From: a virus
IMG/VR virus record: IMGVR_UViG_3300018088_000001
Coordinates: 1-39,768 of that record
Strand: one strand, 5' to 3'
Length of the DNA: 39,768 bases
Each line of letters begins with the position of its first letter. Positions within the stretch are counted from its first letter, which is position 1. Positions 1-39,768 of the stretch are shown one piece after another. The translations under genes and the position numbers were made by a program. Below the pieces are notes generated by a model. That model was not told where the DNA came from and ran no database searches. It worked only from the letters and a program-made list of their open reading frames with translations.

Positions 1-29
1 CCACATGATTGGTCCACCCTCGTTGTGCC

Positions 30-227
30 TCATTGGCGCGGTTCCCAGCACGAACAGGTCTCCCCATCGAGAGGACCCACCGCCATTCGCTCGCGGTTCC
101 CGTATCGGAGCGAGTAGGGAAGCCGGTCCGCTGGCCACTCGCAAAGGCCGTATACGATCTCGTCACCAGATGGTTCATAATCCGGCGGATCGAACCAGCG
201 GCACGTCTTGCAGAGTTTTGCGGTCAT
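30..227 (-). CDS. Small cysteine-rich protein (putative zinc-binding), 65 aa
   Basis: The protein is 65 residues with a CKTCRWF motif near the N-terminus, a further Cys in the middle (GLCEW) and a CSCW motif near the C-terminus. This spacing suggests a small treble-clef or zinc-knuckle fold. The ATG is preceded by GAGG at eight bases, so the start is good. It is the last minus-strand gene before the window edge and follows a probable terminator at 246-274. Function is unknown; similar tiny CxxC proteins are common in phage early regions. That it is a gene is fairly sure, its role is not. Confidence 0.75.
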   Translation of the reverse strand: MTAKLCKTCRWFDPPDYEPSGDEIVYGLCEWPADRLPYSLRYGNRERMAVGPLDGETCSCWEPRQ

Positions 228-245
228 TGCTTTGCCTCACACAGC

Positions 246-274
246 AAAACACCCCGCCCAATCAGAGCAGGGTG
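246..274 (-). terminator. Minus-strand intrinsic terminator or attenuator
   Basis: On the minus-strand RNA, CACCCTGCTC and GGGCGGGGTG form a 10-bp stem (two G-U pairs) around a 5-base TGATT loop, directly followed by UUUU. The same bases on the plus strand give two C-A mismatches, so the structure is specific to the minus-strand transcript. It overlaps the stop codon of the 262-456 reading frame and precedes the 65-aa gene at 30-227, so it may only partly terminate. Confidence 0.6.
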
Positions 275-456
275 CAGTCTCGTTTCAATGCCGCCACGGT
301 CCTATAAGACGTGACAGCGACGTTTAGGAGCGGCCCGGAACCGCCGATCCCGCTGCACTCCCCTACAGCCCATCCCCACCGATTGCAGCCGATGGGGATG
401 ATTAGGTAGGCGGGGAGGATAACGCGGTAGGGACGGTCGATCACGCGCCAGAGCAC
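262..456 (-). CDS. Hypothetical protein, 64 aa (uncertain)
   Basis: A GTG-start frame follows the TAG of the 182-aa gene immediately, with no gap. The product has a hydrophobic stretch (VILPAYLIIPIG) but matches nothing I recognise. The frame carries a strong internal stem-loop (371-400) and ends inside a terminator-like hairpin, so this stretch could instead be structured non-coding RNA. Tight coupling to the upstream gene is the main argument for coding. I give it less than even odds. Confidence 0.4.
   Translation of the reverse strand: MLWRVIDRPYRVILPAYLIIPIGCNRWGWAVGECSGIGGSGPLLNVAVTSYRTVAALKRDCTLL
371..400 (-). other. Stem-loop, 12-bp stem, 6-base loop
   Basis: On the minus strand CATCCCCATCGG pairs with TCGGTGGGGATG around CTGCAA; ten pairs are Watson-Crick and two are G-U. 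The plus-strand version pairs only the outer eight bases well, so an RNA role on the minus strand is favoured. No U-run follows, so it is not a standard terminator. Confidence 0.5.
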
Positions 457-1005
457 CTATTCACCAAAATAGAAGCAGCGGGCATAGGCGAGCATCACCG
501 GCTCGCTGTTGTAATCATCCGGGCCGACCATGGGGCGTATGGGCGTCCAGGGAGTGCCCCAGTCTTGAACCTCCATGGTCGCGGTCTCCGGCTCGCCGTG
601 CTCCGATAGTTGCCCGACGATCCGGCAAGCAGGGCCCCCCGTGCAAAGGAGGATGCAGTATTCGGCCGGCTTGTTGGCCATGCGGTCGCAGCGATCCCCT
701 GGAGTGTACCACCCGGACCGCACTTCCACGGATAAGGCGTCCTCGTGGATTGCACGTTCGACTTCTTCGTCGCGTTCGGCCGGAATGTCGTCAGCTTCGC
801 AAAGCTGCTCGGCCGTGCCCGCAAACGTCGATCCGTCTTCATTGCGCCAACACGCAACACCGAATTCATCGGTGTAGGGCGTCCAGCCCTCTTCACGGGC
901 CGCTTTCTCGCAGCCGTCGAGTGCCTCCACCATTTCCTTGATGCTGTCGAATTGCGCCTGCCCCTGCGAACGGGCGCCAGCCAGCTTGTCTGTCTCTTCA
1001 GCCAT
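457..1005 (-). CDS. Conserved-looking hypothetical protein, 182 aa
   Basis: The ATG at 1005 is chosen because AGGAG lies seven bases upstream; a longer in-frame extension to 1125 overlaps the neighbouring gene and lacks such a site. The product is acidic, with a Cys-containing segment around CILLCTGGPACR followed by a WGTPWTPI segment. This C-terminal half resembles a hypothetical family seen in phages and plasmids, whose function I cannot name. It lies in the early minus-strand block, separated from the upstream gene by a 61-base gap holding a stem-loop (1032-1057). A soluble cytoplasmic role is likely since no membrane segment is visible. Confidence 0.85.
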   Translation of the reverse strand: MAEETDKLAGARSQGQAQFDSIKEMVEALDGCEKAAREEGWTPYTDEFGVACWRNEDGSTFAGTAEQLCEADDIPAERDEEVERAIHEDALSVEVRSGWYTPGDRCDRMANKPAEYCILLCTGGPACRIVGQLSEHGEPETATMEVQDWGTPWTPIRPMVGPDDYNSEPVMLAYARCFYFGE

Positions 1006-1031
1006 AGTCTTGCTCCTCTTGATAACCCGAC

Positions 1032-1057
1032 AATGCGTCTCTTGGTAGGGACGCATT
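1032..1057 (-). other. Intergenic stem-loop upstream of the 182-aa gene's RBS
   Basis: AATGCGTC (1032-1039) and GACGCATT (1050-1057) form a perfect 8-bp inverted repeat with a 10-base loop. It sits in the short gap between the 189-aa gene and the 182-aa gene, about 15 bases before the AGGAG of the latter, the same placement as the other stem-loops of this block. Confidence 0.55.
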
Positions 1058-1066
1058 AGCTGGTGA

Positions 1067-1636
1067 TCAAGCTGCACGCAACCGCTCCGCCTTCTCTTCT
1101 CTCCACATATCTGGAACGCCCGCACACCATGCTTTCACATAGGCGTTGAAGGCTTCAACAGTGGATATGAGCCGGACCACATCCTCAATACTCAAGTCTT
1201 CACAGTAGTCTTCTCGAATGGAGAAACCGGAACCACCGCGGGTCTGTATCAGGTGTTCCGGCGCTAGGGTACGGCCGCCCCGCCCATACGTGTAGAGCGT
1301 GCCATATTCGGAGATACGTTCCCATGCACCATAGCGGGCTTGATCCTCCCGCTGTACACGCAAGCCGTGACGCACGTAATAGCGTCTAGCGGCTGGGGAG
1401 TTGAAACGGCCGGCATTGCAGGGCGCCTCTAGAGTTTTGCGATAGTCGGGGCCATAAGCACCGCCGTCGTTTATGTACTCAATTTCCCACGACGCCGCCT
1501 CTTCAAGCCAATCCCCAAACTCGTCACCCTCGCTATCATCCAAGCGAGGATAGGGGGGGGTTGCGTTGTGGTATAGGTCCAATAGAGCGTTGCGGGCGCG
1601 TTCCATTATGGCTTTGTGTCGTTTCTGTTTGGTCAT
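1067..1636 (-). CDS. Hypothetical protein, 189 aa
   Basis: The ATG at 1636 is supported by CGGAGG eight bases upstream. The product is a soluble, charged protein with a basic first 15 residues (MTKQKRHKAIMERARN), a mid-region rich in Tyr and Arg, and no recognised domain. It follows copy 1 of the 56-bp repeat (1663-1718), which forms its leader together with the Shine-Dalgarno region. Early location suggests a host-takeover or accessory role, but that is only inference from position. Confidence 0.8.
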   Translation of the reverse strand: MTKQKRHKAIMERARNALLDLYHNATPPYPRLDDSEGDEFGDWLEEAASWEIEYINDGGAYGPDYRKTLEAPCNAGRFNSPAARRYYVRHGLRVQREDQARYGAWERISEYGTLYTYGRGGRTLAPEHLIQTRGGSGFSIREDYCEDLSIEDVVRLISTVEAFNAYVKAWCAGVPDMWREEKAERLRAA

Positions 1637-1662
1637 TTATTGGTCCTCCGGTTGTTAGGGGT

Positions 1663-1718
1663 TTCTGTGCCCTGCTTGCTGCCACTCGATAGTACCGAAT
1701 GGCAGCAAACGCGACACA
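1663..1718 (-). repeat. 56-bp dispersed repeat, copy 1, with stem-loop
   Basis: This copy matches 2414-2469 at 55 of 56 positions. Its core is an inverted repeat, TTGCTGCCA with TGGCAGCAA, extended on the minus strand by a G-U pair and three more pairs to a 13-bp stem with a 7-base GTACTAT loop. Both copies lie in gaps, right after one gene's stop and before the next gene's RBS. Possible roles are an RNA processing site, a promoter or operator, or a terminator; a TACTAT in the loop could serve as a weak -10 box. Confidence 0.85.
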
Positions 1719-1720
1719 AA

Positions 1721-2221
1721 TCAGCAAAGCAAGTCTGCATCATAGCCCGCGAAGTATTCACCGCGGACACATTCCAGCATGTCCACAAAGTCGTGAAACT
1801 CGAATTGTGAGCGGTATTTGCGGATATAGGCAATACGGTCTTTCACGTCGTAGCACTGTTTCCAGACTACATTTGCCTCTTCGTGTTCTGTCTCACTAAA
1901 ATGCTCATCGTCCACGACGGGATAGTCTTTTAGACCCGCTTTGATATCGTCCGCTATCCGCAGGACATGCTCGCTTTCTTCCGTGCCGTCGTCTTCAATC
2001 GCGATCCACTCAATCCATCCTACGCCCCAGTGACTTTCGCGGACTACCGTAACCACATCGCTCTCGCCCCCAAGGGCTTTCAGCATGCAAGCGAAGTTAG
2101 ACCTCTCTAGTGCATCGCTATCACGCGATTGCCCGACGCCGGCGCCATAGTGGTTCGGCCACGAAGCGCCGAAATAGTGATCCGGCATGGTCCACTTCTT
2201 GAGGTGTTTTGGCGCGTACAT
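1721..2221 (-). CDS. Hypothetical protein, 166 aa
   Basis: The ATG at 2221 overlaps by one base the TGA of the upstream 53-aa gene (TGATG), which signals translational coupling and sets the start, in preference to a longer frame reaching 2275. The product is acidic with many Trp and Tyr residues; it contains VGWIEWIAI and a DDIKAGLKDYPVVDDEHFSE segment reminiscent of hypothetical proteins in other phages and plasmids. No membrane segment or catalytic motif is recognised. It ends two bases before copy 1 of the 56-bp repeat. Confidence 0.82.
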   Translation of the reverse strand: MYAPKHLKKWTMPDHYFGASWPNHYGAGVGQSRDSDALERSNFACMLKALGGESDVVTVVRESHWGVGWIEWIAIEDDGTEESEHVLRIADDIKAGLKDYPVVDDEHFSETEHEEANVVWKQCYDVKDRIAYIRKYRSQFEFHDFVDMLECVRGEYFAGYDADLLC

Positions 2222-2382
2222 CACAACAACCCCATCTCTTGTGCTTGTGCGGCCATTTCCTGCCAGGCGGCCCAATAGATGCGGGCTTTGTCCAGGCAGT
2301 CACACGGGACACACGCATCAATGCACGCGTCCTCGAATGTTGAGCCTGCATAGAAGGCTTCGGAAAGTGCTTGCTTCCACAT
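2221..2382 (-). CDS. Hypothetical small protein, 53 aa
   Basis: The ATG at 2382 has GGGAG nine bases upstream; a GTG extension to 2436 would start inside the 56-bp repeat and is unlikely. The product has three Cys in a short span (CIDACVPCDC) and a helical WAAWQEMAAQAQEM end, so it could be a small metal-binding or DNA-contacting helical protein. It is coupled to the following gene through a TGATG overlap and is preceded by copy 2 of the 56-bp repeat. Function unknown. Confidence 0.75.
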   Translation of the reverse strand: MWKQALSEAFYAGSTFEDACIDACVPCDCLDKARIYWAAWQEMAAQAQEMGLL

Positions 2383-2413
2383 TGGATGTTTCTCCCTGTT
2401 TAGGGCCGCTCTA

Positions 2414-2469
2414 TTCTGTGCCCTGCTTGTTGCCACTCGATAGTACCGAATGGCAGCAAACGCGACACA
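2414..2469 (-). repeat. 56-bp dispersed repeat, copy 2, with stem-loop
   Basis: This copy has one base different from 1663-1718. The change falls in the stem, creating one mismatch on the minus-strand RNA but a G-U pair on the plus strand. It is placed between the stop of the 93-aa gene (2476) and the RBS of the 53-aa gene, the same context as copy 1. Confidence 0.85.
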
Positions 2470-2475
2470 CGAAAG

Positions 2476-2757
2476 CTAGTCCTCTTCAATATCGTCGCCT
2501 GTATCAGGGTCTATGCCCTCATCTTCCCAGTGCCCCCTTGCTTCTTCTTCCGTTTCAAACGGACCTTCCCAGTCCGTGCAGTCCATGTATCCAGACGCGG
2601 ATAAGCGAGTATACCAACCTATACCTTCCTGCCGATCGTAGGACCACTCATCACCGTCGGGCTCATCACCACGCCAAACTAGGACATCTTCGTGCGTTTC
2701 CGTGTTGGTGTAGCGGTGCATTTCACCGTGAGCATATTCAGGCTCCATGAAAGCCAT
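2476..2757 (-). CDS. Hypothetical acidic protein, 93 aa
   Basis: The product is strongly acidic (for example a C-terminal GDDIEED tail) with Trp and Tyr scattered through it and no recognised domain. The ATG follows the TGA of the 51-aa gene by a single base, with AGGTG close upstream. Small acidic early proteins in phages often act as inhibitors of host DNA-binding proteins by mimicking DNA, but nothing here proves that; it is only one possibility. Confidence 0.8.
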   Translation of the reverse strand: MAFMEPEYAHGEMHRYTNTETHEDVLVWRGDEPDGDEWSYDRQEGIGWYTRLSASGYMDCTDWEGPFETEEEARGHWEDEGIDPDTGDDIEED

Positions 2758-2758
2758 A

Positions 2759-2914
2759 TCAGCACCTGTTCGTCTCTATATAAGCGTTGCGATAGCTCCA
2801 ATAGGAGCCCACCGCGGATAAATAGCTCTGTGCCTCCCGTAGTGATGTGAATTCGGTTTCATGTTTCTTGTTGCCGAAGGTCCAGGCAACTACCGTGTAT
2901 GTCCTGAGTTTCAT
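2759..2914 (-). CDS. Hypothetical small protein, 51 aa
   Basis: This short frame starts with ATG at 2914, overlaps the upstream stop as ATGA, and has GGAGGGGA about eight bases upstream. It encodes 51 residues beginning MKLRTYTVVAW and ending IETNRC, with a beta-then-helix look (a TSLREAQSYL helix in the middle). Its snug fit between neighbours, filling the gap exactly, is the best evidence that it is real. Function unknown. Confidence 0.75.
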   Translation of the reverse strand: MKLRTYTVVAWTFGNKKHETEFTSLREAQSYLSAVGSYWSYRNAYIETNRC

Positions 2915-3090
2915 TTGTTGCATCCCCTCCGGCTTTCCGCCGTATCCCTAATGATCGAAAGAACCTCATCGCCCTCGATCATGCCACCATCGAAGTAATC
3001 AATTGCCACACGGATTAGAGCGTAGGCTGTCTCTACACACGGACGGGCAACCCATGCGTCTTGCGCCTCATTTAAGGTGTTCATATTCAT
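2911..3090 (-). CDS. Hypothetical small protein, 59 aa, at a duplicated start region
   Basis: The frame starts at ATG 3090 behind GGAGG and encodes 59 residues (start MNMNTLNEA). The 78-bp tandem duplication at 3065-3220 copies its leader, RBS and first nine codons in frame, so a second start at 3168 could add a 26-residue hydrophobic extension. The body has a helical segment, VETAYALIRVAIDYF, and an IEGDEVLSIIRD segment. It may be a small helical regulator; no family is recognised. Confidence 0.75.
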   Translation of the reverse strand: MNMNTLNEAQDAWVARPCVETAYALIRVAIDYFDGGMIEGDEVLSIIRDTAESRRGCNK

Positions 3091-3111
3091 TCTCCGCTCT
3101 GTCCTCCCTAA

Positions 3112-3134
3112 CATTGTTAGCAACGCTAACAGTG
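3112..3134 (-). promoter_or_regulatory. Leader stem-loop A next to RBS
   Basis: On the minus-strand RNA CACTGTTAGC pairs with GCTAACAATG around GTT, with one C-A mismatch. The stem ends directly at TTAGGGAGG, the RBS of the 59-aa gene starting at 3090. Such a position could control ribosome access or protect the message from decay. Confidence 0.6.
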
Positions 3135-3145
3135 CTAGAGGCGCC

Positions 3146-3247
3146 TCATTTAAGGTGTTCATATTCATTCTCCGCTTTGTCCTCCCTAACACTGCCAGCA
3201 ACGCTAACAGTGCTAGAGGCGACAAACGCATCACTTGCGAGCGGCAT
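3146..3247 (-). CDS. Possible 33-aa leader peptide across a repeat unit
   Basis: An ATG directly after the TAA of the 21-aa frame (TAAATG) opens 33 codons that read through stem-loop B and end within the duplicated start region. The only RBS-like sequence is GGGGGAA just upstream. Coding is doubtful; it may be an accidental frame over a structured leader, or a leader peptide whose translation opens the stem-loop. Confidence 0.25.
   Translation of the reverse strand: MPLASDAFVASSTVSVAGSVREDKAENEYEHLK
3190..3212 (-). promoter_or_regulatory. Leader stem-loop B next to RBS
   Basis: On the minus-strand RNA CACTGTTAGC pairs with GCTGGCAGTG around GTT, all ten pairs formed with two G-U. It is followed by TTAGGGAGG and the ATG at 3168. 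On the plus strand the same bases give two mismatches, so the structure belongs to the minus-strand transcript. Confidence 0.6.
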
Positions 3248-3313
3248 TTATTCCCCCACATTCGGCAGCGTTCCCCACACATAGGCGAGTAGAAGAAGAT
3301 TGAGTTTCCACAT
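3248..3313 (-). CDS. Tiny hydrophobic peptide, 21 aa
   Basis: A strong RBS (AAGGGAGG) sits about seven bases before ATG 3313, opening a 21-codon frame that starts MWKLNLLLLAYVWG. The hydrophobic core is long enough for a short membrane-associated helix. It lies between the 59-aa genes, in a gap otherwise filled by repeat leaders. It could be a real microprotein or a leader peptide; the RBS is the main support. Confidence 0.5.
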   Translation of the reverse strand: MWKLNLLLLAYVWGTLPNVGE

Positions 3314-3326
3314 TGGTTTTCCTCCC

Positions 3327-3506
3327 TTAGATATAGACAGTTGAGAGAGATATTGCGTAAGCGGCGTCGTGTAGTTCAGACGCAACCCATACACTCCAAA
3401 GCCCGCGCTGCTGCTTTATCGTGGGCCGTATTCCGTGATTGTTTAATGCCGCGATAAGGCGTTGCGCATTGGCGTGGCTTTGAAATGTCTCAACGAGTTT
3501 GATCAT
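3327..3506 (-). CDS. Hypothetical small protein, 59 aa
   Basis: The ATG at 3506 is preceded by AAAGGGA at about eight bases; a longer frame to 3584 would translate the leader repeat and is rejected. The pattern FQSHANAQRLIAAL, then NHGIRP, then QQRGLWSVWVA looks like a small alpha-beta fold and loosely recalls the cytoplasmic N-terminal domain of GlpG or DUF2007-type proteins. That resemblance is by eye and weak. It follows leader copy C (3540-3562). Confidence 0.75.
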   Translation of the reverse strand: MIKLVETFQSHANAQRLIAALNNHGIRPTIKQQRGLWSVWVASELHDAAYAISLSTVYI

Positions 3507-3539
3507 TGCTGTTATCCCTTTCAGCTTTGCCCTCCCTAA

Positions 3540-3562
3540 CACCGCTAGGATCGCTAACGGTG
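3540..3562 (-). promoter_or_regulatory. Leader stem-loop C next to RBS-like GGGAGG
   Basis: On the minus-strand RNA CACCGTTAG pairs with CTAGCGGTG around a 5-base loop, nine pairs including one G-U. Pair 4 is C-G here but T-A in copies A and B, a compensatory change. Like the others it is followed by TTAGGGAGG; the true RBS of the 59-aa gene (3506) is slightly further on. Confidence 0.6.
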
Positions 3563-3583
3563 CTAGAGGCGACAAACACCGCA

Positions 3584-3862
3584 CTATGATTTGTCCGCCT
3601 GCTGTATCTCTTGAACGATACGGACCGCATCACCGCTATCACCGTAAGCCTTGATGCTTTTCCAAGCCTGAGACTGAGAGCGAGAAAACGTGATGTAAGG
3701 TCGCCACTGATCATCGTCACGCCAGCGATCTATTGCCTTGTAAGACCACGCAATGCCGACGTGCGTATAATCAGAGTGCAGACTGCGCCGCGTCACCACA
3801 TACTCACCATTCGGAAAGGCGGGTTCGGTGATCACAACGCGATAGTTTGTGTACTTCTTCAT
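3584..3862 (-). CDS. Hypothetical protein, 92 aa; first gene of the leftward block
   Basis: The ATG at 3862 follows AGGA at eight bases, so the ten extra residues of the longest frame are left out. The product is basic in its first half (YRVVITEPAF, VVTRRSLH) with Trp and Tyr residues, and looks like a compact alpha-beta protein; no family is recognised. It is the first gene downstream of the divergent control region, so it should be among the earliest expressed. Its leader contains GCTGGCGGTTACGGGCAGG, a diverged relative of the stem-loop/RBS leader seen at 3190-3212. Confidence 0.78.
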   Translation of the reverse strand: MKKYTNYRVVITEPAFPNGEYVVTRRSLHSDYTHVGIAWSYKAIDRWRDDDQWRPYITFSRSQSQAWKSIKAYGDSGDAVRIVQEIQQADKS

Positions 3863-4125
3863 AGTTCTTTTCCTGCCCGTAACCGCCAGCAATCAAGCTA
3901 GCCACTGTGAGAGTGCTGCGGACGTTGTCCCGTGTGCGCCGTCCGTGATTGGCAGAGAACACCATTTCGGAGATGCTGTCAATCTGTTCGGATCAAAATA
4001 ATGTGCTGCGGTGCGATAGACCGTGAACGCACACGGGCAAGAGGTGTAAGGGGTGTTTGGGGGTGTTAGGGTTGCGTAACCCTACGCTATGCCTCGCGTG
4101 GCTAGGTATAAGCCGGCCATGACGA

Positions 4126-4173
4126 GATAGGTAAACATAGCTTACCTATCTAGGTAAACATAGCTTACCTATC
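4126..4173. promoter_or_regulatory. Tandem palindromic operator or iteron, two perfect 23-bp copies
   Basis: Positions 4128-4150 and 4151-4173 are identical. Each is an inverted repeat, TAGGTAA, a 7-base ACATAGC spacer, then TTACCTA; in the first copy the arms extend to GATAGGTAA/TTACCTATC. Two adjacent dyads of this length are typical of binding sites for a dimeric helix-turn-helix repressor or a replication initiator. Small putative DNA-binding proteins encoded at 37765-37953 and 38429-38623 are candidate partners. Confidence 0.75.
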
Positions 4174-4492
4174 GACCCAAACACAGTAAACGGTTGCTTG
4201 AACCGCTAACCTTTTCAATGCTTTAGGTTGCCCGCGCCGCTCTATGCTCGCCCTGATGGGTCCCTCCTTCCGGCCCGATAGCGGCCCGTTTCAGCGCCGG
4301 GAATTTCAAAGGAACCGCTAAAGCCTCGGCCGAAGCCGAAGTGTGGTGTGCGCGAACCTCCTGAAAAGACAGGGAACTTTGGGTCCCTCCAGACACTGCC
4401 GAGCGGGGCTAAAGTGGGTCCCAATTGTGTCTCTTCTGGGGATTTCCTTCAAGATCAACGGCTTACGCCAAAGACGTAGACCATATGCAGGA

Positions 4493-4515
4493 GGGGTGGC
4501 AATTCGATCCACCCC
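4493..4515 (+). other. Stem-loop shortly before the collar-fibre gene
   Basis: GGGGTGG pairs with CCACCCC around a 9-base loop. The loop contains TTCGAT and superficially resembles a tRNA T-arm, but the rest of a tRNA is missing. It ends 31 bases before the first late gene and may shape its leader. Confidence 0.4.
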
Positions 4516-4546
4516 CAATCACTGGTACGACCCGAGGCAGCCCTAG

Positions 4547-5506
4547 ATGGCCCTAGAAACGGCAACGTACCTCCCGGACCTCGTACCGGCCAATCCGGCC
4601 CATACGGACCCACAGGCCCAGGGGGACGCCCACCTGCGTCTGATCAAGCAGGTCCTTAAGAACACATTCCCCAATTTCACCGATGTGGCGCTAAACAGCA
4701 CGCAGAGCGCGATCGACGCTGCTGTTGCGGCTGTGACAGGCGGCACGGTGAGCGTGGGGGCGGGGTCAGCAACGGCTCCGTCCCTCGCAGTTGGCACGGG
4801 TGCCTCACACCCGCCGGGGCTCCATAGCCCCTCTACGGACCACATCGCCATCGCTACGGCCGGTGTGGACGCGATCGTGGTCAACTCAGACCAGACCACC
4901 AACTTCGCTGCCAACATGGCAGTGGCCGGCGCAATCTCTGCGACCGGCAAGGTGGTTGGGACGAACTCGCTCCCGATCGGCGCCCCCCTGATGTGGCTCA
5001 CTAACACTGCCCCGTCGGGGTGGTTGTTTGCGAATGGTCAGCAGGTAAGCCGAACGACCTACGCCAACCTCTTCGCAGTCTTTGGCACCTTCTTCGGAGC
5101 CGGGGACGGCAGTACAACCTTCAACCTCCCCAATATGTGCGAGGTGGTTCCGGTTGGTCAGCGTGGTATGGGCGGGGCCGCTTCTCGCGGTCTGGTGGCG
5201 AACTCGAACCTCGGGTCCCTTGGGGGCTTGGCGGGTGAAGAGAACCATCTGCTGGTCATAGGAGAAATCCCGACCCACACCCCCTCAGGTACGATCGGTG
5301 GTTCTGCTTCAGCCCCCACCCTGACCACCGGGGCTAACTTCAGCTACCAGGGCGGCCCCAACAGCCAGCCGACAGTCACCGCCAGCAGTGACACCATCAA
5401 CGGATCCAGCTTCACCTTCTCGGGTAATCCGGTTGGTGGGGGTCTTTCCCATAACAACCTACAGCCCTCTGTAGCTGTTAACTGGATCGTCTATGCAGGG
5501 CTCTAA
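4547..5506 (+). CDS. Tail collar-domain fibre protein, 319 aa
   Basis: Residues about 143-198 carry the phage tail collar signature: PIGAPLMW, then PSGWLFANGQ, then a FGAGDGSTTFNLPNM end. The first 45 residues (YLPDLVPANPAHTDP, GDAHLRLIKQVLKNTFPNF) match the usual N-terminus of short-tail collar fibres, probably the virion attachment part. The C-terminal region is Gly/Ser/Thr-rich, as in receptor-facing beta structures. GAGG lies nine bases before the ATG. It opens the rightward late block, whereas fibres often come last in podovirus maps. Fibre identity is confident; receptor unknown. Confidence 0.9.
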   Translation: MALETATYLPDLVPANPAHTDPQAQGDAHLRLIKQVLKNTFPNFTDVALNSTQSAIDAAVAAVTGGTVSVGAGSATAPSLAVGTGASHPPGLHSPSTDHIAIATAGVDAIVVNSDQTTNFAANMAVAGAISATGKVVGTNSLPIGAPLMWLTNTAPSGWLFANGQQVSRTTYANLFAVFGTFFGAGDGSTTFNLPNMCEVVPVGQRGMGGAASRGLVANSNLGSLGGLAGEENHLLVIGEIPTHTPSGTIGGSASAPTLTTGANFSYQGGPNSQPTVTASSDTINGSSFTFSGNPVGGGLSHNNLQPSVAVNWIVYAGL

Positions 5507-5749
5507 CCGGGCTCTGCTGAGCGGGCCATACGGTGTTAGCGGGGGTAAGGGGGTCTCTATAAGGTGTTATAGACTGCTTACACTGCTGAGCGGGATATAG
5601 GGAATATCAACCCCTATAGATAACACCTAAGAACACCTATTACCAAACTAAAACCCAAAATAACAACCTCTAAGGACCCCTTAACACCCCTTAGAGCCTT
5701 AGAGGATTGTCCGTACCGTGTTCCCCCGCTCTTTTGGGGCCGTGTAATC
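5507..5749. promoter_or_regulatory. Structured AT-richer intergenic region (243 bp)
   Basis: This is the longest gap inside the late block. A 12-bp direct repeat CTGCTGAGCGGG occurs at 5514-5525 and 5583-5594. A nested fold pairs AGGTGTTAT (5562-5570) with ATAACACCT (5620-5628) around an inner TATAGGG/CCCTATA stem (5596-5618). A further inverted repeat follows at 5667-5705. It may combine a terminator for the collar gene with a promoter for what follows, or be an origin; no clear -35/-10 pair is visible. Confidence 0.55.
5667..5705 (+). terminator. Possible terminator: CCTCTAAGG / CCTTAGAGG inverted repeat
   Basis: CCTCTAAGG at 5667-5675 pairs with CCTTAGAGG at 5697-5705, or alternatively with CCTTAGAG at 5689-5696, giving a 9-bp or 8-bp stem. 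Only a short non-U tail (ATTGT) follows on the plus strand, so termination would be weak. Confidence 0.4.
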
Positions 5750-7393
5750 ATGGCCCTCCCGAAGCTCCGCAATTTAGGGGCCGTGGGTGTGATTGCCGAT
5801 CGTGATCCATACGATCTTCCGCCCAATGCCTTCTCGATGGCCGTGAATGTCCGCTTCCGCAACGGCCGTGTCACCAGCGCTCCTGTCCACAAGTCAGTCA
5901 AGCTCCTCTCGACCGACAACCCACGCTACGTCGCGGGCTTCACGCCGACCCAGGGCATCTCCTCCCTGTTCATTGGGTATCGCAACGGCCGTGTGTTCAG
6001 CGTGGCCAACGGTGTTGAGACCGACTACTCCGTCGCTGGGTATGTTCAGAACGATGTCGAGGCCACGTGGACCTCCTGCTTCCTGGCGGACACGATCTAC
6101 ATCAACCGGAGCGACCGCGCCCCGTGGATGCTGGGCCTAGCTAACGCCCAGTTCCTACCGCTCCCAAACATGGACAGCGCCTGGACGGCCCAGTTGCTGC
6201 GTGTCTGTACGGGCGCCCTGGTGGCCCTCAATGTCACGAAGGGCGGCACCACCTATCAGACGATGGTGAAGACCTCGTCACAGCCCCTAGCTGGAGAACC
6301 GCCGGCCTCGTGGGACATCACCCAGGCTAACACCCTCGCCAGTGAGAACATCCTGGCTGAGATGCACGGCCCGATCATGGACGCCTGCAATCTGGGGCGG
6401 GACCTGATCATCTACGGGTTGAATGAGGCGTGGCGTATGACCGCCACCGCGGACATCTTCGAGTACAGTTACACCAAGCTACCCTTCTCGAAGGGCTCTC
6501 TCAACGCCAACTGTTCGATCGAGATAAATTCGAAGAACTACGTGTTCGGTTCTGACGATATCTGGGTTCACGATGGCGTCAGCGAGGACAGTGTCTGCGA
6601 TCAGCGGGTTAGGGACTTCATCTACGGCTCGATCAACATGAGCCAAGCATCCCGCTGCTTCGTCTCTCACAACCAACAGCTACACGAAATCCACTTCAAC
6701 TTCGTGAGTGGTGACCAGTTCGTGAAGTTCTCCCCGGCCTCCGGTATCAACGGATGCAATCGCCGGGCCGTGTTGGACTACGTGAACAACACCTGGACCT
6801 TCGACGATGCGCCATCAGTGTTTGGGGCCTCCCGTGCCTCTCTGGACGTGAGCCAGACGTGGAGCAGTGGCAGCCAGACCTGGGCCTCCGTAAACGGCCC
6901 CTGGCAGGCCCTGGACGATACAGCGAAGCGCTGCATCGTGTACGTGGGCGAGACCAACACGACCTACTCTTTGTCGAAGTCCCTCTACGCCTTCGACCCG
7001 TACTCGACCCAGCTTCCTGGGATGCCCCCGGCGATCACCGCCTTCTCGGTTGATCCGAACGCCACGGGGTTTGCCTTCCTCGAAAGGGACGGCATCGACC
7101 TCGAAGCATTGGACGCTGACCTGCAGGGCTACAAGCTCATCAGCTACGTGGTCCCCCTTGGGCGTATCGACCCGCAGTCCTCACAATCGCTCAACTTCTC
7201 TCTGGGTGCCGCGGACTACTACAACGAGACCCCGACCTTTACCACCCCGCAGGGCTTCGACAGTCAGTCTTTGTACAAGATCGACCTCAATCAGGCGGGC
7301 CGCTACGTCTGCCTCAAAGTCAATTTCAACGATTATCCGCCGTTCTCGTGGTCTGGCTTCGACTTCGATGTCGATGTGACCGGCGAGCGCTGA
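5750..7393 (+). CDS. Virion protein, tail hub / DNA-stabilisation type, 547 aa
   Basis: The start (LPKLRNLGAVGVIADRDPYD, then LPPNAFSMAVNVRFRNG) matches the N-terminus of a large podovirus virion family usually placed with P22 gp10-like stabilisation proteins or tail hubs. The body is rich in Trp, Gly and aromatic beta-strand patterns (for example IWVHDGVSEDSV, WTFDDAPSVFGASR), consistent with a beta-propeller-like ring protein. It would seal the portal and connect it to fibres. It follows a 243-bp gap with structure and is itself followed by other virion genes. The family assignment is by recognition of pattern, not by alignment. Confidence 0.7.
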   Translation: MALPKLRNLGAVGVIADRDPYDLPPNAFSMAVNVRFRNGRVTSAPVHKSVKLLSTDNPRYVAGFTPTQGISSLFIGYRNGRVFSVANGVETDYSVAGYVQNDVEATWTSCFLADTIYINRSDRAPWMLGLANAQFLPLPNMDSAWTAQLLRVCTGALVALNVTKGGTTYQTMVKTSSQPLAGEPPASWDITQANTLASENILAEMHGPIMDACNLGRDLIIYGLNEAWRMTATADIFEYSYTKLPFSKGSLNANCSIEINSKNYVFGSDDIWVHDGVSEDSVCDQRVRDFIYGSINMSQASRCFVSHNQQLHEIHFNFVSGDQFVKFSPASGINGCNRRAVLDYVNNTWTFDDAPSVFGASRASLDVSQTWSSGSQTWASVNGPWQALDDTAKRCIVYVGETNTTYSLSKSLYAFDPYSTQLPGMPPAITAFSVDPNATGFAFLERDGIDLEALDADLQGYKLISYVVPLGRIDPQSSQSLNFSLGAADYYNETPTFTTPQGFDSQSLYKIDLNQAGRYVCLKVNFNDYPPFSWSGFDFDVDVTGER

Positions 7394-7425
7394 CCGGATT
7401 GCTACATTTCGGTACTTTCTGACAA

Positions 7426-7866
7426 ATGGCCGCTTTCACCAAGTACAATTTCTTCGTACAGGACCTGTGCGAAGGTAAGCACAATTTCTCGACCTCTTCC
7501 GGCGGTGTCTACAAGGTCCTACTCACCAACACCGCTCCAGCCCCCGCGACCGACCACACCTACTCCGGCATCTCCGCGAACGAACTGAGCGCCACCAACG
7601 GCTATACGGCCGGCGGCGCCACGCTGACCACCTCTTCGGAAGGCCAGACGAGCGGGACCGAAAAGGTCGTGGTCTCCGCAGCGAGCCCCACCTGGACCGC
7701 AACGGGCTCCATGGGTCCCTTCCGATACGCCGTCGTCTATCGCTCTGACGACACCAACAAGGGCCTCGTCGGTAGTTTCGACTACGGCTCGTCCATCACC
7801 CTCAACTCCGGCGACACCTTCACCGTCTCCTTCGACGGCACGAACGGGCTGTTCCAGCTTACGTAA
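7426..7866 (+). CDS. Virion structural protein, 146 aa
   Basis: The sequence FFVQDLCEGKHNF followed by YKVLLTNTAPAP and a YSGISANELSATNGYT segment is typical of a small, widespread phage structural protein found next to tail and fibre genes. It is rich in Ser, Thr and Gly with alternating beta pattern (SGDTFTVSFDGTNGLFQLT at the end), probably a jelly-roll or Ig-like decoration or fibre-base protein. It lies four bases upstream of the repeat protein gene, suggesting joint expression and perhaps assembly. Confidence 0.75.
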   Translation: MAAFTKYNFFVQDLCEGKHNFSTSSGGVYKVLLTNTAPAPATDHTYSGISANELSATNGYTAGGATLTTSSEGQTSGTEKVVVSAASPTWTATGSMGPFRYAVVYRSDDTNKGLVGSFDYGSSITLNSGDTFTVSFDGTNGLFQLT

Positions 7867-7869
7867 GCC

Positions 7870-9837
7870 ATGGCGTGGTCCCTGATTGCGTCAGCCATCA
7901 ACGGCGCGGGTGGCGGCAGTCCGATTTCCACGTCAGCGATCAACACCACAGGCGCCGATCTGCTCGTGGTTACGATCAACGGGTTTGGGACGGGGATCGG
8001 TACTGTTTCTGATAGCCAGGGCAACACCTGGACCCTAGTGGCCACTCAGTCTGACAGCACGAACAGCCGTCAGACCCTGGCGATCTATTACTGCTCCTCC
8101 CCGTCTACGTCGTCCTCACACACGTTCACAGTCAGCACTTCCGACTTCGGCTGTATTTCGGTCAGCGCTTTCTCGGGTTCTGGTAGCTCTCCGCTTGATC
8201 AGCACATCTCCGCGATCCGGGCCGGCAACGGCAGCACGACCACGGATCAGGCCGGTAGCATCACTCCGTCCTTCAGCGGCGAACTGGTCTTCTACGCGGT
8301 TGCCCTCGACGACCCGTCACTAGGCGCCACACCTACGTGTGATAGCGGCTTCACCGTCGATACCTTCAAGGACGGTTCTCCGGGCTCACTGTTCGGCCTT
8401 GCGACTAGCCACCTATTTCAGACAAGCGCTGTGGCCATAAACCCGACGCTGACCCGTGCTACGGCGACATCCAACAGCCGTACCGACATCATGATGCTGG
8501 TGTCGTTCAAGGGCAGCGCCGTCTCGAACAACTACACCCTGTCGGCGGCGGAGGGTGCCTTCTCCCTCAGCGGGCAGTCTCAGGTCCTGGGGCACGGCAG
8601 GACGATCTCTGCCTCCCAGGCGGCCTTCTCTCTCACCGGAGAGGCCGTAGTCTGGTTCCGCGGGCGCAACATGCCAGCAAGCGCCGGCATCTACTCAGCA
8701 GCTACGCGGACCGCCGTGCTCTCCAGGGGCCGCGGCATCACAGCAGTGAGCGGGGCCTTCTCGCTCTCCGTGTTCGGGGCGGTGATCAACAGCACCCGAA
8801 CAATGCTGTGCTCCGAGACCGCCTTCTCTCTCACTGGGCGTGCTATCGGCACCTCCTGGGGGCGCCTGTTCGGTGTCTCTTCAGGCATCTTCACCGAGGC
8901 GGGCGAAGCTCAAACATTCCATGTGGGCCGCAACGTCCAGGCAGCCCAAGGGACCTTCTCGTACATTGGCCCCATAACGGGCCTCAGCCACGGCCAGACC
9001 CTCAGCGCGGCCCAGGGAGCCTTCTCTCTCTCAGGAAAGGCACAGGCCACCAACTACGGACGGCGCTGCTCAGCATCTCAGGGCGCGTTCTCCCTCTTCG
9101 GGACCACGACACCCCTGAAATACGGGCGCCTCATGACTGCCACCCAGGGCGCCTTCTCTCTCACCGGAGAGCAGGCCACACTGTCCCGATCGGGCCAGAA
9201 GGTCCTCACGGCCCAGACGGGCTCATTCTCGATCTTCGGTACCGGACCGGGCACCTCTTACGGTCCAGGGATGCTCGCGACGGTGGGGTCGTTCTCCCTC
9301 ACCGGGAGGCCCCAGGCCGTAAACGTCCAGCGCTGGACCGCCACCACTATGGGCTCCTTCTCCCTCACCGGGAAGCCGCAGGTCCTATCCTGGGGCCGTG
9401 TGTTCAGCGCAGCGGAGGGGTCCTTCTCGCTCTTCGGGGAGCCACAGGCCCTGTCCCGCAAGATCAGCATGGCTGCGGCTCAGGCATCCTTCGCCCTCAC
9501 CGGCTTCACCAGCACGGGCCAGAAGTCCTCGCACTTCTCCCTGCCAGCCGCTCAGGGCGCCTTCACCCTTGTGGGCTTCTCGCAGCGGTTCAACGTCTCC
9601 CGGCTGATGCAGGCGACGGTGCAGTTCTTCACCTTCAGCCCGAAGGGGGTCTCCATGACCCCGGCCGGACCCGGAATTACTGCTGTCGTACCTGTCACCA
9701 CGGTGCCGTATGTCCCGCGGACGCAGCCGATCCTGCCCGGTGGAGAAACGAAGTTCCTCAGAAGCGAACTCGAAAACATCTCGAAGGCGATCAAGGCCGC
9801 CAATGCAGCAATTCAAGCCGTCAACAGTCGGGTGTGA
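7870..9837 (+). CDS. Virion protein with about seventeen 22-residue repeats, 655 aa
   Basis: The first ~220 residues form a Ser/Thr/Gly-rich beta domain (contains SDSQGNTWTLV and ELVFYAVALDD) common in phage and bacterial surface proteins. From about residue 222 to 600 there are some seventeen repeats of about 22 residues built on GAFSLTGxxxxxxxGRxxxAxQ; most vary between repeats only in the linker. The C-terminus (LRSELENISKAIKAANAAIQ) predicts a trimeric coiled coil. It should be a long fibrous or beta-solenoid virion appendage, perhaps host-binding. Its 3' end overlaps the next gene by 35 bases. Confidence 0.8.
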   Translation: MAWSLIASAINGAGGGSPISTSAINTTGADLLVVTINGFGTGIGTVSDSQGNTWTLVATQSDSTNSRQTLAIYYCSSPSTSSSHTFTVSTSDFGCISVSAFSGSGSSPLDQHISAIRAGNGSTTTDQAGSITPSFSGELVFYAVALDDPSLGATPTCDSGFTVDTFKDGSPGSLFGLATSHLFQTSAVAINPTLTRATATSNSRTDIMMLVSFKGSAVSNNYTLSAAEGAFSLSGQSQVLGHGRTISASQAAFSLTGEAVVWFRGRNMPASAGIYSAATRTAVLSRGRGITAVSGAFSLSVFGAVINSTRTMLCSETAFSLTGRAIGTSWGRLFGVSSGIFTEAGEAQTFHVGRNVQAAQGTFSYIGPITGLSHGQTLSAAQGAFSLSGKAQATNYGRRCSASQGAFSLFGTTTPLKYGRLMTATQGAFSLTGEQATLSRSGQKVLTAQTGSFSIFGTGPGTSYGPGMLATVGSFSLTGRPQAVNVQRWTATTMGSFSLTGKPQVLSWGRVFSAAEGSFSLFGEPQALSRKISMAAAQASFALTGFTSTGQKSSHFSLPAAQGAFTLVGFSQRFNVSRLMQATVQFFTFSPKGVSMTPAGPGITAVVPVTTVPYVPRTQPILPGGETKFLRSELENISKAIKAANAAIQAVNSRV

Positions 9838-10150
9838 TTGGTACATCGCCGCCACCCATAAGGTACGTGACACCCCCGACTTCTGCTTCGAGATAGAAGA
9901 GCATCGCAACTCTGGGGGGGGTCAGTTTTGTATGGCCCATATCGCCATACACCGCTGGTCCCCCGCGGTCCTCAAGCGCATGTCCGAAGAATGGCGCGTG
10001 CTTCGGACTGTAGTCACCTGCCCGCTGTACGCCACGGCTCCGCTTCAGGACGCCAAGTGGCAGAAATTCGTGAGCCGTTTCGGCTTCCGTCCCCTGGATA
10101 GCGTGATCACGAACGGGGGCGCTCAACGCACCCTATTTGTGAGCCCATGA
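9803..10150 (+). CDS. Conserved phage protein near virion genes, 115 aa (GNAT-like fold possible)
   Basis: The start at 9803 (MQQFKPS) overlaps the repeat-protein gene; the longer frame to 9710 is merely a shadow of that gene. The pattern HRWSPAVLKRMSEEW, then RTVVTCPLYATAP, then KWQKFVSRFGFRPLD recalls small acyltransferase-fold proteins often found beside podovirus structural genes. No acetyl-CoA loop can be confirmed by eye. Its stop overlaps the next ATG as ATGA. It may be non-structural despite its location. Confidence 0.7.
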   Translation: MQQFKPSTVGCDWYIAATHKVRDTPDFCFEIEEHRNSGGGQFCMAHIAIHRWSPAVLKRMSEEWRVLRTVVTCPLYATAPLQDAKWQKFVSRFGFRPLDSVITNGGAQRTLFVSP

Positions 10151-11199
10151 CCACCTCTACCCAACAGACCAATTCCAGTAATCAACAGCAGAACTTCTGG
10201 GCGCCCCAAGCTCCGTATATTACTGGGGTTATGAGCGATGCCCAGAACGCCTACAACACCGCTCAGGGTGCACCGGCCCCTTCCAACTTCGTCGCCGGCC
10301 TGACCCCCGACCAGATCAATACGTTCAACTCGATGGTGTCGGCTGGTAACGGCAACACCACCGGGGCCACGCTCACAGGGGCGGGTACCAACGCGGTCGG
10401 CACCGGGACCGGAGCGCTCAGCAGCGCCGCCTCGGGCTACGGCAACTTCAATCCTGCCGCCTCCAACAACATGAACGCCAACATCGCTGGCGCGAACCAA
10501 TACGTGAACGGGGTCAACATCCCCGCACAGGTCGCGAACGCGATGCAGGGCGCCGTGGAGACGGCACGTGATGTCACGCTGCCGGGTATCCAGTCAGCCG
10601 CGGCGGCGAACGGCAACATCAATTCGAGCCGCACCGGGATTGCTGATGGGCTGGTCGAGCGCGGACTGGCCGAAGAGGCTGGAAATCTCGCTGGCACCCT
10701 CAGCAATCAGGCATACGCCACCGGCGCCAACCTCGCCAGCAACACCAACACCGTCAACAACGCTGCGACCCTATCGGCCCTCTCGGGGCTTTCCGGTCTC
10801 GGCACCGGAGCCCTCACGGCTGGAACCTCCGCCATCAACTCCGGGAACAGCGCCACCGCTGGAGCCCTGGGCCTGTCTGAGGAGGGCGGCGCGGGCCTGC
10901 AGGGCGGCAATCAAGCCAACCTCAACAACCAGATGGCCCAGTGGCAGTTCGGGACCCAGGCGCCGTTCGCGGCCCTGTCTCAGTACGCCCCGTTCGTCAC
11001 CACCCCTTACGGCTCCTCCGGCACTTCGCAGAGCACCACCACCTCGACCCCGAGCTTCCTCCAGACGCTCGGCCAGGTCCTGGGTGCGGGCTCGTCGCTC
11101 ATGGGCGGCATCTTCGGGGGTAATGGGCTGCTGGGGGCTAATGGCGCTTTCGGCAACAACGGCGCCCTGAAATTCTTCAACCCCTTCGCACCGGGCTAG
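10147..11199 (+). CDS. Ejection-type or internal virion protein, 350 aa
   Basis: The N-terminus is Gln/Asn/Ser/Thr-rich (STQQTNSSNQQQNFWAPQ) followed by an APYITGVMSDAQNAYN helix, a layout seen in phage virion proteins near ejection genes. The middle is Ala/Gly/Asn-rich with long low-complexity helices, and the end carries repeated Gly-rich hydrophobic patches (GQVLGAGSSLMGGIFGG) that could insert in membranes. It is the first of three consecutive genes whose products look like DNA-ejection proteins. The role is inferred from composition and context. Confidence 0.65.
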   Translation: MTTSTQQTNSSNQQQNFWAPQAPYITGVMSDAQNAYNTAQGAPAPSNFVAGLTPDQINTFNSMVSAGNGNTTGATLTGAGTNAVGTGTGALSSAASGYGNFNPAASNNMNANIAGANQYVNGVNIPAQVANAMQGAVETARDVTLPGIQSAAAANGNINSSRTGIADGLVERGLAEEAGNLAGTLSNQAYATGANLASNTNTVNNAATLSALSGLSGLGTGALTAGTSAINSGNSATAGALGLSEEGGAGLQGGNQANLNNQMAQWQFGTQAPFAALSQYAPFVTTPYGSSGTSQSTTTSTPSFLQTLGQVLGAGSSLMGGIFGGNGLLGANGAFGNNGALKFFNPFAPG

Positions 11200-11202
11200 T
11201 AG

Positions 11203-12828
11203 ATGTTCCCAACCCCATTCGACGGTGAGTTCCTCCAGTCCGTAAAGGACTTCGAGGGCTTCGCCCCCCGCGCCCAGTGGGACTACAAACAGAACACCAA
11301 CGGCTGGGGCACACGGGCTCAATACCCCGGTGAAGTGATTGGTCGGGATGAGGCCAACCGCAGGCTCCAGGACGAACTGTGGAAGGCGTCTCAGCACGTC
11401 GATCGCATGGGGGTGCCGATGTCCCCCGGCTGGCGCAATGCCCTCACGGACCTGACGTTCAACGCAGGCCCTGGGTGGCAGGGTGCCGGGCTCGGCCACG
11501 CAGTCCGCAGCGGCGACTGGGACACCGCCCGCAATCTGTTCTCGCAGTACAACAAGGCCGGCGGACAGGTGAGCCCCGCGCTGGTCAGGCGCCGCGCTGC
11601 CGACCTCGGAATGGTCGATGGCGCCCCGCCCCCGCGGCCACCCGCTGACATCCCCAACCAACCCCAACAGCCCAGAACCACCATGGCAGATCAGAACCCG
11701 CAGCAGGGCGCCCTGTCCTCGCAGCGCCTCTCTGCTTGGGACAGCCTCGGCCCTGCTCTCGAAAAGGCCGCCCTCTACCTCATGGGGCCGCAGACGGCCG
11801 CCCACGCCGCGGACATCGACCAGCGCGAAATGGAGCGCCGCAAGCTCCAATGGACCAAGACCGGCTCCGATATGTTCGGAGACGAGTACGGCTTCGTGAA
11901 CCCCTACACCGGACAGGTCTTCAAGCCCGGTCAGGTGGTGAACTCGGGTAGCGGTGTCGGACCCGCCCTCGCTGGGACGAACAACATCACGAGCGGCGCC
12001 GACCTCCGCAGCCGATCGCAGCCCTTCATGGATGCGATGGCCCGCGGGGCCTCCGCGGACGAACTTCGCAAGCTGGTGCCGCAGGAGTTCGCGTCTGGGG
12101 TTGATGCGATGACCAACTACCGCGAGCTTCCCAGCAGCCTCGGACCCCGATCTAAGCTGCGTGAGCCCTTCATGTTCATGGCTCACGCGATCGACCCGAC
12201 CTTCGACGACAATGCTGAGGGCCAGCGCAGTCAGTATTACAAGACCTACGGCTCGCCCGCTTCACCAATCGCGGCCGGCAACCGGGCCTACGACCACCTC
12301 GCGACCCTCTCCGACAAGGCCGTGGCTCTGCAGCCCCACGCCACCGATACCGGGGTGACGCCGCTCGACTACATCGGCAACCACCTCCACGCCCTAAGCT
12401 CTGAAGTCTCCGGTATGCATGGGGATGTGGACCTCGCCGGCCAAGAACTCTCGAAGGAGATGGAAAAGCTCTTCTCGGGCAGGAACGGTGGCGGTGTGAA
12501 GGAGCGTGAGGAGGTCCAGAGGCTGTTCTCTGGCGTCCAGTCCCCGACGCAGCTTCGTCACGCGATCGAGACGGCCCAGCAGATGATCGCGGGCCAGCTT
12601 GATGAATACAGGAAGCAGCGGGATAGTGTCTTCCTTGGGGCGGACCCGAAGCATCTGGAGCAGAAGCTCCCGATCGTGACCGCCTCCGATCGCCTCGCCA
12701 CCATCAACAAGAACTTGGAGACGCTGCGTGGCGGCCCCAAACAGCCCCAGCAGCAGCAGGCCCCCAGAGGCCCCGTCTCCCCCGGCCGCTACATCTGGAC
12801 CCCAGAAGGACTGAAACCAGCACCATGA
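11203..12828 (+). CDS. Ejection-type virion protein with N-terminal lysozyme domain, 541 aa
   Basis: Residues about 10-145 look like a T4-lysozyme-type (GH24) muramidase: E18 in KDFEGF, D27 nine residues later, and T32 before NGWG, matching the Glu-Asp-Thr triad, then WRNALTDLTFNAGPGW and ALVRRRAADLGM typical of the family's second half. The remaining ~390 residues are long, polar and helical with a central low-complexity linker. Such fusions are known from virion-associated lysozymes that open peptidoglycan during DNA entry. The stop overlaps the next start as ATGA. The enzyme domain is confident; activity is inferred, as the Asp-Thr spacing is one residue shorter than usual. Confidence 0.8.
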   Translation: MFPTPFDGEFLQSVKDFEGFAPRAQWDYKQNTNGWGTRAQYPGEVIGRDEANRRLQDELWKASQHVDRMGVPMSPGWRNALTDLTFNAGPGWQGAGLGHAVRSGDWDTARNLFSQYNKAGGQVSPALVRRRAADLGMVDGAPPPRPPADIPNQPQQPRTTMADQNPQQGALSSQRLSAWDSLGPALEKAALYLMGPQTAAHAADIDQREMERRKLQWTKTGSDMFGDEYGFVNPYTGQVFKPGQVVNSGSGVGPALAGTNNITSGADLRSRSQPFMDAMARGASADELRKLVPQEFASGVDAMTNYRELPSSLGPRSKLREPFMFMAHAIDPTFDDNAEGQRSQYYKTYGSPASPIAAGNRAYDHLATLSDKAVALQPHATDTGVTPLDYIGNHLHALSSEVSGMHGDVDLAGQELSKEMEKLFSGRNGGGVKEREEVQRLFSGVQSPTQLRHAIETAQQMIAGQLDEYRKQRDSVFLGADPKHLEQKLPIVTASDRLATINKNLETLRGGPKQPQQQQAPRGPVSPGRYIWTPEGLKPAP

Positions 12829-14339
12829 TCGAAGTAACGGCGCCCGATGGGAGCGTTGTCTCGTTCCCGGATGGAACGGACGCCGCTACGATCCATCAGG
12901 CCATGACCCAGCACTTTGGGCGCTCAACCTCCGTTGGCTCCGCGGCCTCCGCTTTGGGCACAGGCGCGGCCTCCGGTGTAGTGGGTCTGCCTGGAGACAT
13001 CGAGCACCTCGCCCACGCCGGCATCGGCTGGGCCAAAGGGCGCGAAGCGGCCCCAAACCTCCTGCCCACCGGTGAGGATGTTGACCGCTACCTGGGCTAC
13101 GACCCCAACACCGCAACCACCGCCGAGAAGTACCTGCATGGCGGGGCTGCAATGGCCTCTGGAGCGGCTATCCCGATCCCCGGTACTGGTATGGCCCGCC
13201 TGGGCGCAACGGCCCAGAGGGCTGCTATGGGCGCTGTGGGCGGCATTGCTTCTGAAGCGGCTGGTCAGGCGACCCAAGGTACTGGTCTGGAGCCCGCAGC
13301 CCGTGTAGGCGCCGCGGTCCTGGCCCCGATGGGTGCCGGCCGGATCGCCAACACCGCGGTCAACGCTGTGGACCGGGCCGCTGCTGTTCGAGCCGGCCAG
13401 CGTGTGACGCTTCCGAACATCGCAGAGCTAAAGCAGTCAGGCTCCGCGGGTAATGATGCGTTCCGCCAGAGCGGTGCCTTCGTGGACCCGGCCGCGATGC
13501 AGCAGTTCGTGGACCACCAGCGTGTCCAGCTAAACAATGCTGGGCAGTGGGCATGGGCCACCCCCGGACCCCACCACATGCTGGACCAGATGGCAAGTGA
13601 CGCGGGTCGCGGGGCCAGCGAGGCCGCGGAGATTTCCGCCTATCGCCAGCGGCTGCGAGAGATGTCAGGCCAACTCGGACCGGATTACGCGAAGACCCCA
13701 GAGGCCGCCGCGGCCACGGGCGTCCGCAAGAACTTCGATACGTTCCTTAACCAGCAGGCGGTCAACAACCCCAGGCTCCGCACGGCCCTCGACAACCTTG
13801 CGGACAGCAATGCTGACTGGGGCGCCTACAAGCGCATGGAGCGCTTGGGTCTTGCCGAGCGGACAGCCGACCTACGGGCCGAGGGTGAGAACTCCGGTCT
13901 CGGGTTCGGCAATAAGATGCGGCAGGAGCTTAAGAAGCTCTACAATCTTCCGGGCTGGTCCTCTGCCGAAGCAGAAGGCATCCGCACGGGCATCAAGGGC
14001 ACCCCACCCCAGAATGCAGTCCGCATGGCGTCCAACGTTATGGGTGGTGGTGGGGGCATCGGCACGCACTTTGGTGCAACGGCGTTGGGGGCGCTCGGCA
14101 TGGCCACGATGGGGCCTGCCGGAGCGGCTCTGGCACCTCTAGGCTACGTTATTGGCCCCAGTCTCCGTATGCTTTCTAACCGGCTTACCCGGAACCAAGT
14201 CCATTCTGTGATGGACACGGTAGCCCGCCGATCGGCTCTGGGCCGCAACGTCTGGCAGCCTCGATCCTACCAAGGCGAGAGCTACGCAGGCCCAGCGATG
14301 CGCACACTGCTCGCAATGAGCCAGGGTAATGGCGGCTAA
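12825..14339 (+). CDS. Internal virion / ejection-type protein, 504 aa
   Basis: The protein opens with VTAPDGSVVSFPDGTDAATI, a short beta-hairpin motif found at the start of many phage internal virion proteins. Next comes an Ala/Gly-rich region with several hydrophobic helices (residues ~37-190), a charged helical middle, and another hydrophobic Gly-rich stretch near residue 410-450. This alternation fits proteins that leave the capsid and cross the cell envelope with the DNA. It sits between the lysozyme-fusion gene and the terminase genes. Enzymatic motifs are not seen. Confidence 0.65.
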   Translation: MIEVTAPDGSVVSFPDGTDAATIHQAMTQHFGRSTSVGSAASALGTGAASGVVGLPGDIEHLAHAGIGWAKGREAAPNLLPTGEDVDRYLGYDPNTATTAEKYLHGGAAMASGAAIPIPGTGMARLGATAQRAAMGAVGGIASEAAGQATQGTGLEPAARVGAAVLAPMGAGRIANTAVNAVDRAAAVRAGQRVTLPNIAELKQSGSAGNDAFRQSGAFVDPAAMQQFVDHQRVQLNNAGQWAWATPGPHHMLDQMASDAGRGASEAAEISAYRQRLREMSGQLGPDYAKTPEAAAATGVRKNFDTFLNQQAVNNPRLRTALDNLADSNADWGAYKRMERLGLAERTADLRAEGENSGLGFGNKMRQELKKLYNLPGWSSAEAEGIRTGIKGTPPQNAVRMASNVMGGGGGIGTHFGATALGALGMATMGPAGAALAPLGYVIGPSLRMLSNRLTRNQVHSVMDTVARRSALGRNVWQPRSYQGESYAGPAMRTLLAMSQGNGG

Positions 14340-14583
14340 GAAGATACGCAAGGGCCGCGCGAACTGGCGCTTCTGGCCCTCGGGTCCGAAGAGGAGACGC
14401 GCGGCTCAAAAGGCGGAAGAGATGCGTCAGGGCGCCAAGAAGGCTTGGGCCATGGGCGCCTACGCAAACCGCCGCCGCAAGTCCCCCCGTCACGGCATGT
14501 CCTGGGCCGAATACTACGCCCTCATGGGTGTGGCCCGAGTGCGGGCGGAAGAACTCGTAGACAAACTGTTGGAGAATGAATGA
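14329..14583 (+). CDS. Small basic protein, 84 aa
   Basis: The product is very basic in its first half (KKIRKGRANWR, PKRRRAAQK, NRRRKS) with a short acidic helical tail (AEELVDKLLENE). It overlaps the upstream gene by 11 bases and the following gene by ATGA. Just upstream of the terminase genes, a DNA-binding or packaging accessory role is reasonable, but no family is recognised. Confidence 0.75.
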   Translation: MAAKKIRKGRANWRFWPSGPKRRRAAQKAEEMRQGAKKAWAMGAYANRRRKSPRHGMSWAEYYALMGVARVRAEELVDKLLENE

Positions 14584-14810
14584 TGGATGATGATCTCGAC
14601 AGGTCCATCGTTCCTGAGAAGGACGAGGACCTTGCCCGCAAGGCCCTGATTGAGGTCGCTGCTATCGCCCTTGGACCTACGAGCTTCAAGAACAAGTTGG
14701 CGGCTGCGAAGATCGTGCTGGACTTCACGAAACAGAAGCCCGCCACCAAGGTTGACGCCAAAGTCGGCTCCCTTGAGGCGTGGCTCGCTGACGTGAATGG
14801 AGCAGAATGA
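14580..14810 (+). CDS. Probable terminase small subunit, 76 aa
   Basis: The protein lies directly before the large terminase and overlaps it by 14 bases. It is short and helical (LARKALIEVAAIAL, FKNKLAAAKIVLDFTKQ) with an acidic first 15 residues and an EAWLADV end. Small terminase subunits of podoviruses are often of this size and place, and provide DNA recognition for packaging. No classic HTH can be drawn with certainty, so the call rests mainly on context. A second ATG one codon on is an equal start candidate. Confidence 0.6.
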   Translation: MMDDDLDRSIVPEKDEDLARKALIEVAAIALGPTSFKNKLAAAKIVLDFTKQKPATKVDAKVGSLEAWLADVNGAE

Positions 14811-16446
14811 ACTGGAGGAGGCGCTCAACAAAGCACGCGAGCGCCTCCGATCTGATTTCGAGTTATGGGCGGCCAAGTCCGTCAAGATCAGGACGAAGCT
14901 GGGCGAGATTAAGCCCCTAATCCTGAATAGGCCACAGCGGCGGTTCGTCGATCGGCTGAACAAGCAGTGGCTAAAGACCGGCATGGTCCGGTTTGTGGTG
15001 CTCAAGGCACGTCAGATGGGCTTCAGCACTGTCATCATGGCATGGCAGATGTGGCGGCTGACGCTCAACAAGGCCCAGAAGGGCCTAGTTATGGCCCACG
15101 TGGCTGATAGCACCGCGGCCCTCTTCGATCAGTATAAGCGCTGTTACGAAAACCTCCCCGAGCCGGTAAAGCCCACCGTCGAACACTCCAACCGGAAGGA
15201 ATTTCGGTTCGGGGAACTAGACAGCGCAATCAACATCGCGACCGCAGGCGGCAAGGGCGTGAAGCGTGGTGACACGCTGACGGTCCTTCACCTCTCTGAA
15301 GTGGGGTTCTGGCCCCCCACCTTCGCGAAGGACAACTTTGCGGGGCTGATCAAGTGTGTCCCACAAATGCCCGGTACAGCGGTCTTCATCGAGAGCACCG
15401 CCAACGGCATGACAGGCGAGTATCGTGAGAAGTGGGTAGGGGCTGTTGAGGGCCATAACGAGTTCGAGCCCTTCTTCGCTCCTTGGATCGAACTGGACGA
15501 ATACCGCGCGGAGCCCAAACCCGGCTTCATGCGGACCCCTGAGGAGGACGAACTCGCTGAGGTGGCCCTCAAGCTCTACGGAATTGTCGTGGACGATTGG
15601 CAGCTTCAATGGCGCCGTACAGAAATTGGCCGCGACGGCATCGACAAATTTCATCAGGAATGTCCGCTCACACCGGACGAGGCGTTCCTCAACACGGGGT
15701 CCCCGGTCTTTGAACCAAAGCTGCTTCACCCCCTTATCACTCCCCCGCGTGAGCCACTATCTCGCTGGTTTGTCGGAGACGGCACCATTGAGCGTAATTC
15801 GGCCGGCGAACTTCTCGTCTACCACGACTATCCAGAGACGGCCCTTGGCGGCCGAGCCTCTGGTCTCCGAACGCTTGTCAGCCCGGCTGAGGTCTACGTT
15901 ATCGGCGTTGACGTTGGGATGGGCATCCGAGGCAAGGACTACTCTGTCGCCCAGGTCCTAGATAGCCAAGGCCGTCAGGTTGCCGTGTGGCGTGGGATCA
16001 TACACCCCGATTACTTCGCGAAAATATTAAACACGCTGGGCCTCTACTACAACAGCGCAATGCTGAATGTGGAGCGAAATAATCACGGATTACTGACTTG
16101 CGTGAAGCTCCGCGACCTGGGCTACCCGAACCTCTACACGGAGGTGACTGAGGGGGCGCTCGATGATCGCGATAGCATCAACATCGGTACATACGTGACC
16201 GAGCGCAACAAGCCGCTGATCATCGACGAACTGCGGGCGGCCCTTCGCGATAGCACCATCCACATTACCGACCCCACCACTGTTCGGGAGATGCTGACCT
16301 ACGTGGTCAATGAGACCGGGCGCATGGGGGGAGACGGCGACAGCTTTGACGATACCGTAATGGCCCTTGCCCACGCATGGCATATTTGTGAGCGGACGTA
16401 CGAAATATCTCAAACCCCAGAAGAACTGTACGTCGAAGGCATATGA
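14797..16446 (+). CDS. terL: Terminase large subunit, 549 aa
   Basis: This is the packaging motor ATPase and headful or site-specific nuclease. The Walker A-like segment is KARQMGFST (residues 70-78), Walker B is TVLHLSEVGF with E168 catalytic, and STANG (200-204) is the coupling motif. The C-terminal RNase H-like nuclease shows GVDVGMG with D372, NVERNNHG with E426, and GDSFDDTVMALAHA with D518/D519. Length is normal for the family. It binds the portal encoded downstream and pumps DNA into the procapsid. The 3' end overlaps an HNH nuclease gene by 80 bases. Confidence 0.95.
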   Translation: MEQNELEEALNKARERLRSDFELWAAKSVKIRTKLGEIKPLILNRPQRRFVDRLNKQWLKTGMVRFVVLKARQMGFSTVIMAWQMWRLTLNKAQKGLVMAHVADSTAALFDQYKRCYENLPEPVKPTVEHSNRKEFRFGELDSAINIATAGGKGVKRGDTLTVLHLSEVGFWPPTFAKDNFAGLIKCVPQMPGTAVFIESTANGMTGEYREKWVGAVEGHNEFEPFFAPWIELDEYRAEPKPGFMRTPEEDELAEVALKLYGIVVDDWQLQWRRTEIGRDGIDKFHQECPLTPDEAFLNTGSPVFEPKLLHPLITPPREPLSRWFVGDGTIERNSAGELLVYHDYPETALGGRASGLRTLVSPAEVYVIGVDVGMGIRGKDYSVAQVLDSQGRQVAVWRGIIHPDYFAKILNTLGLYYNSAMLNVERNNHGLLTCVKLRDLGYPNLYTEVTEGALDDRDSINIGTYVTERNKPLIIDELRAALRDSTIHITDPTTVREMLTYVVNETGRMGGDGDSFDDTVMALAHAWHICERTYEISQTPEELYVEGI

Positions 16447-16768
16447 TAAGAAATCGGCTAACCGTGCGTATTATGCCGCAAACAGGCAGCGTATATCCGC
16501 TAACGCCCGAAATAATCATTTGAGGCGTAAATACGGAATTACTTCCGAAGCCTTCGATACCCTACTAGAAAGCCAGAACTTCAGGTGTGGCTGCTGCGGA
16601 TGTGATGAGCCTGAAGGTAAGGGCTGGTGCGTAGATCACGATCACACCACCGGCCGCGTCAGAAACATCCTCTGCAATCCCTGCAATCTCATGCTTGGCC
16701 ACGCCAAGGACAGCCCTGCCCGTCTGGAGGCGGGTAAGGAATATTTGCGTCGTCATGGCAAGCACTGA
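16367..16768 (+). CDS. Endonuclease VII-type HNH nuclease, up to 133 aa
   Basis: The C-terminal half has the recombination endonuclease VII pattern: RRKYGIT, then C74 and C77/C79 in a CGCCGC cluster, VDHDHTTGRVR with the catalytic His pair (H91, H93), and CNPCN (C103, C106), followed by a helical tail. The family resolves branched DNA or nicks DNA; phages use it in debranching or as homing-type HNH enzymes. The gene lies between terL and portal and overlaps both. The start is uncertain: ATG 16367 lies inside terL and has no good RBS, so a later non-ATG start is possible. Confidence 0.85.
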   Translation: MPTHGIFVSGRTKYLKPQKNCTSKAYDKKSANRAYYAANRQRISANARNNHLRRKYGITSEAFDTLLESQNFRCGCCGCDEPEGKGWCVDHDHTTGRVRNILCNPCNLMLGHAKDSPARLEAGKEYLRRHGKH

Positions 16769-18821
16769 CGTGACTGCCCCCTCCCAAAAGAAACGGAAGG
16801 GGCAACTCCTATCAGATGAAGACATCGTAGTCCGCGTCAACCAGAAGTCCCGCGAAGCTGTTGGTTGGTACGACAGCAAAATCTCCAAAGAGCGCGAACG
16901 CGCCCTCCAGTATTACAACGGCGAACTCCCCAAGCGCCAAGACGTTGGAAGCTCCTCGTTCGTCTCCACCGACGTTTACGACGGTGTAGAGACCGCCAAG
17001 TCCCAACTCCTGGAGACCTTCGCAGCCGGTGACGAGATTGTCCGCGTCGATCCCCACCAGGACATGTCCGTGGCCGATTGCGAAGCAGCCACCGCCTGGG
17101 CTCGTCACGTTCTCTTCCAGCAGAACGACGGCTTCAATCTTTTCCAGTCGGTGATCCACGACGCCCTTATGGCCCGTATCGGTCCCGTGAAGGTGTGGTG
17201 GGATGAAAGCTACGAAACCAACGAAGAGAGCTTTGACGGCCTGGGACTGGATCAGGTTCAGGCGCTGGCAGTGCAGGATGACGTGGATGATCTGGAGGCT
17301 GAACTTGACCCCCAGACTGGCGCGTTCTCTGGCACCCTTATCAGGAGGAAGGACTGCAGCCAAATCCGCATCCTTGCTATCCCTCCTGAAGAGTTTCTGG
17401 TCGCGCCTCGTGCGGTCACTCTGAAGCGAGCGGACTATCTCGGCCACCGGACGCTGAAGACCAAGGCCGAACTGAAGGACATGGGCCTCGATCCCAAGAA
17501 GGTCGATGAGGTCCATTACGATGATTATAGAGGGCTCGATCTGAGCCCCGAAGTTCTCGCCCGTAACCACCCGGTCGAGACCTATATGGCCCTCAACAAC
17601 CCCATCCAGCCGGAACTAGAGCAAGTGATGCTCTATGAAAGCTACGTGAAGATGGTGGTTGATAAGAAGAAGGGCGCACGGCTCTACAAGGTACTACACG
17701 CCTCCGACATCCTCTTCGAGTATGAAGAGGTGGCTGAACATCCCTTCGAGTGCTACGTCCCGCTCCCGACCCCGCACATCGTCTTCGGCAACAACTTCGC
17801 AATGAAGTTGGTTCCTACTCAGAACGCCCGCACGGTGTTGATCCGCTCGATCCTGGATCACACGGTCATGACCACCAACCCGCGCTGGCAGGTGGTCCAG
17901 GGTGGTCTGTTGAACCCGCGCGAGATGGCGGACAACCGCAAAGGCGGTCTGGTCAACGTACGGCGCGAAGGCGCTGTCAGTGCGCTGGAAGTCCCGAACA
18001 TGAACCCGTTCGTCTTCCAGGTGCTGCAGCAGCTTGAGCAGTCCGCGGAGAAGACTACTGGCATCAGTAGTCTCTCGCAGGGGCTCGATAAGAACGCGAT
18101 CTCCACGCAGAACTCGCGTGGGATGGTGCAGGACCTCGTGTCCCTCAGCACCCAGCGCCAGAAGATTGCTGCCCGCAACTTCGCCTACGGCTTCCTGCTC
18201 CCGCTCATCATGCGGATCATCAAGCTCACGATCCTGCATCAGACGAAGACACAGATCATTGAGGTCGCCGGGCAGCCCATCAAGATCGACGCCAGCAAGT
18301 GGTCCCAGGGGATCACGGCTACCGTGTCGTTCCACCTTGGCTACGGGGAGAGGGACGATCAGGCGAATGCCCGGCTCGAACTCTACAAGGGCCTCGCAAG
18401 CGACCCGGCCCTGCAGACGATGTTCACCCCCGTGAACCGCTACAACCTCATCGTCGATACAGCCAAGCTGAAGGGCGTTTACTCGATCAGCCGCTACATC
18501 ACCCCGCCCGGCCAAGTACAGCCTCCGCAGCCCGATCCGATCAAGCAGCAGGAGATTGCGATCAAGAAGCAGCAGGCCGACGCGGCGATGATCACCGCTC
18601 AAGCCAACGCGACGAAGAACGAACGCCTAGCGGCATTCGAGGTCCAGAAGCTCACCAATGAGAACGCCAAGATGCACATGGAAGCGATGGCCAAGGATCG
18701 TGAGAACGACCGCCTCGACATCGAGACCGTGTCTCGCGTGAATATAGCAGAACGCGAAATGGTCCTCGCAGAAAGCACCCCTGTCTCCAAGGAGCAGGTA
18801 AACATCTCTCCAAGGATTTAG
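16755..18821 (+). CDS. Portal protein, 688 aa
   Basis: This is the dodecameric ring through which DNA enters and leaves the capsid. Recognisable portions include a first helical part (SREAVGWYDSKISKERERALQYYNGELPKR split by context), the YDGVETAKSQLLETFAAGDEIV region, a PEEFLVAPRA segment, a NNFAMKLVPTQNARTVLIRSILD-type core helix, and a TTGISSLSQGLDKNAI segment near residue 430, all typical of P22/SU10-type portals. The last ~110 residues form a long Gln/Lys/Ala-rich coiled coil (barrel-like). The start at 16755 is preferred over 16695, which lies deep in the HNH gene. Confidence 0.92.
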   Translation: MASTDVTAPSQKKRKGQLLSDEDIVVRVNQKSREAVGWYDSKISKERERALQYYNGELPKRQDVGSSSFVSTDVYDGVETAKSQLLETFAAGDEIVRVDPHQDMSVADCEAATAWARHVLFQQNDGFNLFQSVIHDALMARIGPVKVWWDESYETNEESFDGLGLDQVQALAVQDDVDDLEAELDPQTGAFSGTLIRRKDCSQIRILAIPPEEFLVAPRAVTLKRADYLGHRTLKTKAELKDMGLDPKKVDEVHYDDYRGLDLSPEVLARNHPVETYMALNNPIQPELEQVMLYESYVKMVVDKKKGARLYKVLHASDILFEYEEVAEHPFECYVPLPTPHIVFGNNFAMKLVPTQNARTVLIRSILDHTVMTTNPRWQVVQGGLLNPREMADNRKGGLVNVRREGAVSALEVPNMNPFVFQVLQQLEQSAEKTTGISSLSQGLDKNAISTQNSRGMVQDLVSLSTQRQKIAARNFAYGFLLPLIMRIIKLTILHQTKTQIIEVAGQPIKIDASKWSQGITATVSFHLGYGERDDQANARLELYKGLASDPALQTMFTPVNRYNLIVDTAKLKGVYSISRYITPPGQVQPPQPDPIKQQEIAIKKQQADAAMITAQANATKNERLAAFEVQKLTNENAKMHMEAMAKDRENDRLDIETVSRVNIAEREMVLAESTPVSKEQVNISPRI

Positions 18822-18822
18822 G

Positions 18823-19842
18823 ATGTCCATTCTCGATAGCATCATGTCCAGGCTCGGGAGCAATCCCGAGTTCCTGGCGTGGCTCCGAGGCGCCAACTCG
18901 GGCCGCGGGGTTCCGACCTGGACCGGCGCCAATAACACCGGCAAGCTGGGCGGATACCCCGGCTGGGAGCCAGGGATGCCACGAGCCCCCGGCAATAGTC
19001 CGATGCCAAACAGGCCTGGCGGCCTGGGGGGCACCTACACCCCCAGCGGGGGCCAGATGGTCCCCACCGGGACGCCGACGCCTCTGGATGCCGCTCGGGC
19101 TCAGGGCGTAGGCAGCCTTGCCCCAGCACGGCCTTCCTTCATGGGCAGCATGGGTCCCGGCGGCGGTGGGGCGCCCCCAAGTGGTGGCGGTCTCCCATCA
19201 GCCCCCGGCACCCCCGGCACCCCAGTGCCCTATCGACCTCCGGGGCTGCCGACGAGCCCCGCAGGCCCCATCCCAGGAAACGGCCCCATCAACGGCCAGT
19301 TCTCGCCGGCCCCAGGACCACTACCCCCCTCTACCACCCCAAGGCTGCCGCCTCCCTCAGCACCCTCCGCGGGGCTCGGGTGGGGGGGTCCTGCCGCAGC
19401 CGCTGGTCTGGCGGGCATGGTTGGTGGGTCTGGTGGTCCTGCTCCACCAAACGGTCCCAACCCCAGTCCGTTCTTTCCCCAGGGGGACCTGGGGCCGAGC
19501 GCGGGCGGCTACGGGGCGGTCCCCTTCGTCCAGGGCAACTCCAAGCCGTTCGACCTTCCGTCTCCAGTCGGGGACCGTGGAGGCCAGACCCGATGGTTCA
19601 GCACCGAATATCCGGTGGCGGGTCGGAGAGGTCCCTCAGTACCGATGCCACGCCCGCGACCAAAAACACCCCCAACCACCCAATCAGCCCCGGCACCCCA
19701 AGCAGCCCCACAAGGCTATATCGACCCCGGCTCCTTCAACGGGCTCGGGATCAACCGTAACGGCTCCGGCAGCGCCCAACCGTCCCTCCAGGAACTCCTG
19801 GCACGTCTGAGGAGCCAAGGAGGATTGCAGTTTGGCCAGTGA
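18823..19842 (+). CDS. Pro/Gly-rich virion-region protein, 339 aa
   Basis: AAGGATTTAGG precedes the ATG, one base after the portal stop. Apart from a short N-terminal helix (ILDSIMSRLGSNPEFLAWLRG) and a C-terminal helix (LQELLARLRSQGG), the protein is Pro, Gly and Ser-rich and probably disordered. Such proteins occur beside portal and ejection genes in podoviruses and may be flexible internal virion components. The unusual composition makes homology hard to see. It overlaps the next gene by 11 bases. Confidence 0.75.
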   Translation: MSILDSIMSRLGSNPEFLAWLRGANSGRGVPTWTGANNTGKLGGYPGWEPGMPRAPGNSPMPNRPGGLGGTYTPSGGQMVPTGTPTPLDAARAQGVGSLAPARPSFMGSMGPGGGGAPPSGGGLPSAPGTPGTPVPYRPPGLPTSPAGPIPGNGPINGQFSPAPGPLPPSTTPRLPPPSAPSAGLGWGGPAAAAGLAGMVGGSGGPAPPNGPNPSPFFPQGDLGPSAGGYGAVPFVQGNSKPFDLPSPVGDRGGQTRWFSTEYPVAGRRGPSVPMPRPRPKTPPTTQSAPAPQAAPQGYIDPGSFNGLGINRNGSGSAQPSLQELLARLRSQGGLQFGQ

Positions 19843-21394
19843 TTACTGGGGCTGGGTCAATAGCCCGCTAATGCAGAACTCGGGGCAGCAGCCACAGTGG
19901 CCCACCGGTGGTAGCGACAGTCCCTTCTGGGACCCGAGCTACAGCTACAACAGCCCCCAGGCGGCTGCCGACGCCGCCGCGGCCCGTATGCGGCGCCAGG
20001 GCGGTTACCGCGTCAATCAGTGGACGCCCCAGCAGCAGGACGAGTACCAGCAGAACGTCCAGAACGCTGGTCGGATGGCGGGCGCCACAGCGGCCCCCTA
20101 CGCCACGGCGGGTCTCGATCTGGCCCAGGGCAACTACGGCGATGCGGCCTTCGACATGCTCGGCCCCCTGGCTGGTGTTATTCGTCCCTTCGCCAAGCCC
20201 ATCGCTGCTGCTGGCGTCGGAGGTGCTGGCCTGTTTATGGGCGGCCAGACCGCCGCGGACGCGTCCCCCAAAAAAGTTCTGGCAGCGGCCCAAGCTGCTC
20301 CTGTCTACGATAGCGATCCTGATATCGCCTCGCTCCAAAGAGAGATGGACAGGGCCGTAGAGGCCGGCAAGCACTCCACCGAGCCCGGCGCCATCAAGGC
20401 GGCCCAGGCACAGTATGGTCAGCGTATTGATGCCCTCCGCAACAAGAAGCGCGGGGAGCGTGAGCTTGCTGACTACCGCAGGGGCATGGAGGCGGACCCG
20501 GCCTTCCAGAAGCTCATGCCGGAAGATCAGCGGGCGGTGCTTGCGGCCCCCGACATGGACGCGGGCAACAGGGCGTTCAAGTCCGGTTCTGACAAGATCA
20601 CGCCTTACGCGGTAAGGAACCACGACCAAATCCAGAACCTCGAACTTGGGGGCATGGCTGCGGGCGCCCTCCTGCCGTTCGGTCACGCTATTTACGACAG
20701 GGTAGTTCTGGGGTCTGCTGCCCGCGGCGCCGAACGGGCGCTGGGTAAGGCAGCAGCCACAGGAGGGACAGATGCCGCAGCAGAAACGATGCTCAACTCC
20801 AAAGCAGAGCAACTTCGGGGACTCACGGGACACAACTACAGCCCCTTTGCTCCCGGACACCTCGCCCTCCACGGAGCAATTGGCACCACTTTGCCTTTCG
20901 CCGCCGGCAGCATCTACCCCAACTTCATGGACGCTGTCACGCTTCCAGAGGGCACTGAGGGCCAGCGCAGCGGAAAGGCGTTCTTCAACCCCCTCAACCC
21001 TGAGATATGGCAGTCCCTCGGACGGGCTGCTGTTGAAGGTGGTACTCTTGCCCTTGGTGCTGGTGGTGTTGGTCATGTGGTTGCTCGCCCTGATGTGGCG
21101 GCCACACGGGGGCGTGGTATTTTGAGCGCCATTGACAAGAGGGCTGCCGGCTTCGATGCCCCGGTCGGGATGCGCCCTAGATCAGAACCAAGTGCCGCGC
21201 CACAGGAGGGCGCCCTGTCAGAACCCACGAGGACAGTAGGGACCGGAGACCTGTTGAGGACATCCACCCCCGAGGAAGACCAATTCGGTGTCGCCGGCCG
21301 TGTGACCGGAGATGCCAAGCTGAGGCTGCCCAGGCAGCTAACCAATCCGCGACAAGGCAGTCAGTTCAAGAAGACCATCCGCCTTGATAGATGA
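19832..21394 (+). CDS. Putative internal virion protein, 520 aa, TTG start
   Basis: The start is TTG at 19832, fixed by a near-perfect AAGGAGG eight bases upstream. The protein has a polar, Gln/Pro-rich first 85 residues, Gly/Ala-rich hydrophobic helices (LAGVIRPFAKPIAAAGVGGAGLF; GGMAAGALLPFG; AVEGGTLALGAGGVG) and charged linkers. This pattern resembles the 504-aa product at 12825-14339, so it may be a second ejected protein. No enzymatic motif is recognised. It overlaps the next gene by 11 bases. Confidence 0.75.
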   Translation: MASDYWGWVNSPLMQNSGQQPQWPTGGSDSPFWDPSYSYNSPQAAADAAAARMRRQGGYRVNQWTPQQQDEYQQNVQNAGRMAGATAAPYATAGLDLAQGNYGDAAFDMLGPLAGVIRPFAKPIAAAGVGGAGLFMGGQTAADASPKKVLAAAQAAPVYDSDPDIASLQREMDRAVEAGKHSTEPGAIKAAQAQYGQRIDALRNKKRGERELADYRRGMEADPAFQKLMPEDQRAVLAAPDMDAGNRAFKSGSDKITPYAVRNHDQIQNLELGGMAAGALLPFGHAIYDRVVLGSAARGAERALGKAAATGGTDAAAETMLNSKAEQLRGLTGHNYSPFAPGHLALHGAIGTTLPFAAGSIYPNFMDAVTLPEGTEGQRSGKAFFNPLNPEIWQSLGRAAVEGGTLALGAGGVGHVVARPDVAATRGRGILSAIDKRAAGFDAPVGMRPRSEPSAAPQEGALSEPTRTVGTGDLLRTSTPEEDQFGVAGRVTGDAKLRLPRQLTNPRQGSQFKKTIRLDR

Positions 21395-21662
21395 CGACAC
21401 GAGGGTGGAGCTTGGGCTTTTTGCACAAGAGGTCCTGCTCCATCCCCTATTCAGCATCATCACCTCTCATTTCGAGATGGCGATGTGCCAACAGATTTTG
21501 AGTACCAAGCCACAAGAAACGAAGACCCGAGAAAGCATCTATCAGACCTTTCAGGGCTCGATCGAGTTTGTGGAATTCATGAAGTCGCTGGTCGCTGAGG
21601 CCGGCAAAATTCAATCGTCTAGGGCCATCCAGGATATGGACGCCCAGCAAGAAGAAGAGTGA
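21384..21662 (+). CDS. Hypothetical small helical protein, 92 aa, TTG start
   Basis: The frame begins with TTG at 21384 inside the end of the 520-aa gene. The product is all-helical by composition (LFAQEVLLHPLFSIITSHFEMAM), with a conserved-looking FQGSIEFVEFMKSLV segment and an acidic QQEEE end. Proteins of this size between portal and scaffold occur in several podoviruses without known function. Support for the gene is the tight packing and the lack of any alternative frame. Confidence 0.7.
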   Translation: MIDDDTRVELGLFAQEVLLHPLFSIITSHFEMAMCQQILSTKPQETKTRESIYQTFQGSIEFVEFMKSLVAEAGKIQSSRAIQDMDAQQEEE

Positions 21663-21671
21663 TTGCTACTA

Positions 21672-22718
21672 ATGCCCACCGAAGTTATCGACGGCATTTC
21701 TTACGATTTTGACGATGATGTAGATATGGAGGGCGTGGACGCCTTCACCAAGCGTTTCCTTGATAGGAAGGACGCCGAAAAGACGGCTATCCGAAAAGAC
21801 GCTTCGGTTGAAGACCACGCCGACGACGGCAAAGACTGGGAACGGAGAGAAGACCGTTCGACCGAGCACGAGGCCGAAGAGGACCACGAAAGTGCATCCG
21901 ATGAGGACGACAGCGAGGACCAGGAAGAGCGCCACTATGCCGATGGCGACAATCTCTTTGTTCGCGTCAAGGTCGGTGATGAGACGCACGAGGTCAGCGT
22001 TAAGGACCTACAGCGGCTCTACGGCCAAGAGGCATCCCTTACCCAAAAGTCCCAGCAACTAGCCGAGCACAGAAAGCAGCAGGAGCAGGAGCAGGCCCAC
22101 CATCTGGCGGCCTCCAACGCCCTTCTGCAGTATGCCCGGCAGCGCTGGCAGCCCTACGAACAGATCGACTTCCTTGCGCTGTCAAGGGACCAACGCATCT
22201 CGGAAGACCAGTTCCAGGCATTGAGAGCCGAAGCCGCGGACAGGTGGAACGAACTGCAGTTCCTTGAGCAGCAGACCGGCCAATACGTCCAGCAGCTTCA
22301 GGGTCGCCAAGCGGAGACCATGAAGGCTGCGGCTGTTGAGGCCGTCAAACAGATCAACGACCAGAGCAGCCCCTACCACATCCCGGACTGGTCGGATGCC
22401 ACCTACGACAGCATCCGAAACTACGCGGTGAAGGGTGGCCTCTCGAAGGACATCGTCAACAGCATCGTCGATCCTGCCGCGATCAAGATGCTGCACAAGG
22501 CCATGCTCTATGATCAGGGCCTCGCGAAAGTCCAGACCACTAAGGTCGGCAATAAGGTGACGAAGGTCGTTAAGACCTCAACCCGCATGTCGTCCGACCA
22601 GAGAAGCGGCAAGCCCAACAAGGCTGCCGAGGCCCGCCTCCGCGAGACGGGTTCTGTTGAAGATGCCACGGCCGCATTTCTGGGCCGCTTCGCTGCCATG
22701 GGCGGCGTGAACGACTGA
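21672..22718 (+). CDS. Scaffolding protein (putative), 348 aa
   Basis: The gene directly precedes the major capsid gene and encodes a highly charged protein: an acidic N-terminal third (for example SASDEDDSEDQEERH), a long Gln/Glu-rich coiled coil in the centre and a basic C-terminus (KVVKTSTRMSSDQRSGKPNKAAEARLR). That is the standard layout of podovirus scaffolds, where the basic tail contacts the shell protein and the protein leaves during maturation. A TTG at 21663 could add three residues; ATG 21672 is chosen. A terminator follows. Confidence 0.85.
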   Translation: MPTEVIDGISYDFDDDVDMEGVDAFTKRFLDRKDAEKTAIRKDASVEDHADDGKDWERREDRSTEHEAEEDHESASDEDDSEDQEERHYADGDNLFVRVKVGDETHEVSVKDLQRLYGQEASLTQKSQQLAEHRKQQEQEQAHHLAASNALLQYARQRWQPYEQIDFLALSRDQRISEDQFQALRAEAADRWNELQFLEQQTGQYVQQLQGRQAETMKAAAVEAVKQINDQSSPYHIPDWSDATYDSIRNYAVKGGLSKDIVNSIVDPAAIKMLHKAMLYDQGLAKVQTTKVGNKVTKVVKTSTRMSSDQRSGKPNKAAEARLRETGSVEDATAAFLGRFAAMGGVND

Positions 22719-22727
22719 TCCAAAACA

Positions 22728-22754
22728 GCCCCTAACATTCTTTAGGGGCCTATT
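22728..22754 (+). terminator. Stem-loop between scaffold and capsid genes
   Basis: GCCCCTAA (22728-22735) pairs with TTAGGGGC (22742-22749) around CATTCT, followed by CTATT. The weak U-run suggests partial termination or an RNA processing point that adjusts scaffold and capsid expression relative to each other. Confidence 0.55.
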
Positions 22755-22768
22755 ACCAACAAGAGAAT

Positions 22769-23842
22769 ATGCCCGCAGGTTTTAGCTCCTACGATGCCGT
22801 TGGTGTCAAAGAAGACATCTCCGACATCATCACGAATATCTCCCCCACCAAGACGCCGTTCCAGACCGCGATCGGCAACGAGAAGTCCACACAGAAGTTC
22901 TTCCAGTGGCAAGAAGATAGTCTTCGTGCCGCCGCTGCGAACCAGCAGGTCGAAGGCTTCCAGGTCACTTCGGACCTGAGCACTGCCACGATGGTGCCGA
23001 CCGTCATGCGGTCGAACAACACCCAAATCCTGGCTGAAGTGCCCGAGACCACCGGCACCATGGACGTTACTTCGACCTATGGCCGTGCACGTGAAAGCGC
23101 GTACCAAATGGCGAAGTCCGCTGCTCAGGTGAAGCGCGATCTGGAGGTGGCGTTCGTCGGCATGGGCTACAACGCCCCCGTCAACACGAACAAGACCACA
23201 GCCCGCGTGATGGGCTCGTTCGAGTATCAGGTTGGTCAGCCGGCCTCCAACAACCTCTATGTGACGACGCAGGGCGTAGGCAGCAATGCCGACTACACGA
23301 ACCTGATCTTCACAGGGACGGCGAACGGCGGCTTCACCGAAACCAACATGCTGCTCGCCCTCCAGAACAGCTACAACCAAGGCGCCGAGCCCAACACAGT
23401 CTCTATCATCCCCGGCCGCGCTATCCAGGTAGCGGGCTTTGCGATGGCTCAGACTGCTTACGCTGGTGGCGGCTCCCCGACCGCAGCGGCCTCTTACCGT
23501 CAGAAGTTCAATGACAGCACCACTGTCGTGAACGCCGTGACGATGTACAAGAGCCCGTTCGGTGATGTGAAGATCGTGCTCAACCGCTTCCAGTGCGGCT
23601 CGCCCCTCGCCCCCTCGACCCAGCACGTCCATACGCTCATCTACGATCCGTCGCAGTGGGTGAAGGTCACGCTGCGGCCGTGGTTCCGTGAAGTGCTGGC
23701 GAAGAACGGTGACTCTCTGCGTCAGATGATCGTCGGTGAGTTCTCCCTGAAGCACAAGAACTGGCGTGCTTCGAGCGTCATCGTGGAGAATACTGTCCCC
23801 ACGGCTGGCACCACGAACATGACCACCGCGGCCACTTGGTAA
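22769..23842 (+). CDS. Major capsid protein, SU10-type, 357 aa
   Basis: The N-terminal segment EDISDIITNISPTKTPFQTAIG followed by QKFFQWQEDSLRAAAAN is the hallmark of the SU10-type major capsid family (formerly DUF5309), an HK97-fold shell protein. The C-terminal part with PFGDVKIVLNRF, LIYDPSQWVKVTLRPWF and an ending rich in LKHKNW fits the same family. It forms the icosahedral capsid after assembly on the scaffold. It is flanked by stem-loops on both sides and a strong terminator after it, consistent with a separately boosted, abundant message. Confidence 0.93.
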   Translation: MPAGFSSYDAVGVKEDISDIITNISPTKTPFQTAIGNEKSTQKFFQWQEDSLRAAAANQQVEGFQVTSDLSTATMVPTVMRSNNTQILAEVPETTGTMDVTSTYGRARESAYQMAKSAAQVKRDLEVAFVGMGYNAPVNTNKTTARVMGSFEYQVGQPASNNLYVTTQGVGSNADYTNLIFTGTANGGFTETNMLLALQNSYNQGAEPNTVSIIPGRAIQVAGFAMAQTAYAGGGSPTAAASYRQKFNDSTTVVNAVTMYKSPFGDVKIVLNRFQCGSPLAPSTQHVHTLIYDPSQWVKVTLRPWFREVLAKNGDSLRQMIVGEFSLKHKNWRASSVIVENTVPTAGTTNMTTAATW

Positions 23843-23849
23843 ACACCCC

Positions 23850-23870
23850 CTCGGGCCTATAAGGTCCGAG
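23850..23870 (+). other. Compact stem-loop after the capsid gene
   Basis: CTCGGGCCT pairs with AGGTCCGAG around a 3-base ATA loop; nine pairs including one G-U. It precedes the terminator hairpin by four bases and may stabilise the 3' end of the capsid message. Confidence 0.6.
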
Positions 23871-23874
23871 ACAG

Positions 23875-23917
23875 GCCCCCAGCACCGGACTGTTAAACCG
23901 GCCCGCTGGGGGCTTTC
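23875..23917 (+). terminator. Intrinsic terminator after the major capsid gene
   Basis: GCCCCCAGC (23875-23883) pairs with GCTGGGGGC (23905-23913), and the loop contains CCGG repeated so an inner stem can form; TTT follows. This is the strongest internal terminator of the late block. Confidence 0.8.
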
Positions 23918-23937
23918 CTAACAAGAGCGATTGCTGC

Positions 23938-24255
23938 ATGAAATTCTATGACACGATGGTGACCTTCGATGAGGATCACCACAACGGCAAGTACGATACC
24001 CTCATCATCGGCCGGCATCAGGTGTTCCCTGATGAGTGGATGGACAGACTCGCTGAGAAGCGCAAGGCAACCACCGAGGCGGGCTACAAGGCCGGGGAGT
24101 TCGAGGAGTTTGCCCAAATCCCGATGATCTTCATCGAGAAGTGGCGCAAGGAGGGCTTCGATGTCCTCTCCCACAACTACAAGGCCGAAGAGATTGAGAA
24201 GCGCCTTCGGGCTGAGAACCTAGAAGCGTTCATCACCACAGGCCGGAGCATCTAA
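23938..24255 (+). CDS. Hypothetical protein after capsid gene, 105 aa
   Basis: The product is soluble and charged (VTFDEDHHNGKYDTLIIG, then DRLAEKRKATTEAGYK, then FIEKWRKEGFDVL) with no recognised domain. It follows the capsid terminator with AAGAG twelve bases before ATG. In podoviruses this slot often holds a head-completion or decoration component, yet its composition is not typical of a beta-rich decoration protein. Role unknown. Confidence 0.75.
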   Translation: MKFYDTMVTFDEDHHNGKYDTLIIGRHQVFPDEWMDRLAEKRKATTEAGYKAGEFEEFAQIPMIFIEKWRKEGFDVLSHNYKAEEIEKRLRAENLEAFITTGRSI

Positions 24256-24257
24256 AG

Positions 24258-24596
24258 GTGCTCATACAGCAGCCGATCCCAACAGGGGTCACGCAGGCCA
24301 CCGGCACCGGAACGGTCATTGCGGCCCCACAGTCCTCACCATCCGATACCACCCCCAAGCGCATCCGGGTGATCTCGGCCGCCCTCACCGCAGCGGTGGC
24401 CGGCACCGTCACCTTCCAATCGCATCTTACCACCGCCAATAAGAGCGGCGCTTTCACCCTCGCGGTCGGCACGCCCCTTGTGCTGCCCTACAACGAGGGC
24501 GGTTGGTTCTGGTGTACGCTTGGTGAGGCCCTGGACCTTGTCGTCACCGGGACCAGCAACACGGTCTCCGGGACCATTACGTACGTTACGGAATAA
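24258..24596 (+). CDS. Small beta-rich structural protein, 112 aa, GTG start
   Basis: GTG at 24258 opens the frame with AAAGG just upstream, two bases after the previous stop. The product is Thr/Ala/Gly-rich with alternating hydrophobic strands (VIAAPQSSPSDTT, VAGTVTFQSHLT, LVVTGTSNTVSGTITYV), as in capsid decoration or small fibre proteins. Placement between capsid and adaptor genes supports a virion role. Function inferred only. Confidence 0.7.
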   Translation: MLIQQPIPTGVTQATGTGTVIAAPQSSPSDTTPKRIRVISAALTAAVAGTVTFQSHLTTANKSGAFTLAVGTPLVLPYNEGGWFWCTLGEALDLVVTGTSNTVSGTITYVTE

Positions 24597-24598
24597 CA

Positions 24599-25264
24599 TT
24601 GCCAAATTACAGCGCTCTGCAGTCCCAAGTCCAGGGGCTGCTGAACCGACGTGACGCCACGACCACGCAGGTTCAGGGCTGGATACAACTCGCCCTGCAG
24701 CACATCCAGCGAGAGCTTCGTGTTCCCGCTATGGAAAAGATCGTTCTGGTCACCATCAACTCCACCCCCAACGATTTCGTCCCCGGCACCCCAGCACTCC
24801 CCAGCGGGATCACCATCCCCTCTGACCTGCTTGAACTGATCGACATCCTCAACCCCTTCGGGGACCGCTTGAAGAAGGAGGATGTAACGACAGTTATGCA
24901 GGCCGCACGCACGTTCGGCATCGGCCGTATCTATTACCGCCTAGGGGGTACCTGGATCATCGGCGAAGCTCCTAATGCCGGTGACATCTACACGGTGGTC
25001 TACTACGCGGAGATTGGCCCGCTCGTAAATGGTACGGACGAGAATATCATCACCGATATCGCCCCGGACCTGATCATCTACAAAGCCCTCACCTTCGCTG
25101 GGGACTTCTTCGTAGATAAGCGGACCCCGACCTGGGAGCAGAGATACCAGTCCATCGCCCAGACCCTCCAGGGGATGGCTGACGCTGATGAACTCTCCGG
25201 CGATGCCTGCGTGGGGATGCCGATCTACTGGCCGGATGATGGCGTAGCCTACGGATACCCCTAA
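24599..25264 (+). CDS. Head-tail adaptor protein, 221 aa, TTG start
   Basis: The frame opens at TTG 24599 ([18 protein letters not shown]), which is the usual start of podovirus/siphovirus adaptor proteins whose helical bundle docks under the portal. [20 protein letters not shown] and a [11 protein letters not shown]-like segment follow, then beta-strand parts. It connects portal and tail nozzle. Its stop overlaps the next start (TAATG). The adaptor call is by recognisable N-terminal pattern and place in the order. Confidence 0.78.
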
Positions 25265-26601
25265 TGACCGGCTCCTTCTTCGGCACCAACAATCCGACCT
25301 ACACGGTAGTCGATCAGCCCCCAAGCACCCCCACCGGATACTCGGCCCCCACCACTCCCGCCCCAAGCTCGTTCTTTCAAGATAGCGGGCCCACCCTCCA
25401 GGGGTACACGCCCATGCTCGGGCCTCAAGGGGCCACGGGCGCTACGGGACCGATAGGGCCTGCCGGCCCCACGGGACCCCAGGGACCCACAGGAGCTACG
25501 GGGTCCGTTGGAGCTACGGGCTCGCAGGGCCCCCAAGGGCCTACAGGAGCTACGGGCTCGCAAGGTCCCCAAGGACCTACGGGCTCCACAGGCGCGACCG
25601 GGGCCACAGGGGCGACAGGCGCGACCGGGGCCACTGGTGCTGCCGGTTCCGCGGCAACCGTCTCTGTGGGCACCACAACGACCCTGGCGGCCGGCTCCAG
25701 CGCGACCGTGACCAACAGCGGGACCGGCGCAGCGGCCGTGCTCAACTTCGGCATCCCCCAGGGGGCCGCGGGCACGGGCACAGTAACCAGCGTGGCCATG
25801 ACCGTCCCCACGGGCCTCACGGTTGCGGGCAGCCCCATCACCGCCAACGGCACTCTGGCCCTCTCGTGGTCCGGAACCGTCCCGGCTGCTCAACTCCCCA
25901 ATCCAACCACATCGGCGCTAGGGGGTGTTCAGGCGGTTACGGCTGTCTCGCATAAGTGGCTGTCCTCGATCAGCACCGGCGGCGTTCCGGCCCTGACCCA
26001 GCCTGCCTTCTCGGACATCAGCGGCAACATCGCCACGTCCCAGATGAACAGCGGGACCAGCGCGAGTAGCTCGACCTTCTGGCGGGGCGATGGGACGTGG
26101 GCGGCTGCCAGCAGCGGCGCAATGACCCTGCTGTCTACCACAACGATCTCTACGGCCCAGGCGAGCGCGGCGCTGTCCCTGTCTGGGTTCACGCGCTACG
26201 AGATTGAGCTTTACAACGTTGTTCCGGCGACGGCCAGTACCATCCTGGAATTGACGCTGACGAACGCTACCGTCAGCCCGACCAACTACACAGGGACCGG
26301 CTGGGCCAATACCGGAAGCTCCCTGGCCGCTGACAACTTTACCGCCACCGCATATATCCCGGTCACCCGTAACACCGGAGATACCACCACATCTACCGCG
26401 GGTGTGTCGGGTAAGATCAAGATATTCGCCAATACGCCGGGTGAGATGGTCGTGATGACCGAGGCCACCTATAACGCCACGGGACAAACAGCCAACCATG
26501 GTGGGATTGGTGTGGGCTCCGGCGCCCTCACCACCGCGACACTTGCTTTCTCCAGCGGCAACATCTCCAGCGGAATGATCAAGGTCTACGGTATCCCATG
26601 A
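25264..26601 (+). CDS. Collagen-like tail fibre or spike protein, 445 aa
   Basis: Residues ~53-130 are about 26 consecutive Gly-X-Y triplets (GPQ, GAT, GPT types), predicting a collagen-like trimeric helix. It follows a Pro/Ser/Thr-rich N-terminus that could anchor to the virion, and precedes a beta-rich distal region typical of phage fibres ([26 protein letters not shown]). The final ~170 residues would form a receptor-binding head. It overlaps the next small gene as ATGA, which often marks a fibre and its accessory protein. Confidence 0.85.
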
Positions 26602-26834
26602 TCACCCCCCAATCAGTCTCTCCACGCCAAGCCCGTCTGGCCCTCCTAAAGATCGGGCTCCTCCAGAAGGCCCAGGCTCTCGTCAATGCGGACCCCACCG
26701 GGGAGACAGGCATCTGGTGGGAATATGCCTCCTCTATCGACCGGGACGATCCCCGCATCTTGGAGATAGGCACCGTCCTGGGTCTCAACTCCGCTCAGAT
26801 CGACAACCTCTTTCAATTCGCGAGCCAACTGTAA
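26598..26834 (+). CDS. Small fibre-associated protein, 78 aa
   Basis: This gene directly follows the collagen-like fibre with an ATGA overlap. The pattern [28 protein letters not shown] and [10 protein letters not shown] is a short conserved protein often encoded just after phage fibre genes. It is likely an assembly factor or fibre-base component. No enzymatic motif is present. Confidence 0.75.
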
Positions 26835-26936
26835 ATGTTCTCACAAGCTGATGCTGCCGCCATCGAGAGCGCGGCACTCATGCTGCTGGTGCTTATATTC
26901 GGCCTCGGGGCCGCCATTGGCCACTGGCTGCTTTGA
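26835..26936 (+). CDS. Tiny membrane protein, putative holin, 33 aa
   Basis: ATG directly follows the TAA of the previous gene and encodes 33 residues: a short polar N-terminus (MFSQADAAAIESA) and one long hydrophobic helix (LMLLVLIFGLGAAIGHWLL). The stop overlaps the endolysin start. Position right before the endolysin makes it a candidate holin or pinholin, although a single helix of this size is the minimum. Confidence 0.65.
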   Translation: MFSQADAAAIESAALMLLVLIFGLGAAIGHWLL

Positions 26937-27580
26937 GCGCACCAGACTTCGACACCGCCGCCGCCGACTATCGGAAGCGATGGAACGCTATGTCGGTCAG
27001 CCCAGCCACACAGCACAAGGCCGAGATTATCGCCCGCCTGATCCTTCACGATAAGGCGGAATACGACAAGGTAGAGGCCCAGACAGGTGCCCCGTGGCAC
27101 TGGGTGGGCATCATCCACTACCGAGAGGCGGACCTCAACTTCAAGACCCACCTCGCGAACGGGGACCCTCTCGGGAAGCCGACCATCCATACCCCCAAAG
27201 GGCTCCTGGCCCGCACGTGGGATGAGGGGGCTGTCCAGGCCCTCAAGAAGGACGGGGACCTCAACCGGCACGACTGGGGCTCTTTCGCCCGATACGCCTA
27301 CCAGATGGAAGCGTACAACGGCTGGGGCTACCGCGGTCGTATCCCGAGCCCGTACCTGTGGGCCGGGGCCGCAGATCAGCCGAAAGGGAAGTTCGTCTCG
27401 GACGGGCACTTCAACCCCTCAAAGGCTGATGACCAGCTTGGGGGCCTTGTGGTCCTGCGGTCCCTGATGGCCCTCACCCCCATCACGTTCACCGACATGA
27501 TACCCATCAAATCGCCGGATGGGGTTATCAAAACGGCGGTCAATATTCTCGCATCCGTTTTCTCCAAAGGCTCCGACTAA
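26933..27580 (+). CDS. Endolysin, COG5526-type lysozyme family, 215 aa
   Basis: The start is TTG at 26933, overlapping the previous stop. The family pattern is clear: WVGIIHYREADLNF with likely catalytic Glu65, THLANGDPLGKPT, WDEGAVQALKKDG, and EAYNGWGYRGR followed by SPYLWAG. This family cleaves peptidoglycan glycan strands and is used by phages for host lysis. There is no signal peptide, so a holin or other membrane factor should release it. Five small candidates lie around it. Confidence 0.85.
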   Translation: MSAPDFDTAAADYRKRWNAMSVSPATQHKAEIIARLILHDKAEYDKVEAQTGAPWHWVGIIHYREADLNFKTHLANGDPLGKPTIHTPKGLLARTWDEGAVQALKKDGDLNRHDWGSFARYAYQMEAYNGWGYRGRIPSPYLWAGAADQPKGKFVSDGHFNPSKADDQLGGLVVLRSLMALTPITFTDMIPIKSPDGVIKTAVNILASVFSKGSD

Positions 27581-27581
27581 T

Positions 27582-27989
27582 ATGGCTTTCAATTTCCTCT
27601 CCTGGTTCCCGTCGTTCGTCTCCACCGTTGAGGCGGATGTCGTCAAGATCGTAACGGCCGTTAAGGCTGATATCGCGGTCGCTGAGGCCGATGTCATCAA
27701 GGCCCTCAACTGGCTGGCCGCCAACACCCCGGCCATCGTCAACGACCTTCAGCTTGCTGCGTCCCTGGCAGCCGCTGTGGGCGGAGTGCCGGCTCCGGTC
27801 CTGGCAGCGGCCAATGCGTCCGTTGCGGCCCTGAATGCGTTCGCTGCGGCCCAGGCACAGGCACAGTCTCAGACCGGCACGGCTGCTGTCCTCACCTCCG
27901 CACAGGCGGTGGTCAGCGGCTACAAGGCGTACACGAGCGCTCAGGCGGCCGTTGCGGGTGCCAAGGCCGCTGCAGCCGCGGGGGCCTGA
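27582..27989 (+). CDS. Ala-rich lysis-region protein, 135 aa
   Basis: The ATG at 27582 comes one base after the endolysin stop; the longer frame is rejected. The N-terminus MAFNFLSWFPSFV is amphipathic, and the rest is extremely Ala/Val-rich helical sequence with few charges (LQLAASLAAAVGGVPAPVLAAANASVAALNAFAAAQ). It could be a membrane-active lysis component or a coiled-coil structural protein. Location in the lysis cassette favours the first. Confidence 0.7.
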   Translation: MAFNFLSWFPSFVSTVEADVVKIVTAVKADIAVAEADVIKALNWLAANTPAIVNDLQLAASLAAAVGGVPAPVLAAANASVAALNAFAAAQAQAQSQTGTAAVLTSAQAVVSGYKAYTSAQAAVAGAKAAAAAGA

Positions 27990-28063
27990 TGGCCCGTATC
28001 AAGAAGTTCATCAGCGACTGCCTGTATATCTGGCGCTGGCTGAAACACCCCACCACCACCTAA
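27989..28063 (+). CDS. Tiny basic-hydrophobic protein, 24 aa
   Basis: ATG overlaps the TGA of the previous gene (TGATG) and opens 24 codons: MARIKKFISDCLYIWRWLK and a Pro-Thr tail. The composition is that of an amphipathic, membrane-interacting peptide. The coupling and position argue for a real gene; it may be a holin-associated or lysis-timing peptide. Confidence 0.5.
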   Translation: MARIKKFISDCLYIWRWLKHPTTT

Positions 28064-28073
28064 GGAAACCAAC

Positions 28074-28220
28074 ATGAACGTTTTCACCCTGATCCCCGTC
28101 CTCATGAACCTCCTCAACCTGTTCGTCCAGTACGAGCCGGCCCTGGAGAAGGATGTGAAGGACATCCTCGCCATTGTCGCCAAGATGCGCAACAGCGTCG
28201 CGGCCAGCGAGGCGAAGTAG
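28074..28220 (+). CDS. Small amphipathic protein, 48 aa
   Basis: AAGGAAA lies about seven bases before ATG 28074. The protein has a hydrophobic N-terminus (MNVFTLIPVLMNLLNLFVQYEP) and an amphipathic helical tail (KDVKDILAIVAKMR). It resembles small holin-like or phage-encoded membrane-peripheral proteins in lysis regions. Function is inferred. Confidence 0.65.
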   Translation: MNVFTLIPVLMNLLNLFVQYEPALEKDVKDILAIVAKMRNSVAASEAK

Positions 28221-28225
28221 CCCCC

Positions 28226-28429
28226 GTGCACGAGGAAGAGAGCCTGATCCGGCTCGGGCGTATCGAGGGCAAGCTGGACGACCTCGTAGAGAGGGTGGAC
28301 GGCAAGCTCAAAGATCACGAGGCCCGGATCAGGCGGCACGAATATACGATGTGGTCGGTCAGCGGGGCCTTGGCTGTTATAGGCGCCAAGGTGGGCTGGC
28401 CCCACATCCTGTCAATGTTCCCTCATTAG
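28226..28429 (+). CDS. Haemolysin XhlA-like small membrane protein, 67 aa, GTG start
   Basis: GTG at 28226 starts a protein with a charged coiled-coil N-terminal part (RLGRIEGKLDDLVERVDGKL, EARIRRHE) and a single C-terminal hydrophobic helix (YTMWSVSGALAVIGAKVGW). This order matches XhlA-type, holin-associated proteins anchored to the inner membrane. It lies in the lysis cassette and is a good candidate for holin partner or part of the holin. Confidence 0.7.
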   Translation: MHEEESLIRLGRIEGKLDDLVERVDGKLKDHEARIRRHEYTMWSVSGALAVIGAKVGWPHILSMFPH

Positions 28430-28442
28430 CAGCTAGGACCCC

Positions 28443-28574
28443 ATGTTCCCCGCAACGATCCACGCCGCTGGCGTCCCCGGCGGCACCCTGTTCCTCGTCA
28501 GCGTGGTCAGCGGCGTGGCGACTTACGCCACCGCCCCGGCGCCCACACCGCCTCCCCAGCTTCCCCACCCATAA
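28443..28574 (+). CDS. Small membrane protein with Pro-rich tail, 43 aa
   Basis: ATG 28443 with TAGGA upstream opens 43 codons: a hydrophobic segment (GGTLFLVSVVSGVATYA) followed by a Pro-rich tail (APAPTPPPQLPHP). A hydrophobic segment with a proline-rich end recalls small spanin-type outer-membrane lipoproteins, but no lipobox Cys is present, so that is not claimed. It is the last rightward gene before the terminator. Confidence 0.55.
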   Translation: MFPATIHAAGVPGGTLFLVSVVSGVATYATAPAPTPPPQLPHP

Positions 28575-28575
28575 G

Positions 28576-28628
28576 ACAAAAACCCCCCTGTACGGCCCTA
28601 AAGGCTATACAGGGGGGTTTATTTTTTT
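28576..28628. terminator. Bidirectional terminator between convergent blocks
   Basis: AAACCCCCCTGTA (28580-28592) pairs with TACAGGGGGGTTT (28608-28620). On the plus strand ATTTTTTT follows; on the minus strand a TTTTTGTC run follows the other arm. It ends both the rightward late block and the leftward block, and its stem also encodes the last residues of the 69-aa minus-strand gene. Confidence 0.93.
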
Positions 28629-28814
28629 GGTGAATGCTTGCCGCCGGGCTTCTCTCTCGGCCATGTAGGAGGCCAGGATGGTCTCCTTGATGGCGGCCAT
28701 CACATCTCGGCCGGTGCCATCCTCAATGGCCTGTATCAGCACGGCAGCAGCCATGCGTCGGTTAAGCTCCTCGACCTCCGCGGGGGTCAGGCCCTGGACT
28801 GTCTTGAACCACAT
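28605..28814 (-). CDS. Hypothetical small helical protein, 69 aa
   Basis: The last gene of the leftward block. It is a helical, amphipathic protein (TPAEVEELNRRMAAAVLIQAIEDG, MAAIKETILASYMAEREARRQAF). No domain is recognised. The RBS is weak, so a start at the internal Met 21 is possible. The stop codon lies in the terminator stem, so coding and termination share sequence. Confidence 0.65.
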   Translation of the reverse strand: MWFKTVQGLTPAEVEELNRRMAAAVLIQAIEDGTGRDVMAAIKETILASYMAEREARRQAFTKKINPPV

Positions 28815-28844
28815 GGGGCCATAACGCCGCAGGGTCGGTTAGGT

Positions 28845-28982
28845 TCACCTATCTCGCCTCCACACGATGAGAGCCCCCAGGCACCACGCGGCCCCCAGGA
28901 TGGTCAGGGCTGTTAGGGCTGTTAGGGGGATCATCAGGGACCACCAGAGGGCGCTGATTACGATCCCGAGGAAGCTAAACAT
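28845..28982 (-). CDS. Small membrane protein, 45 aa
   Basis: ATG overlaps the upstream stop (TGATG). The 45 residues hold two hydrophobic stretches (MFSFLGIVISALWWSLMIPL and TILGAAWCLGALIVW) and a basic RRDR end, fitting a two-helix membrane hairpin with positive cytoplasmic tail. Holin, antiholin or superinfection protein are options; nothing decides among them. Confidence 0.6.
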   Translation of the reverse strand: MFSFLGIVISALWWSLMIPLTALTALTILGAAWCLGALIVWRRDR

Positions 28983-29206
28983 CAGACACGCGGCACCTTC
29001 GTCCGCACAGGCCGCTTCGCCCGAGCCTCGACCCGGTCAGCGCTGATTGCGGTTGTTGCTGGCCGGCTGGCTCTTACGGCGCTGGGGGCCTTCGCTGGGG
29101 CTGCTAACCCGCTCAGGGACCCCGGCGACCCCGGACCCAGTGGGGGAGCATTCCCGGCCAGTAGGGGCCTCTTGTTGAAGTTGGGTGGTTTGGGTTTGGC
29201 TGGCAT
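28982..29206 (-). CDS. Pro/Ala-rich basic protein, 74 aa, overlapping another gene
   Basis: AAGGGA sits eight bases before ATG 29206. The product is Pro, Ala and Arg-rich and probably disordered (start MPAKPKPPNFNKRP). It lies out of frame over the 3' part of the 98-aa gene for 170 bases, so one of the two may be non-coding, or this is a genuine overlapping pair. The good RBS and coupling to the next gene by TGATG support it. Confidence 0.5.
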   Translation of the reverse strand: MPAKPKPPNFNKRPLLAGNAPPLGPGSPGSLSGLAAPAKAPSAVRASRPATTAISADRVEARAKRPVRTKVPRV

Positions 29207-29333
29207 GGAGGAGTTCCCTTATGTCTTTGAGCACGAGAAGGATTAGGTCCAGGGTCGCCTGCTGGCGGACCTGGGGTGTCATCGTGAACTTCTCAAAGTC
29301 TTCGGCTGAGTAGCCGGCGCCAAACAGGCTCAT
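29037..29333 (-). CDS. Hypothetical protein, 98 aa
   Basis: Start ATG 29333 overlaps the end of the upstream gene. The N-terminal half is structured (FGAGYSAEDFEKFTMTPQVR, then LDLILLVLKDIRELLHA), the C-terminal half Gln/Ser/Pro-rich and disordered; this second half overlaps the 74-aa gene in another frame. No family is recognised. Confidence 0.65.
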   Translation of the reverse strand: MSLFGAGYSAEDFEKFTMTPQVRQQATLDLILLVLKDIRELLHASQTQTTQLQQEAPTGRECSPTGSGVAGVPERVSSPSEGPQRRKSQPASNNRNQR

Positions 29334-29533
29334 TTGATCCTCACAGCCACAGGAGCCACACAGTCTCCAGGGCCGCACGCGCCTTCAGCGTCACTCCGGC
29401 GGGTAAAGATGCGGGCGTACTTGAAGTCCGTGTCCCTGGCTCTGGTGGTGCCCTCTTTGTAGCTGTAGCGTCTCTGGCCGAGATAGCCGTCAGATGTGGC
29501 TACGACGTATGCCTCTCGTTCTTCACTTGGCAT
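29330..29533 (-). CDS. Hypothetical protein, 67 aa
   Basis: The ATG at 29533 lies just inside the end of the HslV-like gene, the usual overlap arrangement here. The product is basic with Tyr and Arg (YLGQRRYSYKEGTTRARDTDF) and two Cys near the end (GACGPGDCVAP). It could fold as a small beta domain. It may be co-translated with the HslV-like gene; no family is recognised. Confidence 0.65.
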   Translation of the reverse strand: MPSEEREAYVVATSDGYLGQRRYSYKEGTTRARDTDFKYARIFTRRSDAEGACGPGDCVAPVAVRIK

Positions 29534-29948
29534 CTTTGAACCGCACCTTCTTGATCTTGCCCCCACTACTGGTATCTCTTTTGGAGCCAATGGTGGCCGC
29601 GGACACAGCATCCGCTCCTGCATCCATCGCGCCGATCGCATATGGGGCACCCGAACCAATCGCGTGGTAGGGGTCGGTCTGCTTGATCCATATGTTGCCC
29701 TCGAAGCACGACACAGAGCCGTCTGGGTGTGCCCGGAGTGCAATCACGTCCAGGTTCGGGGGAGCATCCTGCCCCTTGACCAGGGCACGCTTGAGCCGCT
29801 CGGCATCCTCGACACCCCCAGCCCACCCAAACAGCGAGCCGTCGCGTAATCGGTGCACCTTGGTGGCCTTGTCGGTGACGACCATGCCCCCGACGGTGAC
29901 CCGGCTGTCAGCAGCTAGGACACCGTCTCGGTAGGCTACGGTGGTCAT
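29523..29948 (-). CDS. HslV / proteasome beta-like Ntn hydrolase, 141 aa
   Basis: The first residues after Met are Thr-Thr, as in HslV and proteasome beta subunits, where the exposed Thr is the nucleophile. Further matching points are GVLAADSR (the conserved Asp, D14), KATKVHRL (conserved Lys, K30), LFGWAGGVEDAERL (the GFAGG segment of HslV) and AIGSGAPYAIGAMDAGADA (the HslV IGSGG segment). HslV subunits of bacteria are about 175 aa, so this one is shorter. It presumably forms a threonine-protease ring or is a derived regulator. No HslU-like ATPase is seen in the window, so it may act alone or hijack a host unfoldase. Confidence 0.85.
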   Translation of the reverse strand: MTTVAYRDGVLAADSRVTVGGMVVTDKATKVHRLRDGSLFGWAGGVEDAERLKRALVKGQDAPPNLDVIALRAHPDGSVSCFEGNIWIKQTDPYHAIGSGAPYAIGAMDAGADAVSAATIGSKRDTSSGGKIKKVRFKDAK

Positions 29949-30241
29949 GACGAAAACACAGCCATCTCCGCGGGCATCCCGTAGTGCTTCTTACCGAAAT
30001 CCATCTCGATCTGCTCGGGACTGTTGGAGTGGTCATAGAAGGCATTCACCTTCGTCTCGACCTGCTCAATCGCCCTCAGGTAGTTGTCGCGGACTTGGTT
30101 GAAGAGGTCCTCAGCATACTCTGTGGTCATCTGGCCGCGGTTGGCCTCGGCCTCCAGCACCCCCTGCAGCGCCCCGGCGAAGATACCGGATAGGGCGCCG
30201 ATCAGTTCTGCTAACTGAACGGCGAGGTCGTTCTCATTCAT
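29945..30241 (-). CDS. Hypothetical helical protein, 98 aa
   Basis: ATGA coupling to the upstream stop sets the start at 30241. The product is helical with a hydrophobic segment (LAELIGALSGIFAGALQGVL) and an acidic/basic helical second half (RDNYLRAIEQVETKVNAFYDH). The hydrophobic part is amphipathic rather than a clear membrane helix. It directly precedes the HslV-like gene (overlap of four bases), so it could be a partner or substrate adaptor; that is speculation. Confidence 0.72.
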   Translation of the reverse strand: MNENDLAVQLAELIGALSGIFAGALQGVLEAEANRGQMTTEYAEDLFNQVRDNYLRAIEQVETKVNAFYDHSNSPEQIEMDFGKKHYGMPAEMAVFSS

Positions 30242-30420
30242 TCGGCCCACCAATCGCTCACATCATCAATATCGGTGTCCCAGTTGCGCAGATCGCAGGC
30301 TATATCGTATGCCTCGCAGACATCAGCATCGACCGGGATTGTTACGGTTTGGCGTTGAGAACCAATCACCGCGCGGACGATCGTAACCTCGCGGGTTTTG
30401 TCTGGGTCATTCATCTCCAA
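30238..30420 (-). CDS. Hypothetical acidic protein, 60 aa
   Basis: AAGGAGG nine bases upstream fixes the ATG at 30420, not the Met two codons later. The protein shows TIVRAVIGSQRQTVTIP then an acidic stretch ending DTDIDDVSDWWAE. A small beta fold with an acidic tail is likely. No family is recognised. Confidence 0.75.
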   Translation of the reverse strand: MEMNDPDKTREVTIVRAVIGSQRQTVTIPVDADVCEAYDIACDLRNWDTDIDDVSDWWAE

Positions 30421-30631
30421 ACACCTCCTTGGGTGTCAGAACTTCGTATAGAGACCTCCCCGGCTGGGGCGCCCCATCACGATAACGGAGCACGCGCAAC
30501 CGCTTGCCCGCGTTCGTCAGGTCTCGACGGTTCCGCGTGGCCCAGGTCCGCATCTCGTGCTTTACGGTGAAGGCTGCCAGGACATGATCGTACTCGTCCT
30601 GGCAGACGTAGATCGCGTGGCTACGGGCCAT
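30407..30631 (-). CDS. Hypothetical small basic protein, 74 aa
   Basis: The product (MARSHAIYVCQDEYDHVLAA, then KHEMRTWATRNRRDL, LRVLRYRDG) has a beta-alpha-beta look and resembles small phage proteins without function. It overlaps neighbours on both sides by 11 to 14 bases, which supports coding. Confidence 0.72.
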   Translation of the reverse strand: MARSHAIYVCQDEYDHVLAAFTVKHEMRTWATRNRRDLTNAGKRLRVLRYRDGAPQPGRSLYEVLTPKEVFGDE

Positions 30632-30767
30632 CGGCTTCTTCGATCACGCTATCGCCTGTTAGGTCTACGTCCAGGCAGGTACAGTAGTCAGCCCACTCGC
30701 AGTCCCGGCAGCAGTCGTCGCCGTCTTCTGGTTCCCACCATTGGGGGTCTCTGGGGAGTTTAGGCAT
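30621..30767 (-). CDS. Cys-rich acidic microprotein, 48 aa
   Basis: The ATG at 30767 overlaps the end of the upstream gene. A CCRDCEWADYCTC cluster in an acidic context suggests a bound zinc ion or redox site. It resembles the 65-aa Cys-rich protein at the other edge in style, not in sequence. Function unknown. Confidence 0.65.
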   Translation of the reverse strand: MPKLPRDPQWWEPEDGDDCCRDCEWADYCTCLDVDLTGDSVIEEADGP

Positions 30768-31533
30768 CCGGTATATTCCATCCAGCAGCCTCAAGCTCTG
30801 TTTCAAGGAGAGCAAGCCCCCTCCAGGCGACCTTGCCCGTGTGCCTCACCTCCCCATCCATCTGGCCCCTCTGGCTCAGATGGCGGATGATGCAGTCCGC
30901 GTGGTCGGTGGACTTCTCCTTGGCCCAGTGAAGCGCTTCGCCGGGGTTGTGCTGGTCGTTCCCGATCTTGGAGACCCAGGCGATGTAGGCCAGGGCTCGG
31001 GGGAAGTAGTCCAGCAGGCCGCGGGCCATGGGGTAGTCTTTACGGCTCATCTGGGGGCAGCAGCCGTCGCTGGGGGTGGGGTGTTGGGTGTTACCAGTAC
31101 CGGGCTTCATTGACCCCGCTCTGGCCGCTTCGCAGTAATAGCACCCACAGTCCTCGGGGTAGTTCTTCATCGCTTCGCGGTGCCCGATGAGATAAATGCA
31201 CTTCGCCCTATCAGCGTCGTCGGGACAAATGCTGCGGATAGGAAGCCGCTGTCCGCAGTAGCGGCAGGTGTCCATGTTGTTGACTGTATTAGCCCCCGCC
31301 TCGTAACGGGCCTTCACCCGCTCCGCTTGGCAGTCAAAGCACCCACAGACCCCGGGGTACTGCTTCATGTCTTCGAGGTGTTTGAGCCTCTGGTTCGTCA
31401 CGCAGGTTGGTTCGCTGGGCATGTTCTCCGTTCCCGGCCAGTGTTCGCAGTACTCCCAACAAGGGCTAGTGCAGGTGCATTTGTTACCCGCCCTCTTCCG
31501 GGGCAGCGGGGGTGTCACGCTACAGGGGACCAC
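30760..31533 (-). CDS. Zinc-motif protein with dATP/dGTP diphosphohydrolase-type (DUF5664-like) domain, 257 aa
   Basis: GTG at 31533 has AGAGGTGAGG right upstream. The N-terminal ~150 residues carry many Cys pairs (CTCTSPCWEYC, CGCFDCQAERVKARYEAG, CRYCGQR, CGCYYCEAARAG); two of these units look like an internal duplication of a CGCxxC-ExxRA pattern. The C-terminal ~90 residues (RKDYPMARGLLDYFPRAL, WVSKIGNDQHNPGEALHW, DHADCIIRHLSQRG) match the phage dATP/dGTP diphosphohydrolase-type domain associated with dNTP pool control. It lies next to exonuclease and polymerase genes. Enzyme activity is inferred. Confidence 0.78.
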   Translation of the reverse strand: MVPCSVTPPLPRKRAGNKCTCTSPCWEYCEHWPGTENMPSEPTCVTNQRLKHLEDMKQYPGVCGCFDCQAERVKARYEAGANTVNNMDTCRYCGQRLPIRSICPDDADRAKCIYLIGHREAMKNYPEDCGCYYCEAARAGSMKPGTGNTQHPTPSDGCCPQMSRKDYPMARGLLDYFPRALAYIAWVSKIGNDQHNPGEALHWAKEKSTDHADCIIRHLSQRGQMDGEVRHTGKVAWRGLALLETELEAAGWNIPDA

Positions 31534-32285
31534 AGCCTCACCTCTTTCTTTGCGCTATCCCAATCCTCCCAGCGGAGGATACGGGCCAAGCGGGCCTGCA
31601 AGAGAGCGTCCTCTTCGCCCAGCCCCGCTTTGGTATATGCACCCAGAACGCGCCCCCACGACCAAGGTAGTCCCGGCCCATTCTCAGCTTCGAGCCAGGA
31701 AGTAGCACGTTTATCTCCCAAGCCCGGACAGCCTTTGTAGCCGTCCGTGGGGTCCCCCTTGAGGGCCTGAAACAGCCAGAACCGATCGGCCTGCTCAACA
31801 CTGATCTCCTGTAGCTCGCCCTGGCGCCAGAGGGTGCCGGGGATTGTTTGCATGTCCTTGTCCTGGGAGCAGATGATGGTCGCCATCGCTCCTTGAGAGC
31901 GGGCACCGGAGGGCTTCGTTTGAAGGAGCCCCATCACATCGTCGGCTTCGAGCCCATCAAAGCTCCTCGTCACGTAATCCTGATCACACCGCTCTCGGAG
32001 GTCGGAGTAGCAGAGGGGTTTTCTGACCTTGTCTCGGCCGCCCTTGTAACCGGGATCAAGATGCTCCCGGAAATAGGGACGCTTACCTGAAAAGCAGAGG
32101 ACCTGATCTTGAGCATCCAGTTTGTCCCCCAACTGCGACACCATTCTGGTGAAGTTGTCCCAGGCTTCAGCTTCGTTGCAGTGGAGGACGTGGTTCTGGT
32201 CATCCCATCTGGTTTCCCGCTCTACGGCCGCACAGGCTTTGAAGAGATACTCGTCACCGTCGATCAGCAGTACGCGCTTCATCAT
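31515..32285 (-). CDS. 5'-3' exonuclease, T7 gp6 / FEN family, 256 aa
   Basis: Family motifs are in order: RVLLIDGDEY (D9, D11), GLEADDVMG (E113, D115, D116), IICSQDKDM (D142, D144) and GDPTDGYKGCPGLGDKRA (D178, D181 and the helix-hairpin-helix). These bind the two metals of flap endonucleases. In T7 the enzyme removes RNA primers and degrades host DNA for nucleotides. The start at 32285 (or the adjacent Met at 32282) lies behind GGCGG; the longer frame to 32354 is a shadow of the upstream gene. It belongs to the replication module. Confidence 0.9.
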   Translation of the reverse strand: MMKRVLLIDGDEYLFKACAAVERETRWDDQNHVLHCNEAEAWDNFTRMVSQLGDKLDAQDQVLCFSGKRPYFREHLDPGYKGGRDKVRKPLCYSDLRERCDQDYVTRSFDGLEADDVMGLLQTKPSGARSQGAMATIICSQDKDMQTIPGTLWRQGELQEISVEQADRFWLFQALKGDPTDGYKGCPGLGDKRATSWLEAENGPGLPWSWGRVLGAYTKAGLGEEDALLQARLARILRWEDWDSAKKEVRLWSPVA

Positions 32286-32520
32286 ACACCGCCGCGTAAT
32301 AGGTTCCGAGCCATTCGACCTTCCACAGTCCGGGTCCCGGCAAATCCTGGGCAATCTGGATCATGCTTGGGGGCGGTCTGCGGTAGCCGGGGTATTGGGA
32401 CCAGTACCAGACGATCCGGCCATCATTGAGGGCAGCTATTCCACTCAAGGACAAGACCAGATCGGTCTTTGGTCCGTCCCGTCTAACAGCCCCGGCGACC
32501 CGCAGTATGAAGTTCTTCAT
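32254..32520 (-). CDS. Hypothetical protein, 88 aa
   Basis: The start at 32520 overlaps the stop of the small membrane gene as ATGA. The product has a beta-strand-rich sequence (DLVLSLSGIAALNDGRIVWYWSQ, LWKVEWLGTYYAAVYDE) with several Trp and Tyr. It overlaps the exonuclease start by 32 bases. No family is recognised. Confidence 0.7.
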   Translation of the reverse strand: MKNFILRVAGAVRRDGPKTDLVLSLSGIAALNDGRIVWYWSQYPGYRRPPPSMIQIAQDLPGPGLWKVEWLGTYYAAVYDEARTADRR

Positions 32521-32624
32521 TCATCGAGCCAGAAGTCGATGATGCAGGCCAGGAGGGCACAAGCAGCGATGAAGATCAGGGCTGATAAGAGCCATTCGGT
32601 CAGGAGTGCGTCACCGACGTGCAT
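32517..32624 (-). CDS. Tiny membrane protein, 35 aa
   Basis: Start ATG overlaps the previous TGA (TGATG). 35 residues with one strong hydrophobic helix (LLSALIFIAACALLACIIDFW) and an acidic LDE end. The exact coupling on both sides is the main support. Together with the next upstream gene it forms a pair of membrane microproteins inside the replication block. Confidence 0.6.
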   Translation of the reverse strand: MHVGDALLTEWLLSALIFIAACALLACIIDFWLDE

Positions 32625-32767
32625 CACTTGCACCCCCGTCCCCCACACAGCCACCTATAATACTGATAGGCGGATGCGCAGACGATGGTTATGGTGGCGC
32701 CCCCCACGATGGCGGTGAGGCAGATTTTGATAATGCTGATACAGACCACGTCAATCATCTCGGGCAT
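32624..32767 (-). CDS. Small membrane protein, 47 aa
   Basis: Start overlaps the stop of the 110-aa gene (TGATG). One hydrophobic helix (VVCISIIKICLTAIVGGATITIVCASAY) and a basic, Cys-containing end (RWLCGGRGCK). Four Cys may mean metal or disulfide contact. Function unknown. Confidence 0.6.
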   Translation of the reverse strand: MPEMIDVVCISIIKICLTAIVGGATITIVCASAYQYYRWLCGGRGCK

Positions 32768-33099
32768 CACCAACCCCCGTGGTAGTCAACATCCTGGATC
32801 AGGGCGTCCAGGCCACGATCGGATGGCTGCTTGCCCTCGATCGAAAGACGGGCCTCCGCGACCGCCGCGGCGTAGCGCTCATCCTCTTCGTAAAGCTCCT
32901 CAACCTCCCGGACCTGCTGAAGCGCCTCGTTCATGCCGCAGCGGTGTCCTTCACAGAAGCCCGCGTGGTAGCCCTCAGCATGACCCCCGTTACGGGCCTG
33001 CTCCAGCGCCGCAAAGACGTTCCAGTAGATCGGCATACCGGCAGCACCCAGGAGGCACTCGGCCGCCACGATCTCAGACTTCTTGCTCGCGAAATTCAC
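32767..33099 (-). CDS. Hypothetical protein, 110 aa, GTG start
   Basis: GTG at 33099 overlaps the previous stop (GTGA) and has GGAGG ten bases upstream; the longer GTG start at 33120 lies within the RBS region of this site. The product is helical with a HAEGYHAGFCEGHRCGMNEAL segment (His/Cys spacing that could bind metal) and a long acidic helix. Found between DNA polymerase and exonuclease genes; function unknown. Confidence 0.75.
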   Translation of the reverse strand: MNFASKKSEIVAAECLLGAAGMPIYWNVFAALEQARNGGHAEGYHAGFCEGHRCGMNEALQQVREVEELYEEDERYAAAVAEARLSIEGKQPSDRGLDALIQDVDYHGGW

Positions 33100-33410
33100 T
33101 GTTGATTGTCCTCCAACCACTTCAATCCCTTACCAGTGATCATCCACTGGCGGGTGAAAAGCGGCCCATGTTTGGTTGTGATGAACCCGCACGAGGCCGC
33201 GATGCCGACAGCGACCGCAAGCTCCCGTGCGAGGTTTGATTGGACGTAAAGCCTGTCTCTCCAGGCGTGCTCTAGGACCCTACGGAGGGCCTGATCAGTG
33301 GGTATCTTTCCAGCTTTGTCCGATGTCGAACGCGCTATCGAGCGGGACCCTGAACCCGTACTTCTGACCCGCCGCCTTTGCACAGGCAACGAGGACTTCA
33401 CCGATTTCAT
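33096..33410 (-). CDS. Putative winged-helix-like protein overlapping the polymerase 3' end, about 104 aa
   Basis: The conserved-looking part is ALRRVLEHAWRDRLYVQSNLARELAVAVG then GFITTKHGPLFTRQWMITGKGLKWL, resembling a small winged-helix protein. No start codon exists in the non-overlapping part. ATG 33410 has GGAAGG nine bases upstream, giving 116 bases of overlap in another frame with the polymerase. The first ~35 residues (basic, Ser/Arg-rich) would then be imposed by the polymerase sequence. Start is uncertain. Confidence 0.6.
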   Translation of the reverse strand: MKSVKSSLPVQRRRVRSTGSGSRSIARSTSDKAGKIPTDQALRRVLEHAWRDRLYVQSNLARELAVAVGIAASCGFITTKHGPLFTRQWMITGKGLKWLEDNQQ

Positions 33411-35295
33411 TTTCAAGGCCCTTCCTGCAGGCCACCTGATACTCGTCATGGACCCACAGGCAGAACACGTAATCGCCGTCCCAGCCAAACTTGTAACCGC
33501 GGCGGGCTAGCTCCCTCCAGGCATCGACGCCCCACCGCTTACAGATGATGGCACCCGCAGACTGTATGAGGTAGTTCAGGGCGCTGTGTGGGGATCGTGC
33601 GGGCACCCTGCGGCCGTCTAGGCCAGGAACCCATCCATGCTTCTCTACATGGCTCTGTGCCTTCGCCACGAGCCTGTCTAGGCCCTTAATGCCCTTGGCG
33701 AACTTCTCCTTCGCCCTAGCTCCCACCTTCTGCAGGGTCTTCTTGCCGACCCCTCGGGGAAAGATGCGCATCATGGGCTCGGGGAAGCCGGCCTTCTCGG
33801 CAGAGGAGCAGATGTCGAAGATGATCGACCCCGCCTTCTTGTCTCCGGCTCCGTAGAGGAAGGCGTAGTAGAAGGTCTTGCTACCTTCCCTGACGATTAC
33901 GTGGTAGGGGTTATGCTTGTCTCGCTTCTCATCGGCAGGGACAAACCCGAGTGCCTTCGTGGAGGCCCAATGTGGATCACCCCGCAGGAGCATCTCACCG
34001 TAGGCACCTTCGTCGAAAGCCGCAAGGAAGTGAGCCAGTCCACGACCCTCAAGTCCTTCTTGATCGGCCCCCACCAGTACCCACCCCGGGGGCACTTTGA
34101 ACAGACCCCGGAACTCTTCTCCGTAGGGGCTCTTAACTGAAGGGACTTGGGCAAGGTTGGGTTTGAAATGGCTTCCACGGCTTGTTTGTGTCCCCATAGG
34201 GTTGATGACACCGTGGATGCGTCCATCGCTGCCACAGCATCTGACAAGTGCGCTATCACCCTCAACCAGTTGAGACAGTCTCTTGTTGACGAGCATAAGC
34301 TCGCCCAGGCCAGAGGTCTCAGGGTATTGCTTGGTGAGGACATCTATTACAGCCTCATCGATCTTAGCTTGGCCGGAGGGTGTGAACTCCGTTGGCTCCC
34401 AGCCCCTTTGGCGCAACACACGTTCGATGTGCTGGCGAGACTGGGGATTGAACTCTACGCGTTTGAGCTTGGTGTATTGGGCTCCCGCGAGATAATGCTC
34501 AGGAACGGTGTGCTGGCCGGTGTCACCCTGACGATTAGGTCGCTTAGATCGAGCGATGCGCGACTTCTTCGGGATGCGAAGACCGTTGTTCGGGCCGTCA
34601 GGAGCCAGCCAAGAACCAAACTGAGCAACGAGTGCCTTCTCCAGTTGCTCCTTCTTCTCCAGGAGGAGAACGTGGAGTTGACCAGCAGCCTGGATATCGA
34701 ACGGGACACCAGCCCGCTCCATGAGCCAGACAAGAACGTCAATGTCCTGCTCAAGCTCGATGGCGTCTTGGCTGTAATCGTCAGCTTGTAGGAAGTCCCA
34801 CAGTCGCAGGTTAGTAACCACGTCCCCCGCGCACCGCTCTTGCATATCTGGGGTCCACTGAGACCAGTCAGTGATATCCTCGTGCAGCTTGGGCACTCCC
34901 AGACGAAATCCCCAAGCTCCGATAGAATGTTTTCCACGATACTCTTTGCCAGCGGGCATCCCCCCATCAAGTATGAGTTGAGCGTCTGTGTCATTTACGT
35001 CTGGGTGCTTGAGACGAGCGATCACCTTCGTGTCGCGTATGACCACCCCCGGCCGCGGCTCCCAGCCGTAGAGCTTGTCTAGGACTGGGAGGTCGTGCCG
35101 GAGGATGTTGTGGCCGATCAGGCGGTCGGCGGCGTCCAACGCATCAAGGCCCTTCTGGATGGCAGAGGGTCCGTACTCGAACGGCCAGTCGCCTGTACCA
35201 TCGTGATGGCGGGCAATGCCGCAGACACAATGCAGCTTGGTCGTATTCTCAAGAAACCCGTCGCCTTCTGTATCGAAACAGATGTCTACGGGCAC
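33295..35295 (-). CDS. DNA polymerase, family A, T7 type, 666 aa
   Basis: The proofreading 3'-5' exonuclease motifs are FDTEG (D8, E10), GHNILRHDLP (D68) and CAGDVVTNLRLW (D158). Polymerase motif A is GADQEGLEGRGLAHF (D411), motif B REGSKTFYYAFLYGAG (R469, K473, Y477, Y481) and motif C WVHDEYQVA (H616, D617, E618). A segment around 265-295 (YLAGAQYTKLKRVEFNPQSR) matches the region by the thioredoxin-binding loop of T7 polymerase. GTG start at 35295 follows the membrane microprotein gene by four bases. It replicates the phage genome with the primase-helicase and SSB. Confidence 0.95.
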   Translation of the reverse strand: MPVDICFDTEGDGFLENTTKLHCVCGIARHHDGTGDWPFEYGPSAIQKGLDALDAADRLIGHNILRHDLPVLDKLYGWEPRPGVVIRDTKVIARLKHPDVNDTDAQLILDGGMPAGKEYRGKHSIGAWGFRLGVPKLHEDITDWSQWTPDMQERCAGDVVTNLRLWDFLQADDYSQDAIELEQDIDVLVWLMERAGVPFDIQAAGQLHVLLLEKKEQLEKALVAQFGSWLAPDGPNNGLRIPKKSRIARSKRPNRQGDTGQHTVPEHYLAGAQYTKLKRVEFNPQSRQHIERVLRQRGWEPTEFTPSGQAKIDEAVIDVLTKQYPETSGLGELMLVNKRLSQLVEGDSALVRCCGSDGRIHGVINPMGTQTSRGSHFKPNLAQVPSVKSPYGEEFRGLFKVPPGWVLVGADQEGLEGRGLAHFLAAFDEGAYGEMLLRGDPHWASTKALGFVPADEKRDKHNPYHVIVREGSKTFYYAFLYGAGDKKAGSIIFDICSSAEKAGFPEPMMRIFPRGVGKKTLQKVGARAKEKFAKGIKGLDRLVAKAQSHVEKHGWVPGLDGRRVPARSPHSALNYLIQSAGAIICKRWGVDAWRELARRGYKFGWDGDYVFCLWVHDEYQVACRKGLENEIGEVLVACAKAAGQKYGFRVPLDSAFDIGQSWKDTH

Positions 35296-35299
35296 TACT

Positions 35300-35404
35300 T
35301 CATTTCTTCCGCTTGTGGTCTTCCCGCCTGATCATGAGCCAGAGCACGCCGACAGTACCGAGGGCCATGAGGCCCAGGACATCCTGCAGGGTCCAAATAA
35401 ACAT
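35300..35404 (-). CDS. Tiny membrane protein, 34 aa
   Basis: ATG overlaps the upstream stop as ATGA. The 34 residues have a hydrophobic helix (LGLMALGTVGVLWLMI) and a highly basic C-terminus (RREDHKRKK), fitting a single-span protein with cytoplasmic tail. It sits directly in front of the polymerase gene, so it might tether replication to the membrane; this is a guess. Confidence 0.6.
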   Translation of the reverse strand: MFIWTLQDVLGLMALGTVGVLWLMIRREDHKRKK

Positions 35405-35961
35405 CACTTGTACGTCCTCACCACCGGGGCCTGCGTGAATTCCGCCACCAGCTTGAAGACCTTAACATCCCAGTGGTATGTATCCGCCCGCCCCTTGGCC
35501 CAGTCGTAGGCTTCCTGGTAGGTGCCGAACGTGAAGGTATCGGCATCGTCCTCCACGGCGTACTCGGGGCTCGCGAGTTCGTCCGGGTCGCATTCGAGCA
35601 TCAGATCAGCGGCGTTGAACCACCAATGCCCCCCATACTCCTCACCCAGATTAACTAACCAGGGGAGGCTGCCCTCCGCACTGCCATCCCTGGCAGTGAT
35701 ACGGCCTGACCTACCGATCAGATGGTCAGGGCCTTGGCCCCCACGAAACACGACCCGGTCACCGATCTTTAACTCCGCCGGGGCCGCCTCCAGTTCGTCG
35801 GCGTAGAACCACCTCGTCCCCCGACTATCAAACGTTGCGAGGTAGGGAACGTCGTCATCATCCACCTCGATGATGGTCCCAACCAGACCGCGGTGTCCTA
35901 CCTCCATTGAGGTCGGGCGCACGCGAACCTTGTCACCAACCTTGAATTTCGTATCGGTCAT
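35404..35961 (-). CDS. Protein with two SH3-like (KOW/MIB-type) modules, 185 aa
   Basis: Two related segments are visible: FKVGDKVRVRPTSMEVGHRG...GTIIEVDDDDVPYLATFD (about residues 5-45, in parts) and LKIGDRVVFRGGQGPDHLIGRSG (about 63-90), each with the VGD(K/R)V start of small SH3-like barrels. A helical C-terminus (YQEAYDWAKGRADTYHWDV) follows. These folds bind nucleic acid or protein. It lies between polymerase and primase-helicase. No specific role is known. Confidence 0.78.
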   Translation of the reverse strand: MTDTKFKVGDKVRVRPTSMEVGHRGLVGTIIEVDDDDVPYLATFDSRGTRWFYADELEAAPAELKIGDRVVFRGGQGPDHLIGRSGRITARDGSAEGSLPWLVNLGEEYGGHWWFNAADLMLECDPDELASPEYAVEDDADTFTFGTYQEAYDWAKGRADTYHWDVKVFKLVAEFTQAPVVRTYK

Positions 35962-35962
35962 G

Positions 35963-37606
35963 TCAGAACCTATGTTCCTCTGGATCGTCAGCCTGTGTCG
36001 ATTGGCAGCGATCGAAAGACGAAGAAAGCACGAGCCGACCAGTGAGCCGGTCGTAGAGAAGGGTGTCGGCTAGACCTGTCATCCCGGTCCGCCGGCACTT
36101 CAGAACCCGGATATCTTCCATGCAGGACTTTACTTCGTCGTCTGCCTGCTGGTTGCGCTCCAGGGCGTAGGCGTTGTGGCAGAGACCTTCGAGACCCGAA
36201 GACCCCCGAAGGTGGTTGAGGCTGATTTGGCCCCCCTCATTGAAGGACTGCCCGGGCACCCGCTTCAGATGGACGATCGCGATGATGCCCACGCCTGTCA
36301 CCTGAGTGACGGTCGCGAGAGCGGTCATCAGAACGTCGATGTCTTTGCGCTCGTCTCCTGTATCGTTCCCTGAGACCACGATGCTGATGTGGTCCAGGAT
36401 CACGAAATCTACACCGCAGACGCGGGCGAAGTACGTGATCTTGGAGATGAGCTTCTGGACATCGACTGACCCGAAGTGGTCATAGAACCACATCCCATCC
36501 CACACCACTCTCTCAAGCGAGCGATCGTATTGCGCGTCTGATAGCAGGTCTGGGTCGTTGTCGAGCTTACCGAGGGGGACGTTGTTGTCGATGGCAACGT
36601 AGGCTTTGGCTGTGTCGTCATTCTGTTCCTCCAGGAAGATGTTGCCGATCTTGCAGTCGTGCTCTGTCCGCAGCCAGTAGGCAATCTCGCGGGCCAGGGT
36701 GCTCTTGCCGATCCCCGGGGCGGCTGTTAGGAGCGTCACTTCACGCTTGCGGATGCCGTAGGTCCGCTCATTCATCTTGGGCCAGGGCCAGGGGTAGCCG
36801 GGGTCCTTGCGGACCTTCAGGCGCTCCCTGGTGAACTCGCGGCCCTCAACGATCCCATCGGGCTTCCATAGCACCTTGTTCCAGTAGCATTTCGACAGTA
36901 CCGCCTCGCCGTGCTGCAGCAAACAGTCGTTGGCATCCTTGCAGCCCTCCGGCAGCCTCATCACGTAGACCTTGCCTGGGGGCAGGAGGTCTATGGCCTC
37001 AGCGAGGGCCTTCTGTCCCGCGTCGTCCTGGTCAAAGCAGAGGGCGATCTGCTCGAAGCCATCGAGCCAGTCGTAGGAGGCTTGCAGCGCCTTCCTCACT
37101 GATCCCGTCCCATCCGGGAGTGACACCACAGGCCACTTGTGCCCGAAGGCTTTGGACACCGATATCGCGTCCAACTCCCCCTCGGTAATCGTGACGCTCT
37201 TGCCGCGCGAAGGCCATAGCCAGGCCCCATACAGAGGGTGTTTCTTCGTGTCCGAGGCCCATGTGAACTCCTTGTCTTTGGTCCGGTACTTCTGCCCGAT
37301 CAGCCTCCCAGTCTGGTCCCGCACGTTCATGATGTGCACGGGGCCTAGCTTGGGGTGCTCCCCTAATTGATAGCCCCAGTGCCGGAGGTCGTCTTCGTCT
37401 AGGCCCCGCTTCGGTAGGGCACGATATTCACCGTGAAGTGGTTCCCAGGCCCTACCTTCGTTTCGATCCTCAGACAGTTGTTCTCTCCCATTGGGACCGT
37501 AATAGGCACGGCAGCCGAAACAGTACCCTGTACCGTCATCGTAATGAGCAACGTTGTCTCGGCTGCCGCACCGCTCACAGGGCCCATGGCCTATGCACTG
37601 ACCCAT
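35963..37606 (-). CDS. Primase-helicase, T7 gp4 type, 547 aa
   Basis: A zinc finger (C10, C13, C29, C32) opens the protein, then a TOPRIM primase core with ITEGELDA (E142) and FDQDDAG (D192, D194). The helicase domain has Walker A TAAPGIGKST (K301), Walker B FVILDH (D405), IVHLKR (H446) and LRGSSG (R467). The C-terminus is acidic and ends in Phe (EEHRF), as in T7 gp4, where that Phe contacts polymerase. It unwinds DNA and makes primers at the fork. Length is close to T7 gp4 (566 aa). Confidence 0.95.
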   Translation of the reverse strand: MGQCIGHGPCERCGSRDNVAHYDDGTGYCFGCRAYYGPNGREQLSEDRNEGRAWEPLHGEYRALPKRGLDEDDLRHWGYQLGEHPKLGPVHIMNVRDQTGRLIGQKYRTKDKEFTWASDTKKHPLYGAWLWPSRGKSVTITEGELDAISVSKAFGHKWPVVSLPDGTGSVRKALQASYDWLDGFEQIALCFDQDDAGQKALAEAIDLLPPGKVYVMRLPEGCKDANDCLLQHGEAVLSKCYWNKVLWKPDGIVEGREFTRERLKVRKDPGYPWPWPKMNERTYGIRKREVTLLTAAPGIGKSTLAREIAYWLRTEHDCKIGNIFLEEQNDDTAKAYVAIDNNVPLGKLDNDPDLLSDAQYDRSLERVVWDGMWFYDHFGSVDVQKLISKITYFARVCGVDFVILDHISIVVSGNDTGDERKDIDVLMTALATVTQVTGVGIIAIVHLKRVPGQSFNEGGQISLNHLRGSSGLEGLCHNAYALERNQQADDEVKSCMEDIRVLKCRRTGMTGLADTLLYDRLTGRLVLSSSFDRCQSTQADDPEEHRF

Positions 37607-37765
37607 TCATCCCGCAAAGAACTTGTCGATAAAATCCCGCAGTTTGGGCCACTCATTGCGAGTAATCACAATCATATCGTCCGACAGATCCACGATACTA
37701 ATCTCGTTTTGGTCGTGATCCCATGTGATGGCCCCGTGGATCGGGGTTATTTGCGTCCTGTTCAC
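37607..37765 (-). CDS. Hypothetical small protein, 52 aa, GTG start
   Basis: GTG at 37765 shares its first base with the TAG stop of the gene upstream, and the stop lies one base before the primase ATG. The 52 residues (beginning MNRTQITPIHGAITWDHD) predict a beta sheet and a final helix (NEWPKLRDFIDKFFAG). Tight packing on both sides supports coding. Function unknown. Confidence 0.68.
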   Translation of the reverse strand: MNRTQITPIHGAITWDHDQNEISIVDLSDDMIVITRNEWPKLRDFIDKFFAG

Positions 37766-37953
37766 TACGCCACCGCCATCCGGTACTGAGCGATCCCGTG
37801 CTCCCGATCAAGCGTATCGACATTGTAGCCGGACTCGCGGATACGATGGATTTCTTTGGTGATCGAGTAGACGCCGTTAGCCAGCGCCCAATGCGCGTCC
37901 ACCACTCTTCCTTCGGACAGGGCGTTCAGGACGAGGCGGGTCTTCTTGCTCAT
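37765..37953 (-). CDS. Small HTH-type DNA-binding protein, 62 aa
   Basis: The core TRLVLNALSEGRVVDAHWAL, NGVYSITKEIHRIRESGY and a final AQYRMAV strand form a winged-helix layout seen in small phage regulators. The start is likely ATG 37953 (or 37962), inside the 3' end of the endonuclease I gene (77-base overlap). It could bind the palindromic sites in the control region or regulate this block; that is inference. Confidence 0.75.
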   Translation of the reverse strand: MSKKTRLVLNALSEGRVVDAHWALANGVYSITKEIHRIRESGYNVDTLDREHGIAQYRMAVA

Positions 37954-38428
37954 ATTGATCATCTCTACGAGGTTTCCCACGCGGTTTAGCTCCCTGCTGT
38001 TGTTTGATCTCTGCGATCCACTCGGCCGGAAATTTGCCGCTCTTGCACCAGAGAAAGCCGTGATCGGTCGCCCACTGTGCGTAGGTTGTTTTCGACCCTT
38101 TATAGATTTTGCTAGATGGGTTGCAGAAAACGAACCGCAGGTCCCACTCGGGATGCTGCTCCTTGAACAGGATCATCTTGTGCCGGTAGTCGGCGGATGC
38201 CTTATCGTGCTGGGAGCCAAACCCCCCACCACCGAAAGCGCCCTTGTACTCCAGGATGATGTTCGTACCATTCGGAATGAAATCGGGCTTGTACTTGGCC
38301 GTCCTGGCTGGGATATCCACGGGTAAGGACATCGGCTCGTAATCGAACGCGATGCCCTCCCCGCTCAGGAAATTCCCAAACTCTTCTTCGGACGGGTTAC
38401 GGTACGGCCTCGCTACTGCGAGCGTCAC
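37877..38428 (-). CDS. Endonuclease I, T7 gp3 type Holliday junction resolvase, 183 aa
   Basis: The PD-(D/E)XK core is plain: SEEEFGNFL (Glu15/16), KPDFIPNG (D49), ILEYKG (E60, K62), matching T7 residues Glu20, Asp55, Glu65, Lys67. It continues with KEQHPEWDLRFVFCNPSSKIYKGSKTTYAQWA, close to the T7 order, shown here in parts. It cuts four-way junctions and branched DNA before packaging. GTG start lies right after the TAG of the HTH gene. The last ~35 residues are basic, disordered and overlap the next gene. Confidence 0.93.
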   Translation of the reverse strand: MTLAVARPYRNPSEEEFGNFLSGEGIAFDYEPMSLPVDIPARTAKYKPDFIPNGTNIILEYKGAFGGGGFGSQHDKASADYRHKMILFKEQHPEWDLRFVFCNPSSKIYKGSKTTYAQWATDHGFLWCKSGKFPAEWIAEIKQQQGAKPRGKPRRDDQYEQEDPPRPERPVRRKSGGRALGAG

Positions 38429-38623
38429 CTACGCGACCGACTGGTAGACCTTGCCGGCACGGATTTTGGATATCATGCCCTTGCTGACACCGTACTTCGC
38501 CGCATCTTCTGCGAGGGTCCCGGTCTTGGCGCGGATTGCCAGGACCTGCTTGGCGGTCAGCTTGCCGGAGCGTCCGCGTACCGGCTTCGTGGGGGCCTGC
38601 TTGGCTACGGTCTTCTTTGCCAT
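38429..38623 (-). CDS. Small basic HTH protein, 64 aa
   Basis: A basic N-terminus (AKKTVAKQAPTKPVRGRSG) is followed by a short helix-turn-helix (KLTAKQVLAIRAK, LAEDAAKYGVSKGMISKIRAG), as in small phage DNA-binding proteins. The ATG at 38623 has AGGA at twelve bases; the longer frame is rejected. A role in regulation or DNA organisation is likely. It may bind the tandem palindromes near 4.1 kb. Confidence 0.8.
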   Translation of the reverse strand: MAKKTVAKQAPTKPVRGRSGKLTAKQVLAIRAKTGTLAEDAAKYGVSKGMISKIRAGKVYQSVA

Positions 38624-38639
38624 GATGTGTGCGTTCCTA

Positions 38640-39215
38640 TCAGAAGTTATGATCGTCTTCGCCGCTGTCTTCACTCTCAAAGCGGCTGCTGGGCGTGCTC
38701 TCGTCAGCATCGTCCTCACCAGCCTCATACCCGTCCTCGGAGGTCTCGAACCTGGGACCCGTAAAGCCCCCAGCCTCCTTGAACTCCTTCACCTGGACGG
38801 CATTGATGTACGTGGTGATGCCTCCGCCGAAGCCCTCATAGGGCTTGAGGGTCACGTCCAGCACGATCACCGAGCCCCCGCCGAACTCTTTGGTCACGGG
38901 TCGGTTGCGGCTGTCGAAGATCGGCGGCTTGTATTTGGCTGATGAATGAGCGTTGAGGTACTTGATGGACTTGTCCTTCTTGTCCTTCTTGAAGGGGGAC
39001 TTGAACTCGTCCTCATCGAGACCGAACTTAGCCCAAGCATCCTTGTAGATTGCCTCGACCTTCTTCATGTTCTCAAGCGAGTACACCACGCCCGTCTCGA
39101 ACTTCGGCTCGCCGGGCTTCTTGCCGGGCTGCTCGAAGCGGCGGGGGACCCACAGACTGGGGAAGCGAGCAACCCCGGGTGGGAGGATGACGGAAACCTT
39201 TACTTCTTTTGCCAT
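38640..39215 (-). CDS. Single-stranded DNA-binding protein, T7 gp2.5 type, 191 aa
   Basis: An OB-fold like N-terminal part (KVSVILPPGVARFPSLWVPR) is followed by a segment typical of gp2.5 / DUF2815 proteins (ENMKKVEAIYKDAWAKFG, YKPPIFDSRNRPVTKEF, VIVLDVTLKPYEGFGGGIT). The last ~35 residues are strongly acidic and end with Phe (EDDHNF), the tail that in T7 binds polymerase and helicase. It coats lagging-strand DNA and aids recombination. It starts a group with the HTH and endonuclease I genes. Confidence 0.92.
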   Translation of the reverse strand: MAKEVKVSVILPPGVARFPSLWVPRRFEQPGKKPGEPKFETGVVYSLENMKKVEAIYKDAWAKFGLDEDEFKSPFKKDKKDKSIKYLNAHSSAKYKPPIFDSRNRPVTKEFGGGSVIVLDVTLKPYEGFGGGITTYINAVQVKEFKEAGGFTGPRFETSEDGYEAGEDDADESTPSSRFESEDSGEDDHNF

Positions 39216-39218
39216 GAA

Positions 39219-39596
39219 TTAAACAGTTTGCTCCGGTTCAGTCGGGAGGTTGGTGATGTAGTCGATGACGGTCTGGGGAAATCCGAGCCCCTCGTGGGTA
39301 TCGTTAAGGCACGCAAGGTCGCATTGGCATGCCACACCGATACCCAGCTTCTCAGTCAAAAGGCCGGGCAGGAGTCCCGCGTGAAGCTCGTGCTCGTGAC
39401 CCTCTATCACCGATCCATAATAACCACCCGTTATCATGCGTATCTTCTCCCCGAGAAGCTCCGCAGCCACCCCGAGGCAGCAGTGTAAGACCGACCCGTC
39501 CTCCGCATCGACACTACGTAGGCTAAGGATGCCGTGCTTATACGACCCATCCGTCAGAGCGGTGAGCCACTTCTGCTTGAACTCTTTCGTGATCAT
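39219..39596 (-). CDS. Hypothetical protein, 125 aa
   Basis: The ATG at 39596 overlaps the previous stop as ATGA. The protein starts MITKEFKQKWLTALTDGSYKHG, then shows SVLHCCLGVAAELLG and a CQCDLACLNDTHEGLGFPQ segment, a pattern of a small hypothetical family common in phages (often next to replication genes) with no named function. No membrane segment. It lies immediately upstream of the SSB gene. Confidence 0.8.
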   Translation of the reverse strand: MITKEFKQKWLTALTDGSYKHGILSLRSVDAEDGSVLHCCLGVAAELLGEKIRMITGGYYGSVIEGHEHELHAGLLPGLLTEKLGIGVACQCDLACLNDTHEGLGFPQTVIDYITNLPTEPEQTV

Positions 39597-39751
39597 GCGT
39601 CTTGCTCCAGATGTAGGAAACGGCATGGGATGAAGAGGTGCCCGTCGATGTAGAGGTTGCCCCGCCACTCATAGACCACAGGGGTCCCTTGGGTGCTGCA
39701 GTAGCGGGCGGGGGTGTGGGCTGATGTCGGTCTGGCCGGATAGCTGGCCAT
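39593..39751 (-). CDS. Hypothetical protein at window edge, 52 aa or longer
   Basis: The frame from ATG 39751 encodes 52 residues (MASYPARPTSAHTPARYCS, WRGNLYIDGHLFIPC). It is open to the window end, and GTG codons upstream (for example 39763) could extend it. If the window ends are joined, GTG codons across the join follow a GAGGGTGG sequence, giving another start option. Ends as ATGA with the next gene. Function unknown. Confidence 0.55.
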   Translation of the reverse strand: MASYPARPTSAHTPARYCSTQGTPVVYEWRGNLYIDGHLFIPCRFLHLEQDA

Positions 39752-39768
39752 GAGGGCCGCCACGAACA

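Follow-up and report, generated by a model that had tools for sequence, protein, structure and literature searches.

A family of imperfect hairpins between presumed early genes of a T7-like phage and its putative role in the early message

Genes and features of the window

The window, an IMG/VR virus record analyzed over its whole length of 39,768 nucleotides, carries T7-like replication genes on the minus strand (primase/helicase, DNA polymerase A, endonuclease I and a 5'-3' exonuclease) and structural genes on the plus strand. Among named primases, that of a Rhizobium phage is the closest to the one encoded here. Syntenic relatives, found via the terminase, share protein identities of about 35-53%, and those at about 50% show the same gene order. 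The corresponding early region of five of these relatives contains an ORF of about 820-890 aa. Two of these ORFs, in G002 and G005, were scanned and are T7-type RNA polymerases (PF00940) located at the end of the early region. The window showed no counterpart, whereas relatives carry the polymerase between the genes that lie at the two ends of the window; a piece joining positions 1 and 39768 is therefore probably missing from the contig. With this piece missing, the minus-strand stretch from 4250 to 1 is most likely the start of a putative early operon.

The head of this stretch holds two tandem copies of the palindrome TAGGTAAACATAGCTTACCTATC, a possible operator, and a short peptide ORF lies between hairpins C and B (Table 1). 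Elsewhere in the window, a minus-strand ORF matches the Proteasome subunit family (PF00227, E 1e-8), which is unusual in a phage, two plus-strand genes contain internal repeats, and a strong terminator-like inverted repeat separates the converging operons.

Table 1. Position in the window of the hairpins, neighboring genes and other features (CM, covariance model; SD, Shine-Dalgarno sequence).
Feature	Position	Strand	Structure or content	Neighboring gene	Fold and model scores
Hairpin C	3524-3578	-	UUUGUC-GC-(inner stem, 15-16 bp)-AG-GGCAAA	5' of 59-aa gene (3506-3327)	fold -34.1 kcal/mol, z -4.1; CM 76.5 bits
Hairpin B	3174-3228	-	UUUGUC-GC-(inner stem, 16 bp)-AG-GACAAA	adjoins GGAG and MNMNTLNEA start	fold -34.9 kcal/mol, z -6.7; CM 73.3 bits
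Hairpin A	3096-3150	-	tandem duplicate of B; inner stem with one C.A mismatch, without outer 5' arm		CM 38.7 bits; pair counts
Hairpin D2	2415-2471	-	clamp and internal loop as in B and C, other inner stem	5' of 53-aa gene (2382-2221)	z -4.8; B and C-only model 35.2 bits
Hairpin D1	1664-1720	-	built as D2	5' of 189-aa gene (1636-1067)	z -6.7; B and C-only model 35.8 bits
Possible sixth intercistronic hairpin	1018-1066	-	several mismatches	adjoins AGGAG of 182-aa gene (1005-457)	gap fold z -4.8
92-aa early gene	3584-3862	-	first of the putative operon; hairpin of the B, C, D1 and D2 type absent in front
59-aa early gene	3327-3506	-	follows hairpin C; SD AAAGGGA
Gene after B and A	2911-3168	-	translation: 85-aa reading from the start at B, in frame through A; shorter form starts at 3090
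Peptide ORF	3249-3311	-	21-aa hydrophobic peptide, MWKLNLLLLAYVWGTLPNVGE; strong SD, AAGGGAGG
Palindrome	4128-4173		23 bp, two tandem copies
Proteasome-like ORF	29523-29948	-	141 aa
Repeats in structural gene	8540-9570		66-nt period
Repeats in another gene	25429-25608	+	collagen-like
Inverted repeat	28573-28627		U-runs on both strands

Architecture of the hairpin family

RNA folding of the minus strand shows that B and C are 55-nt hairpins, in which an outer stem of 6 bp (UUUGUC/GRCAAA) and an inner stem of 15-16 bp are separated by an invariant 2x2 internal loop (5'GC/3'AG). The initial annotation had described three stem-loop leaders, A, B and C; these minus-strand copies lie where it placed them, with GTTAGGGAGG exactly three times in the window and nowhere else. 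Their inner part is as described, although the true element extends to 55 nt by the outer stem and the internal loop. The three copies are not independent, since A and B form a 78-bp direct tandem repeat in which A is the downstream unit.

Two further members, D1 and D2, were absent from that annotation. They show 98% identity to each other over 56 nt, and in relation to B and C their register and internal loop are identical and their clamp nearly so, while the inner stem is different. The clamp motifs TKTGTCGC and AGGRCAMAG occur four times each in the window, every time inside B, C, D1 or D2; a looser motif scan in two parts, allowing 3 mismatches, was uninformative. All four of these hairpins occupy intergenic gaps of the strand presumed to carry the early genes. 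The possible sixth hairpin was not matched by the covariance models and falls outside the sequence family of B, C, D1 and D2, and no Rfam family matched the window above its gathering score.

The proposed fusion of the leader to a ribosome binding site did not hold. GGGAGG sits in the stem and internal loop, and the SD of each gene is found downstream of the hairpin: GGAG for the A and B genes, AAGGGA (AAAGGGA in its longer form) for the C gene, and CAGGGAG and CCGGAGG for the D1 and D2 pair. The distance from hairpin to start codon ranges between 5 and 32 nt. A diverged relative that had been suggested at 3875-3910 was matched by neither covariance model, even with filters off. The 59-aa gene behind hairpin C has no PHROG match.

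Pairing, covariation and strand

The pair changes noted initially among the three leaders were confirmed: in C one pair has changed on both sides from U-A to C-G, and two other pairs switch between U-A and U-G. These changes keep the stem paired; in A, however, a C.A mismatch interrupts the inner stem and the outer stem is broken. Covariation from A, B and C alone is not above shuffles (158/500). When a model is trained only on B and C, it finds D1 and D2 at 35-36 bits (E about 1e-8), with the next unrelated match at 13.7 bits. In the alignment of B, C, D1 and D2, 97.7% of cells are paired and both sides have changed in 11 of the 22 pairs, and pairing falls to about 40% when the partner is shifted by one base. 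Between C and D1 the clamp is conserved at 16 of 20 positions (naive p about 4e-7), while the inner stem has another sequence of unchanged length. This is the pattern to expect from a protein that recognizes the clamp and a certain helix length.

All hairpin copies are from one contig. Any two palindromes aligned at their centers covary, thus the covariation reflects a shared dyad architecture, and together with the recovery of D1 and D2 it cannot by itself separate RNA from DNA dyads. The case for RNA of the minus strand comes from three other observations. The non-Watson-Crick positions on this strand are more often G.U than A.C (9 vs. 2 counted per family, one-sided p about 0.03; 6 to 2 by distinct columns), the plus-strand folds are weaker, and all copies are oriented alike relative to the genes downstream. 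Overall, the proposed selection on RNA structure in the minus strand is supported, and D1 and D2 carry most of that support.

Search for the element in relatives and other genomes

The absence of the leader from related phages had been named beforehand as a result that would refute the structural claim. None was found in relatives at about 50% identity, which shows that the element is not widely conserved and does not disprove the pairing. An architecture scan over about 2 Mb of relatives gave no convincing case other than the window, and neither a looser architecture scan of the relatives nor covariance model R1, run over 1 Mb of them, found the element. A weak match of the B and C model in the closest relative (L193:5171-5217, E 0.09) was dropped, as this segment folds differently. 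The search for repeated hairpins in the relatives' loci otherwise gave only coding-looking repeats. Exact and degenerate leader patterns in IMG/VR and GTDB contigs had no match or fell inside unrelated coding sequence, and no near or distant DNA matches were found in phages and plasmids. Since no other locus, the closest relatives included, holds the element, the family is limited to this phage or to close relatives outside the sampled genomes. Furthermore, folding of the early gaps in five relatives was mostly no better than shuffles, which argues against hairpin processing as a general trait of this phage group.

The early region of the closest relative, G001 (L193:1-1669), read by eye, shows a phage-integrase-like ORF beside a MarR-like ORF, and the annotation of RHEph21 has this pair too. 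Both are possibly temperate T7-like phages, a type of which LUZ100 is a described case (PMC10134795).

Possible functions of the hairpins

A shared, putative post-transcriptional role for the early genes is plausible, and the best reading of the family is as intercistronic processing or end-protecting hairpins of the early operon. In its specific form, to which we give about an even chance, the hairpins would be intercistronic processing sites. The region would be transcribed leftward as a single polycistronic early message of this T7-like phage, and RNase III of the host, or another nuclease of this double-strand type, would bind the helix of about 24 pairs and cut near the internal loop. This putative cleavage would, as in T7, distribute the early genes over shorter messages whose 3' ends are structured and whose 5' ends are clean and lie beside the SD of each gene.

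This reading starts from direct observations of structure, family, position and the T7-type polymerase in relatives. In its favor, the four intact hairpins have a common architecture and register, and the model from two of them finds the other two. Their build of 6 bp, 2x2 loop and 15-16 bp is that of a T7-type RNase III site, an imperfect double-stranded hairpin that spans about two helical turns and is interrupted by an internal loop, and they are intergenic on the strand of the putative early message. RNase III of S. meliloti, an alphaproteobacterium, cleaves T7 R1.1 and favors longer dsRNA (PMC6121014). If the hairpins are processing sites, hairpin-based processing of early messages would exist in a T7-like group far from T7, and would arise or turn over fast enough that relatives at about 50% identity lack it. 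The conserved clamp and variable inner stem would then be a natural experiment on what the recognizing factor reads, and the duplication of B into A shows the consequence of losing half of the clamp.

The chief rival, to which we assign perhaps one chance in four, is that the hairpins act without cutting, as 5' stabilizers or translational operators whose outer stem and GC/AG loop would be recognized by an RNA-binding protein of the host or the phage, which would coordinate translation or decay of several early genes. A conserved clamp with a swapped inner stem suits recognition by a protein, and in A and B the SD GGAG begins immediately after the stem; however, the variable distance to the start codon is a poor fit for an operator, and no convincing RNA-binding protein was found among the scanned window proteins, with only a sub-threshold ProQ-like match in 35404-35961. 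Rather unlikely is a phage-specific RNA regulon, in which inner stems of constant length would be exchangeable within the conserved clamp (UKUGUC-GC / AG-GRCAMA), a dedicated factor would recognize the element and co-regulate several early genes, and the element would have spread by copying between genes of this genome.

Slightly lower still we place action at the DNA level, either as dyad sites for a DNA-binding protein, as has been proposed for ESAS, or as copied palindromes without RNA function. Near-palindromes copied to several intergenic places would fit, and two unrelated palindromes would show similar covariation, but the mismatches that are mostly G.U on the minus strand become A.C on the plus strand, and the weaker plus-strand folds and the single orientation of all copies speak for RNA. 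Very improbable is a promoter of the phage T7-type RNA polymerase formed by GTTAGGGAGG and its flank and ending in a GGGAGA-like start: GGGAGG does resemble the +1 region of T7 promoters and three copies of GTTAGGGAGG precede genes, but D1 and D2 lack it, it is found only at A, B and C and not before the structural operon, nor before both middle and late operons as in the T7 type, and relative G006 has an unlike, non-palindromic plausible promoter family, GCAYTTTTGTTGACCTTAAGGAAGGAG, before structural and early/middle genes. The four near-GCAYTTTTGTTGACCTTAAGGAAGGAG copies of G006, at 7049(+), 45074(-), 42146(-) and 42100(-), are probably T7-type RNA polymerase promoters there.

Comparison with known systems

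T7 was folded around the positions which we take to be those of R0.3, R0.5, R1, R1.1 and R1.3, and the structures obtained fit them. Each shows an upper stem, an internal loop and a lower stem, located ahead of the gene ribosome binding site in R0.3, R0.5, R1 and R1.3. The hairpins of the window are likewise imperfect internal-loop hairpins situated between presumed early genes, a short distance ahead of the following gene's ribosome binding site, in a phage with T7-like replication genes whose relatives have a T7-type RNA polymerase. They differ from the T7 sites in sequence, in the longer upper stem (15-16 bp), in the symmetric 2x2 internal loop, which is larger and asymmetric in T7, and in their absence from relatives; their cleavage is putative.

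The SAS and ESAS elements of cluster K mycobacteriophages are also short repeats that have inverted arms and are placed immediately before the start codons of several non-structural genes (PMC3203893). None of the five elements contains the 13-bp GGGATAGGAGCCC overlapping the ribosome binding site, and their SDs are separate and different. The ESAS arms do not support RNA pairing and SAS is the ribosome binding site itself (PMC3203893), unlike the present hairpins, in which pairing is kept and the ribosome binding site is separate.
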